Made by a program: the position numbers and the translations under genes
The notes under the pieces: model-generated
Databases searched by the model: none
What the model was told of the DNA's origin: nothing
What the model saw: only the letters and a program-made list of their open reading frames with translations
Source: a virus
Reading direction: 5' to 3' (one strand)
IMG/VR virus record: IMGVR_UViG_3300023104_000106
Span: 1 to 40,371 of that record
DNA: 40,371 bases
Part shown: piece after piece, positions 1-40,371 of the stretch
Numbering within the stretch: the first letter of the stretch is position 1
Layout of the letters: each line of letters opens with the position of its first letter

Positions 1-395
1 ACAATTACCTGGCTTTAAAAAATAATCTTTTGGTTTCAGATAGTCTGGCCGTTGTAAAAAGCGCTGCTTTATTGCAGCAATCGTTAAAGAATTTCAGGTT
101 TAAAAAACTAAATCTTGAACAAATGAACGACGCTACTACAAAAAGAAAGGAAATCATAAACCTTGTAGCCGAAGTTGAAGCCACTAAAAACATCAATAAG
201 CAACGTAAAATTTTTGAAGTACTGTCTGTTAAATTTTGGGATCTGGCACCAAAATTCAAGGTGGCCGACAACACATTATATCTTCAGGTTTGCCCAATGA
301 CCAATGCGGTGTGGGTAAGTGATAGTAAGGAAATCAAAAATCCGTACTATCCTAAAAATATGCTGACTTGCGGTGCAGTAAAAGCAAGTTTATAA
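1..395 (+). CDS. DUF3347 domain protein, 3' part only
   Basis: The reading frame is open from the left edge to a TAA at 393-395, so the gene starts outside the window. The last 120 or so residues fit the DUF3347 domain found in Bacteroidota periplasmic proteins and at the ends of copper/silver efflux components. The C-terminal motif is CPMTNAVW followed by YYPKNMLTCG, with two cysteines that could bind metal. A TTG at 30 is in frame, but codons upstream (NYLALKNNLLVSD) continue the domain pattern, so TTG is not the true start. The gene looks like normal host DNA unrelated to the prophage, and a terminator follows it. A role in metal handling is inferred from the family. Confidence 0.8.
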   Translation, partial: NYLALKNNLLVSDSLAVVKSAALLQQSLKNFRFKKLNLEQMNDATTKRKEIINLVAEVEATKNINKQRKIFEVLSVKFWDLAPKFKVADNTLYLQVCPMTNAVWVSDSKEIKNPYYPKNMLTCGAVKASL

Positions 396-420
396 AAGTG
401 AATTTGAATTAGTCTGACAA

Positions 421-457
421 CATACGGTTTTCTGAAAAGAAGCCGTATTTGTTTTTA
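421..457 (+). terminator. Rho-independent terminator after the DUF3347 gene
   Basis: ATACGG...CCGTAT arms at about 422-448 close a short loop and are followed by a T-rich tract (TTTGTTTTTAT). It lies 26 bases after the DUF3347 stop. The rest of 396-658 is AT-rich and shows no gene. I found no clean promoter consensus ahead of the nuclease gene at 659. Confidence 0.65.
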
Positions 458-658
458 TGAGGGTTGGTTAAAAAAAATAATGTAATTTGGTTGTTAAAAA
501 TGAATCGTATAAATTAAATATTTCCTCCTATTTAAAAGTAGATTGTCAGACATTTGTGTCCAAATAGTAGTTAGCAATCATTCATAAAATAGATAATTAT
601 GGATTTCCTTACTTTAATTTTATTTTTTGCAATACTTTAGCAAATAAATATTTAGATA

Positions 659-2623
659 ATGGAGGTGTTAATTGATAAAGTTAGAATAGCAAATTACAGG
701 GGAATTCAAGAGATTGAAATTGATTTATCGCCTACTACATTATTAGTTGGTGCAAATAATGCAGGCAAGACTTCTTTTCTTAAAGCATTGCACTTAGCTT
801 TGGGAGCAGACAGAAGAAGTATTTCAAAAGATGATTTTCATGATGATGGCTCTGGCAATAGTGGAGATTCTAAAGATATTTTAATTGATATACGAATAAT
901 ACCTTTTGATTTTGAAAATGATAAAAGAAAACAATCATTTGATGATAAATGGGTAGAAAAAGTATTTGGGCCTCTAATAAAAAATGATAATGATGATCGA
1001 GAATTTGTTTGTTTTCGAACAAGAGGATTTTATGATATTTTAAAAGGTTATTCATTTGAGCAGTTAGAACTGCAGAATTGGGATGTTTTTGAAACAATTG
1101 AGGCAGATAAAGTAGTTAAAACATGGAAAGATACGCCTGTAAGAAATAAATTTTCTAAAATTGATGCCATACCATTGTTTTTTATTGATGCTCAGAGAGA
1201 TATTTTATCAGATTTAAAAGATAAATCGTCTTATCTTGGAAAATTAACGGAAAGATTAGAAATTAATGATGCTGAAATTAAAATTATTGAAGGAAAGCTA
1301 AATAAAATTAACTCCGATATTGTTGATGAAAGCCCAATTTTAAATCATTTAAAAACTACATTACAAGAGTTAGGAAGAACTGTCAATACCACAGGTACTG
1401 GTGTTGAAATTTCACCAATTAATAAAAAAATTAGAGATATAGGTAGAAATTTAAATATTAATTTCAGAGATACTGATAAAGAAAGTTTACCACTAGAGTA
1501 TCATGGGATGGGAACAAGGAGTTGGGCTTCAGTACTTACTTTAAGTGCATTTATTTCATGGAATGAAAATACTAAAAATAAAAATATTAAAGATCCATTC
1601 TTTCCAATAATTGCACTAGAGGAGCCAGAATCGCATCTGCATCCAAATGCACAAAGACATTTGTTTAAACAGTTGGATGATATTAAAGGACAAAAAATAG
1701 TAAGTAGTCACTCACCATTTATTGCTGCACAGTGTAATTTAACAGATTTAAGACATTTTTATAAAGATGAAAATGGTTTAAAAGTAGGTGCTATAAAATT
1801 AAGTGATTCAGATGAATTACATATAAATTCTCTTCTTGAGGAAATTGAAAATGATAAAGATAATCAAGAGCTAAAAAAACAAAATTATCAGCGAATTGGG
1901 ATATTAAGAAAAGAAAAAAAGGGAAAAATAAATTCTGAAGAAGCTAGAAAAATAAGAAGGGAAGTGATGAACACCAGAGGAGAATTACTTTTTGCTAAAG
2001 CAATTATTTTATTTGAGGGAGAAACTGAAGAACAATCGTTGCCCATATTTTCTGAGAGTTATTTTGCAAGTTATCCGTTTGAATCAGGTTTGAATTTTAT
2101 AGCTGTTGGTGGGAAGGATAATTATACTCCCTTTTTATCTTTAGCTAAGTTTTTAAATATTCCTTGGTTTATTTTTAGTGATGCAGACCATAATACGGTT
2201 GGTGAAGTACAGAATCAAATTAAGCAGGTTTTTGAAGATTTAGATTTTAGTAAAAAGCTTATTGATTTAGGAAATGGTAATGATTTTGAAAGTTATTTAA
2301 TTCAGGAGGGGTATTCTAATAGTTTGATAAAGTCAATAAATGATGTCGAAAAGAAAAATTATTTTCCAGATGAATTTATTGATGAATTTAATGATCAGAA
2401 AGGTAAAGGTGGGGTTATTAGAAATTACAGGGAAGACGCAGATGGAGGTATTAGCCGTGCACTATTAGATTGTCTAAGAGGAAATAAAACAAAATATCCA
2501 ACTAAAATAGCTGAAAATATTAATAGTTTAGGGAAAAATAATGCTCCGAAAATGATTGAGAAATTGTTTGATTGCATTAATAGAGAGTTGAAAATATTAA
2601 AACAAATAGAAAATGAAGGTTAG
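659..2623 (+). CDS. gajA: OLD-family ATP-dependent endonuclease (GajA-like)
   Basis: The N-terminal half is an ABC-type ATPase. Walker A is GANNAGKTS at residues 31-39, the Walker B region LEEPESHLHP lies near 320, and the SSHSPF H-loop is near 350. The C-terminal half is a TOPRIM nuclease: LFEGETEEQ near 452, the metal-binding FSDAD near 508, and a following DFESYL. This is the class 2 OLD architecture, which pairs with a UvrD-like helicase in the Gabija defence system. GajA nicks or cuts specific DNA when nucleotide levels fall during infection. The protein has 654 residues, longer than the about 580 of Bacillus GajA. All key residues are visible. The helicase gene begins inside its last codons, so the two are translationally coupled. 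The nuclease/helicase pairing is seen; anti-phage activity is inferred. Confidence 0.86.
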   Translation: MEVLIDKVRIANYRGIQEIEIDLSPTTLLVGANNAGKTSFLKALHLALGADRRSISKDDFHDDGSGNSGDSKDILIDIRIIPFDFENDKRKQSFDDKWVEKVFGPLIKNDNDDREFVCFRTRGFYDILKGYSFEQLELQNWDVFETIEADKVVKTWKDTPVRNKFSKIDAIPLFFIDAQRDILSDLKDKSSYLGKLTERLEINDAEIKIIEGKLNKINSDIVDESPILNHLKTTLQELGRTVNTTGTGVEISPINKKIRDIGRNLNINFRDTDKESLPLEYHGMGTRSWASVLTLSAFISWNENTKNKNIKDPFFPIIALEEPESHLHPNAQRHLFKQLDDIKGQKIVSSHSPFIAAQCNLTDLRHFYKDENGLKVGAIKLSDSDELHINSLLEEIENDKDNQELKKQNYQRIGILRKEKKGKINSEEARKIRREVMNTRGELLFAKAIILFEGETEEQSLPIFSESYFASYPFESGLNFIAVGGKDNYTPFLSLAKFLNIPWFIFSDADHNTVGEVQNQIKQVFEDLDFSKKLIDLGNGNDFESYLIQEGYSNSLIKSINDVEKKNYFPDEFIDEFNDQKGKGGVIRNYREDADGGISRALLDCLRGNKTKYPTKIAENINSLGKNNAPKMIEKLFDCINRELKILKQIENEG

Positions 2624-4508
2624 TTTATCAGATCAGCAAAAGAAAATAACTGAACATCGAGATGGTGCTTTATTGGTATTGGCGGGAGCTGGTAGTGGCA
2701 AAACTAGAGTTCTAATAGAAAGAATAAAAAAACTTTTAAATGAAGGGACATATCATGTTTTAGCGTTAACTTTTACAAACAAAGCTGCTGAAGAGATGAA
2801 ATATAGACTTGAAGATGTTATTGATATTAAAGAGCGCTCATTTATAGGTACTATTCATAGTTTTTGTTTAGAAATAATTAGTAATCAAGGATATTCAATT
2901 GGTCTAACTGAGATGCCACATTTTTTTGATAAAGAAGATGATAGAAAAGAAGTGCTAATTGAAGTATTTGTAAAAAATATTCAATTAAAAGAACATTATT
3001 TAGCTCTTGACGAAAAAAGCAAGAGAAATTTTATTTATGAAGTTTTAGATTATATTAGTTTAAAAAAGAAAAGCCTTATTGAGCCAATATCGGACAGTAA
3101 TGAACCTTTAGAATATATCTATTGGGAATATCAAGAATCATTAAAGCAACAGAACGCTATTGATTTTGATGATGTTATTTTTTTAGCATATCAGATATTC
3201 GTGAATAGACCATCTATTGCTAATATATATAGAAGATTGTATAAGTTTATTTCTATTGATGAAGCTCAAGATTTAAATTTTGCGCAATATGAATTCATAA
3301 AAGCTTTATGTGGAGAAGAGCATAAAAATTTACTGATGGTTGGAGATTTAAATCAATCATTATTTCATTTTAATGGTTCTGATATTAAATATATGAATTC
3401 ATTATTTATAAGCGATTTTGGAGCTAAAACTATTAGATTAAATACCAATTATCGCTCTTCAAAGGCAGTTTTAGAAATAGCCAATAAAATAAAGGAAAAT
3501 TCAGTTTCGATAGATGAGAATACTCCGAAGGGTATTTTTGAAATAAAGGAATTTAACAATGTGGAGGAAGAGTCGATTTGGGTTATTGATAAAATAGAAG
3601 AATTTTTAAAACAAAAAAATTATGATGATATTGAGGGGGAGATAACATTAGATAACATTGCAATTTTAGCAAGAAATAAATATCTGTTTCAAGGTATTGA
3701 AAAAGAGTTAGATATCAGAAAATCTCACGGTAAAAAATTAGATTACTTTTATAAAAAAGGTTCTGATGTGACAGATTTCGGAAGTGAATTGATCATTTTA
3801 TTTGATTTAGGACTAAGTATCCTAACAAATTCACTTGACTTAATACATTTTGCCAAAATTCAAAAAATAATTGGAATTGAGGAAATTCAATTATTAGATA
3901 ATGAAAGAGGTATTTTAAATTTGAAGAAAATAAGAAGTTATATAATAGAACAGACTGCTAATGAATATTATGGATTTCTAATCAATGCTTGGGAACTTAT
4001 TGAAGAAAACATTAATAATTTTTCCTTAGCATTACAGAACCTCCAAACGAATGTTATAGATAAATATAAAAATTCAACAGAAGAAGCCTTAAATGAATTA
4101 GATAAGATTTTATTTGATATTATGTCTTTTCGTGAACTTTGGAAAATTTATTCAAGAAATACAAAAGTAGAGTTGAAATCTTTGCAACATTTTAAAACTC
4201 AAATAGCATTAGGGGTAACTAATATTAGTAATAATCAAAATGGAATTACTTTAGGGACAGTTCATTCTGTGAAAGGATTAGAATATACCATTGTATTTGT
4301 AATTGGTCTGACTGAAGGTGCTTTTCCTGATTTTAGAGCTGTCCAAAAAGGAGGTAATGAGTTTAAATCTGAAGAAAATGGATTCTATGTTGCTGTAACT
4401 AGAGCTGAAAGGTTTCTTTTCTTAACTTATCCCAAAAATAGAATGACTCAATATGGTAATAGAACCCAAAAGGTCTCAAGTTTTATTGAAAAAATTACAG
4501 AAAATTAA
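2613..4508 (+). CDS. gajB: UvrD/Rep-family SF1A helicase (GajB-like)
   Basis: All superfamily 1A helicase motifs are present in order: Walker A GAGSGKT at residues 25-31, TFTNKAAEEM, GTIHSF, Walker B IDEAQD near 215-220, the GDLNQSLFHFNGSD motif III region, NYRSS, GTVHSVKGLE near 548 and VAVTRAERF near 593. At 631 residues it is longer than Bacillus GajB (about 494). The start ATG overlaps the GajA-like gene by 11 bp in another frame, a strong sign of a two-gene complex. In Gabija, GajB is thought to sense DNA ends or ssDNA and help activate GajA. A plain UvrD repair helicase is less likely because of the overlap with an OLD nuclease. Confidence 0.86.
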   Translation: MKVSLSDQQKKITEHRDGALLVLAGAGSGKTRVLIERIKKLLNEGTYHVLALTFTNKAAEEMKYRLEDVIDIKERSFIGTIHSFCLEIISNQGYSIGLTEMPHFFDKEDDRKEVLIEVFVKNIQLKEHYLALDEKSKRNFIYEVLDYISLKKKSLIEPISDSNEPLEYIYWEYQESLKQQNAIDFDDVIFLAYQIFVNRPSIANIYRRLYKFISIDEAQDLNFAQYEFIKALCGEEHKNLLMVGDLNQSLFHFNGSDIKYMNSLFISDFGAKTIRLNTNYRSSKAVLEIANKIKENSVSIDENTPKGIFEIKEFNNVEEESIWVIDKIEEFLKQKNYDDIEGEITLDNIAILARNKYLFQGIEKELDIRKSHGKKLDYFYKKGSDVTDFGSELIILFDLGLSILTNSLDLIHFAKIQKIIGIEEIQLLDNERGILNLKKIRSYIIEQTANEYYGFLINAWELIEENINNFSLALQNLQTNVIDKYKNSTEEALNELDKILFDIMSFRELWKIYSRNTKVELKSLQHFKTQIALGVTNISNNQNGITLGTVHSVKGLEYTIVFVIGLTEGAFPDFRAVQKGGNEFKSEENGFYVAVTRAERFLFLTYPKNRMTQYGNRTQKVSSFIEKITEN

Positions 4509-4642
4509 ATGCATTCATTGGTTTAGCTTATTGATTGATCTGGTAATTCTTTTCTAATAATATTTAATTAAAAAGAAACACGCATATAATTGTCTACTTA
4601 GATGCATAAAATCACAATATTCGTTGCGTAATAAAAAAATAA

Positions 4643-5497
4643 ATGGAAACTGTAAAAGATTTTTTTCAAAGTATTTTTGATAATTATAGAGAAAGAATTA
4701 AAAGTCCCTTCATTGGTTCATTTATAATCTCATACTGTATTTTTAATTGGCGGACTTTTGCTGTTTTATTTTATTCAGATTGGCCAATACATTGCAGAAT
4801 AGAATTTATTAATGAGAATTATTGTAATACAGGAAATATTTTAATCCCTTTGGCAATTTCGTTTATCTATATTTTAATCTTGCCTTATTTTAACCTTATT
4901 TGTGATAGTATTTTAAAAAAGTATAATGCTATTGTTATTGATAAAAAGAATAAGTACAAAATAGATTCTTTAATACAAAAGAAAGATGAAGCAATAAAGT
5001 TGAGAGAAATTGCCGATGCGCAGGCAGGTACCAGTGAAATTGTAGAGCTTAATGTGAAAATTAAAAAACTAAATGATGAAATCAGTGAATTAAATACTAG
5101 AAATCAAACTGATAATGAGCGTTGGCAAAATAGTATTTCCAATTTTAAAAATATTGAGGATAGTGATAAAAGTATCAAAACAGAGCTTCAAAAAGAAGTT
5201 TCTAAATTAGAAAAGGAAAATAAAAAATTAAATACAAATCTTAGTGAGCAAAGAAAAGAATTAGAGGAGAAGTTAATTCCCTCTTTTATTTATGAGATAT
5301 TAAATAAATTAACAACTAATGAAATAAACGATTTTATGCGATTTTATGAAAACCGTAAAGATGGTAGAGTTTTTTTTAATGAAAAATCTTATAAAAATTT
5401 ACTCGTGTTTGAAATGGTCAAAGATAATGATGGGATTATAGAATTAACCAATTTTGGAAGTATTCTTTATCATTATATAAAGCTGATTGGTTATTAA
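4643..5497 (+). CDS. Two-TM coiled-coil membrane protein beside the Gabija-like pair
   Basis: I do not recognise a named family. The 284 residues show an amphipathic start, two membrane segments (about 22-45 and 64-90) separated by a short loop with WPIHCRIE, a long charged coiled coil (about 105-225) with the motif ADAQAGTSE, and a C-terminal 60 residues of winged-helix character ending in a LTNFGSILYHYI segment. It follows the helicase gene after 134 bp and ends 70 bp before a terminator, so it may have its own transcript. Its first 61 residues match the prophage protein at 27425-28318 at 43 positions without gaps. A membrane sensor or effector in phage defence is an inference from its position. 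A separate cargo gene is the alternative. Confidence 0.75.
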   Translation: METVKDFFQSIFDNYRERIKSPFIGSFIISYCIFNWRTFAVLFYSDWPIHCRIEFINENYCNTGNILIPLAISFIYILILPYFNLICDSILKKYNAIVIDKKNKYKIDSLIQKKDEAIKLREIADAQAGTSEIVELNVKIKKLNDEISELNTRNQTDNERWQNSISNFKNIEDSDKSIKTELQKEVSKLEKENKKLNTNLSEQRKELEEKLIPSFIYEILNKLTTNEINDFMRFYENRKDGRVFFNEKSYKNLLVFEMVKDNDGIIELTNFGSILYHYIKLIGY

Positions 5498-5567
5498 TTA
5501 TGACATTAGTTTAATTATTTTCAATTGATTTTATAATTTATCAACATATATAAATCAACTAAAAAGC

Positions 5568-5603
5568 AAAAAGCCTGTAAACAATAAGTTTACAGGCTTT
5601 TTT
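5568..5603. terminator. Bidirectional terminator at the prophage boundary
   Basis: Fifteen-base arms AAAAAGCCTGTAAAC (5568-5582) and GTTTACAGGCTTTTT (5588-5602) are perfect complements around the loop AATAA. T runs lie on both strands. It can end the 2TM gene on the plus strand. On the minus strand it is placed exactly as a terminator for the tmRNA/tRNA whose 3' end follows at 5603-5624. Confidence 0.85.
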
Positions 5604-5624
5604 GTGGAGTCGCCGGGAATCGAA
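5603..5624 (-). other. tmRNA (or tRNA-Ala) 3'-end remnant; probable prophage attL
   Basis: On the minus strand this reads TTCGATTCCCGGCGACTCCA plus CA. That is the T-loop, the 3' half of the T-stem, the acceptor strand CGACTCC and discriminator A of a tRNA-like end. Position 70 would be U, giving the G3-U70 pair of alanine acceptors, which fits tmRNA best. The match stops in the T-loop, where plus-strand CCC would be expected and AACTAC is found. No tRNA body lies to the right, so this is a displaced 3' fragment as left by integrases that use tRNA/tmRNA ends. The intact gene should lie beyond the other prophage end. Confidence 0.65.
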
Positions 5625-5703
5625 AACTACACCATGTAAATTCTGAATTATAAATGACCGTATTTATTGACTTTACAAACAAATTAAAATAGGTTAATAT
5701 TCG

Positions 5704-5727
5704 TTTTTGTTCACTTTTTTGTTCACT
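5704..5727. repeat. Two tandem 12-bp repeats, possible integrase arm sites
   Basis: TTTTTGTTCACT occurs twice in direct tandem (5704-5715 and 5716-5727), 80 bp inside the presumed attL. Short direct repeats flanking the core are usual for tyrosine-integrase arm-type binding sites. The binding role is inferred from position only. Confidence 0.45.
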
Positions 5728-5728
5728 G

Positions 5729-5989
5729 CTAAACTTCGCTAATTTCAATGCTTCCAGACATATTGAAGACTTTTTTATCAGTGCCAAAAATCCAATTTGC
5801 ATTGACATTATATTTTTGAATAATGTTTTCGATATGGGTTACTGTAAAATGATTGGTGCCTTTTCTTATTTTTGAGAGAGTTTGTGGAAGAAGCTGTATT
5901 TCTCTGCAAAAATCAGCATCACGGCTGGCCTTGTTCTGAAAGATCAGGACATCAATTAAGCGCAATATTCTTTTATCAGTTTTTGTCAC
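5729..5989 (-). CDS. XRE-like helix-turn-helix protein
   Basis: An 86-residue protein with a lambda-repressor-like fold: a helix-turn-helix around residues 25-50 (FCREIQLLPQTLSKIRKG), then NIIQKYNVNANWIFG, the usual C-terminal pattern of small Bacteroidota XRE proteins. It is the outermost gene of the element, on the minus strand, 10 bp from the lipoprotein gene and in the same direction as the S24 repressor. It could regulate the prophage end or an excision gene; this is inferred. Confidence 0.65.
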   Translation of the reverse strand: MTKTDKRILRLIDVLIFQNKASRDADFCREIQLLPQTLSKIRKGTNHFTVTHIENIIQKYNVNANWIFGTDKKVFNMSGSIEISEV

Positions 5990-5998
5990 TGGTTTATC

Positions 5999-6586
5999 TT
6001 AATTAAATGCTGTTATTATACCGTCTTTTCCATAGAAACAGGAAGGTGAAAAATCTGTCCAACACCATTGCCACTCAGTTCCATTGCCATAGTTGGAGGG
6101 GTTAGAGCTGTCGGGATTACCTCTCTGGTATTTTAGCATTTCAATTGACATTCCAATCCAAACTTTTTTGTTTATGACTTTCATACATTCTTCATCAGTC
6201 CATATAGGATGCTTTTTTTGAAGTTTGCCATATTTACTATTCTCCCATTGTTTCCGCTGCTCTTCTCTATGTTTGATATCAGATTCCCTAAATATAGCTT
6301 GGAGTTGGCTTGCCTCATAATCACTCTCATCTCTTTTTTGAAGTAGCTGATTTGCATACTTTTCAAACCTATTCGCAAATGCAAACCCTAATTCTGAATT
6401 TTCAGATTTTTGTTTGTTGAAAGCTATTCTGAAGCTATCCACATTAACATCGTAAAGACTCTTTTTTATTTTTAAAACAGAATTTTCGAATTTTGCTGTT
6501 GATTCTTTGTTGAGCTGCTTTTCTTTTTCAGTTTGGCATGAAATAAGAGAAAACAGTATTAGCGCTATAACAAGTTGCTTTTTCAT
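5999..6586 (-). CDS. Predicted lipoprotein, prophage cargo
   Basis: The 195-residue product starts with a lipoprotein signal: MKKQ, a hydrophobic stretch, then the lipobox LISC with Cys17, followed by a charged segment. The middle (about 25-110) is helical and charged. The C-terminal part carries WTDEECMKVINKKVWIGMS and a WQWCW segment, which resembles the repeat-like tail of host lipoproteins that assess outer-membrane or stress states, but I cannot name a family. It sits between repressor and attL, where lysogenic-conversion genes usually lie. Surface or periplasmic action in the lysogen is inferred from the signal. Confidence 0.65.
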   Translation of the reverse strand: MKKQLVIALILFSLISCQTEKEKQLNKESTAKFENSVLKIKKSLYDVNVDSFRIAFNKQKSENSELGFAFANRFEKYANQLLQKRDESDYEASQLQAIFRESDIKHREEQRKQWENSKYGKLQKKHPIWTDEECMKVINKKVWIGMSIEMLKYQRGNPDSSNPSNYGNGTEWQWCWTDFSPSCFYGKDGIITAFN

Positions 6587-6628
6587 TATTTAAATAGTTT
6601 TAGAATACTGTTACGATTAAATAATATT

Positions 6629-7078
6629 TTATAGAAGATTGCTAAATTTAACGAGATTATAATTTTCGTCAAAATCAGCTGAATTCATTCCGGTTTTAGT
6701 TGCGCCAAAATCATTTTGAGCAGTGAATTCAATTGTGGCATGCCAAACCTCTGTTCCGGGCATAGACGAAATTTTTATGACTCTACTAATATATGTGTAT
6801 TCGTTTTTAGTTGAATTTCGTGACTTCTGGTTTACTAGCTGAATCATTTCATTAATTTTATCAATGTCAATTTTAGAATAAAGGTTTTCTGAAAACGCTA
6901 CAGTAACAAGAACTTCTGATAATTTGTTTTCTCCATTCTTTATATTAATGGGTTTTGATGTCACACGCCAACGAGCACCATCTTCAAACTTAAAGTCCTC
7001 TTTTTTTATCAAAGTTGATTCTTGACTAAAACTAGCTGTAGTAATAAAAAGTAAAAAAAATAAATAAAGGTGTTTCAT
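6629..7078 (-). CDS. Secreted hypothetical protein, prophage cargo
   Basis: The 149 residues begin with a Sec signal peptide (MKHLYLFFLLFITTASFSQ, cleavage near 18-19, with the SQ end common in Flavobacteria). The mature part alternates short beta-like segments (DGARWRVTSKPINI, KNEYTYISRVIKIS, GTEVWHATIEFTAQ) and has no cysteines or catalytic motif that I recognise. It is 42 bp upstream of the lipoprotein gene on the same strand, and both could act at the envelope of the lysogen. I cannot assign a function. Confidence 0.6.
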   Translation of the reverse strand: MKHLYLFFLLFITTASFSQESTLIKKEDFKFEDGARWRVTSKPINIKNGENKLSEVLVTVAFSENLYSKIDIDKINEMIQLVNQKSRNSTKNEYTYISRVIKISSMPGTEVWHATIEFTAQNDFGATKTGMNSADFDENYNLVKFSNLL

Positions 7079-7123
7079 AGTTGTAGTTTTTGCCGAACTT
7101 AATTATTCCGGAGTTTTATATAG

Positions 7124-7137
7124 TACGGAAATCCGTA
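7124..7137. repeat. Short palindrome after the repressor gene
   Basis: TACGGA-AA-TCCGTA is a perfect 6-bp inverted repeat directly after the repressor stop. It may be a weak operator or a stall site between the repressor and the secreted-protein gene. No T run follows on the minus strand. Confidence 0.3.
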
Positions 7138-7138
7138 A

Positions 7139-7837
7139 TTATCTTCTATTTCTTTTTCTTTGGATATCTACAATGTTGAAAATCTTTGTCACATCTCTCA
7201 GGTCCATGTCAAAATCTTCGTAGTAGTCATTAAGGGAATGACAAGTAATGATTCCTTTTTCAACATCATGCTTAATTATTCGCTTTACACAAATCCCGTT
7301 GTCTTTGTGTACGATTACGAAATCCCATTTGTTTATATGTAATTTACTTTTCCAGAAATCTTTTCTAACATTTCGGCATAAGAGTATATCTCGCTCGAGA
7401 TAACTTTCATGCGATCCGTCATCCATACTATCACCTTTCACTTCAAAGCAGATGTATTCACCTTTATGTTCTTTTTCCACTAAAAATGGAATTTTTGGGA
7501 GTTCTTCAATATATGTTGGATCATTAAAACCATTTAGATAGCCGCCGTAAGCATACTGATTCACCAGTGGAACTAGCATTACATTAAGATCGATGTCAAT
7601 TTGGTTTGCTGAATTTATTTGGGTGTTTGTTGTTATGGAACCTTGATTTGCTATATTTCCTTTTCCGTAACTTGTTATGTATTCTTCAAGCATTTTTAAA
7701 GTGGACTTCCTTGGGTTTTGAGAAGTTCCATTCAGTATTTTATTTATGCCAACCTCTGTCAATAGTGTGTTTTTGGCTATTTCGTAGGCGGTTATATTAT
7801 TGTTCTTTATTGTTTCCACAATCTCTTTTAATTCCAT
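7139..7837 (-). CDS. S24-family phage repressor (CI/LexA-like)
   Basis: The protein has 232 residues. The N-terminal 55 form a helix-turn-helix (TAYEIAKNTLLTEVGINKIL then NPRKSTLKMLEEY). A linker of about 40 follows, then an S24 peptidase domain with the nucleophile in GDSMDDGS (Ser137) and the general base in CVKRI (Lys185). Such proteins bind operators as dimers and lose activity through RecA-stimulated self-cleavage. An Ala-Gly cleavage site is not obvious; AYGG at 96-99 is the nearest match. The gene faces away from the early operon, with a 289-bp control region between holding TTATGTA repeats. It is the likely master repressor of lytic growth. Confidence 0.85.
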   Translation of the reverse strand: MELKEIVETIKNNNITAYEIAKNTLLTEVGINKILNGTSQNPRKSTLKMLEEYITSYGKGNIANQGSITTNTQINSANQIDIDLNVMLVPLVNQYAYGGYLNGFNDPTYIEELPKIPFLVEKEHKGEYICFEVKGDSMDDGSHESYLERDILLCRNVRKDFWKSKLHINKWDFVIVHKDNGICVKRIIKHDVEKGIITCHSLNDYYEDFDMDLRDVTKIFNIVDIQRKRNRR

Positions 7838-7864
7838 TTTTATTTAGAACGATTATAAATGAAT

Positions 7865-7926
7865 AACTTGTTATGTAAATTTTACAAACTTTGTTATGTA
7901 AATACATAATAAGTTATGTATATTTG
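7865..7926 (+). promoter_or_regulatory. Repressor operators and early promoter
   Basis: TTATGTA occurs at 7871-7877, 7894-7900 and 7914-7920, spaced 23 and 20 bp. The middle copy is half of a perfect palindrome TTATGTA-AA-TACATAA (7894-7909). The third copy runs into TATATTTG (7919-7926), a full match to the Bacteroidota -7 box TAnnTTTG. A TTTG lies at 7890-7893, 25 bp upstream, slightly too far. Three clustered operators overlapping an early promoter are the usual CI-type arrangement. Confidence 0.65.
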
Positions 7927-8126
7927 CTCTGTACAAATGACGAATGCAAATGTACTAAAAAAGTTCTTTGAAATACTGAATACGAAAAAATGTAAGTAAA
8001 AAGCTCTGTGGGTTTAAGAAAACCTTTTTGAAAATGAGCTGAAAAATAAAAATCGAATACAGGTTAGCCGTTGCGAGTAAGTCGTAGCATCGAAGCAACA
8101 ACGGCGCAATTTCAAAATACTATATC
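7927..8126 (+). other. Untranslated leader of the early operon
   Basis: About 200 bases separate the -7 box from the first early gene. I see no open frame of useful length. GCCGTTGC near 8067 and GCAACAACGG near 8094 are near-complementary and could form a leader stem. GGTTTAAGAAAACC is followed by TTTTTG near 8012-8031 and resembles a weak early terminator. Attenuation or antitermination here is possible but unproven. Confidence 0.35.
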
Positions 8127-8408
8127 ATGAGAAAATCAATATTTAAAAAAGCGTGGGAATTATTTAGAAAGTTCCAAATGACATTTTCACAAGCTTTAAT
8201 TGAAGCTTGGAAGCTTGCAAAAAGAGAGGTACTGATAAAAGCATACAATAAAATTCCTTCAACAAGAAGCTTTCAAAAGAAAAAAGCGGAAGCTAAAAAA
8301 CTTTGGCAAACGATCGAAACAATAACATATCCGTGGAGAAGTCAATTTGTTGCAGATAATACTGGAGCAGCAGCTTATTACGGAGCAGGTAGATACTCTG
8401 GAGATTAA
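8127..8408 (+). CDS. Small basic early protein
   Basis: A 93-residue, strongly basic protein. It begins with two amphipathic helices carrying the pattern FSQALIEAWKLAK, which I know from many short Bacteroidota phage and island proteins of unknown role. The tail is Gly/Ala/Tyr-rich (GAAAYYGAGRYSGD). It is the first gene after the early promoter, so it should be among the first made after induction. I do not recognise a function. Charge and size would allow nucleic-acid binding or host-takeover activity. Confidence 0.6.
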   Translation: MRKSIFKKAWELFRKFQMTFSQALIEAWKLAKREVLIKAYNKIPSTRSFQKKKAEAKKLWQTIETITYPWRSQFVADNTGAAAYYGAGRYSGD

Positions 8409-8430
8409 CAAAATATAACATCATTTTAAT

Positions 8431-8655
8431 ATGGCAACAATAACTAAAAGAAAGATAAAGCTTAAAGATGAGATTTACAGCATCATCAGGAATGACATTC
8501 CCTTACGAGCGAAACTTGCTAAAGCATTAAATATCGAACGTGATTCTGTATATCAAGCTGCAGTTCGAAAATATTCAAAATTAAGTTTACCATTTGTTTT
8601 GGAGATTATTTCAAAACATATCGGCAAACCAAAAGATGAATTAACTGATGTCTAA
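8431..8655 (+). CDS. Small HTH-like early regulator
   Basis: A 74-residue basic protein with a probable helix-turn-helix: LRAKLAKALNIERDSVYQAA at about 25-44, then a conserved-looking LPFVLEIISKHIGKPKDEL. Size, position just right of the repressor and opposite orientation to it fit a Cro-like anti-repressor or early regulator. This is inferred from context, and no family match can be claimed. The next gene overlaps its end by 8 bp. Confidence 0.55.
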   Translation: MATITKRKIKLKDEIYSIIRNDIPLRAKLAKALNIERDSVYQAAVRKYSKLSLPFVLEIISKHIGKPKDELTDV

Positions 8656-8764
8656 GTTAATATCAGTCGAGGACTTTATTCTGTTTTTAGCAGCCTTAAT
8701 TGTTCTTCTAGGCTTTATTAACATGATTCACTGGATTTCTAAAAAGATAAACAGATGGCACTAA
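8648..8764 (+). CDS. 38-residue single-pass membrane peptide
   Basis: ATG at 8648 overlaps the previous gene by 8 bp, and the TAA at 8762-8764 overlaps the next by 10 bp, which is strong support for a real coupled small gene. The product is MSKLISVED, then a hydrophobic span of about 20 residues (FILFLAALIVLLGFINMIHW), then a basic end KKINRWH. It looks like a single membrane helix with cytoplasmic positive charges. The role is unknown; phages use such peptides to inhibit host proteins, to regulate lysis or for exclusion. Confidence 0.55.
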   Translation: MSKLISVEDFILFLAALIVLLGFINMIHWISKKINRWH

Positions 8765-8985
8765 AAACGATAACAATACCTCTGGAAACATACAAATGTC
8801 TGCGGGGACATTTAGAAAAGGCGAATGAAATTTTCAATAGCCTGGGAATGGCCGGGGGGCTAGCAAGTGAGAGCAAGCCTCCTAAGCCAGAACCTAAAGA
8901 AACAAGATCACAGAAAGTTAATAAATACAAAGAATTAATTGGAAGTGGTAAACGGGTTAAAAAGCCTGAGCATTTAAAGAAATAA
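8755..8985 (+). CDS. Small hypothetical early protein
   Basis: A 76-residue basic protein starting by overlap within the membrane-peptide gene. Residues 1-30 (LETYKCLRGHLEKANEIFNS) look helical. The middle is Pro/Lys-rich (SKPPKPEPKE) and the end is charged (GSGKRVKKPEHLKK). No family recognised. A hairpin at 8988-9012 follows directly. Confidence 0.5.
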   Translation: MALKTITIPLETYKCLRGHLEKANEIFNSLGMAGGLASESKPPKPEPKETRSQKVNKYKELIGSGKRVKKPEHLKK

Positions 8986-8987
8986 AA

Positions 8988-9014
8988 AAAAGCCACTTGA
9001 CAGAGTGGCTTTCG
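8988..9014 (+). terminator. Hairpin after the first early gene cluster
   Basis: AAAGCCACT (8989-8997) pairs with AGTGGCTTT (9004-9012) around a six-base loop, but only three T residues follow. It may act as a weak terminator or an antitermination point inside the early operon. It also argues against the GTG at 9005 as a start for the next gene. Confidence 0.55.
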
Positions 9015-9058
9015 CAAATAATTCAATCACGGACCTCGAATCCTTAATACAAATTATT

Positions 9059-9280
9059 ATGAATACAAATCTAATACAAAGATTCTGCAATACCACATTG
9101 TCGAATGATAAAACGAAGTTCCTTTTAGGGGAATGCTTAAAAAAGGCATTTGATGATGCTATCTCCGATCCTTTAGAATCTGAAAATATTTTGGGTTTAG
9201 CCTGGAAGTTTCAAGTTCCTCAATTTGATGAAATGTTTGAAGATCATCAAAATCATGATTATCCACCTTTTATATGTTAG
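9059..9280 (+). CDS. Small acidic hypothetical protein
   Basis: The product has 73 residues from the ATG at 9059. An in-frame GTG at 9005 lies inside the preceding hairpin and is unlikely to be used. Segments such as FLLGECLKKAFDDAI and NILGLAWKFQVPQFDEMF suggest a small helical fold. The end is PPFIC. No function can be given. Confidence 0.5.
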   Translation: MNTNLIQRFCNTTLSNDKTKFLLGECLKKAFDDAISDPLESENILGLAWKFQVPQFDEMFEDHQNHDYPPFIC

Positions 9281-9801
9281 TTATGGAAATCAAGAAAAAC
9301 CAAACTTTTAAAACTCCGGTAGGATTGTTTTTAAAAGTACAAACTGTTCGTGAATCAGGTTTGCACACTCTAGTGCTAATTGACAAAAAAGGCAAGGCAA
9401 TCCCGGAGAAGCGAAATACTCGCGGTCATGTTATCCAAAGAACAGATCGCTTATGCACAGAGGAAACAATCAGATCATTTAAAAAAGTAGCCATTGCACT
9501 AATGTTGCTTTTGTCAACTTCAGGTTTTGCTCAAAATAAATTTGTTTTGGCTGAAAATTCAGTTCATAAAGTTGTAATGACAGATCACTTAAAAACAATT
9601 GTTTTTGACGGTAGAGTTTATGAAGTCCTAGAACGCAAAGGTTGGTATCGAATGAGAAATGATTCGATTACGTGGGTGTATGGTCATGATCCTAAAAACT
9701 TTAAGGATATGGTTAAAATCGGATTTTACAACGAATTTAAGAACTATGTCTTAAGCATTAAAACTAACAATCGTAAAATCGAAAAAGATGTCATTAACTA
9801 A
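9274..9801 (+). CDS. Hypothetical protein with internal signal-like segment
   Basis: The 175 residues have two unlike parts. The first 70 are soluble (KTPVGLFLKVQTVRESGLHT, KRNTRGHVIQRTD). Then comes FKKVAIALMLLLSTSGFAQ (about 69-88), a textbook Sec signal peptide with an AQ cleavage end, followed by about 85 residues with beta-like segments. The hydrophobic part could be a membrane anchor, or the real secreted protein could start at an internal codon. ATG 9283 is a second possible start. A fusion of a phage protein to a host envelope gene is possible. Confidence 0.5.
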   Translation: MLVMEIKKNQTFKTPVGLFLKVQTVRESGLHTLVLIDKKGKAIPEKRNTRGHVIQRTDRLCTEETIRSFKKVAIALMLLLSTSGFAQNKFVLAENSVHKVVMTDHLKTIVFDGRVYEVLERKGWYRMRNDSITWVYGHDPKNFKDMVKIGFYNEFKNYVLSIKTNNRKIEKDVIN

Positions 9802-9928
9802 ATCCAAACGGGAACAGGAGCTTTTTAATTTTTACAAAAAGTACTTGAAAGATCCTTCTTTAATTGATGAGAATGTGATCAAAGCTTATAAACAAGATGT
9901 AAAACACATCAGGAACTCAAAAAAATAA
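9788..9928 (+). CDS. 46-residue charged early protein
   Basis: ATG 9788 overlaps the previous stop by 14 bp, which supports a coupled gene. The product is rich in Lys and aromatic residues (KREQELFNFYKKYLKDPS, then VIKAYKQDVKHIR) and should be wholly helical. The gene ends 24 bp before the SbcC-like ATPase. Function unknown. Confidence 0.45.
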   Translation: MSLTKSKREQELFNFYKKYLKDPSLIDENVIKAYKQDVKHIRNSKK

Positions 9929-9952
9929 TTTAATCATCTAATTCTAATAAAA

Positions 9953-11959
9953 ATGAAAACAATTGAAATAAAAGGATTGATCCTTACCAACTTTAAAGGA
10001 ATCGTAAAGTTAAAAGTAAACTTCCAGCACAACACGGATGTCTTTGGGGCTAATGGTACCGGAAAATCTACAATATATGACGCTTTCTTATGGCTGCTTT
10101 TTGGTAAAAATGCGGAAGAGAAAAAAGAGTTCAGCATTAAAAACACTGTCGATACTTCGCTTAATAGACAAGATCACGAGGTTGAGGGCTTTTTAAATGT
10201 AAACGGCGATGATATCACTCTTAAAAAAATCTACAAAGAAAAGTGGCAAAAAAAGAAAGGTGAAGAAATTGCTGAATATACTGGTAACGAAACCATCTAC
10301 TATTACAATGAGGTTCCAATGAACCAAAAAGAATTTCAGACTAAGGTTTATCAAATTTTGGACGAAACAGTTTTTAAACTGATCACTAATCCTTTTGCAC
10401 TTAATTCGATGAAGTGGCCAGATCGTAGATCAATTATTACACAAATGGCTGGAGAATTTACCAACGAACAAGTTGCAGCCGGGAATCGGGAGTATGAAGC
10501 TTTAGTTGCAAACCTTACACAAGGTAAAACGATGGAAGAATATTCGAAGCAAATAAAAGCCAGCGTTAAAAAATCAAAAGATGATCTGAAATTGATTCCA
10601 ACTCGAATTGATGAGGTTTCAAAAACAAAACCACAAGCGTACGATTTTCAAAATCTTAAAAATTTACTTTCTGCTAAAGAATCGGAGCTTGCAAGAATTG
10701 ATGAAAGTATTCAAGATAAATCAAAAGGTTTAGAAAGAATTTTAGAAGCGAATGAAACGGCACAAAGATCATCGTCAAGTCTAAGATCTGATATTTCAAA
10801 TATTGAATTTGAAACTAGAACGAAAGCTAATAATTCTGCAAAAGTCGATACTTCTGTCCTGGATGGTTTAAAAACAAATCTTCAAAATAAAAATGCTGAG
10901 TTGCAAACCGCTTCAAATGGCTTGGTAACGGTTAAAGGTTTAGTTACAGCAAAAGAATCTGACTTAAAAGCTTTGGAAGTTACAATTCAAAACAAACGTG
11001 ATGAATGGACCAATGAAAATGGGAAGGTGTTAGCATTTGAAGAAAATTCTTTTTGCTGCCCAACTTGCCAACGTGCTTTTGAGGAATCAGATATTGAAAC
11101 TAGAAAGACTGAAATGTCTAACAATTTTAAGACTGATAAATCAAACAAACTAGCAGAGATTAACCGTCAAGGCGGCTTGCTTGCAACTCAAAAAGCAAAC
11201 ATTGAAAAAGAATTGGCTGACTTAAAAGTCAGAGTTGCAAACGGCGAAACTTTAATAGCAAATTTGAATACTGATATCAAAACAATTGAAAGCAGTATTG
11301 AAACTGAAACATCTAAATCTTCAAGTGCAACTCCGGTTAATATTGAAACGATTTACGCTGAAATGTTAGCTTTAAATACTGATTACAGTTCTAAAAAACT
11401 ACAGCTAGAAACGGCTGAAAAATCAATTCTCGAAGTTCCAAAAGTAGACGATGCTCAATTGAAAGAAGACAGAAAAGCCATCGTTTCCGATATTGATGGT
11501 ATCAAAACTAATTTAAGAAACGAAGATCAACTAAACACGATCAATGCTCGTATCGATGCTTTGAAAGCAGAAGAGACAAAATTAGCTCAGGAGATCGCCG
11601 GAGTTGAAAAAATTCAGTTCTTAATTGAACGATTTGAAAAAGATAAAATGTCGGCAATTGAAGCAAATGTCAATTCTAAATTTAGAATTGTAAAATTCAA
11701 AATGTTTGAAGATCAGGTTAACGGCGGTGAAAATCCTGCTTGTGAAATCCTGGTTAACGGAGTTCCTTTTGCTGATGCAAATACTGCTTCAAAAATAAAT
11801 GCCGGCATAGACATCATTTCGACTCTATCCAAATTCTATCAAGTATCTGCTCCAATTTTCATTGACGGCGCTGAATCTATTCATTCTATAATGGATACTG
11901 AAAGCCAATTAATCAGATTGGTAGTTAGTGAGCCTGACAGCAAAATCAGAGTCGCATAA
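9953..11959 (+). CDS. SMC/SbcC-like AAA ATPase of the phage recombination module
   Basis: A 668-residue ABC-type ATPase with Walker A GANGTGKST (about 33-41), a long coiled coil broken by a zinc-hook-like CCPTCQ near residue 368, and a C-terminal Walker B FIDGAES. This is the layout of Rad50/SbcC and of the shorter phage AAA_23 ATPases that sit beside RecT. It would hold or process DNA ends for recombination. No SbcD/Mre11 nuclease gene follows, so the partner nuclease is open, and the MBL-fold gene at 13266 is a candidate. It overlaps the next start by 1 bp. Confidence 0.8.
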   Translation: MKTIEIKGLILTNFKGIVKLKVNFQHNTDVFGANGTGKSTIYDAFLWLLFGKNAEEKKEFSIKNTVDTSLNRQDHEVEGFLNVNGDDITLKKIYKEKWQKKKGEEIAEYTGNETIYYYNEVPMNQKEFQTKVYQILDETVFKLITNPFALNSMKWPDRRSIITQMAGEFTNEQVAAGNREYEALVANLTQGKTMEEYSKQIKASVKKSKDDLKLIPTRIDEVSKTKPQAYDFQNLKNLLSAKESELARIDESIQDKSKGLERILEANETAQRSSSSLRSDISNIEFETRTKANNSAKVDTSVLDGLKTNLQNKNAELQTASNGLVTVKGLVTAKESDLKALEVTIQNKRDEWTNENGKVLAFEENSFCCPTCQRAFEESDIETRKTEMSNNFKTDKSNKLAEINRQGGLLATQKANIEKELADLKVRVANGETLIANLNTDIKTIESSIETETSKSSSATPVNIETIYAEMLALNTDYSSKKLQLETAEKSILEVPKVDDAQLKEDRKAIVSDIDGIKTNLRNEDQLNTINARIDALKAEETKLAQEIAGVEKIQFLIERFEKDKMSAIEANVNSKFRIVKFKMFEDQVNGGENPACEILVNGVPFADANTASKINAGIDIISTLSKFYQVSAPIFIDGAESIHSIMDTESQLIRLVVSEPDSKIRVA

Positions 11960-12168
11960 TGACTGACTACAGAGTCAAAAGAGACTCCGATGGAATCCTT
12001 ACAGAAAATTGTAAAGAAAATATCGGAGTTAAAATCGGAAGTTTTGATTGTACGGCCAATTGTCAACATAATCAAAACACCAAAAAAGAAATTCAAGAAC
12101 AGGCTTTCGATTTAAAAATCGTAAGGTGTCCAAAACTTCAAAGTAATCAATTAACAATCGAAATTTAA
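11959..12168 (+). CDS. Small cysteine-containing protein
   Basis: The 69 residues include three cysteines in the first half (ENCKEN, FDCTANC) and one later (VRCPKL), a pattern that could bind one zinc ion. The start ATG overlaps the ATPase stop, and RecT starts 6 bp later, so the gene is embedded in the recombination operon. No family recognised; an accessory role with the ATPase or RecT is inferred from coupling. Confidence 0.55.
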   Translation: MTDYRVKRDSDGILTENCKENIGVKIGSFDCTANCQHNQNTKKEIQEQAFDLKIVRCPKLQSNQLTIEI

Positions 12169-12174
12169 TTAAAA

Positions 12175-13263
12175 ATGAGCACAGATATTAAAGCTGCAGA
12201 ACCTGCAAAAACGGAATTAGCAATTACACAACCATCACAAAGTGAGAGATTCACAAATGCTGTGATGAAAGAGTTTTCATCAAATAATGGGGCAGTTACT
12301 TTGACACCGTTTCAAAAGAAGCTTTGCCAGAACTACTTTATTAAAGTTGATCAGACTTTAAAGGATAATGAAAAGAAGAGGTTGGCGAAGGCCGAACAAT
12401 TTCGCGATGGATTAGCTTTTACATGGGAAAATGTAAATATGGCAAAACTGGCAGTTGATGTTATCGCTTATTCAAGTGTTGAACTAGATCCTACCCAGCC
12501 TAATCACATTAGTATAGTCCCTTATAAGAATACGGCAAACAATAAGTTTGATATGGGATTTTTAATAGGATATCGTGGAATGGAAATCAAAGCAAAAAAA
12601 TACGGTCTGGAGGTTCCGACTGATGTCGTTTATGAATTGGTTTACTCAACAGATAAATTCAAACAATTCAAAAAAGACAAGAATAATCCTGTTGAATCCT
12701 ACACTTTAGAAATTACAGACGATTTTAACCGAGGTGATGTAGTTGGCGGATTCTGGTACCATGAATTCAAGGACAATCCTGAAAAAAACAAAATCAAAGT
12801 TTTTTCTTTAAAGGATATCAAAAAGAGAAAACCTAAGTATGCATCTGCAGAATTTTGGGGAGGTCTAAAAGATGTTTGGGAATATGATCAATCAAAAGGT
12901 AAAAATGTAAAAACCGGAACTGAACAAATTGAAGGATGGTTTGAAGAAATGGCCATTAAAACAATTTCCCGAAATGCTTATAATGCGATCACAATTGACA
13001 GCAAGAAAATTGATGATAATTATTTGGCTATTCTTCAAAAGGAAAATGAAATGAATGATTCAATAATTCAAAATCAAATTGATGCCAACGCAAACAAAGA
13101 ACCACTAGATTTTGAAGATGCGGAGTTAGTTGATGAGAAGCTTTTGGAAGTTGCCGGAACAACGGTAATAGATCAAAAAGCTGATCAGAATCCAGAACCT
13201 GAAAACGCAACTCAGCAAACCCTAGATATGGATCAATCACAAGGAGAAGGACCAGGCTTTTAA
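12175..13263 (+). CDS. recT: RecT-family single-strand annealing protein
   Basis: The 362-residue protein has the RecT core: FRDGLAFTWENVNMAKLAVD, SSVELDPTQPNHISIVPY, MGFLIGYRGMEIKAKKYG and the aromatic GGFWYHEF. RecT proteins coat ssDNA and anneal complementary strands in phage recombination and rolling replication. The C-terminal 80 residues are acidic and low-complexity, usual for regulatory tails. A RecE-type exonuclease is absent; instead an SbcC-like ATPase lies upstream and an MBL-fold protein downstream. It lies 2 bp from the MBL gene, so co-expression is near certain. Confidence 0.88.
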   Translation: MSTDIKAAEPAKTELAITQPSQSERFTNAVMKEFSSNNGAVTLTPFQKKLCQNYFIKVDQTLKDNEKKRLAKAEQFRDGLAFTWENVNMAKLAVDVIAYSSVELDPTQPNHISIVPYKNTANNKFDMGFLIGYRGMEIKAKKYGLEVPTDVVYELVYSTDKFKQFKKDKNNPVESYTLEITDDFNRGDVVGGFWYHEFKDNPEKNKIKVFSLKDIKKRKPKYASAEFWGGLKDVWEYDQSKGKNVKTGTEQIEGWFEEMAIKTISRNAYNAITIDSKKIDDNYLAILQKENEMNDSIIQNQIDANANKEPLDFEDAELVDEKLLEVAGTTVIDQKADQNPEPENATQQTLDMDQSQGEGPGF

Positions 13264-13265
13264 TT

Positions 13266-14009
13266 ATGAAGTTAAAAGTAATTTCAACAGGTAGTATTGG
13301 TAACGCTTACATTCTCGAATCAGAGAATGAAGCGTTGCTTATCGAATGCGGTGTTAATATTATGGACATCAAAAAAGCACTGAATTTTGACCTTAGCAAA
13401 ATTGTTGGCTGCTTAGTCACTCATGAGCATCAAGATCACGCTAAATCAATCAATGACGTAATGAGTATAGGAGTGGAAGTTTATGCGTCCAAAGGGACAT
13501 TTGCGGCTACTGGTTTTTCGATTATAAGTCATAAACAAAACGAAATTGCTTCAAAGCAAATTTTCAAAATTGGAAACTTTAAAGTGATGGCGTTTGATGT
13601 CAAACATGATGCCGTTGAACCTTTAGGTTTTTTGATAGAACATCAGGAATGCGGCAAAGTGCTTTTCTTAACCGATACCAATTATTGCGAGTACACTTTC
13701 AAAGGCTTAAACAACATTATCATTGAGGCTAATTTCTCTAAAGAAATTATCGATAGAAAATTTGGTTCAGATAGTGGAAAGGAATTTCTAAGAAATAGGA
13801 TACTTAAATCTCACTTTTCTTTAGAAAACTGCAAAGAAATGTTGGCAGCGAATGACCTTTCAAAAGTCAACAATATAGTTCTAATTCACTTATCAGATAG
13901 CAATTCAAATGCTAAACAATTTCAAAGAGAAGTTTCAGATCTGACTGGCAAGAATGTGACAGTGGCTGAAAAGGATTTAATAATTGATTTTAATATAACA
14001 CCATTTTAA
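13266..14009 (+). CDS. MBL-fold metallohydrolase, probable nuclease of the RecT module
   Basis: A 247-residue metallo-beta-lactamase-fold protein. The metal motif HxHxDH is clear in THEHQDHAK (His53, His55, Asp57, His58). Later ligands are probably FDVKHDA and FLTDTNY. The size and the start GSIGNAYIL resemble the YycJ/WalJ type of MBL exonuclease-like proteins. Sitting directly after RecT, it is a good candidate for the 5'-3' exonuclease that feeds ssDNA to RecT in place of RecE or lambda Exo. Fold and metal site are seen; the nuclease role is inferred from context. Confidence 0.82.
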   Translation: MKLKVISTGSIGNAYILESENEALLIECGVNIMDIKKALNFDLSKIVGCLVTHEHQDHAKSINDVMSIGVEVYASKGTFAATGFSIISHKQNEIASKQIFKIGNFKVMAFDVKHDAVEPLGFLIEHQECGKVLFLTDTNYCEYTFKGLNNIIIEANFSKEIIDRKFGSDSGKEFLRNRILKSHFSLENCKEMLAANDLSKVNNIVLIHLSDSNSNAKQFQREVSDLTGKNVTVAEKDLIIDFNITPF

Positions 14010-14011
14010 TC

Positions 14012-14266
14012 ATGAGAAAAACACTTATTGAACATTCTAAAGCAGATTTCAGTCATGACAAACCTTCTTTAGAACATGTTAACACTGGCTGTCTTCAAAG
14101 AATTGCGAATGCTACCGAATTAATGGCGATAAATTTTTTAAAGCTTCAGCAAGATAATGAGTATTTGAAAAATAGAAATCACAAACTCAATACTGAGGTT
14201 GAATTTTTGAAAAGACAATCTGCAGTATATAAAGGGAAATTTAATCGATTAAGAAAAAGCAAATAA
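14012..14266 (+). CDS. Small coiled-coil protein
   Basis: The 84 residues end in a leucine/asparagine coiled coil (MAINFLKLQQDNEYLKNRNH and following) with a basic tail KGKFNRLRKSK. The gene is spaced 2 bp from the MBL gene and 5 bp from the next, so it is a true operon member. Function unknown; it might be a dimeric DNA-binding accessory factor. Confidence 0.55.
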   Translation: MRKTLIEHSKADFSHDKPSLEHVNTGCLQRIANATELMAINFLKLQQDNEYLKNRNHKLNTEVEFLKRQSAVYKGKFNRLRKSK

Positions 14267-14271
14267 AAGTT

Positions 14272-14712
14272 ATGCTTTACAATCCAGAAAAACCGATCGA
14301 TGTCCAGAGAGCTGTTGAAAAGTTCAAATATTTTGTAAAGCATAATAAAGTATTTGAACTATCAGCGAAGAAAGTTCCAAAGACATATCCGCAATTAAAG
14401 TATGCTCATCTTATTATGTCCTGGTTCGCACTAGAATACGGCGAACAACTTGAATATATAAAACTCGAGTATTTCAAAAAGCTTGTTAATCCTGCCATTT
14501 TTAAATATGATTTTGTTAACCATAAAACTGGCGAAATACGAGTTGAATACAAAAGTTTAGCGAACATTTCTAAAGATGAATTAACGTTAGCAATTGATCG
14601 ATTTAGAGACTATGCAAGCAAAGAAGCGGGTATTTATCTTCCCGAACCTAAAGACTTAGCTACAATTAGAGAAATAGAAATTCAGATTAAAAATAACGAG
14701 CAATTTTTATGA
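14272..14712 (+). CDS. Possible NinB/Orf-like recombination mediator
   Basis: The 146-residue protein resembles lambda Orf/NinB in size and in its C-terminal pattern: a DELTLAIDRFRDYASKEAGI segment followed by YLPEP, and an upstream segment of about 40 residues with a mixed beta pattern. Lambda Orf helps load recombinases on SSB-coated DNA. The position after RecT and the MBL protein supports this. Similarity is by eye and modest; a hypothetical phage protein is the fallback. Confidence 0.45.
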   Translation: MLYNPEKPIDVQRAVEKFKYFVKHNKVFELSAKKVPKTYPQLKYAHLIMSWFALEYGEQLEYIKLEYFKKLVNPAIFKYDFVNHKTGEIRVEYKSLANISKDELTLAIDRFRDYASKEAGIYLPEPKDLATIREIEIQIKNNEQFL

Positions 14713-14772
14713 ATTAGCAGCAAGGCAAATACAAAAAATATTACTTAAAAATTAACCAATAAATAATAAGTC

Positions 14773-15360
14773 ATGACTAAGACGATAACTATCAATTCAG
14801 ATAAATTTGTTCAAGCTTTAGAGAAGATTTCAGAAAAAGAAGTTGAGATAAAAGGTGCATCGATAAGTGATGCACTGTGCGCATATTCATACGAACTTCT
14901 AAAAGGGCCAACCAAAGGAGATACTTTAAATCGAAAAGGTGCACACATTGTTCACGATGATCTACAAATTAGATTTGATCAATTGGATGTGTTTTTTGCT
15001 CATTTAGATGATGCTTACACAGGAAATACAAATGTTACTCCACTAGAAGAATTAGAAGCTGAGATTGAAACCGAAAAATACCATGTAACCGGATTTAAAA
15101 TTTCAGGTGTTGAAGAAAACAAGTCTGTTATACTTTCGGGATGGAAAGAAGTTACTAACGGTATTGTAAAGTTTGATGCTCCAAAAATAAAATACTCTAC
15201 TGCTTATTTATATCTAAGCGACATGAAGGAGAGAGTCCAAAATGCAATTGATGAGGTTGAATTGTATATGAATGGTAAAACGGCGCCGCAAGAAGATCCT
15301 AATCAAGTTCACATGTCTTTTGCTGAAGAAGATGCTGCATTTGAAAATGCTAAACTTTAA
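14773..15360 (+). CDS. Phage early protein of unknown function
   Basis: A 195-residue acidic protein. It starts with a short DNA-metabolism-like segment (FVQALEKISEKEVEIKGASI), has the middle motif GDTLNRKGAHIVHDDLQ and ends in a charged tail. It lies 60 bp after the previous gene and 2 bp before an SF2 helicase. I know similar proteins from Bacteroidota phage replication operons but without a defined role. A helicase partner is possible from the spacing. Confidence 0.5.
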   Translation: MTKTITINSDKFVQALEKISEKEVEIKGASISDALCAYSYELLKGPTKGDTLNRKGAHIVHDDLQIRFDQLDVFFAHLDDAYTGNTNVTPLEELEAEIETEKYHVTGFKISGVEENKSVILSGWKEVTNGIVKFDAPKIKYSTAYLYLSDMKERVQNAIDEVELYMNGKTAPQEDPNQVHMSFAEEDAAFENAKL

Positions 15361-15362
15361 TT

Positions 15363-16523
15363 ATGGCTTTTCAATTACGACCTTATCAAAGTGACTCCAT
15401 AAATGTAAGTGTTGACTTTTTTAAAGGCACTGCTAAAGGAAATGGTTTGGTAATACTTCCTACAGGATCGGGAAAATCAGTTGTAATTGCTAAAATAGTG
15501 GAACCGCTGGAGGGCAAAACTGTTGTTCTCCAGCCTTCAAAAGAGATTTTAGAACAGAACTATGAAAAATTTTCCAATTACGGTAAGGCATCCATTTACA
15601 GTGCATCTGCAGGTGAAAAAAGAATTGACAAAGTTACTTTTTGCACCATCGGGAGTATCATTAATAAAAAGCACCTTTTCAAAGGATTAAAAAACATTAT
15701 AATTGACGAATGTCACCTTGTTAATTCAGATGCAGGGATGTATATGGAGTTTATAAAGGCCTTTCCTGATGCTAAAGTATTGGGACTGACGGCAACTCCT
15801 TATCGATTAGATCAAGTTTCTACCGGCCCGCAACTTACTTTCTTAACTAGAAGTAATCCGGCAATATTTGACAAAGTCCTTTACTATGTTCAAAATGACA
15901 TTCTATTTAACGCCGGGTTTCTGGCACAACTAGAATACTACAATTTTGATGTCATTGATAGAAGCAAATTAGAAGTTAATAGTTCCGGTACTGATTTTAC
16001 ACAAACATCCTTACGAAGATATTACAAGTCAATTGACATGCCCTCAAGAATTGTAAAAACTGCTTTAACAATTCTAAGTAAAAGAAAAAATATTTTGATT
16101 TTCTGCTCCTTAATTGAAGAAGCTAAAGCAGTTCAAAAGCGCATTCCTGGATCCGAAATTCTAACTGGAGAAACGAAAAAAGAAGAAAGAGAGCGAATTC
16201 TAAGTCAGTTTAAAAAAGGCATTATAAAGTGCCTAATTAATGTTGGAGTATTGACAACAGGATTTGATTATCCTGGACTTGAAGCAGTTCTTATGGCCCG
16301 TTCTACAATGTCACTTTCCTTGTACTATCAAATTGTTGGTCGCGTTATGCGAATCTTCACTTATCCTGATGGTACTAAAAAGACAGGTTGGTTCGTAGAT
16401 ATGGGAGGGAATGTTTACTTCTTTGGAAAGATAGAAACAATGCAAATTAAAGTTGATTCTGAAGGCAGGTTTGCTATCTGGAACAATGGCCGGCAACTAA
16501 CCAACGTACCATTTAAAAAATAG
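15363..16523 (+). CDS. Superfamily 2 DEAD/DEAH-type DNA helicase
   Basis: The 386 residues hold the SF2 helicase motifs: Q-like LRPYQ at the start, Walker A LPTGSGKS (about 32-39), Walker B DECH (about 115), motif III TATPYR, then the second RecA lobe with NVGVLTTGFDYP and the arginine finger motif QIVGRVMR. This is the compact RecQ/UvrB-like phage helicase found in many replication operons. It probably unwinds the origin, forks or recombination intermediates. All motifs are intact. It lies 5 bp before the initiator gene. Confidence 0.85.
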   Translation: MAFQLRPYQSDSINVSVDFFKGTAKGNGLVILPTGSGKSVVIAKIVEPLEGKTVVLQPSKEILEQNYEKFSNYGKASIYSASAGEKRIDKVTFCTIGSIINKKHLFKGLKNIIIDECHLVNSDAGMYMEFIKAFPDAKVLGLTATPYRLDQVSTGPQLTFLTRSNPAIFDKVLYYVQNDILFNAGFLAQLEYYNFDVIDRSKLEVNSSGTDFTQTSLRRYYKSIDMPSRIVKTALTILSKRKNILIFCSLIEEAKAVQKRIPGSEILTGETKKEERERILSQFKKGIIKCLINVGVLTTGFDYPGLEAVLMARSTMSLSLYYQIVGRVMRIFTYPDGTKKTGWFVDMGGNVYFFGKIETMQIKVDSEGRFAIWNNGRQLTNVPFKK

Positions 16524-16528
16524 AAAAT

Positions 16529-17266
16529 ATGGCTGATGATAAACTAGATTACTTCAAGCTTATGCGTGATTTTTGGGATTTTGCTTGTAAAAACCCTGAA
16601 AGTATAAAGCCAAACCATTGTGCTGTGTATGCCTATGCTGTAGAACACTGTAATCGTTTAGGATGGAAAGAGAAGTTTGGTTTTCCAACCTCAATGGTTT
16701 TAGATTATGTTGGAATTAAAAGCTACTCAGTTTATAAAAAAACCTTTGATGATTTGGTTCAATTTGGTTTTTTCGAAGTAATAGAATATAGCAAAAATCA
16801 ATATTCAGCCAACATAATTGCTTTGAAAGAAAATAGCAAAGCACCTATCAAAGCACATGCGAAAGCAACCCCAAAAAACGAAGAATGCTTTGAAAGAAAA
16901 TTACAAAGCACATGCGAAAGCACCTATCAAAGCACCTTACAAAGCACGGAGAGTATAATAAAACAAGAAAACAATATAAAACCTTTAAAACCTCTTTCTA
17001 AAAATGAAATTTTCGGAAATGAAGTTTTACAAGATCAAATTTGGTTAGAAGCAATTTCGATGCAAAATCGAGTCGCTTTAGAAAATATTAAAGATTGGAT
17101 TTTAAAATTCAATCAAAAATTAATTGTTGAATGTGATTTGAAAATTAACAAACAAGATTATGCCGGACATTTTTCCCGGTGGCTTCCAGGTGAAATTTCA
17201 AAATCAAAAAAAGTAAACAAAGATGGAGACACAAAAGGCACGGGAGGATTTACTAAAAATCGATAA
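16529..17266 (+). CDS. Phage replication initiator (lambda O / DnaD-like)
   Basis: The 245-residue protein has an N-terminal winged-helix region (about 1-100: FPTSMVLDYVGIKSYSVYKK, FDDLVQFGFFEVI), a low-complexity middle made of repeated QST/KAH tetrapeptides (about 104-140), and a C-terminal helical domain. The middle is encoded by 12-bp iteron-like DNA repeats, exactly as lambda O carries its origin. The next gene is a DnaC-like loader, giving the same O-P gene order. It should bind the repeats and recruit the loader and host helicase. The last 44 bp overlap the loader gene. Confidence 0.75.
   Translation: MADDKLDYFKLMRDFWDFACKNPESIKPNHCAVYAYAVEHCNRLGWKEKFGFPTSMVLDYVGIKSYSVYKKTFDDLVQFGFFEVIEYSKNQYSANIIALKENSKAPIKAHAKATPKNEECFERKLQSTCESTYQSTLQSTESIIKQENNIKPLKPLSKNEIFGNEVLQDQIWLEAISMQNRVALENIKDWILKFNQKLIVECDLKINKQDYAGHFSRWLPGEISKSKKVNKDGDTKGTGGFTKNR
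16838..16949 (+). repeat. Iteron array, putative phage origin of replication
   Basis: Two blocks of 12-bp repeats with core AAAGCAC. Block one has units at 16838, 16850 and 16862 (the last degenerate). Block two has units at 16905, 16917, 16929 and a partial at 16941. Units AAAGCACATGCG and AAAGCACCTATC occur in both blocks. The blocks are 67 bp apart, not a multiple of three, so the same DNA is read as KAPIKAHAKA in one and QSTCESTYQST in the other. Conservation of DNA rather than peptide indicates protein-binding sites. AT-rich sequence (16950-17035) follows and could be the unwinding element. Confidence 0.75.
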
Positions 17267-18092
17267 TGTATTAATTCCCATTATTGGAATTCACAAATAC
17301 AACGAGTTAAAAAGCTTCAGTAGCGATAAATTAACCGAAGATCAAAAAAGTCAAATTGCTGCATACGAATCCAAAAACGTAGAAGCTACTGAGGAACAAA
17401 TAGCATTTAGAGCAAAATGGGTTCAAATCGTTCATCGCTCTAAATCAAAACCAAAGTTTTCAATTACCGCACGAAAGCTTTACAATCTTTTCAAGGCAAA
17501 TTTTCAAAAAATATGTGAAAGGCCGTTTATCAAAATTGAGGGTGTTACGATAAAAAACTTAGAACCCTTGATTTATTATTTTTCAAAAGATGAGCGCTTC
17601 TTCCAATGTGAAAATTTATCCAGAATTTCTGAACCAAGTTTTGATAAAGGACTTTTGATAATCGGAAATTATGGAAACGGGAAAACGTCAGCGATGAAAG
17701 TTTTTGAACATATTTTTAAAGGCATTTCCGGTGTCGGATTCAGAAGTTTTTCTGCAAACGAAGCGGTCACAATGTTTGAAAAATTATCAAGTGATGTCGA
17801 TCGAGATAATTTTGAAAAGATCATGTGGCGTGGAATTATAAACTTCGATGATTTAAAAACAGAACGTATTGCCAGCAATTATGGCAAGGTTAATATATTC
17901 AAAGAGATCCTCGAAGAGAGATATCGCCTTAAATCAAAAACATTCCTGATTTGTAACTTCAAAGAAGGGTATGAAGATGATCTGCAAGCTGCAATTGATG
18001 AAATCGGCGAAAAGTACGGTGGCCGGGTTTGGGATAGGATTTATGAAATGTTCAATATTATCGAATTCAAAGGTAAATCCTTTCGAAAATAA
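17223..18092 (+). CDS. DnaC/IstB-like helicase loader ATPase
   Basis: The 289-residue AAA+ protein has Walker A GNYGNGKTS near residue 148, Walker B NFDDLKTE near 217 and a sensor region TFLICNF, followed by GGRVWDRIYEMFNIIEFKG, typical of the DnaC/IstB/DnaI class. The N-terminal 110 residues would contact the replicative helicase or the initiator. It starts inside the initiator gene (44-bp overlap), so the two are made together. No phage replicative helicase of the DnaB type is in the window, so it probably loads host DnaB. Confidence 0.8.
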   Translation: METQKAREDLLKIDNVLIPIIGIHKYNELKSFSSDKLTEDQKSQIAAYESKNVEATEEQIAFRAKWVQIVHRSKSKPKFSITARKLYNLFKANFQKICERPFIKIEGVTIKNLEPLIYYFSKDERFFQCENLSRISEPSFDKGLLIIGNYGNGKTSAMKVFEHIFKGISGVGFRSFSANEAVTMFEKLSSDVDRDNFEKIMWRGIINFDDLKTERIASNYGKVNIFKEILEERYRLKSKTFLICNFKEGYEDDLQAAIDEIGEKYGGRVWDRIYEMFNIIEFKGKSFRK

Positions 18093-18100
18093 TTGACCTG

Positions 18101-18325
18101 ATGAATCACATTAGCCAACGCAATCTTTTAGAAGTTCAACTTAAAAGCTTCAAAGATTTTGTTCCTTTTTGTCCAAATGATTCGCTTCAACCGTTGCTTC
18201 AGGAAATTGCAAAAATTCATGATCGACTGGAAAAAATAAGAGAATTTACAATTGAACAATTGGTAGAAGAGGTTCATTACCACTACGAAACGCGTCAAAG
18301 CAAATCTAACTTTAGAACTATTTAA
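18101..18325 (+). CDS. Small helical hypothetical protein
   Basis: The 74 residues are mostly helical (LLEVQLKSFKDFVPF, LLQEIAKIHDRLEKIREFTI). The gene follows the loader by 8 bp and precedes the next by 1 bp, so it belongs to the replication operon. No recognised family. Confidence 0.5.
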   Translation: MNHISQRNLLEVQLKSFKDFVPFCPNDSLQPLLQEIAKIHDRLEKIREFTIEQLVEEVHYHYETRQSKSNFRTI

Positions 18326-18326
18326 A

Positions 18327-18548
18327 ATGGAAAATATAGAAATTGTAGCTGACCTGACTGCAATCAAGAAGCAAATTGCAGAATTAGGAATGAAGTATGT
18401 TGAAAATCAGATGCCGGTATCGTTAAGTGATGTTGGATTAACCCTGAGGCCATTTACCAGTATTGATTCTTCGATCGACCTGGCTATTAAAAAGCTTAGT
18501 TCCTGTAACGTTGGTCTAATTCCAAAAACAAGCACACTGAAATCATGA
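18327..18548 (+). CDS. Small hypothetical protein of the replication operon
   Basis: A 73-residue product (VADLTAIKKQIAELGMKYVE, then a hydrophobic/charged second half). The stop overlaps the start of the RuvC-like gene by 4 bp, which supports translation. No function can be assigned. Confidence 0.5.
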   Translation: MENIEIVADLTAIKKQIAELGMKYVENQMPVSLSDVGLTLRPFTSIDSSIDLAIKKLSSCNVGLIPKTSTLKS

Positions 18549-18982
18549 TCAAGAAAAAAGAAAAGTTTATTGTTGGTATTGATCCAGATGTTGATAAATC
18601 AGGAGTTGCGTTTTTAAATGGAAATCAGTTGCAATTGGATAATCTTACTTTCTTTCAGCTTTTTGATTACTTCAACGAAATGAAAAAAAAATATCTTGGG
18701 CTTGAAGTTTATGTCGAATGTGGTTTTTTAAACAAATCAAATTGGCATAAAAAATCTGATAGATCAGCTGCTTTCAATTCTAAAATTGGTGAACATACAG
18801 GAGCAAATTTTGAGACAGCGAAAAAGATTGTCGAAATGTGCGAATACTTAAAGATCACCCATTATAAAATCAAACCAACCAAAAGTAAAATAACTAACGA
18901 CTATTTTAAATCGATTACCGGCTATACTGGCAAAACTAATCAGGAACAAAGAGATGCATTTATGTTGATTTTTGGAAGATAG
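18545..18982 (+). CDS. RuvC-like Holliday-junction resolvase
   Basis: The 145 residues fit the RNase H-fold resolvase family. VGIDPDVDKSG gives the first acidic residue Asp13, YVECG gives Glu58, and the final helix QEQRDAFML gives Asp137. These match the RuvC active-site set by order and spacing. Phage RuvC-like enzymes resolve branched DNA from recombination and replication before packaging. A strong terminator follows, so this is the last gene of the first early transcript section. Confidence 0.7.
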   Translation: MIKKKEKFIVGIDPDVDKSGVAFLNGNQLQLDNLTFFQLFDYFNEMKKKYLGLEVYVECGFLNKSNWHKKSDRSAAFNSKIGEHTGANFETAKKIVEMCEYLKITHYKIKPTKSKITNDYFKSITGYTGKTNQEQRDAFMLIFGR

Positions 18983-19009
18983 TTGATCGATTTAATTCAA
19001 AACATTTTT

Positions 19010-19037
19010 AAGGCTCTCGTTATCGAGGGCTTTTTTA
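19010..19037 (+). terminator. Rho-independent terminator after the resolvase gene
   Basis: AAGGCTCTCG (19010-19019) pairs with CGAGGGCTTT (19024-19033), with one G-U, around TTAT, and is followed by further T residues. It separates the recombination/replication section from the methyltransferase-clamp section. Confidence 0.85.
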
Positions 19038-19061
19038 TTGCCTAACCACAAAACATAAATT

Positions 19062-19337
19062 GTGAAAACAATCTTCTTAAATATGGGAAATATCATCATC
19101 GATAAAATAGAAACCGAAAAAATAGTTAGATCTGTCTGGGTCGCAAAAACTACAATCTACACTCCAACTAAAACCGATATAGAAATGAAAGGAGAAAGCG
19201 AAATCAACGCTTACGAAAAGCTAATTGATTTTTTAAAATGCGAGCAAAAACCTAAAGAGGTAAAAACGCTGCCGAACGGAAACAAAATCTATCACTTTAA
19301 AAATCCAACTACAAATGATGAATCAAAAACCTTATAA
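19062..19337 (+). CDS. Small basic hypothetical protein
   Basis: GTG at 19062 gives 91 residues; an in-frame ATG at 19083 is a plausible later start. The protein alternates beta-like segments (NIIIDKIETEKIVRSVWVAKT) and ends KTLPNGNKIYHFKNP. Its end overlaps the fusion protein start by 23 bp, so it is part of this transcript. No recognised family; a partner of the downstream helicase-methyltransferase is possible. Confidence 0.5.
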   Translation: MKTIFLNMGNIIIDKIETEKIVRSVWVAKTTIYTPTKTDIEMKGESEINAYEKLIDFLKCEQKPKEVKTLPNGNKIYHFKNPTTNDESKTL

Positions 19338-21936
19338 GGAATTTTTAGAGGATAAGATTGTTGTAGCTGGGACTTTTGGGACTGAAATTGATAAATCCTT
19401 GATCAATCCAATAGCAAAGCCACATCAGAAAGATATTATTCATTGGGCCGTTGGAGGCGGACGTCGTGCTATATTCGCATCGTTCGGATTAGGAAAAACA
19501 TTGATGCAGCTTGAGATTGCCAGGTTAATTATAAAAATCACTGGAAAACCATTCTTAATATGTATGCCTTTAGGTGTAGTTGGGGAATTTAGAGACGATA
19601 ATGATCTTTTGGGCGCAGAATATCCATTAAAATATATTACGGATACTGATGAGGTGGGCAAATCTGAGCTTGCTATATATGTGACCAACTATGAGCGTGT
19701 TCGAAAAGGAGATATTGATCCTGACTTTTTCGGAGGCGTTTCGTTTGACGAAGCTAGTATTTTGAGAAATCTAAAAACTGACACCACAAACTACGTTCTG
19801 AAGCATTTCAGAAAAATAAAATATCGCTTTGTTGCTACTGCGACACCAACACCAAATGACTTTATAGAAATACTGAATTATGCAGATTATTTAGGAGTTA
19901 TTGATCGTGGTCATGCTTTGACAAGATTCTTTCAACGAGATTCTACAAAGGCGGGCCATCTTACGCTTTACGAAAGTAAAAAAGAGGAGTTTTGGAAATG
20001 GGTTTCTTCTTGGGCGGTATTTATCAATAAACCCTCTGATCTTGGTTACGATGATACTGGCTATAATCTTCCGAAATTAAATTTTCATCCTATTGAAATA
20101 CCGGATAATTATGAAGGTGAAATATTAGATGAGAATGGAAATCTTGTCATGTTCAAAAAACCAAGAAAAGGTTTGTCGGAAACTTCGAAAGAAAAAAGAG
20201 ATACGGTTTTGTTGAGGACAAATAGAGCTCTTGAAATTGTAAAAGAAAATGGTCTTGAAGATAACTGGCTTCTTTGGCACCACGTTGACAGAGAACGAGA
20301 TTGTATTCAAAAACTATTCAAAGGATTTGATCTGCAAACTATTACAGGAAGTCAGAAAAATACTGAAAAGGAACAAAAACTGATTTCATTCAAGCATGGA
20401 GAATATAAGATCCTGTCCACTAAACCAAAAATAGCAGGTTCTGGATGCAACTTTCAAAAGCATTGTCATAAGGCTGTTTTCGTTGGAATTGATTATAAAT
20501 TCAATGATTTTATTCAAGCAATACACCGAATTATGAGATTCTTGCAAGAGTTTGAAGTCGATGTCTGGGCAATTTTTACAGAAGCGGAAAGAGAAGTTTT
20601 TAAAGAGCTGATGCGAAAGTGGAAGCAGCACATTGAAATGGAAACTGAAATGATCAACCTGGTCCGGGAGTATGGACTTAACCAAGATAAAATTACAGCT
20701 GATATGAAAAGACAAATTTTTGAAAATAAAAGAAGTGCTGTCATTGGAAATGCAAAAGTTTTCAATGACGATACTGTTATTGTTCATGAGCAAATGGCAG
20801 ATGATTCTACGGATATGATTTTAACGTCAATTCCTTTTGGTGATCATTATGAATACTCAGATAATTATAATGATTTCGGTCATAATAATGGGAACAAAGA
20901 GTTCTTCAAACAGATGGATTATTTGACACCCAATTTGCTACGAACACTAAAGCCCGGCAAAATTGCTGCAATTCACGTTAAAGACAGGATCCGTTATTCA
21001 TATCAAAATGGAACTTCGTTTACTTCCATTGAAAGTTTTTCAAACGAAACGATAAGACATTTCACAAAAGCTTCAATTGGTGACAAAATTGAAATGTTAG
21101 AAGCATTAAAAAGTGAAGGAGTTGTTTTAACTGAAAAAATTGAATCCGAGCTTGCAGAATTAAAAGCTGATTATGAAAATAGATTTTATCATGTTGGAAC
21201 AATTACCGTAACAACGGATGTTGTTCGCGAAAATAATCAAACATATCGTTTAGGATGGTCTGAGCAATGCAAAGACGCTACTAAAATGGGCGTAGGATTG
21301 CCAGAATATGTTTTGCTTTTCAGAAAGCGACCAAGCGAAAGTAATAACGCCTATGCAGACGAACCCTGTGTTAAGACCAAAGATGAATATCCAGTTGATA
21401 ATTGGCAATTAGATGCTCATGCTTATTGGAAGTCATCAGGAAATCGGTTCATGAGTTATGAAGAATTAGCGGCTACAGATATGAAAGCGGTTTTTAACCG
21501 ATGGAAAGAGCATGATTCAAAAAATATCTATGATTTTCAAGAGCATTTAAAGGTTTGTCAGGATTTAGAAAAAGCCGGGAAATTAAGTAAAAAGTTTATG
21601 ACAATTCCACCTACATCACCAACAGATATGGTTTGGACTGATGTAAATCGAATGAACACCTTAAACGCTAATCAGGCAAACAGAAAAAAGGAAAAGCACA
21701 TTTGTCCACTTCAATTGGATATCATCGAAAGATTAATTAATCGATTTACAATGAAAGGTGATGTTGTTGATGATCCTTTCGGCGGTTTATTCTCCACAGC
21801 TTACAAAGCACTTGAAATGGAACGCAAAGCGATATCTGCAGAGCTTAATCCAAACTATTATGATGATGGTCTTTTTTACCTGAAATCTATCGAGTACAAA
21901 ATAAATGTTCCAACCTTATTTGATTTAGCAATATGA
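19315..21936 (+). CDS. SNF2-like helicase fused to DNA methyltransferase
   Basis: The 873-residue protein joins two enzymes. Residues 1-450 form an SNF2/SF2 motor: ASFGLGKTL (about 56-64), DEAS in VSFDEASILRN, TATPTPNDF, and a C-terminal lobe with QAIHRIMRF. Residues about 485-873 form an N4/N6-type DNA methyltransferase: motif IV-like LTSIPFGDHYEY near 500 and the SAM-binding DPFGGLFST near 820 with ISAELNPNYY. Phages use such fusions to modify their own DNA against restriction. The usual DPPY-type catalytic motif is replaced by SIPF, which I believe is normal for this phage group but could alter the target base. The next gene overlaps by 4 bp. Confidence 0.82.
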   Translation: MMNQKPYKEFLEDKIVVAGTFGTEIDKSLINPIAKPHQKDIIHWAVGGGRRAIFASFGLGKTLMQLEIARLIIKITGKPFLICMPLGVVGEFRDDNDLLGAEYPLKYITDTDEVGKSELAIYVTNYERVRKGDIDPDFFGGVSFDEASILRNLKTDTTNYVLKHFRKIKYRFVATATPTPNDFIEILNYADYLGVIDRGHALTRFFQRDSTKAGHLTLYESKKEEFWKWVSSWAVFINKPSDLGYDDTGYNLPKLNFHPIEIPDNYEGEILDENGNLVMFKKPRKGLSETSKEKRDTVLLRTNRALEIVKENGLEDNWLLWHHVDRERDCIQKLFKGFDLQTITGSQKNTEKEQKLISFKHGEYKILSTKPKIAGSGCNFQKHCHKAVFVGIDYKFNDFIQAIHRIMRFLQEFEVDVWAIFTEAEREVFKELMRKWKQHIEMETEMINLVREYGLNQDKITADMKRQIFENKRSAVIGNAKVFNDDTVIVHEQMADDSTDMILTSIPFGDHYEYSDNYNDFGHNNGNKEFFKQMDYLTPNLLRTLKPGKIAAIHVKDRIRYSYQNGTSFTSIESFSNETIRHFTKASIGDKIEMLEALKSEGVVLTEKIESELAELKADYENRFYHVGTITVTTDVVRENNQTYRLGWSEQCKDATKMGVGLPEYVLLFRKRPSESNNAYADEPCVKTKDEYPVDNWQLDAHAYWKSSGNRFMSYEELAATDMKAVFNRWKEHDSKNIYDFQEHLKVCQDLEKAGKLSKKFMTIPPTSPTDMVWTDVNRMNTLNANQANRKKEKHICPLQLDIIERLINRFTMKGDVVDDPFGGLFSTAYKALEMERKAISAELNPNYYDDGLFYLKSIEYKINVPTLFDLAI

Positions 21937-22340
21937 AAACCACAGATAATTTTAAAAAAGTAATAAGCGATCACCTTGAATTGGTCGCTTCAAATGATGC
22001 ATTATTTGCAGAAACATTTAAAAAAGAAAGCAAAAATATAGAGGGATGCATTAATTATATTTTATCAGAAGTTCAGAAAAGCGGTTGTTCGGGATTTACA
22101 GATGATGAAATTTTTGGAATGGCTATTCATTATTATGATGAAGATAATATTAAGCCTGGGAAATCTTTTTCGGGAAATGTCGTGGTAAATCATCATGTTG
22201 AGCTTACAGAGGATGATATAAAGAAAGCAAAGGAAAAAGCTATCACACAAGTTGTAACTGAAGAAAAGGAAAGATTAAAAAAGAAAGTGAATCTAAAAAA
22301 ACAAGATGCAACTCAAACCGTCCAAGCTGAATTATTCTAG
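21933..22340 (+). CDS. PcfK-like protein
   Basis: A 135-residue protein matching the PcfK family: DNFKKVISDHLELVAS, CINYILSEVQKSGCSGF, DDEIFGMAIHYYDEDNIKPG, VVVNHHVELT and a basic coiled end. PcfK and PcfJ are named from the conjugative plasmid pCF10, but their biochemical role is unknown, and they recur as a pair in Bacteroidota phages and mobile elements. It starts in the stop of the methyltransferase gene, and PcfJ follows after 2 bp. A role in DNA processing is inferred from neighbours only. Confidence 0.8.
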   Translation: MKTTDNFKKVISDHLELVASNDALFAETFKKESKNIEGCINYILSEVQKSGCSGFTDDEIFGMAIHYYDEDNIKPGKSFSGNVVVNHHVELTEDDIKKAKEKAITQVVTEEKERLKKKVNLKKQDATQTVQAELF

Positions 22341-22342
22341 GT

Positions 22343-23698
22343 ATGGAACCAAAAACTAAGCAAGAGATTAGGATAGTCGAATTGAGTAGTAAGCTTCCTA
22401 AATTAACCGAAAAGCAATTGAAATATCCTGAAGACAATTTATTTCGAACATGGGGATCAGTTTCCAGAAACAAAGTTTATTGTCTTGAATGTGGATATTC
22501 ATGGAAAGAAGATTCTCCTTCATGGCATAATGAAATTGTTAAGCCTATATGTCCCACTTGTAGTTCGAATTTGAAAATGTTTAAATACAATTCGACTCTT
22601 TTTCAAGAGATGAATTATTTCGCAATATTAACCAAAAAAGAAAATTTTCAAGTTGTTAGAATGATAGCTTCTTATAAGTATATGAGGAAAAATCAATCAC
22701 CGACTTACTTTAGTTGCGAAGTTATGCAACATTGGATTGATGAAAATGGAGAGGTCCGATCTTTGGCAAAGTTTACTCAAACTATGGGAGCAAGAGGTTG
22801 TTATGATCTCTGGATTCACAACAGCAGGATGGAAATTAAACCTAAAACATTTGTTTACGACAATAAGTATAAACTTAATCCTTATAAAATTTATCCAGAA
22901 AGAAATATTCATCCCTTAATTAAAAGGAATGGTTTTAAAGGGCATTTTTACGATATAGCTCCGCAAATATTTTTTTCCTATTTATTAAAAGATTCGACGA
23001 CTGAGTTTTTATTAAAAACTAAACAGACAAACGTTTTAGGATTCCATCTTTCAGATTCCTCATATAAAGTAAATGGGTATTTAGATTCTATAAGAATCTG
23101 TATTAAAAATGGATATATAATTAAAGATTTTGTAACCTGGAAGGATTATGTTGATTTACTTAAATACTTCAATAAGGATTTGCGGAATGCAAAATATACA
23201 TGTCCGGACGATCTTGTTAACGCTCACGATCGACTAATAAAAAAGAAGCGTTCAATTCAAAGAAAACAAAAGTTATCTGAAATGAAAGCAGAAATTGAGA
23301 AGTCTCAAAAGAAGTACGAAAGTGAAAAAAGACCTTTTCTCGGTTTAGAATTTAAGGATAAGGAGATAACTGTAAAAGTGATTTCAACAGTTGCTGAATT
23401 TATGGAGGAAGGTGATAACCTAAGCCATTGCGTCTTTACAAATGAGTATTATAATAGACCGGAATCTCTAATATTATCTGCTAAAATTGGAAATAATAAC
23501 ATCGAGACGATCGAAATATCCCTTTCTAGTTTCACCATCAAACAATCTCGTGGCAAAAAAAATAAAGCTACTAGATATAATAAGCGAATCATAAAACTTG
23601 TAAACCAAAATATGGATCAAATCAGATTGATAATTAAGCAACAAGAAAAACTTGAAAAACGAAAAAACACTATTAACCATTCAACTACTAAAATATGA
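22343..23698 (+). CDS. PcfJ-like protein with zinc ribbon
   Basis: The 451-residue PcfJ-family protein starts with a zinc ribbon (Cys47-x2-Cys50 and Cys70-x2-Cys73: CLECG and CPTC). A mixed middle follows, and then the conserved PcfJ C-terminal block with GDNLSHCVFTNEYYNR, ETIEISLSSFTIKQSRGKKN. It is coupled to PcfK upstream and overlaps the clamp gene by 4 bp. The family has no known activity. The constant linkage with DNA modification and clamp genes here suggests work on replicating or transferred DNA. Confidence 0.8.
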   Translation: MEPKTKQEIRIVELSSKLPKLTEKQLKYPEDNLFRTWGSVSRNKVYCLECGYSWKEDSPSWHNEIVKPICPTCSSNLKMFKYNSTLFQEMNYFAILTKKENFQVVRMIASYKYMRKNQSPTYFSCEVMQHWIDENGEVRSLAKFTQTMGARGCYDLWIHNSRMEIKPKTFVYDNKYKLNPYKIYPERNIHPLIKRNGFKGHFYDIAPQIFFSYLLKDSTTEFLLKTKQTNVLGFHLSDSSYKVNGYLDSIRICIKNGYIIKDFVTWKDYVDLLKYFNKDLRNAKYTCPDDLVNAHDRLIKKKRSIQRKQKLSEMKAEIEKSQKKYESEKRPFLGLEFKDKEITVKVISTVAEFMEEGDNLSHCVFTNEYYNRPESLILSAKIGNNNIETIEISLSSFTIKQSRGKKNKATRYNKRIIKLVNQNMDQIRLIIKQQEKLEKRKNTINHSTTKI

Positions 23699-24810
23699 AA
23701 TTCATTCTAAACAGTAAAAATTTACTCGACAAGCTTTTAATTCTAAACGGCGTTATCAATTCATCAAATACGCTTCCTATCCTGGATTGCTTTTTACTTG
23801 ATATTGATGGAAATGAATTAAAAATCACAGCTTCTGACTTAGAAACAACTATTAGTTCAACGCTCGAGATTACCTCATCAGACAAAGGATCTATCGCGGT
23901 ACCATCCCGAATGTTGATCGATATTTTAAAAGCGTTCCCGGAGCAGCCGCTTGACTTTTTTGTTAATGAAAATAGCACGATCGATATTAATTCCGGCGCT
24001 GGAGTTTATTCGATAGCTTATGCACTTGCAAAAGAGTATCCGCAAGCGGTTCTGATCGAGGATCCTCAAACCGCAACAATCAATTCTAAGATTTTAGGTA
24101 AGGCGATCAGCAAAACGATTTTCGCAACTGGTACCGATGATTTAAGACCGGCAATGACCGGAGTGTTATTTCAATTTTCACCTTCCGGATTAAATTTTGT
24201 TGCGACTGATGCACATAAATTGGTAAAATACCAAAGATCAGATATTACATCTGCCGAGGAAATTGATTTCATTGTTCCAAAGAAGCCTCTTAATGTTCTA
24301 AAAGGAATTCTCTCGACATTGGATATCGAGGTTGTGATTTCCTTTAATCAGACAAATGCAATTTTTACTTTTGAAGATTATGTTTTAATGTGTCGTTTAG
24401 TTGATGCCACTTATCCAAAATATGAAAACGTAATACCAAAGGATAATCCAAACAAAGCAATTATCGACAGATCTAAACTTTTAAGTTCCGTTAAGTGCGT
24501 TTCTATTTTTGCAAACAAAACAACAAAACAAGTTGCATTGAAGTTCACTGGCAATGAAATTAATCTTTCTTCTGAAGATGTGGACTATTCAAATAAGGCA
24601 GATGAGCGCTTAAATTGTAATTACGAGGGTCAAGATACTAAAATCGGTTTCAATGCGAAATACCTCGCTGAAATGATCAGCAATTTAAGTTCAGAAGAAA
24701 TCAACTTCGAATTTTCTTTACTAAATCGAGCTGCAATTTTAACTCCTATTGATGATCAGGATGATCAAGAGAAGATACTAATGTTGATCATGCCGTCGCT
24801 AATAAACTAA
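23695..24810 (+). CDS. dnaN: Phage-encoded DNA polymerase III beta sliding clamp
   Basis: The 371 residues are full length for a bacterial beta clamp, with the three-domain pattern visible: FILNSKNLLDKLLILNGVI at the start, a second repeat near TINSKILGKAISKTIFATGT with DDLRPAMTGVLF and VATDAHKLVKY, and the end LMLIMPSLIN matching the canonical MPxxx clamp tail. It tethers DNA polymerases to DNA. A bacterial-type clamp carried by a phage is uncommon. No phage polymerase is in the window, so it probably redirects host polymerase III or other clamp users. Confidence 0.88.
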   Translation: MKFILNSKNLLDKLLILNGVINSSNTLPILDCFLLDIDGNELKITASDLETTISSTLEITSSDKGSIAVPSRMLIDILKAFPEQPLDFFVNENSTIDINSGAGVYSIAYALAKEYPQAVLIEDPQTATINSKILGKAISKTIFATGTDDLRPAMTGVLFQFSPSGLNFVATDAHKLVKYQRSDITSAEEIDFIVPKKPLNVLKGILSTLDIEVVISFNQTNAIFTFEDYVLMCRLVDATYPKYENVIPKDNPNKAIIDRSKLLSSVKCVSIFANKTTKQVALKFTGNEINLSSEDVDYSNKADERLNCNYEGQDTKIGFNAKYLAEMISNLSSEEINFEFSLLNRAAILTPIDDQDDQEKILMLIMPSLIN

Positions 24811-24846
24811 TATAAATCCTTTTTCTATAGAAGAATCTTTGCTTGT

Positions 24847-24930
24847 CGGCAAGGTAGCTAGTTATAATGTGTTAAGATTGGGAGAAAAAGGGAAAAGTTT
24901 CATTAACCCAATCAAATTATAATCAGACTT
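24847..24930 (+). ncRNA. Candidate structured RNA downstream of the clamp gene
   Basis: No open frame is present, but nested complementary segments are. CTTG-TCGG-CAAG forms a small tetraloop hairpin near 24842-24853. TTATAAT (24862-24868) and GATTGGG (24876-24882) pair with CCCAATC (24907-24913) and ATTATAA (24916-24922) in the right order for one long stem. A strong terminator follows at 24934. It could be a stand-alone sRNA or a structured 3' UTR of the early operon. No clear promoter was found. Confidence 0.4.
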
Positions 24931-24933
24931 TTT

Positions 24934-24959
24934 AACCGCCCGTAATTGGGCGGTTTTTT
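24934..24959 (+). terminator. Rho-independent terminator of the early operon
   Basis: AACCGCCC (24934-24941) and GGGCGGTT (24948-24955) are perfect arms around GTAATT, followed by six T residues in total. It ends the helicase-methyltransferase to clamp section. Confidence 0.9.
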
Positions 24960-24980
24960 ATTAGCTAAATACTAAATGTG

Positions 24981-25153
24981 ATGAAAAATAAAAAGATTCA
25001 AAAAATTAATAAAATACACAAGAATTAATCATTGAAAGATGGCGGTCGAGCAGATTAAATTCTATTCCTGCTATTGCATTGGAGTTTGGATTAAAGCAGC
25101 ATGTTATTAAAGCCACTGTCAATAATTATTTATCAACTCAAATAACAACTTAA
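24981..25153 (+). pseudogene. Possible frameshifted small gene
   Basis: ATG 24981 opens a 15-codon frame (MKNKKIQKINKI...) that stops at 25028. From 25013 a neighbouring frame without a start codon runs to TAA 25151-25153 and reads like real protein (ERWRSSRLNSIPAIALEFGL, then KQHVIKATVNNYLST), with a helix-turn-helix look. One lost or gained base near 25012-25025 would join them. It may be a decayed small regulator or chance. Confidence 0.25.
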
Positions 25154-25155
25154 TC

Positions 25156-25461
25156 ATGAAAAAAGATAAGCCAAAATTATATTTTAAGACTATTGATGAT
25201 ACGTTTTGTAGTTCTTTAGAAAGTCACTTGCAAGATGCAAAGAATGAAGGTTTAGAAGAAGTTACTTTGATCGAGGCGGATCCGGATAATGACAATCCAG
25301 ACTTTATTTGGTGTATAAGTGAAGGTGAATGTGTCGAAAGGCATATGTGTAAAAAATCACAATGTTCTAGCTATAATTCTAAATCGGGTAGAGGTATTTG
25401 TTCCGACCGTGGGAATTTGTATCAGCATGGCGATGAGGTTTTATTTAAAATAGAAAAATAA
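25156..25461 (+). CDS. Small cysteine-rich acidic protein
   Basis: The 101 residues start with a charged region, then IEADPDNDNPDF, and then a Cys-rich part: WCISEGECVERHMCKKSQC and a later GICSDRG. Five to six cysteines with a His suggest a small zinc-binding fold. It is a single-gene unit closed by a terminator at 25470. Function unknown. Confidence 0.55.
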   Translation: MKKDKPKLYFKTIDDTFCSSLESHLQDAKNEGLEEVTLIEADPDNDNPDFIWCISEGECVERHMCKKSQCSSYNSKSGRGICSDRGNLYQHGDEVLFKIEK

Positions 25462-25469
25462 TAATAATC

Positions 25470-25495
25470 AAAGGTGTCGAATTAAACACCTTTTT
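25470..25495 (+). terminator. Rho-independent terminator after the Cys-rich gene
   Basis: AAAGGTGT (25470-25477) pairs with ACACCTTT (25486-25493) around CGAATTAA, with five T residues at the end. Confidence 0.8.
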
Positions 25496-25509
25496 AATAC
25501 ATCATAGTT

Positions 25510-25992
25510 ATGAAAAAATTAAACCTGGCTAAAAGTTTTAGCTACATAGTCGCAATTATACTCGTTTTTGGAGCAGCCAAATTAAATGCTCAATCTCAAT
25601 TATCCGTTATGGCAGGATATAAAGCAATTGAAGTTTCAGGCGCTTACACAGCAGAAAACGAGCTAATTTTTGGCGTTGCAATCTCTGCAGTAGATTCCAA
25701 AATGACACAGAAAAGAGCAAATACAAATGATAAAGGTTCTAATCACGAATTCAAATCAGATTATACACCAGCTGCATTTGGTTTGATCGGCGCTAAGTTC
25801 GATCAATTATCAATCATTGGTAAAATCGGTGGCGCTTATATAAAACAGGAAATCAACGGTAATCCCGAACCGCAAAACATCTATTTAGCGGTAGGAGTGA
25901 TCATCGATTATAAAGTATCGGAACTAACAGGCCTAAGAGTTTCTTATGATGCTGTTAGTGGCCCAATGGCCGGAATTAGTTTAAATTTTTAG
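25510..25992 (+). CDS. Predicted small outer-membrane beta-barrel protein
   Basis: A 160-residue exported protein with a Sec signal peptide (about 1-27: basic start, hydrophobic core IVAIILVFGAAK, cleavage after LNA). The mature part has alternating amphipathic strands such as SQLSVMAGYKAIEVSGAYT, FGLIGAKFDQLSIIGKIGGAY and a C-terminal strand ending MAGISLNF with terminal Phe, the outer-membrane assembly signature. Phage genes of this kind change the lysogen surface, for example by masking a receptor. The barrel and signal are seen; surface exclusion is inferred. Confidence 0.65.
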   Translation: MKKLNLAKSFSYIVAIILVFGAAKLNAQSQLSVMAGYKAIEVSGAYTAENELIFGVAISAVDSKMTQKRANTNDKGSNHEFKSDYTPAAFGLIGAKFDQLSIIGKIGGAYIKQEINGNPEPQNIYLAVGVIIDYKVSELTGLRVSYDAVSGPMAGISLNF

Positions 25993-25998
25993 TAAAAA

Positions 25999-26265
25999 AT
26001 GGCATCACACGTAAATGATAAAAATCACATAAAAATTAAGTATGATAACTTTCAAAGTGCACTATTACAATGTAACAAGCATAATGGAAAAGTTGAAAAC
26101 TTAGGAAAAAGAAAGATGGTTCCTTATCTGTGCAAGATCTGTAATAAAGTGCATACCGGCCACCATAGCAAAAAAATAATAACTTTTAAAGTTCAGGAAT
26201 CAGCACTGAAGAAAATAAATGATGTTTTAAGCATCAGTATCCTAATTAAAAAAATAGATTTATGA
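25999..26265 (+). CDS. Small zinc-finger-like protein
   Basis: The 88 residues carry QCNKHNG, then YLCKICNKVHTGHHSKK, which fits a Cys2-His2-type metal site, with a basic surround. Start is 6 bp after the barrel gene, and the stop overlaps the ASCH gene by 4 bp. It probably binds nucleic acid; the target is unknown. Confidence 0.55.
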   Translation: MASHVNDKNHIKIKYDNFQSALLQCNKHNGKVENLGKRKMVPYLCKICNKVHTGHHSKKIITFKVQESALKKINDVLSISILIKKIDL

Positions 26266-26702
26266 AAGCACTATCAGTAAAGAATCCTTGGGGGTACTTG
26301 ATTGTACTCGGAATCAAAGACATTGAAAATCGATCCTGGCGGACTAATTTCAGAGGGACATGCTATATTCATGCATCCGGACAAATTTACCCGTTTTTTA
26401 AAGGAAATAATTTAGCTTTCCCAGTTGACCAATGGGCGGATATAAACAAAGTAATTGATCTTAAAATTCCAGGTGAAAAAGAAAAGTTTTTTATAACCTC
26501 AGCAATTATTGGCGAGGCAGAAATAATTGACTGCGTTCAGAATCATCCGTCAATTTGGGCTGAAAAAGCAACTCTCGGAGAAAAACCAATTTGGAACTGG
26601 GTTCTTGCAAATCCGGTCCTTTATGATAAACCGATTTTAGACGTCAAAGGTAAACTTGGGTTTTGGGAGGTGGATTATAGTATATTTAGAGATTTACTTT
26701 AA
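26262..26702 (+). CDS. ASCH-domain protein
   Basis: The 146 residues show the ASCH fold pattern: MKALSVKNPWGYLIVLGIKD, then IENRSWRTNFRG, CYIHASGQ, and a C-terminal IIGEAEIIDC, GKLGFWEVD. ASCH is a PUA-related beta-barrel that binds RNA or modified nucleosides; some members are hydrolases or ribonucleases. Phages carry it often beside replication genes, with unclear role. It overlaps the convergent membrane gene by 9 bp at the 3' end. Confidence 0.8.
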   Translation: MKALSVKNPWGYLIVLGIKDIENRSWRTNFRGTCYIHASGQIYPFFKGNNLAFPVDQWADINKVIDLKIPGEKEKFFITSAIIGEAEIIDCVQNHPSIWAEKATLGEKPIWNWVLANPVLYDKPILDVKGKLGFWEVDYSIFRDLL

Positions 26703-27365
26703 TTCTTTTTTTAGATTATCAATAAGAATAAAATAAAATTGATTCATCAGTATAAGTTCGTCTTCACTTTCAACAATAATGTGCGTATCTAATCTTCGAG
26801 CTACTATTGCATCGCAAAAAACATTCAACTTATTTGCGTTGATTAACAATTTATTAAAATCAGGAGAGTTCAAATTATATTCAAATAAATGTCCATATCT
26901 GCGTTCGAAAGTCAGTATGTAATGATAAAAGTCCCTAAATACTAATGTTACATTGCGAAATGATTGCAAGTTTTCTAACCTTACATCATTTGGTATGTTT
27001 GTATTTATAATTATCGCAGTAGATCTAACTATTTCGCCACTAATACTAGTTATTTCAGGCAGGAACGAAGTTAGTTTGTCATAGCAATCAAGTTTTCGCA
27101 CTAGCAAATTTATTTTTTTATTTTCTTCATTTGATTGCTTACTAACTGTATTCGTTAGAAGACCTAAAATAATTAAGCTGCTTAATGATAGAATTGTGTT
27201 GATAGTTCCACCGATGTAATCGCCAAAAGATGCCCAATCACTTAAATCATTTGAAATTGTTTTGTTTCCAAAATGATTCATAAATATTGCAATTGGAACA
27301 AGCATTAAGATAAAAGAGAAAATAGAAATGGATATGAAAGCGTGATTTTTTAGAAATTTAATCAT
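26694..27365 (-). CDS. AbiC-like two-TM membrane protein
   Basis: The 223 residues start with a membrane segment (about 8-30: AFISISIFSFILMLVPIAIF), then DWASFGDYIGGTINTILSLS leading into a second segment (to about 75), then a charged cytoplasmic helical domain. The W-x2-FGDYxGG-x-N motif between the membrane spans is that of putative phage abortive infection proteins (AbiC-like). It is the second gene of a minus-strand pair, 59 bp after the 2TM coiled-coil gene, against the direction of the flanking phage genes. Superinfection exclusion or abortive infection by the prophage is likely but inferred. Confidence 0.6.
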   Translation of the reverse strand: MIKFLKNHAFISISIFSFILMLVPIAIFMNHFGNKTISNDLSDWASFGDYIGGTINTILSLSSLIILGLLTNTVSKQSNEENKKINLLVRKLDCYDKLTSFLPEITSISGEIVRSTAIIINTNIPNDVRLENLQSFRNVTLVFRDFYHYILTFERRYGHLFEYNLNSPDFNKLLINANKLNVFCDAIVARRLDTHIIVESEDELILMNQFYFILIDNLKKELK

Positions 27366-27424
27366 TTAAAGTAGTTTTTAGTCTATTTATCCAACGCAAG
27401 TGAGTATTGTATTTCAATATTTAA

Positions 27425-28318
27425 TTATGAAATATTATACTTAGTTAAGTCATTTTTAAGTAACGCAATTACAAAGTGTCCCACTAAAGTTATTTCTACT
27501 TTATTATTCGTGACTTTGACTAGTCCGAGATCTAAAAATCGATTTAAGAAAAGTTCCTCTATATGTGATGTATGATAAGTTTTGGTTTCTTGTCCGTTTC
27601 CAAATAGAGCTATAAATGCCGTACGTTCTAATGCTGTCGTTTTTTTTAGGGTAGTTAATCCAACATCTACTAGATCGGGATCTAGCAGGTTTTTATAATC
27701 CTCTTCATCTTTTTGTGCTTTATTATGTAGAATCTCAGTAATTCTACTTTTAAGCGAATTATTCTCTTTTGATAAATTGTCAATTGACTTATTAAGATCA
27801 TTTTCTTTGTCAAGCGAGACAGAAAAGCGATCTGACCATCGTTGTTCGTCTAGTTTGTTTTGGTCAGTAAGACCCTTTAGTTCTTCCTGTAAACTTTCTA
27901 TTTTTGATTGTAAAGTAATTATTTGACTTGTTCCAGCTTTAGCATCTGCGACTTGTCTTTCTAATTCTGCAAAATCTTTTTGTTGATGTAAGTCATCAGT
28001 TCGTTTAGCTTTTTTTTCCTCCGCTCTTTTTGTAGAATACTTACCAAGCAGATAATCTATGACTAGATTTATATATGGTAGTGCAATTATATAAAATAAC
28101 GCAATTCCGATTGGAATTAAAAAGTTTGACCAACTACAATAATTACCTTCAATCCATTCTATTCGACAATGAACCGGCCATTCTGAATAAAATAGAATTG
28201 CAAATACTCTCCAATTAAAAATTAAGAAAGAAATTATAAATGAACCAACTAAGGGACTTTTTATTCTCTCAGTCGAGCTGTCATAGATATTTTGAAAAAA
28301 TTCCTTAATTGTTTCCAT
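27425..28318 (-). CDS. 2TM coiled-coil protein, homologue of the Gabija neighbour
   Basis: A 297-residue protein with the same plan as the product of 4643-5497: first 61 residues match at 43 positions (ERIKSP, GSFIIS, IFNWR, WPVHCRIE), two membrane segments (about 22-45 and 64-90), a coiled coil with ADAKAGTSQ and ERW/QRW-like marks, and a diverged C-terminal domain with a DLGLVKVTNNKVEIT segment of winged-helix character. It has its own consensus promoter 17 bp upstream and leads the AbiC-like gene. The family is unknown to me; a conflict role at the inner membrane is inferred from both contexts. Confidence 0.75.
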   Translation of the reverse strand: METIKEFFQNIYDSSTERIKSPLVGSFIISFLIFNWRVFAILFYSEWPVHCRIEWIEGNYCSWSNFLIPIGIALFYIIALPYINLVIDYLLGKYSTKRAEEKKAKRTDDLHQQKDFAELERQVADAKAGTSQIITLQSKIESLQEELKGLTDQNKLDEQRWSDRFSVSLDKENDLNKSIDNLSKENNSLKSRITEILHNKAQKDEEDYKNLLDPDLVDVGLTTLKKTTALERTAFIALFGNGQETKTYHTSHIEELFLNRFLDLGLVKVTNNKVEITLVGHFVIALLKNDLTKYNIS

Positions 28319-28334
28319 TCATTTTTAATTTTGG

Positions 28335-28365
28335 CAAACATAGGATTTAAATTGAAGTTTCCAAA
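28335..28365 (-). promoter_or_regulatory. Promoter of the membrane-protein pair
   Basis: On the minus strand, TTTG (28362-28365) and TATGTTTG (28335-28342) are separated by 19 bp, a full match to the Bacteroidota consensus. Transcription would start about 10 bases before the ATG, giving a very short leader. This suggests expression in the lysogen independent of the lytic promoters. Confidence 0.75.
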
Positions 28366-28392
28366 TAACTTATAATAGTGTGAGGCTAAAAC

Positions 28393-28440
28393 AGGTATTT
28401 ATACCTAGTAGAATTGTCAATTAATCGTTTAGATTAATTG
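28393..28440. repeat. Two palindromes upstream of the membrane-protein promoter
   Basis: AGGTAT-TT-ATACCT (28393-28406) and CAATTAATC-GTTTA-GATTAATTG (28418-28440) are perfect inverted repeats just behind the promoter. They could be regulator sites for the membrane-protein pair or for rightward transcription. The rest of the gene-free stretch 28319-28978 is AT-rich, with a second possible rightward -7 box TATATTTG near 28528. Confidence 0.4.
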
Positions 28441-28747
28441 TGCTGTAACTACGGAAAGAACCTGGTAAAAAATCGTACTTGCATACATTTGTTCGTATTT
28501 TTGTATTTTAAATTGTCTGCAATATTATATTTGGCAAAGCTTTAATAATTTATTATATTGTAAAATAGGTGCGTACTTTTCTTACGAATCAATTTTGAAA
28601 TATTGATAAGTATTTTTAAATCGATTGTAAAATTTAGAAGAAATCAGTGTTAATTGCGTATTAATACGTGGTTTATATAAAGTTTTTAGTTGTATATTTA
28701 CTCTACAATTACATGTTTACAATTATTTTTTATTTTACGGAACAATA

Positions 28748-28798
28748 TTTGCTAGGTATAGAAGATAAGTGTATCTTTGCCCTCCCTTTTTAGGGAGG
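28748..28798 (+). promoter_or_regulatory. Strong promoter with 5' leader hairpin
   Basis: TTTG (28748-28751), 20 bp, TATCTTTG (28772-28779) is a perfect consensus. Immediately after it, CCTCCC-TTTTTA-GGGAGG (28781-28798) would form a hairpin at or near the 5' end of the RNA, which usually protects a transcript or controls its first steps. The leader to the small gene at 28979 is about 190 bases. Confidence 0.75.
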
Positions 28799-28978
28799 TT
28801 ATTTAGAATCGTTATAAATTGATATTTAACATTGATTTTTGATCTTGTTTATCAAATTCACATTGTTATATTTGTCAAAAAATATTTTCAAATGTATTAT
28901 TTTTAGAGAGTAATTATTTTAGGATTTGAACCAATTATCTAAGATTTTTATATCTACAATTTTTTAAAACCCACTATT

Positions 28979-29137
28979 ATGGAAAAGAAGTTTAACAGTA
29001 AAGGAATTGAATTTGTTCCTAAAAACGATGTTTCGGAAGAAGCTAAGTTGAAGTTGAACAAATTAATTGAAGGAAAAACAGAACGCTTAAACAAGCTTGT
29101 AGCAGACTATAAAGCTGGTAGATTAGTATCACAATAG
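28979..29137 (+). CDS. 52-residue basic protein in its own transcription unit
   Basis: ATG 28979 to TAG 29137 gives MEKKFNSKGIEFVPKNDVSE and a second half that is helical and basic (KLNKLIEGKTERLNKLVADY). The unit has a consensus promoter, a leader hairpin and a dedicated terminator 27 bp after the stop. A tiny gene with such full signals is likely strongly expressed. The sequence suggests a small helical nucleic-acid or protein binder; no family recognised. Confidence 0.6.
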   Translation: MEKKFNSKGIEFVPKNDVSEEAKLKLNKLIEGKTERLNKLVADYKAGRLVSQ

Positions 29138-29163
29138 GAATTCTATGTTAAGATTTACAACTC

Positions 29164-29192
29164 ATGAGAGCTTAAATAGCTCTCATTTTTTT
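29164..29192 (+). terminator. Terminator of the 52-residue gene
   Basis: ATGAGAGCT (29164-29172) and AGCTCTCAT (29178-29186) are perfect arms around TAAAT, followed by a run of seven T. An in-frame ATG at 29145 for the next gene lies before this hairpin and is therefore unlikely. Confidence 0.9.
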
Positions 29193-29219
29193 ATAACAAC
29201 ATTACAAGATAATATCTGT

Positions 29220-29621
29220 ATGTTGAATTTTACAAAATTAGATCAGGAGGAAATGTTTTTTCAACATGATTATCTGCAAGAAAATGTTTTTGAATTAACT
29301 GTGGCAAAGGCTACTGCAAATAAAGAAAATTGTGGTAAGGGACTAGCGCCGACAATTAAAAGTATTTTCGATACTTTTTTAGCAGAGCGGGAAGAAACGG
29401 TTGTATATGTATCTATGGAGGAGAATTCTTCAAAATACCACTTGGTAACTAGATATATTAACAATGAAGTTGATCCAAATTATAAAATGTTATTATTTAA
29501 AGCGGACAACAAAGCTTTCTTTTTCTTTTTTAATGAGCACAAAACTAGCACCGTCGAAGTAATTGTTGGCTTAACAAGATATTTTAAAAATGAATATGGT
29601 ATTAGTTTTGTAAATAACTAA
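29220..29621 (+). CDS. DUF6169-like hypothetical protein
   Basis: The ATG at 29220 is chosen because the earlier in-frame ATG (29145) precedes a terminator. The product has 133 residues with the pattern GKGLAPTIKSIFDTFLAERE, VVYVSMEE, YHLVTRYINN and KMLLFKADNKAFFFFFNEH. This is reminiscent of the DUF6169 family of Bacteroidota mobile elements, which sits after a small helical gene like the one here. The match is by eye. Function is unknown; a toxin-antitoxin-like pair with the 52-residue gene is conceivable but unsupported. Confidence 0.5.
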   Translation: MLNFTKLDQEEMFFQHDYLQENVFELTVAKATANKENCGKGLAPTIKSIFDTFLAEREETVVYVSMEENSSKYHLVTRYINNEVDPNYKMLLFKADNKAFFFFFNEHKTSTVEVIVGLTRYFKNEYGISFVNN

Positions 29622-29644
29622 TATGTTTTTTTATATGAAGCAGA

Positions 29645-29671
29645 AACCCACTATTATTAGTGGGTTTTTTT
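29645..29671 (+). terminator. Terminator after the DUF6169-like gene
   Basis: AACCCACTA (29645-29653) and TAGTGGGTT (29658-29666) form perfect arms around TTAT, followed by T residues to 29671. Confidence 0.9.
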
Positions 29672-29695
29672 ATGAATATTTATTAAATTTGGAAT

Positions 29696-30028
29696 ATGCA
29701 AAATCACACACTCATATTATCAACAGCAAAAGTCGCAATTCCGGAAGGAGTTACAATCGACTTTATCACTAGTTTGATTAATCGTGGATTAACCGGGATA
29801 GAATATTTTGGACCGGAAATCGATAACCAAGAAGATTTTATCGAACCCGATATGAAACTGGCCAGTGAAGAGATTTCATATTTCGAATTCTTTTTTGATA
29901 CTGATGAACCAATCGAATATGATCTACTTTCAGAAACTGACGTAGATGGATTCGTATTGGACTTAATAAAAAAATCCGCTAACATTGATCTGCGAGCGGA
30001 TGAAAAGGATATAATTGTATACCTATAA
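29696..30028 (+). CDS. Acidic hypothetical protein
   Basis: A 110-residue, strongly acidic protein (GPEIDNQEDFIEPDMKLASE, FFFDTDEPIEYDLLSETDVD) that begins with a soluble mixed segment. Acidic small phage proteins often mimic DNA to block nucleases or restriction, but nothing here proves that. It ends 4 bp from a convergent gene. Confidence 0.5.
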   Translation: MQNHTLILSTAKVAIPEGVTIDFITSLINRGLTGIEYFGPEIDNQEDFIEPDMKLASEEISYFEFFFDTDEPIEYDLLSETDVDGFVLDLIKKSANIDLRADEKDIIVYL

Positions 30029-30032
30029 AATT

Positions 30033-30422
30033 TTAAAAGTCCTCATCTAAATTTATTGATTCATCATCAATATTTGTTTCCACAGAAGGTGAGAGGTCAA
30101 TATAAGTTACAGTTATCTCTTCGGCATACTTATTAATATCCGGCGCAACAACTTTCAGAATTTCGTTTATTTTTTCACTTGCAATTTTCTCAATTTCTGG
30201 ATTTGAAAGTTTAATACCAGATTTATCTGCAATGCCAGGTATTCGATCTAATAAAAATTCAAGAAGCACAAATCTGCATTTCTCAAAATGCTCACCTATT
30301 GCATCATCTTCATAAAACATTTGATAAGGATACTGATATTGTATTAACTCTTTTCTAGAGTATAAACATTCCAGATAGATTTGGATTAGCTTTTTGTTTT
30401 GTTTTTCACTGAATGTAATCAT
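30033..30422 (-). CDS. Acidic hypothetical protein
   Basis: The start at 30422 (MITFSEKQ) is preferred over 30449, because the longer form would overlap the upstream SRAP stop and the sequence TAATTAAAATACCA before ATG is a usual start context. The 129 residues are helical (QNKKLIQIYLECLYSRKELI, FVLLEFLLDRIPGIAD) with a very acidic tail (TNIDDESINLDEDF). No family recognised. It follows the SRAP gene on the same strand and may be co-transcribed. Confidence 0.5.
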   Translation of the reverse strand: MITFSEKQNKKLIQIYLECLYSRKELIQYQYPYQMFYEDDAIGEHFEKCRFVLLEFLLDRIPGIADKSGIKLSNPEIEKIASEKINEILKVVAPDINKYAEEITVTYIDLSPSVETNIDDESINLDEDF

Positions 30423-30429
30423 TGGTATT

Positions 30430-31059
30430 TTAATTAGTTGGAAATGCAATTATTTTTGAATCGTATTTTGGAAATGCAAAGCTTTTAATATCAGATTTAG
30501 GATCTAGCCATTTTTGTTCATCTTGTCTATTAACAATTAGAGGCATTCTTTCCCTGTTATTATGAACAAACCTCATCACTTCGTTAGCTTGAGTCGTCAA
30601 CATGGTGTAAGTCTTTAAAACGTATCCGTTTGCCGGATTTATCCAGCTGTCATAAAGTCCAGCAAAGCAGAATATTTCATCTGTTTGTGATGATATAAAA
30701 TACTTCTCTTTCTTTTTCCCTTTAGCATCTAACCAGCGCCACTCATAATATCCAGTAGCAATGATTAAGCATCGATTTGAATTAATGTTTTTATATGATG
30801 GAGTAGTATCTATTCCTTCGATCCGGGCATTTAAAGTTCTTTCTCTAAAAGAAGTATCTTTTGCCCATGCAGGTACCAATCCCCAGGTGAAGTCAGTTTC
30901 TATGATATCCGGATTTCTATTTGTTATAATAGGAATGTTAGGATGATCAAATCCATTCACAAAAACACCTTCATAATATTGCCCAGTATTATTTACCGCA
31001 ATATTAAAGCGGAGTTTCACATCCCGACGACTTCCTTTTTGATCTACATAGTAACACAT
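30430..31059 (-). CDS. SRAP (YedK/HMCES-like) abasic-site protein
   Basis: The 209 residues hold the full SRAP active site: Cys2 after Met1 (MCYY), LNARIE with Asn78, TGYYEW with Glu106 and NNRERMPLI with His166. YedK/HMCES proteins form a thiazolidine crosslink to abasic sites in ssDNA and shield forks. The class is often found in SOS operons and in phages. Here it may guard the replicating phage genome. All key residues are present, so activity is likely. Confidence 0.88.
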   Translation of the reverse strand: MCYYVDQKGSRRDVKLRFNIAVNNTGQYYEGVFVNGFDHPNIPIITNRNPDIIETDFTWGLVPAWAKDTSFRERTLNARIEGIDTTPSYKNINSNRCLIIATGYYEWRWLDAKGKKKEKYFISSQTDEIFCFAGLYDSWINPANGYVLKTYTMLTTQANEVMRFVHNNRERMPLIVNRQDEQKWLDPKSDIKSFAFPKYDSKIIAFPTN

Positions 31060-31083
31060 ACTCTCTGTATTAGATCTATAAAG

Positions 31084-31413
31084 TTAATCTTTTTTTACAT
31101 TAATATTATAACGCTCAACATAGCTTTGTTCCGGGGCGGTCGGTTCTGGAGTCATTCCCATTACATTTTTATAATATAATTCTATATCATAATCATCTAC
31201 GAATGCTTTGTCAGTTCTAATAGTAACCTTCAAGCCAATTTTTTGCAGCCATATTCCCAATTCACGATATAAATTGGTTTCTCCTAACATCCAAAAATCC
31301 CATTCATTACGATCAAATAATAATTTGATTGCTTGATAGCCTTTAGTTGTTTTATCAAATCCGGCAGTTTCAATAATATGATCCTTTACTGCATTTTTTT
31401 CATTTGTATTCAT
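31084..31413 (-). CDS. Hypothetical protein, paralogue of its neighbour
   Basis: The 109 residues are similar to the product of 31418-31717: NEKNAVKDHIIETAGFDKTT with KGYQAIKLLFDRNEW, then YRELGIWLQ, then YYKNVMGM. The pair arose by duplication and lies 4 bp apart on the same strand. The C-terminal tail differs. No known family; a small helical fold is predicted. It lies 24 bp upstream of the SRAP gene. Confidence 0.55.
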   Translation of the reverse strand: MNTNEKNAVKDHIIETAGFDKTTKGYQAIKLLFDRNEWDFWMLGETNLYRELGIWLQKIGLKVTIRTDKAFVDDYDIELYYKNVMGMTPEPTAPEQSYVERYNINVKKD

Positions 31414-31417
31414 AGTA

Positions 31418-31717
31418 TTAAAGGTTACTTTTTAAGTTACTTTTGTCTGATTCTGATTTTAGACCCATAATATTTTCATAATATTTCATTACGATTTCAT
31501 CCGTTATTAAAATACGGTCAAACTTCATTGCGCATTCAAATTGCAAAAGCCATAGCTCTCTTCTAAGTGATACCGCTTCATCATAATTCACATCTTTAAA
31601 TAGTACTTCATTATAATTAAATAATCGCTGAATTAATTTGTACTGGGGAGTTGTTGAATGAAAGCCACACGCTTTGAGTATGTGTGCTTCAACTTCATTC
31701 TTTTCATCTGTTTTCAT
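31418..31717 (-). CDS. Hypothetical protein, first of a duplicated pair
   Basis: The ATG at 31717 (MKTDEKNEV) is chosen because it aligns with the neighbour's start (MNTNEKNAV) and because a -7 box at 31738-31745 lies upstream of it; the open frame to 31795 would run through the promoter. The 99 residues contain AHILKACGFHSTTPQYKLIQ, YDEAVSLRRELWLLQ and YYENIMGL. It leads the minus-strand operon with its paralogue, the SRAP gene and the acidic gene. Function unknown. Confidence 0.5.
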   Translation of the reverse strand: MKTDEKNEVEAHILKACGFHSTTPQYKLIQRLFNYNEVLFKDVNYDEAVSLRRELWLLQFECAMKFDRILITDEIVMKYYENIMGLKSESDKSNLKSNL

Positions 31718-31737
31718 CTTCATTAAATTTAGAAATA

Positions 31738-31745
31738 CAAAATTA
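31738..31745 (-). promoter_or_regulatory. -7 box of the SRAP operon
   Basis: TAATTTTG on the minus strand matches TAnnTTTG and lies about 20 bases before the chosen start. No TTTG is seen at the expected -33 distance, so the promoter is weak or depends on an activator. Confidence 0.4.
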
Positions 31746-31838
31746 ATACAGATTGTAACATAGTCATTTGTATAGAGTGTTATAAATTGGAACAAAATAC
31801 AATTGGAGATTTTGAGTATAAAAAGAGAGGTTTTTTGT

Positions 31839-31865
31839 GGAATTTAGGGAATTTAGGGAATTATT
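31839..31865 (+). repeat. Three tandem 9-bp purine-rich repeats
   Basis: GGAATTTAG occurs at 31839 and 31848, then as GGAATTATT at 31857. Related GGAATT words follow at about 31868 and 31891 (AGGAATTGGG, GGGAATTTGGGG). The strongly strand-biased purine tract (31830-31910) holds no gene. Binding site array or slippage repeat are both possible. Confidence 0.45.
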
Positions 31866-31974
31866 CAGGAATTGGGAAGTAATTATCTGGGGAATTTGGG
31901 GATTTTTTTGAGTTATAAACGAACTGTTGATAAATAAATCCTGAATTTTGGGATATTATATTTAACATTTATAA

Positions 31975-32158
31975 TATATTTGTCAAAAGAAAACCGCCTC
32001 AGTTTTTAAACATCAGCGGCTTCTGAAACATAATTATTCTATCTTTCGATAAATAATTTCACAAAGTCATAAATGAGTCGTCCAAAACCAATAATTGACA
32101 ATGTGAGGATCCTAAATTTGAGCCATAGACTTTCGGAGTCTTTAGGCTCATTTTTTTT
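31975..32158 (+). ncRNA. Candidate phage small RNA of about 170 nt
   Basis: A consensus -7 box TATATTTG (31975-31982) is followed by a stretch with a first hairpin (CCGC...GCGG near 32003-32028) and ends in a very stable terminator: TGAGCC (32119-32124) and AGACT pair with AGTCT and GGCTCA (32145-32150) around TTCGG, then eight T. An open frame from ATG 32073 runs straight through the terminator to 32294, so it is not a credible gene. The whole stretch 31796-32607 lacks a convincing protein gene. Confidence 0.5.
32119..32158 (+). terminator. Strong terminator of the candidate small RNA
   Basis: A two-part stem with arms TGAGCC/GGCTCA and AGACT/AGTCT, a TTCGG loop, and eight T residues (32151-32158). 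It is one of the best-formed terminators in the window, yet no convincing gene precedes it. Confidence 0.9.
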
Positions 32159-32490
32159 ATCTTTCAATAGACTACAAAGATTGTCATTTGTTGCTAAATA
32201 TGAAAGCCAAACTTATGCACAATTCGGCGTAGTTTTTAACAAAGGTAAAAAAATGAGATATTTTTCATACAATAATTATATTGCTGATTATTAAGAATTT
32301 ACTGTTGTTGTATGTAGCTATTCCCCTGTAAAATATAGACTTTTTACAATAAAAAGCAAGAAATTTTTAATTGTTTTTAAAAGTTTTATTTGAGTTAAAA
32401 CCTTAATTTTTGAGTTAAAAAAACCTAATTATAGAGCGGTACTAAAGCGAACGTATGTTTTAGGATTTTTTAAGCTAGTCGGCCACTTTT

Positions 32491-32595
32491 TCAAGCTCCA
32501 AATACCAGTCCTGACCAAACTGTAACTTCTAATTCTTTCCCTAAAGAACAAGCATCATCGCAAATATCCCATTTATCATAATTTACCGCTGCCAA
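32491..32595 (-). other. Possible remnant of a small gene
   Basis: From a TTG at 32595 the minus strand reads AAVNYDKWDICDDACSLGKE then LEVTVWSGLVFGA and stops at 32491. The composition is protein-like, but there is no ATG and a stop lies just upstream in frame. It may be a TTG-started 34-residue peptide or the end of a decayed gene behind the HTH gene at 32608. Nothing else is visible in 32295-32607. Confidence 0.22.
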
Positions 32596-32607
32596 TAATT
32601 ATTTTAC

Positions 32608-32814
32608 CTAATTGAAACAATCTAACTTTTTACTAAGTTCCTTTATAAACGTTATAAGATCCAGGTAATTTTTTTCGTTAAACGAATGCCTTTCATTTTT
32701 TCCGGTCTTTTTACTTCGGAATGTATCATAGGAAATTCCCATTGCGTGAGCTGCTTTTATGCCAGACATCCCGAAATCCTCAAGTACTTTGTTTATTTTT
32801 TCACCTGGTTCCAT
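32608..32814 (-). CDS. Small HTH regulator
   Basis: The 68 residues form a short XRE-like helix-turn-helix: KINKVLEDFGMSGIKAAHAM, GISYDTFRSKKTGKN, then FNEKNYLDLITFIKELSKKL. This size and pattern is common for Bacteroidota phage regulators. Minus-strand TAAATTTG near 32843-32850 is a possible -7 box. It is the only visible regulator close to the packaging promoters at 33690 and 34401, so it or an early HTH protein may control them. Confidence 0.6.
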   Translation of the reverse strand: MEPGEKINKVLEDFGMSGIKAAHAMGISYDTFRSKKTGKNERHSFNEKNYLDLITFIKELSKKLDCFN

Positions 32815-32882
32815 ATTGATATAATTATTACATTTACTGCAAATTTAATTTTAATAGTTAAGTTTCCTTTCTACAAAAGGTA

Positions 32883-32909
32883 AAACCTCTCCGATAAAGA
32901 GAGGTTTTT
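32883..32909. terminator. Terminator between the HTH gene and the next minus-strand gene
   Basis: AAACCTCTC (32883-32891) and GAGAGGTTT (32899-32907) are perfect arms. T runs follow on the plus strand, and a shorter one (four T) on the minus strand. It lies directly after the stop of the minus-strand gene at 32921-33208, which it probably ends. Confidence 0.75.
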
Positions 32910-32920
32910 TTGTTTCCGGA

Positions 32921-33208
32921 CTATTCTAAATATTTTCCGATCAATCTGTTTGCTGCTCCATAGGGAGAGTAAATGATGTCTTCCACTAAAAACAGCTTTG
33001 TGATATCTGGATTAGGAAAATCCCGGACCAGAACTTCTATCTTAGATCCAAAATGCGGAACTGTTGCCATTTTACAGACCAAAACCGTTTGTCCATTTTG
33101 AACCAATTGAATTTGAAAGCTCAATTCTTGATCAACGAAATCGATCAAAAATCCAGTTAATAGCCAATTGAAGAATCTCTTTTTAAATTTATATGTTTTC
33201 TTTTTCAT
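32921..33208 (-). CDS. Hypothetical phage protein
   Basis: The 95 residues have a basic start (MKKKTYKFKKRFFNWLLTGF) and a beta-rich rest (SFQIQLVQNGQTVLVCKMAT, SKIEVLVRDFPNPD, KLFLVEDIIYSPYG). It shares the leftward transcript that begins near 33604. No family recognised. Confidence 0.5.
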   Translation of the reverse strand: MKKKTYKFKKRFFNWLLTGFLIDFVDQELSFQIQLVQNGQTVLVCKMATVPHFGSKIEVLVRDFPNPDITKLFLVEDIIYSPYGAANRLIGKYLE

Positions 33209-33261
33209 GATGTTTTAAGGTTTTTAAAGAGGAGCCTTTCGACTCCTCTGGATTAATTAAA

Positions 33262-33567
33262 TTAAAGTAGCTTAAAGTGTCCGTTCGTTTTATGCATCCA
33301 CTTCTTTACTCCGTTATCGTTCTCAATTATAAACCTATAATCATCTGTTCGAAGAACTTTGTACTCTCTGGTTATTGTAAACTTACTAGAGAGATGTTTG
33401 AATACACATATGACCGTGTCATCTGGTTCAACTAACCTTAAGTCTCTGTAATCTCGGACCACTTTAAATCCTTGAGTCACTTTAACTTCTAATGCTTCTT
33501 TACGAACTTGCTCATGATAGCAGTTTACAATCTCAAGAGCTTTTAAGTACAATCTTGTTTCAATCAT
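33262..33567 (-). CDS. Hypothetical phage protein, divergent from the packaging genes
   Basis: The start at 33567 (MIETRLYLKALEIV) is preferred to 33624 or 33600, because the promoter TTG-N20-TATATTCG places the transcript start near 33604 and the sequence before 33567 is an A/T leader. The 101 residues show KVTQGFKVVRDYRDLRLVEP, DDTVICVFKHLSS and a KWMHKTNGHFKLL end, suggesting a small beta barrel. Its promoter carries a perfect inverted repeat, so it is regulated. Confidence 0.5.
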   Translation of the reverse strand: MIETRLYLKALEIVNCYHEQVRKEALEVKVTQGFKVVRDYRDLRLVEPDDTVICVFKHLSSKFTITREYKVLRTDDYRFIIENDNGVKKWMHKTNGHFKLL

Positions 33568-33610
33568 TGTTTTAAATTTAATTGTTAATAATTGTTTCAT
33601 TTCTACCCTA

Positions 33611-33642
33611 CGAATATACGACACAAAAATGTGTCGTACAAG
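33611..33642 (-). promoter_or_regulatory. Promoter with perfect operator in its spacer
   Basis: On the minus strand, TTG (33639-33641), exactly 20 bp, TATATTCG (33611-33618; one mismatch to TAnnTTTG). The spacer is filled by the inverted repeat TACGACACA-AAAA-TGTGTCGTA (33617-33638, plus strand; 9-bp perfect arms). A repressor bound there would block RNA polymerase. The operator also faces the packaging promoter 50 bp to the right, so both directions may be controlled together. Confidence 0.65.
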
Positions 33643-33657
33643 AGATTTTGAAACTTT

Positions 33658-33697
33658 AACATATTATGCAATAAAATAATATATTGTACTACTTTTG
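33658..33697 (+). promoter_or_regulatory. Packaging-gene promoter with AACATATT element, copy 1
   Basis: The -7 box TACTTTTG (33690-33697) has no -33 TTTG. Instead the preceding 30 bases (AACATATTATGCAATAAAATAA and on) closely match those before the second packaging promoter at 34369. The shared element probably binds a phage activator. Because the box lies inside the longer open frame from TTG 33684, TerS must start at ATG 33717. Confidence 0.55.
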
Positions 33698-33716
33698 TAT
33701 TGTTAATAGAATAACT

Positions 33717-34340
33717 ATGAAGATTAATAATTTGACTGAAAAACAGGAAGCCTTTTCTAATGCATACATAAGGATAGGTATTGGCTCGGAAGCTTATAAA
33801 GAAGCTGGTTATTCGTATTCAAACAAAAGCGATAAGTCAATTCATGAAGCAGCATGTAGAGTGTTAAACAACAGCAAGGTACAAGCAAGGATAAAAGAAT
33901 TGCAATCTGTTGTGGCCGAGATTGCCGAAAAAGAATTTAAGATCACATCAGAGGAAATGCTTCGTCATTTGAATATTCTTCGTAAAGCGAGAATCGATGA
34001 ATATGTTGAATACTATGAATATGAAGTTCCGATCACCACTACAACTGGAACCGGTAAAAACAAGAGTATTTCAACGACAATTGAAAAGAGGACCGAATTG
34101 AGATTAAAGACTTTCGACAAACTTAGCGAAGAGCAAAAGATGTGTATTGAAGGCATTAAGCAAACTAAGTACGGAATTGAGATTAAACTTCACGGTAAGG
34201 AGTGGAGTATTGAAAAGATCAATAAGCACATTGGATTCTACGAAAAGGATAATGATCAAAAGAAGGCAACTGTGGAAATTGTCAACCCGGAAGATCGCGA
34301 TGCCAGGATCGCTGCTTTAAAAGCAAAACTGCAAAGCTAA
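33717..34340 (+). CDS. terS: Terminase small subunit
   Basis: The 207-residue protein from ATG 33717 matches the Terminase_2 family: LTEKQEAFSNAYIRIGIGSE then AYKEAGYSYSN, a helix-turn-helix with EAACRVLNNSKVQARIKEL, a central oligomerisation part EFKITSEEMLRHLNILRKAR, and a C-terminal tail EDRDARIAALKAKL. TerS recognises the phage packaging site and brings TerL. It lies 1.3 kb ahead of TerL, separated by three small genes, and starts the rightward head operon. Confidence 0.82.
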   Translation: MKINNLTEKQEAFSNAYIRIGIGSEAYKEAGYSYSNKSDKSIHEAACRVLNNSKVQARIKELQSVVAEIAEKEFKITSEEMLRHLNILRKARIDEYVEYYEYEVPITTTTGTGKNKSISTTIEKRTELRLKTFDKLSEEQKMCIEGIKQTKYGIEIKLHGKEWSIEKINKHIGFYEKDNDQKKATVEIVNPEDRDARIAALKAKLQS

Positions 34341-34364
34341 CGCCTTTCAATAGCTTCATTAAAA

Positions 34365-34408
34365 AGCTAACATATTGTATGATAAAATAACAATATATGT
34401 TAGCTTTG
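34365..34408 (+). promoter_or_regulatory. Packaging-gene promoter with AACATATT element, copy 2
   Basis: AGCTAACATATTGT (34365-34378) and ACAATATATGTTAGCT (34390-34405) form an almost perfect inverted repeat around ATGATAAAATA, running into the -7 box TAGCTTTG (34401-34408). The core AACATATTGTATGATAAAA matches copy 1 before TerS apart from small shifts. There is no -33 TTTG here either. A shared phage activator or repressor site is the likely meaning. Confidence 0.6.
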
Positions 34409-34433
34409 TAAGGTTAACCAAAAACATCATATC

Positions 34434-34835
34434 ATGAGTATAGAAATTGTAAATGGCCGTGTATTCGTAGAAGGAAAAGAAACTATTGATCCGGCTTTAA
34501 TCGGGTATGCGGTTTTAGATATGGTAGAAGAAAAACAAAATATTGTGTTTCATAGCTTTCGTATAATCGTACAAGAAGATAAACCTCATGAATCAGTTGT
34601 AAAAGCTGGTGAAAAGCTTAAAGAAAGGCTGGAACCAGTTAAGGATAAAAGATTATTGTGGCTTGGAATCATTAACACCTGGTTAATTCAATTATTATTC
34701 ATCAGAATATTTAGCAATCGAAAAGATGGTGCTCATACTCATTACGGGATATTATATTGGGTTTGTCCGTTTACTGGATGGACATCGAACTATAAGATTA
34801 TCGGCAAAGAGATTAAATACAAACACTTTAAATAA
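34434..34835 (+). CDS. Hypothetical phage protein with hydrophobic segment
   Basis: The 133 residues begin with a short beta motif (MSIEIVNGRVFVEGKETIDP), then a helical part, then the hydrophobic LLWLGIINTWLIQLLFIRIF (about 83-102), and end HYGILYWVCPFTGWTSNYKI. The hydrophobic stretch could be a membrane or an interface helix. It is the first gene after the second packaging promoter. Function unknown. Confidence 0.5.
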   Translation: MSIEIVNGRVFVEGKETIDPALIGYAVLDMVEEKQNIVFHSFRIIVQEDKPHESVVKAGEKLKERLEPVKDKRLLWLGIINTWLIQLLFIRIFSNRKDGAHTHYGILYWVCPFTGWTSNYKIIGKEIKYKHFK

Positions 34836-34840
34836 ATACT

Positions 34841-35092
34841 ATGAGTACAATTAAATTAGGCATTTTAGCCAAAGACAAAGTATCCGGATTCGTCGGAATC
34901 ATTACAGGAAAAGCAAATTACATTACAGGATGTGAGCAATATCTACTTGTTCCGAAAGCATCTGAATCAAATGATTACAAAACAGGCCAATGGTTTGATA
35001 AAGGAAGGTTAGATTATATTTCTGAGGGAGTTACTGCTGAAGATGTAAATGCTTCAGACGATGGATGTGATCTTCAAGCTCCAATTAAATAA
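34841..35092 (+). CDS. Conserved small phage protein
   Basis: The 83 residues start with a compact SH3-like pattern: LGILAKDKVSGFVGIITGKA, NYITGCEQYLLVPK, GQWFDKGRLDYI, typical of small phage proteins seen next to terminase or replication genes. The tail is acidic. It follows the previous gene by 5 bp and the exonuclease starts 2 bp later. No assigned function. Confidence 0.55.
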   Translation: MSTIKLGILAKDKVSGFVGIITGKANYITGCEQYLLVPKASESNDYKTGQWFDKGRLDYISEGVTAEDVNASDDGCDLQAPIK

Positions 35093-35094
35093 CT

Positions 35095-35634
35095 ATGAAA
35101 GGCTTTTTAGATATTGAAACAGGCGGTTTCTCCATTACCAAAAACGGAATATGTGAAATCGCGATAGTGGCAGTTGACCATGATCTAAATTACGTGGATA
35201 CTTTCCATTGTTTGATTAAGCCATACACCCGTGATGATGATACTGACGAGCTCGTATCTTATAAAGATGATGCGATGGCGGTAAATAGTCTGACAGTGGA
35301 AAAGCTAATTGAATTTGGTATTGACGTTGAGGTTGCTGTGGAGGAAATGTACAATTTCATTATCAAGCACGGAATTGTAGAAATCATTGGTCATAATTCA
35401 AAAGTATTTGATGTTCCAAGAATTAAATATTTGCTTCAAAGATTTATGTCAATTGATTTAGGGCCATTAATCAATGAAGATGATACAATGAAGATAGCAA
35501 AGGAAAGGTTAAACCTGGCATCATATAAACTAGGCTGCTTATGCGATCATTTTGGAATTGTAAACACTAATGCTCACTCTGCTGTAGGTGATGCCTTAGC
35601 GACTTTAGAACTATACAAAAAACTTATTGCTTAA
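35095..35634 (+). CDS. DEDDh 3'-5' exonuclease (DnaQ-like)
   Basis: The 179 residues carry the complete DEDDh set: DIETGG (Asp6, Glu8), HNSKVFDVPR (Asp106) and AHSAVGDAL (His161, Asp166). It is the size of phage single-domain DnaQ/RNase T-like enzymes. It ends exactly where TerL begins (no gap), which ties it to packaging-time expression rather than replication. Trimming of DNA ends or degradation of host nucleic acid are possible roles. Catalytic competence is supported by the motif; the role is inferred. Confidence 0.85.
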   Translation: MKGFLDIETGGFSITKNGICEIAIVAVDHDLNYVDTFHCLIKPYTRDDDTDELVSYKDDAMAVNSLTVEKLIEFGIDVEVAVEEMYNFIIKHGIVEIIGHNSKVFDVPRIKYLLQRFMSIDLGPLINEDDTMKIAKERLNLASYKLGCLCDHFGIVNTNAHSAVGDALATLELYKKLIA

Positions 35635-37143
35635 ATGTCAACGATTACCGATGATGAATTAATAGAACTCGAATTCCTTGTGACTCAAAAAGAGCTGCAA
35701 GGAAGCTTGTTTGAATTCACAAAGTTTTTTTGGAATACCATTATCACAGATGAGTATGTTCATAATTTTCATATTGAATATCTGTGTGATGAAATACAAC
35801 TTGTGGTTGATAAATATGTTTTAGATCGTGAACCTCACATACCAAATGATAAGTGGTATGACGGAATTACCGACAACATACAAAAGAATTTAATCGTTAA
35901 CGTGCCTCCAGGTACTTCTAAAAGTACAATTACATCCCGTATTCTTCCGGCATGGATTTGGTCTGTTGACAGCTCCAAAACGGTAATGACAAATACTGTT
36001 TCGTCAAGTAATGCAAATGAGTTTTCTTCAAAATCAAAAGATATCATTCAAAGTGAGTTATTCAAAACCTACTTCCCGAATGTTTTTATTAGAAGAGATG
36101 TATCTGCAAAAACATTTTATCAAACTGAAAAAGGCGGTGTTAGATTTTCGTATTCAACATTCGGATCCGTAATTGGAAAACACGCAAGTATTTTAATTGA
36201 TGATGATAGGATGGATCTACAAATCGCTGATAGTTCCGCTGACCGTAAGAGAGCGATTAATCAATTTAAAGCTTATCAGACCAGAAAGAAAGATAAAGCA
36301 AAAACGCCTTATATTTTAATGGAACAAAGGCTTTCAAATAAAGACACTACTGCTCACTGTTTAAGTGTTTTTAAAGAAGAGTGTCGTCATATATGTTTGC
36401 CGGCTGAAAACTTATATAAAAACATCGAACCAAAAGGCATTGAGAAATTTTATATAGATGGGTTATTGGATCCTGTTCGCTTAAGTCCGGAGATACTGAA
36501 ATCTACAAGAATGGGTTTAACTGACGAATCTAAACCGATATCAGAATTAGCCTTTAATATCCAATTCAATCAAGCATCTGAAACGTCTGAAGGATTGCTT
36601 TATGGTAAATTGAACTTTGTTAAATCACTACCAGAAAATAGAGAAGGAATTATTAGAATGTCATTTACTGATGTTGCTGATACCGGAGGGGATTACTTTG
36701 CAACTCCATTTGCTGAGATCAACAAAAACAAAATATATGTTTTTGATGCTATATACACCCAAGAGGGTAGCGGTATAACATCTAAGAAGATCAAACAAAA
36801 GATCGAAACTCACGAATCTATTGTAAATAAAATTGAGGTGAACAATCAGGGAAGTGTATTTGTGACCTTAATGCAAACAATGGGTGTAAATGTTTCCGGA
36901 TACTATTCTGATGGGAATAAAGAGCAGCGAATTAGTGCCTGGGCACAATTTATTTCTTATATCTATTTTGTTGAGCCAAACGAAAACAGTTCCACTGAAT
37001 ATCGACAGTTTATCAAACACTTACAGTCCTATCCTGCAATTGGAAAACATGATGATGGCCATGATGATGCAGAAGATGCTATTACAGAACTGATGAGGTA
37101 CATCTGGACCAATATGCGTCACTTATTTATGATTCAACCTTAG
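35635..37143 (+). CDS. terL: Terminase large subunit
   Basis: A 502-residue TerL with the ATPase in the first half: the deviant Walker A VNVPPGTSKST (about 88-98) and Walker B ILIDDDRMD (about 187-195). The RNase H-like nuclease is in the second half: FTDVADTGGDYFATPFAEIN, and the final Asp motif HDDAEDAITEL. It powers DNA into the capsid and cuts the concatemer. Walker A with PPGTSKST is a normal variant for terminases. The gene starts directly after the exonuclease stop. Confidence 0.88.
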   Translation: MSTITDDELIELEFLVTQKELQGSLFEFTKFFWNTIITDEYVHNFHIEYLCDEIQLVVDKYVLDREPHIPNDKWYDGITDNIQKNLIVNVPPGTSKSTITSRILPAWIWSVDSSKTVMTNTVSSSNANEFSSKSKDIIQSELFKTYFPNVFIRRDVSAKTFYQTEKGGVRFSYSTFGSVIGKHASILIDDDRMDLQIADSSADRKRAINQFKAYQTRKKDKAKTPYILMEQRLSNKDTTAHCLSVFKEECRHICLPAENLYKNIEPKGIEKFYIDGLLDPVRLSPEILKSTRMGLTDESKPISELAFNIQFNQASETSEGLLYGKLNFVKSLPENREGIIRMSFTDVADTGGDYFATPFAEINKNKIYVFDAIYTQEGSGITSKKIKQKIETHESIVNKIEVNNQGSVFVTLMQTMGVNVSGYYSDGNKEQRISAWAQFISYIYFVEPNENSSTEYRQFIKHLQSYPAIGKHDDGHDDAEDAITELMRYIWTNMRHLFMIQP

Positions 37144-37164
37144 ACTTCAAATAAATTAAAATAA

Positions 37165-37207
37165 TTATTTAGAATGATTCTAAATAACAAAATTATTTTT
37201 ACATTTG
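37165..37207 (+). promoter_or_regulatory. Fur-box-like palindrome overlapping a promoter
   Basis: TTATTTAGAAT-G-ATTCTAAATAA (37165-37187) is a perfect palindrome with 11-bp arms, 13 bp ahead of the -7 box TACATTTG (37200-37207). It covers the place of the -33 element, where a repressor would block transcription. The pattern TTTAGAATnATTCTAAA resembles Fur boxes of Bacteroidota. The promoter would drive the zinc-finger, portal, protease and capsid genes. Confidence 0.6.
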
Positions 37208-37229
37208 TTTCATAATTATTTACTGAATT

Positions 37230-37493
37230 ATGACTAATCAAAATCTTGTTACTCTAACATTTACCGAAATCAAGTGTCCTTGCTGTGGCAGACATTTGGA
37301 TAAAGTAAAATTGATTGGTGAAATAAGCATTTCAAGAAAGTGTAAATCATGTAAAAATAACATTGTTACTGATCTTTTGGATAATAAAATTATCAGCAAT
37401 AAAATTGATGCCATCGAGAATTCGAAAGACATTTTGAGTCCAAATAGATTTATTAATAACCGTAATCCACTCAAGGATAATCAAAGATCATAG
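37230..37493 (+). CDS. Small zinc-ribbon protein (Com-like)
   Basis: The 87 residues show CPCCGRHL and, 17 residues on, CKSCKNNI, a two-knuckle zinc ribbon resembling the Mu Com translational regulator. The rest is charged and probably flexible. The gene is directly behind the palindromic promoter and its last codons overlap the presumed true N-terminal codons of the portal gene. A translational or assembly regulator role is inferred by analogy to Com only. Confidence 0.6.
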   Translation: MTNQNLVTLTFTEIKCPCCGRHLDKVKLIGEISISRKCKSCKNNIVTDLLDNKIISNKIDAIENSKDILSPNRFINNRNPLKDNQRS

Positions 37494-37564
37494 GCTTCTG
37501 GGAATCTTTAAGAACATTTAGATTTGGTATAGAAACCAAAAACGATTCTATTAATGGCCATCCG

Positions 37565-38683
37565 GTGAGGATGGAAATTGATGTTTTCGGTATTGGCACA
37601 AATGATAAGAAAACTTTCTATCCTGATTCTACAAAGTTTGTGAAGCTTCAAAAAGAAAACTACGTCTTAAACAATGTTTTCAATAAAATCGCAAGCAAAT
37701 TATCAAGCGCTCAATTTACAACAGAATCTGGAAGTGGTGAAATGCTTGATAAAATCAATAATCCAAATGATTCTCAATCAAAAGAAGAGTTTTTAAAAGA
37801 GTTTTCAATCTTTTTATTGTCTTCTGGATGGACCGCGATGTGGAAGAAGTATAAATCTTTTGGCAATTTCAAAACGTTAGAGCTCATAAATTTAAATCCT
37901 GATAACACAGAAGTAAATGAAACTACTCTAACAACTGAGATAGATGGTAAATCGGAAACGATTTTACTTACTGATGTTATTTTGTTTTATGACAGTGTGA
38001 GAAATAACAAAAACAAAAAAGGTTATTCCAGGATTACACCTTTAAGAACTCAGATAAACAATATTAAAGATGCACAGATTGCAAAAGGTATTCAAATTGA
38101 GAATTCAGGAACAACAATAGTTTCACCAAAGCAAACCGCAGCAGGAAGTAACATCGACGAAGGTTTAAACGCTCCAGTTCCTCAATTAGGAGGTGGATTA
38201 AAAACCCAAAAGGATGAAATGGAAGATCGATTTAGCAGTCGAGGTCTTGTAAATAGAATCATTGTTTCATCAAAAGGACTGGATGCGAAGAATCTTTCAG
38301 CTGAACTAAATACAGTTAAGTTTCATGAAATAGTAGAGACGGACATTCTTGCAGTTTATGATGCTTATAATTTTCCGGTTGAGTTGAGTCCATACGGTAA
38401 AAACGCAACTTTCGAAAACAAAGAAGTTGCTGAGGTTGGTCTGATTGAAAATGAAGTAGCTCCTTTGGCCGAGAATTTAATCAATTCTCTAAATGCAGAA
38501 TTTGAGAAAAAAGAGCCTTTGGATGTTGATTTTAATCACTTGAATTCCATGTCAGTTATTCAAGAAAGAATACAAGCTACAAATGGTAAAACTATTGATC
38601 AGTATGGAGTTTTATTCGATAAGAAAATCATTTCTGATAAGGAGTATAAGGACATTATGAAATCTAAAAAAATATTGACATGA
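37565..38683 (+). CDS. Phage portal protein (HK97-like)
   Basis: From GTG 37565 the product has 372 residues with the portal pattern: NYVLNNVFNKIASKLSSAQF, FLLSSGWTAMWKKY, INLNPDNTEV, GYSRITPLRTQINNIKDAQI, and the C-terminal clip region with NFPVELSPYGKNATFENKEV. The portal is the dodecameric DNA gate of the head. The frame is open further upstream to 37481, and the codons from 37490 (IGFWESLRTFRFGIE) look like a real portal N-terminus, but no ATG, GTG or TTG is there. The true start may be a rare ATA at 37490. It overlaps the next gene by 4 bp. Confidence 0.82.
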   Translation: MRMEIDVFGIGTNDKKTFYPDSTKFVKLQKENYVLNNVFNKIASKLSSAQFTTESGSGEMLDKINNPNDSQSKEEFLKEFSIFLLSSGWTAMWKKYKSFGNFKTLELINLNPDNTEVNETTLTTEIDGKSETILLTDVILFYDSVRNNKNKKGYSRITPLRTQINNIKDAQIAKGIQIENSGTTIVSPKQTAAGSNIDEGLNAPVPQLGGGLKTQKDEMEDRFSSRGLVNRIIVSSKGLDAKNLSAELNTVKFHEIVETDILAVYDAYNFPVELSPYGKNATFENKEVAEVGLIENEVAPLAENLINSLNAEFEKKEPLDVDFNHLNSMSVIQERIQATNGKTIDQYGVLFDKKIISDKEYKDIMKSKKILT

Positions 38684-38820
38684 GCCAGTTAGATAAAAAG
38701 TTGCCGAATGATGCTGAAAAGCTTAAAAAAATAGCTGAACAAACTGAAAATCCTCAAATGAAAAGAGCGATTGAAAGTAGATTAAAAATAGTCGATAAGG
38801 ACCAAACTGTACACAAATGA
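38680..38820 (+). CDS. 46-residue charged head-operon protein
   Basis: ATGA overlaps tie it to both neighbours: its ATG overlaps the portal stop, and its own stop overlaps the protease start. The product is charged and helical (LPNDAEKLKKIAEQTENPQM, then KRAIESRLKIVDKDQT). It may be a head-assembly accessory; no family recognised. Confidence 0.55.
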   Translation: MSQLDKKLPNDAEKLKKIAEQTENPQMKRAIESRLKIVDKDQTVHK

Positions 38821-39713
38821 TTTACTGTAAAGAACTAAACAAAAACTTCGAAGAAAAGGACGATATGCTTATCGCATTATCAAAAAACCTCTCTGCTGTA
38901 ATTGATGCTAAGAAATCAATGTACAAAGAAGCTGACGGTTATGGAGTAGAGATCACAGTAGATGGCGCAACTAAAGAAGTTTTAGATACATTGAAAGGAA
39001 TTACAATGAAATCATTTGGTCAGGTTGAGAAATCAATTGATTATATGAAGGAAGCAAATCTTCCTAACATAATTGTAAAAGTAATTTCAAATACTACAAA
39101 TTTCTTTGACTCTCATCGTGATGTTCATTTAGATAACATTTGGAATAAAACTATTTCTGATAATAAAAACGGTTTTGATCATCTCCAGGAACATAAGAAC
39201 GGATTTTTATATCTGATATCTGAAAACTGCAAAACTAAGATTCTTAAAACGACTTTTAAAGAATTAGGTTTTGATTATGAAGGTAAGACTCAAGCTTTAC
39301 AGCATATTTCAGAGATAGATCCAATTAGAAACCTTTTCATGTATAATCAATATGCAAATAAGTGGGTGAAAAACCACTCTGTAGGCATGAGATATATTGG
39401 AGAGATCATCTTTTGTGCAAATACAGAAGTTGAATACATGAAAGAGTACAAAGATAATTGGGATAAATATTATTCAATTATTGCAAATAAAGAAGATGTT
39501 GATGAGGTAGGTTATTTCTGGGCGATACCACAAGCTAGACTTATGGAATTCTCAGCTGTTCCGAAAGGAAGTAATCCTGTTACACCAACTTTAGAAATAA
39601 CACAAGCCGAAAAATCACTTGAGGATAATGAAGATCCTGAAGCCGAAAAATCACTTGAAACAACTGAGCCGCCATTGAGCACTCAACCTGAGAAAAAAAG
39701 AATATTCATTTAA
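38817..39713 (+). CDS. Prohead maturation protease
   Basis: The 298 residues fit the prohead protease (HK97 gp4/S78) pattern, with modest similarity by eye. FFDSHRDVHLDNIW precedes the catalytic-His-like DHLQEHKNG, NHSVGMRYIG would hold the nucleophile Ser, and LMEFSAVPKGSNPVTPTLE is the conserved end of the protease core. The last 35 residues are acidic and include a direct repeat (AEKSLEDNEDPE and AEKSLETTEPP; nucleotide copies of 19 bp at 39604 and 39640). It would cleave capsid N-termini during head maturation. Its location between portal and capsid genes supports the call. Confidence 0.72.
   Translation: MIYCKELNKNFEEKDDMLIALSKNLSAVIDAKKSMYKEADGYGVEITVDGATKEVLDTLKGITMKSFGQVEKSIDYMKEANLPNIIVKVISNTTNFFDSHRDVHLDNIWNKTISDNKNGFDHLQEHKNGFLYLISENCKTKILKTTFKELGFDYEGKTQALQHISEIDPIRNLFMYNQYANKWVKNHSVGMRYIGEIIFCANTEVEYMKEYKDNWDKYYSIIANKEDVDEVGYFWAIPQARLMEFSAVPKGSNPVTPTLEITQAEKSLEDNEDPEAEKSLETTEPPLSTQPEKKRIFI
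39604..39658 (+). repeat. 19-bp direct repeat in the protease tail
   Basis: AAGCCGAAAAATCACTTGA occurs at 39604-39622 and 39640-39658, 36 bp apart (12 codons, same frame). It codes AEKSLE twice in the acidic tail and suggests a recent in-frame duplication. Confidence 0.8.
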
Positions 39714-39731
39714 TTAAAAAAAGACAAAATC

Positions 39732-40371
39732 ATGTTTGTAAAAAAGACACAAGCGCAAATTAATGCTATGACTGATGCAGAAGCAGATGCATACGCAGCA
39801 GAAAAAGCAGCACACGAAGCTACTGAAAATAAAAACGCAACAGATGCAGCAATTAAAACTGTCACTGATGCTTTAAAACTAGATTTAGAAGCCAAAATCA
39901 CATCGAAAGAAGCAGAAGTTACTTCTTTGAAAGAAACTGTGGAAGCCCAAGGAATTAAAATTGTGGAATTATCAAAATCAACATCTGAGGGCAAAATGGA
40001 TTCATTGGAAAATCTTTTCAAAGAGAAATACGATGAAGCTGTATCCGGAGAATCGCACACCGTAAAAGAGGGCTTCTCAATGGATACCTCGAAAGCAATC
40101 GCATCTACTGATGTTATGTCAGTAAATACAATTAACAGTACTGATTTCCCGGCAGCGGGTTCAACCGGAGTTGTTGGAGCAGGTGTTCAAACTTTGATGG
40201 GTAGATTGTTAGGTTATTTTGGTTACAGAAGTCCGGCATCTAAAATTCTTGATTTGGTTGATGTTCAGCCTATGGATTCAGCTGTATTGATTGTCATTAA
40301 TGAAACCGTAACTGGTACCGCAGAGATTACCACTGAGTGTAAATTGAAGCCAATCGTTAAAGAAACTTGCA
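39732..40371 (+). CDS. Major capsid protein (HK97-fold), 5' part
   Basis: ATG 39732 opens a frame that stays open to the right edge (213 codons visible). The first 100 or so residues are a charged, Ala/Glu-rich coiled coil (DAEADAYAAEKAAHEATE, LKLDLEAKITSKEAEV), as in the scaffolding delta domain removed by the prohead protease. Then comes a capsid-like part: SMDTSKAIASTDVMSVNTIN, FPAAGSTGVVGAGVQTLMGR, YFGYRSPASKILDLVDVQPM. Position directly after the protease gene fixes the call. The C-terminal part is outside the window. Confidence 0.82.
   Translation, partial: MFVKKTQAQINAMTDAEADAYAAEKAAHEATENKNATDAAIKTVTDALKLDLEAKITSKEAEVTSLKETVEAQGIKIVELSKSTSEGKMDSLENLFKEKYDEAVSGESHTVKEGFSMDTSKAIASTDVMSVNTINSTDFPAAGSTGVVGAGVQTLMGRLLGYFGYRSPASKILDLVDVQPMDSAVLIVINETVTGTAEITTECKLKPIVKETC

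Follow-up and report, generated by a model that had tools for sequence, protein, structure and literature searches.

The gene described here raises the question of what a repeat is kept for when it lies inside a coding sequence: the peptide that it spells, or the DNA itself. The window, meaning the whole stretch of DNA analysed, comprises the 40,371 bases of an IMG/VR virus record, and in the middle of this gene the same short word recurs in two blocks. A previous sequence-only reading had proposed that selection on these repeats acts on the DNA and that they form part of a lambda-O-like origin in a Bacteroidota phage. The features of the window that bear on this question are as follows.

16529..17266, plus strand: predicted replication initiator gene, 245 amino acids, containing the array (open reading frame with about 130 homologues)
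16529..16837, plus strand: predicted N-terminal winged-helix DNA-binding domain, residues 1-103 (AlphaFold2 model, Foldseek/VIA-align)
16819..16837, plus strand: leader TGCTTTGAAAGAAAATAGC before block 1, copied ahead of block 2
16838..16867, plus strand: iteron block 1, AAAGCA at 16838, 16850 and 16862, frame 0, peptide KAPIKAHAKA
16886..16904, plus strand: second leader copy TGCTTTGAAAGAAAATTAC, shifted 67 bp, frame +1, 17/19 identical to TGCTTTGAAAGAAAATAGC
16905..16947, plus strand: iteron block 2, AAAGCA at 16905, 16917, 16929 and 16941, frame 1, QST/EST peptide
16952..16957, plus strand: AGTATA junction, 11 bp from the start of the last word, a family-wide spacing
16963..16996, plus strand: degraded second array, AC at 16963, 16971, 16981 and 16990, presumed unwinding region; first ACMA 11 bp after the AGTATA start
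17021..17185, plus strand: C-terminal DUF7833 domain (PF25200, Pfam E 4.8e-8)
17223..18092, plus strand: DnaC-like helicase loader gene, overlapping the initiator gene (phrog_50 E 1.5e-11, phrog_3277 E 5.7e-11)

The two blocks of 12-bp repeats with an AAAGCAC core were confirmed inside the initiator gene, and exact AAAGCA words could be located in both, the first words of the blocks being 67 bp apart. There are seven exact words between 16838 and 16946, with spacings of 12, 12, 43, 12, 12 and 12 bp; this gives seven words within 120 bp, compared with at most three when the window was resampled 200 times under a first-order Markov model. The two peptides described earlier were also recovered from the 245-residue open reading frame, KAPIKAHAKA from frame 0 and the QST-type peptide QSTCESTYQSTLQST from frame 1. 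Two short perfect tandem repeats were seen elsewhere in the window, TTTTTGTTCACT present twice at 5704-5727 and GGAATTTAG present 2.7 times at 31839-31862, both possibly intergenic.

Scans of viral contigs and bacterial genomes based on tblastn yielded about 130 loci, and 390 relatives were found in the viral collection. The homologues were partly found through the same protein and are therefore not a random sample; a second scan used only patterns of the N-domain. The relatives include the Polaribacter phages Danklef_1 to 5 and loci in genomes of Bacteroidota such as Flavobacterium, Chryseobacterium, Lutibacter and Pedobacter, which agrees with the proposed assignment to a Bacteroidota phage. 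The plasmid collection contained no relatives, and none were found when viral contigs were scanned with a distant homologue (L219). When viral contigs were scanned with the DNA pattern alone (spacings 12, 12 and 11), all 84 of the 84 arrays among the matches listed lay within open reading frames carrying the N-domain.

Across 129 homologues, successive AAAGCA words are 12 bp apart in 429 pairs and 11 bp apart in 154, and a spacing of 23 bp corresponds to one skipped word. At each 11-bp step the words shift frame, following the order 0, 2, 1, so the peptide changes from KA to KH/KQ and then to QST/EST. The two-frame reading proposed earlier holds for the window (frames 0 and 1) and is refined by the relatives, in which the words occupy three frames. 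The commonest frame pattern is 0002211 (15 loci), and most arrays contain five to eight words. The total number of words across frames varies less than in permutations (variance 2.2 vs 3.1, P 0.002, a value that ignores kinship), and a few homologues carry degenerate arrays (L048, L049, L051 and L243). The clade of the window uses frames 0 and 1 only; the middle words in frame 2 are missing, and the leader copy stands in their place. Because its close relatives L058 and L259 keep an uninterrupted three-frame array, comparison of the sequences indicates that the two blocks of the window are what is left of an older array in three frames.

The region beyond the words also has a fixed geometry. 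The distance from the last word to the start of AGTATA is exactly 11 bp in 78/89 loci, and from there to the first AC[AC][AT] it is again exactly 11 bp in 81/88. In the family, the AT content climbs from 60% to 80% at this junction. The AT-rich tract reported after the repeats of the window is present, and its start could be refined to around AGTATA at 16952 (77% AT vs 59-67% over the repeats). In the AT-rich stretch of the family, AC[AC]A recurs every 7 or 8 bp in all three frames: 272 pairs at these distances were observed, compared with 60 ± 8 (maximum 82) under synonymous recoding, and the longest such chain per locus has a mode of 5, compared with 1 in control sequence farther downstream. 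The clearest second arrays, found in L120, L086, L041, L021, L006 and L056, comprise seven AC[AC] steps, each of 7 or 8 bp, across all frames. The window keeps both 11-bp steps (16941, 16952, 16963), its longest 7/8-bp chain is only 2, and its second array is regarded as degraded because the later AC motifs are spaced 8, 10 and 9 bp. We tentatively propose, while holding it somewhat doubtful, that the AT-rich side does more than melt easily: AC[AC]A every 7/8 nt, held at a constant 11 + 11 bp beyond the last iteron, would be a second frame-independent code, which might serve as a single-strand recognition ladder placing the initiator or the helicase loader on one strand. In that case the complete origin would amount to a rigid ruler with two periods, running through coding sequence. 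Such a ladder would be comparable to the DnaA-trio in role and different from it in unit.

In array-bearing homologues, the array sits between the N-domain and the C-terminal part. The N-terminal 100 residues are conserved across homologues, and the part beyond the array is not; DUF7833 is present in 6/25 sampled homologues, and other sequences replace it in many. The C-domain was modelled by AlphaFold2 as four helices, and its Foldseek search gave nothing better than E 2 and no significant PDB match. The DnaC-like gene claimed to lie next to the initiator is there (phrog_50), and the next gene encodes a DnaB-like helicase or primase-helicase in 7/10 relatives tested; in the other three (L018, L060 and L091), it encodes a protein of unknown function. 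Farther downstream in the window, the 873-aa gene at 19315-21936 has matches to the DNA helicase family phrog_16 as well as to the DNA methyltransferase family phrog_67 and apparently encodes a fused helicase-methyltransferase.

The AlphaFold2 model of the N-domain is a winged helix (pLDDT 90), and its best structure matches in Foldseek/VIA-align included the RepA_N initiators 4pql (Z 8.9), 4pt7 (8.4) and 5kbj (8.4) and PLE RepA, 4ro3 (8.0). Winged helices of Fur and LexA match it as well as RepA initiators do, so the fold alone cannot decide the family. The Pfam scan of 97 N-domains assigned no family, and a PDB sequence search with the N-domain profile found nothing.

The arrays, their fixed geometry, the selection at the DNA level, the exclusive location in this gene and the replication-gene neighbourhood were all computed directly. 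We consider it very probable, from the sequences, the modelled fold and the analogy with known initiators, that the gene encodes a phage replication initiator and that the DNA coding for its linker is an in-gene iteron origin bound by the protein's own winged-helix domain, working like that of lambda O or pSK41 RepA. The N-terminal domain would bind the AAAGCAC iterons as an ordered array with one protomer per 11-12 bp. The AT-rich stretch beyond AGTATA, where AC[AC]A recurs at 7-8 bp in most relatives, would then be unwound, and the replication machinery would be loaded by the C-terminal part acting with the adjacent loader or helicase (the DnaC-like loader in the window). These steps of binding, opening and loading are modelled on lambda O (PMC7466680, PMC5043065) and pSK41 RepA (PMC5703833). 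Along both the window and Danklef_1 the GC skew climbs steadily, with no turning point at the array, and is uninformative about the origin; DnaA boxes occur at chance level with none near the array, and scans for sigma-70 promoters and terminators gave nothing convincing there.

The array could instead be an autoregulatory operator, the protein being a transcriptional regulator that binds its own gene while replication starts elsewhere. The N-domain fold is common to many transcription regulators, and the homologue in the Polaribacter phage Danklef is annotated 'transcriptional regulator'. However, the array lies about 300 nt inside the gene, an AT-rich second array of fixed placement comes after it, and the genes next to it encode helicases, primase-helicases and loaders. 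We consider this alternative improbable; a dual role of the array as both operator and origin is possible.

To decide between DNA and peptide, codons were counted in 100 non-redundant homologues from which near copies had been removed; the codon and word counts otherwise ignore kinship. Alanine in the KA words is encoded by GCA in 268/272 cases, compared with 42% elsewhere in these genes, and serine in the QS/ES words by AGC in 176/182, compared with 14%. Lysine is encoded by AAG in 180/249 cases in the KH/KQ words, compared with 21% elsewhere in these genes, and by AAA in 265/272 cases in the KA words. Word pairs at 11/12 bp numbered 462, compared with 21 ± 5 after random synonymous recoding of the same peptides, and the profile of the AAAGCA core is identical in all three frames. 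We searched the relatives for the QST peptide kept without the repeats and found the opposite: the peptides vary among KA, KH and QST while the DNA word persists, and the codon choice follows the word. Because the AAAGCA word is kept while the frames spell unrelated peptides, the sequences indicate that the DNA words themselves are under selection, whichever frame they are read in, as had been claimed from the window. The linker peptide would be a by-product in which KA, KH or QST repeats are tolerated, and we hold this to be very probable jointly with the rest of the origin reading.

These counts also bear on the view that the repeats are kept for the protein, as a basic repetitive linker that aids binding to DNA or a partner, with the DNA pattern arising as a by-product of repeat expansion. 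Tandem repeats could indeed expand by slippage, and the KA peptides are rich in lysine. However, one DNA word gives three unrelated peptides, the 11-bp steps break the frame, and codon choice is extreme in each frame; the codon counts refute this view as the main explanation, and it is highly improbable.

The two blocks of the window might also reflect neutral tandem duplication, block 2 being a recent 67-bp copy of block 1 with its leader and the frame difference an accident. The leader copy (17/19 identical, shifted 67 bp) fits this account, and a similar copy ahead of a second block was seen in L007 and more weakly in L060. The account is true of the leader copy, but frames 0 and 1 at the two ends reflect a phase inherited from the three-frame array of homologues, L058 and L259 among them, and the words are conserved over far greater divergence, so that as an explanation of the array it has very little probability. 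In L059, L060, L007, L062 and L076, as in the window, the locus's own pre-array leader has apparently been copied mid-array before a second block, which suggests that such duplications have arisen repeatedly and independently; among the clear cases, the identity threshold was passed by L007 and L060 only, with a control rate of 4/90. In L062, moreover, at least five copies of AAAGCACAGGGC spaced exactly 12 bp apart form an extended array, which looks like a recent expansion. An action of the array in RNA, such as a series of sites bound by a translational regulator of the initiator mRNA, is scarcely credible. In its favour, the strand folds as single-stranded DNA into a structure more stable than those of shuffled sequences (z -3.2), because TGCTTTG of the leader pairs with CAAAGCA. 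However, this predicted pairing uses the leader, which is variable across the family, and not the 11/12-bp word geometry, and the AT-rich second array and the helicase partner are left unexplained.

The iteron origin proposed here was compared with known systems. In lambda, the origin lies in the O gene, with iterons followed by an AT-rich region (PMC7466680). Likewise, in lambda O/ori-lambda, P22 gp18 and HK97 O, the origin is inside the initiator gene between an N-terminal DNA-binding domain and a C-terminal partner domain, and the lambda O type also has iterons, then an AT-rich region, and a helicase or loader gene next. We checked in the lambda sequence that the iterons start at O offsets 348, 368, 392 and 415, which are frames 0, 2, 2 and 1; iterons that switch frames are therefore not new. 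Lambda has four 18-bp near-palindromic iterons 20-24 bp apart, in contrast to direct words of 6-7 bp spaced 11/12 bp here, and its AT-rich region showed no 7/8-bp AC[AC]A array in the same scan. The earlier description of a lambda-O-like origin thus stands as a proposed way of working, by analogy; as to descent, comparison of the N-domain with lambda O gave an hhalign probability of 5-15% (pairwise E 0.002-0.007), and no Phage_rep_O match was found in the Pfam scan of 97 N-domains. In two lambda-O-like proteins, from Caldibacillus phage CBP1 (L269) and a Morganella phage (L270), repeated linker peptides (TVSKNADS.., SNLETKKVSKLET..) were observed, and these look like in-gene iterons as well.

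The RepA_N initiators (pSK41 and pTZ2162 RepA) and PLE RepA, which is 4RO3 (PMC7145576), have an N-domain fold that resembles the model about as closely as the Fur and LexA winged helices do. In pSK41, the origin occupies a central position in the rep gene, whose linker peptide can be dispensed with (PMC5703833); RepA_N initiators likewise carry the origin between two domains. Their iterons are semi-palindromic around a poly-A tract (PMC5703833), in contrast to the direct words here. A DnaD-like C-terminal domain is expected of them; here that part is DUF7833 or other sequences, DUF7833 giving the four-helix model with no significant PDB match. The 97 N-domains gave no match to the RepA_N domain PF06970 at E up to 5. 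In iteron plasmids (RK2, P1 and F) and oriC, direct-repeat iterons adjoin an AT-rich region in which short repeats also occur (PMC5043065). The arrangement described here shares both elements. The origins of this kind lie beside the rep gene and are not known to lie inside it, and their AT-rich repeats are 13-mers, not 7/8-bp words. The present arrangement differs from lambda and pSK41 in its short words at 11/12 bp, in a junction fixed at 11 + 11 bp and in having a second array at 7/8 bp.

Remote homologues were collected by profile searches of about 1,190 Bacteroidota genomes. In the same linker they carry altered words, GGCAC-type in L237 and L241, AGCATTG in L242 and TGCAAT at 11 bp in L221, L232 and L233, and L220 has a semi-palindromic repeat at 22/23 bp. 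A binding domain co-evolving with its own sites would give such altered words. In raw counts, C occupies word position -2 in 66% of words for N(W/Y)R recognition helices vs 6% for SY helices; the link between helix type and this base is only suggestive because the tree holds one well-supported independent contrast. Bacteroidota chromosomes also encode winged-helix proteins of about 100-130 aa (L222-L224, L227-L231 and L247-L258) that are distantly N-domain-like and carry neither a linker array nor a C-domain; they are possibly regulators related to the initiator.

Among the open-licence papers searched, we found no report on this family, nor any origin mapped by experiment or initiator recognised as such in these Bacteroidota phages. 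The present finding predicts both for several hundred viral contigs and provides a DNA signature that detects them. With a single DNA word spelled out in three frames, selection on the DNA can be told apart from selection on the protein unusually clearly in this family, and the 7/8-bp second array gives a clear, testable prediction of how the AT-rich unwinding region may be read.

Follow-up and report, generated by a model that had tools for sequence, protein, structure and literature searches.

Why would a temperate phage and the bacterial DNA next to it both carry a gene for the same kind of membrane protein? The window, which is the whole 40,371-nucleotide stretch analysed here, is an IMG/VR virus record with a backbone common to more than 20 other phage records, and family matches indicate that the phage host genus is probably Flavobacterium. 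One gene lies in the prophage (27425..28318, minus strand) and encodes P0001, a protein of 297 aa; the other lies on the host side (4643..5497, plus strand) and encodes P0002, a protein of 284 aa. Both proteins belong to a family that has not been described so far, and its members are predicted to be rod-like and anchored in the membrane.

Probable host DNA at the left end of the window

The window's first 400 bases cover the final part of a DUF3347 gene, and the two genes of a Gabija system follow on the plus strand, GajA at 659..2623 (PADLOC PDLC00067, E 1.4e-213) and GajB at 2613..4508 (PDLC00132, E 3.5e-206). The sequence TGGAGTCGCCGGGAATCGAA, which looks like a tRNA or tmRNA 3' end, is found once in the window, at 5605..5624 (plus strand), and sequence comparison points to it as the probable attL core, with host DNA to the left and prophage to the right. 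A near-identical core is present in the related phage G410, where it lies between the integrase and an HTH-like gene, and in G408, where it is located at the end of the prophage. At the phage end of the window is a gene for a small HTH-like protein (5729..5989, minus strand; HTH read from the sequence, no Pfam match), the counterpart of which adjoins the integrase across a short intergenic region in relatives. Given the position of the core and this arrangement, the left 5.6 kb, comprising the DUF3347 gene end, GajA, GajB and P0002, is most likely host DNA, in agreement with an earlier note on this DNA that had placed the gene at 4643..5497 outside the prophage. A complete tRNA or tmRNA gene should be present at the missing right end of the window.

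P0002 starts 134 bases past the end of GajB on the same strand, which would fit a third, accessory gene of the Gabija system here. We consider this very improbable: Gabija consists of two genes, P0002 is distinct from both GajA and GajB despite its place directly behind the pair, and among 88 family loci there is no recurrent linkage to GajA and GajB, no other GajA, and a single distant GajB-like UvrD helicase in the locus of one member (L116:2441-4354), 29% identical to the GajB of the window. The suggestion that one copy serves a defence locus thus holds for the position of P0002 behind Gabija, but the link does not recur.

Two diverged copies with one predicted architecture

Full alignment of P0001 and P0002 gave 115 of 295 identical residues (39%, E = 1e-67), which excludes chance resemblance. 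The similarities that had first drawn attention to the pair were reproduced exactly: 43 of the 61 N-terminal residues are identical without gaps, and the ADAxAGTS motif is found at residue 124 in P0001 and P0002 (ADAKAGTS / ADAQAGTS). Identity drops to 18% over the last 85 residues.

AlphaFold2 models (mean pLDDT 82 for P0001 and 77.7 for P0002) contain an amphipathic helix at residues ~3-19, a helix at 22-44, and a short loop helix; in P0001, these are followed by a helix that starts in the membrane at residue 64 and extends to ~202, and by a winged helix at 206-288. Together with hydropathy, which points to two membrane segments in most of the members examined, the models predict a family architecture of a two-helix membrane hairpin (~22-86), a rod of ~140 residues, and a C-terminal winged helix. 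P0002 has the same predicted architecture with a diverged end, which is modelled at low confidence (blocks of pLDDT 50-70). In the members checked, the stretch between the membrane segments is negative and the stretch past the second segment is usually positive, which suggests that the C-terminus is cytoplasmic.

The C-terminal part of P0001 has the order helix-helix-strand-helix-strand-strand and structural matches to winged helices. The VIA-align matches listed include a plant NLR winged helix, Rio2, RosR, MarR, and TubR, with Z up to 8.9 over ~78 residues; they span only P0001 residues ~213-295, say little on the hairpin and rod, and have scores within the range of a common fold. The modelled domain resembles generic winged helices. 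Foldseek searches against viral models and the PDB returned nothing at E <= 0.001, and no catalytic domain was recognised. The claim that the C-terminal domains of the two copies differ is therefore only partly right: the sequences have diverged, but both models end in a winged-helix-like manner, and the ends are best described as a single predicted fold in two divergent versions. For the last 85 residues, the pI is 4.7-6.5 in most of the members examined (8.0 in L069), a mild argument against plain DNA binding.

Promoter-like sites around P0001 occur at chance level. A Bacteroidota-like -7 box, TATGTTTG, was spotted by eye and without statistics 5' of the gene (28335-28342, minus strand), and an Rfam search gave zero matches.

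A family found in phages, plasmids, and chromosomes

P0001 and P0002 match five PHROG families (13369, 4780, 35327, 24478, and 22645), all of unknown function. The profile matches to 13369 and 4780 are 1.1e-20 and 6.1e-18 for P0001, and 8.6e-20 and 3.0e-19 for P0002. These PHROGs represent the same family; the matches cover the membrane part and rod, most of them end short of the C-terminal end, and the function field is empty. Pfam, NCBIfam, and PADLOC contained nothing informative for either protein, and their weak matches lay mostly over the rod (best PADLOC values of 0.0019 for P0002 and 0.07 for P0001, all across the coiled rod). A PDB sequence search yielded coiled-coil noise, and literature searches found no paper on this family. 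As far as the curated libraries searched are concerned, the earlier description of a candidate undescribed system is upheld.

Relatives were retrieved with alignment-derived patterns, as a single-protein scan of viral contigs found none. They occur in Klebsiella phages, in plasmids of Klebsiella, Vibrio, Erwinia, and Pigmentibacter, in many IMG/VR records, and in Myroides, Acinetobacter, and Flavobacterium. Of 399 Flavobacterium genomes, 54 contain a match (a few, among the weakest, are probably coiled-coil noise), as do 12 of 296 Bacteroidota genomes. The Klebsiella-type gene is present in only 1 of 5,426 E. coli genomes, which makes E. coli unusable as a population sample. Members are mostly solitary genes and are located in prophages, plasmids, and chromosomes.

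Constant platform and variable end

A conserved membrane part with a variable end, first noticed in the two window copies, holds family-wide and is extreme in Klebsiella-type prophages; the C-termini of homologues are not uniformly conserved. Pairs of Flavobacterium members are mostly 40-69% identical over the first 130 residues and 13-29% over the last 85, and most of their ends keep a winged-helix-like pattern finishing in (I/L)T..G. One pair (L070 and L071) is 55% identical in the front, 79% in the middle, and 49% at the end; since the middle is closer than the front, front and end move separately.

The Klebsiella-type members were compared with that of phage BUCT711, a Uetakevirus (L003). 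Residues 1-110 are 89-100% identical among L003, L045-L048, L050, L051, L054, and L058, but the tails of three of these proteins (L045, L051, and L058) are only 7-26% identical to the others and to each other. Compared with L003, L051 and L058 are 94-97% identical over residues 1-110, 89-91% over 111-165, and 13-19% in the tail; in the DNA, homology extends to about codon 155-163, is interrupted by a gap of ~300 bases, and returns at the stop codon with 91-95% identity. Judged by these sequences, this is a clean tail swap. Other branches have other ends: the L055-L057 proteins are 437-464 residues long, and the L053 and L074 ends lack the winged-helix pattern. The constant platform with a variable end is thus borne out at sequence level, most clearly outside the window (1-40,371), and repeated exchange of the far end is as expected of a part that would serve recognition in phage-versus-phage conflict.

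An exchange cassette around the prophage copy

P0001 lies in a cassette of ~3 kb (26667..29693) where the sequence departs from that of the close relative G414, between flanks with DNA identities of 93% and 91%. The corresponding cassette of G414 contains a family member of its own, which is 44% identical to P0001. Phage comparison identified a gene common to related phages on either side, a left one with a weak ASCH-domain match (26262..26702, plus strand) and a right one at 29696..30028 (plus strand). The cassette also encodes a predicted membrane protein of 223 aa (26694..27365, minus strand; no Pfam match), in the same orientation as P0001, 59 bases downstream of it, and 37% identical to a protein in the matching cassette of G414. 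Relatives of this protein share a phage region with a family member, and members are found in the same phage neighbourhood in G415, G004, G005, and G007, and, judged by coordinates, in G701. The motif SFGDYIGGTINT, which we take to resemble the putAbiC motif, occurs in the predicted membrane proteins at 26694-27365 of the window, at L069:5818-6531, and in L150 near 6559; proteins of this type have no Pfam putAbiC match.

These phages bear on the reading that the gene belongs to the phage's own lysogeny or lysis control, in which case the hairpin would serve the membrane or timing programme of the phage itself and the end would pair with a phage-specific partner. The membrane hairpin, the winged-helix fold, and frequent carriage by prophages would suit such a role, but a family member is carried by just 4 of 22 backbone relatives (many of the 22 being fragments), so that the gene is accessory and dispensable for the phage cycle. 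The exchange cassette is moreover away from the repressor region, and numerous copies sit outside recognisable prophages. We therefore regard a control function as unlikely.

Elsewhere in the phage, the gene at 19315-21936 fuses a helicase-like part with an N6/N4 DNA methylase part, and is replaced or strongly diverged in some related phages.

Sharing between phages and hosts, and gene neighbours

Phage and chromosomal copies are intermingled in a tree built from residues 1-130, and its well-supported branches force at least 12 changes between the labels phage and chromosome, which were partly assigned by reading neighbours. For example, a member at an AbiH locus (L065_8001) is the sister of a phage member (L069_8001; support 100/93). 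Together with the many prophages that carry copies, this partly supports the interpretation given in the earlier note.

The exchange between the two sides could also be read as counter-defence, in which the phage copy would be an escape factor that inhibits a membrane defence of the host and the host copy a relic or decoy. Copies on both sides, with the host copy adjoining Gabija, are compatible with this, but chromosomal copies are numerous, intact, and spread beyond one defence system, and we find it distinctly improbable.

Some members have defence genes as neighbours. A member pair in L065 is accompanied by AbiH (E 2.4e-32) and PDC-M65B, and other loci contain restriction and DUF262 genes (L005), a TIR-like protein (L144), a PIN_8 protein (L146), or a Schlafen AlbA_2 protein (L154). 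The neighbours show no general enrichment in defence genes, a point that counts against the earlier note: PADLOC model matches, which were counted as matches and not as proteins, number 56 for 148 immediate neighbours and 72 for 127 proteins about five to seven genes away. Many chromosomal members have ordinary neighbours. The housekeeping neighbours that the earlier note held would speak against its proposal are thus present for some members, including four in a treS/glgB cluster, while other members lie beside defence genes. In these four Flavobacterium genomes (L143, L146, L149, and L158), one branch of the family occupies a conserved position between treS/maltokinase-like and glgB-like genes, a glycogen cluster that was named by eye from sequence. 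The presence of the PIN_8 gene at the L146 locus makes it possible that this place is an insertion hotspot.

The treS/glgB members, the ordinary genes beside several others, and the absence of general defence enrichment are what one would expect of a cargo gene that serves the host in a way unconnected with phages (e.g., in envelope stress or membrane organisation) and whose end diverges fast without conflict. Recognition under conflict accounts better than drift for the sharp tail replacement between homologous flanks and for the repeated exchange at one site of the phage. The sporadic distribution also speaks against a cargo gene, which we consider a rather unlikely explanation.

A small HTH gene adjoins members at eight loci (e.g., L066:7581-7997). 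It is multi-copy, with up to eight copies per genome in some Flavobacterium, so its link to members is non-specific, and it may mark mobile islands.

Comparison with known systems

The closest functional analogues are PdpSau and AbiP, membrane-anchored anti-phage proteins, of which PdpSau lets phage DNA enter and halts its replication (PMC10127798). PdpSau is a prophage accessory gene and lactococcal AbiP is a defence gene, and both have an N-terminal anchor and a cytoplasmic domain, as predicted for P0001. We propose a similar working principle by analogy and claim neither membership nor a relation in sequence. PdpSau has a single N-terminal membrane helix, and its soluble part is OB-like; P0001 and P0002 have a predicted two-helix hairpin. 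A long rod or winged helix, both predicted for P0001 and P0002, is not described for PdpSau. The structure matches listed for P0001 residues 213-295 are winged helices.

SieB (PF14163) is, like P0001, prophage-borne, and it is anchored by two membrane helices at the N-terminus, with its end in the cytoplasm, but it is ~200 aa long and lacks the long rod. Homology to SieB was not supported: hhalign comparisons with Flavobacterium SieB proteins gave probabilities of 5.5% for the whole protein and 5.8% for the C-terminal part, and PF14163 is absent from the Pfam matches of P0001 and P0002 up to E = 1.

A possible role in phage exclusion

We hypothesise a defence role for the family. Specifically, P0001 and P0002 may be membrane-tethered superinfection-exclusion or abortive-infection proteins with an exchangeable recognition end, a proposal that we judge to have about an even chance of being correct. 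The tail swap, the cassette exchange, the exchange between phage and host, the defence context at some loci, and the sporadic distribution argue for an anti-phage role; the lack of defence enrichment, the treS/glgB members, the ordinary neighbours, and the lack of a recognised catalytic domain argue against it. In the proposed mechanism, the protein would be tethered to the inner membrane with the hairpin loop in the periplasm and the rod and end in the cytoplasm, where the rod would oligomerise. The prophage copy would be expressed in the lysogen, and its variable end would recognise something made by an incoming phage; as the end is mostly near-neutral to acidic, a protein is a likelier target than DNA. 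The hairpin would then act in one of two ways, either by stopping DNA from entering (superinfection exclusion) or by perturbing the membrane (abortive infection). P0001 would thereby shield the lysogen from competing phages, and P0002 would be the host's own or a captured version.

More tentatively, and with less confidence than for the two window proteins, we suggest that the family forms a class of membrane-tethered immunity proteins, widespread in prophages and hosts and so far undescribed. In this view, exchangeable ends on a constant membrane-and-rod platform would determine which phages are excluded. If the ends do set the target range, nature would have supplied a modular set with which to study how lysogens distinguish competing phages, and Klebsiella-type prophages already provide near-identical proteins that differ in the end alone. 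The five PHROG families would then also gain a function, and prophages and host defence loci would be seen to draw on one gene pool.

Some members are paired, in tandem or divergently (L065, L040/L134, L053, L123, and L130). The side-by-side members have different ends, and they may act as a mixed pair.
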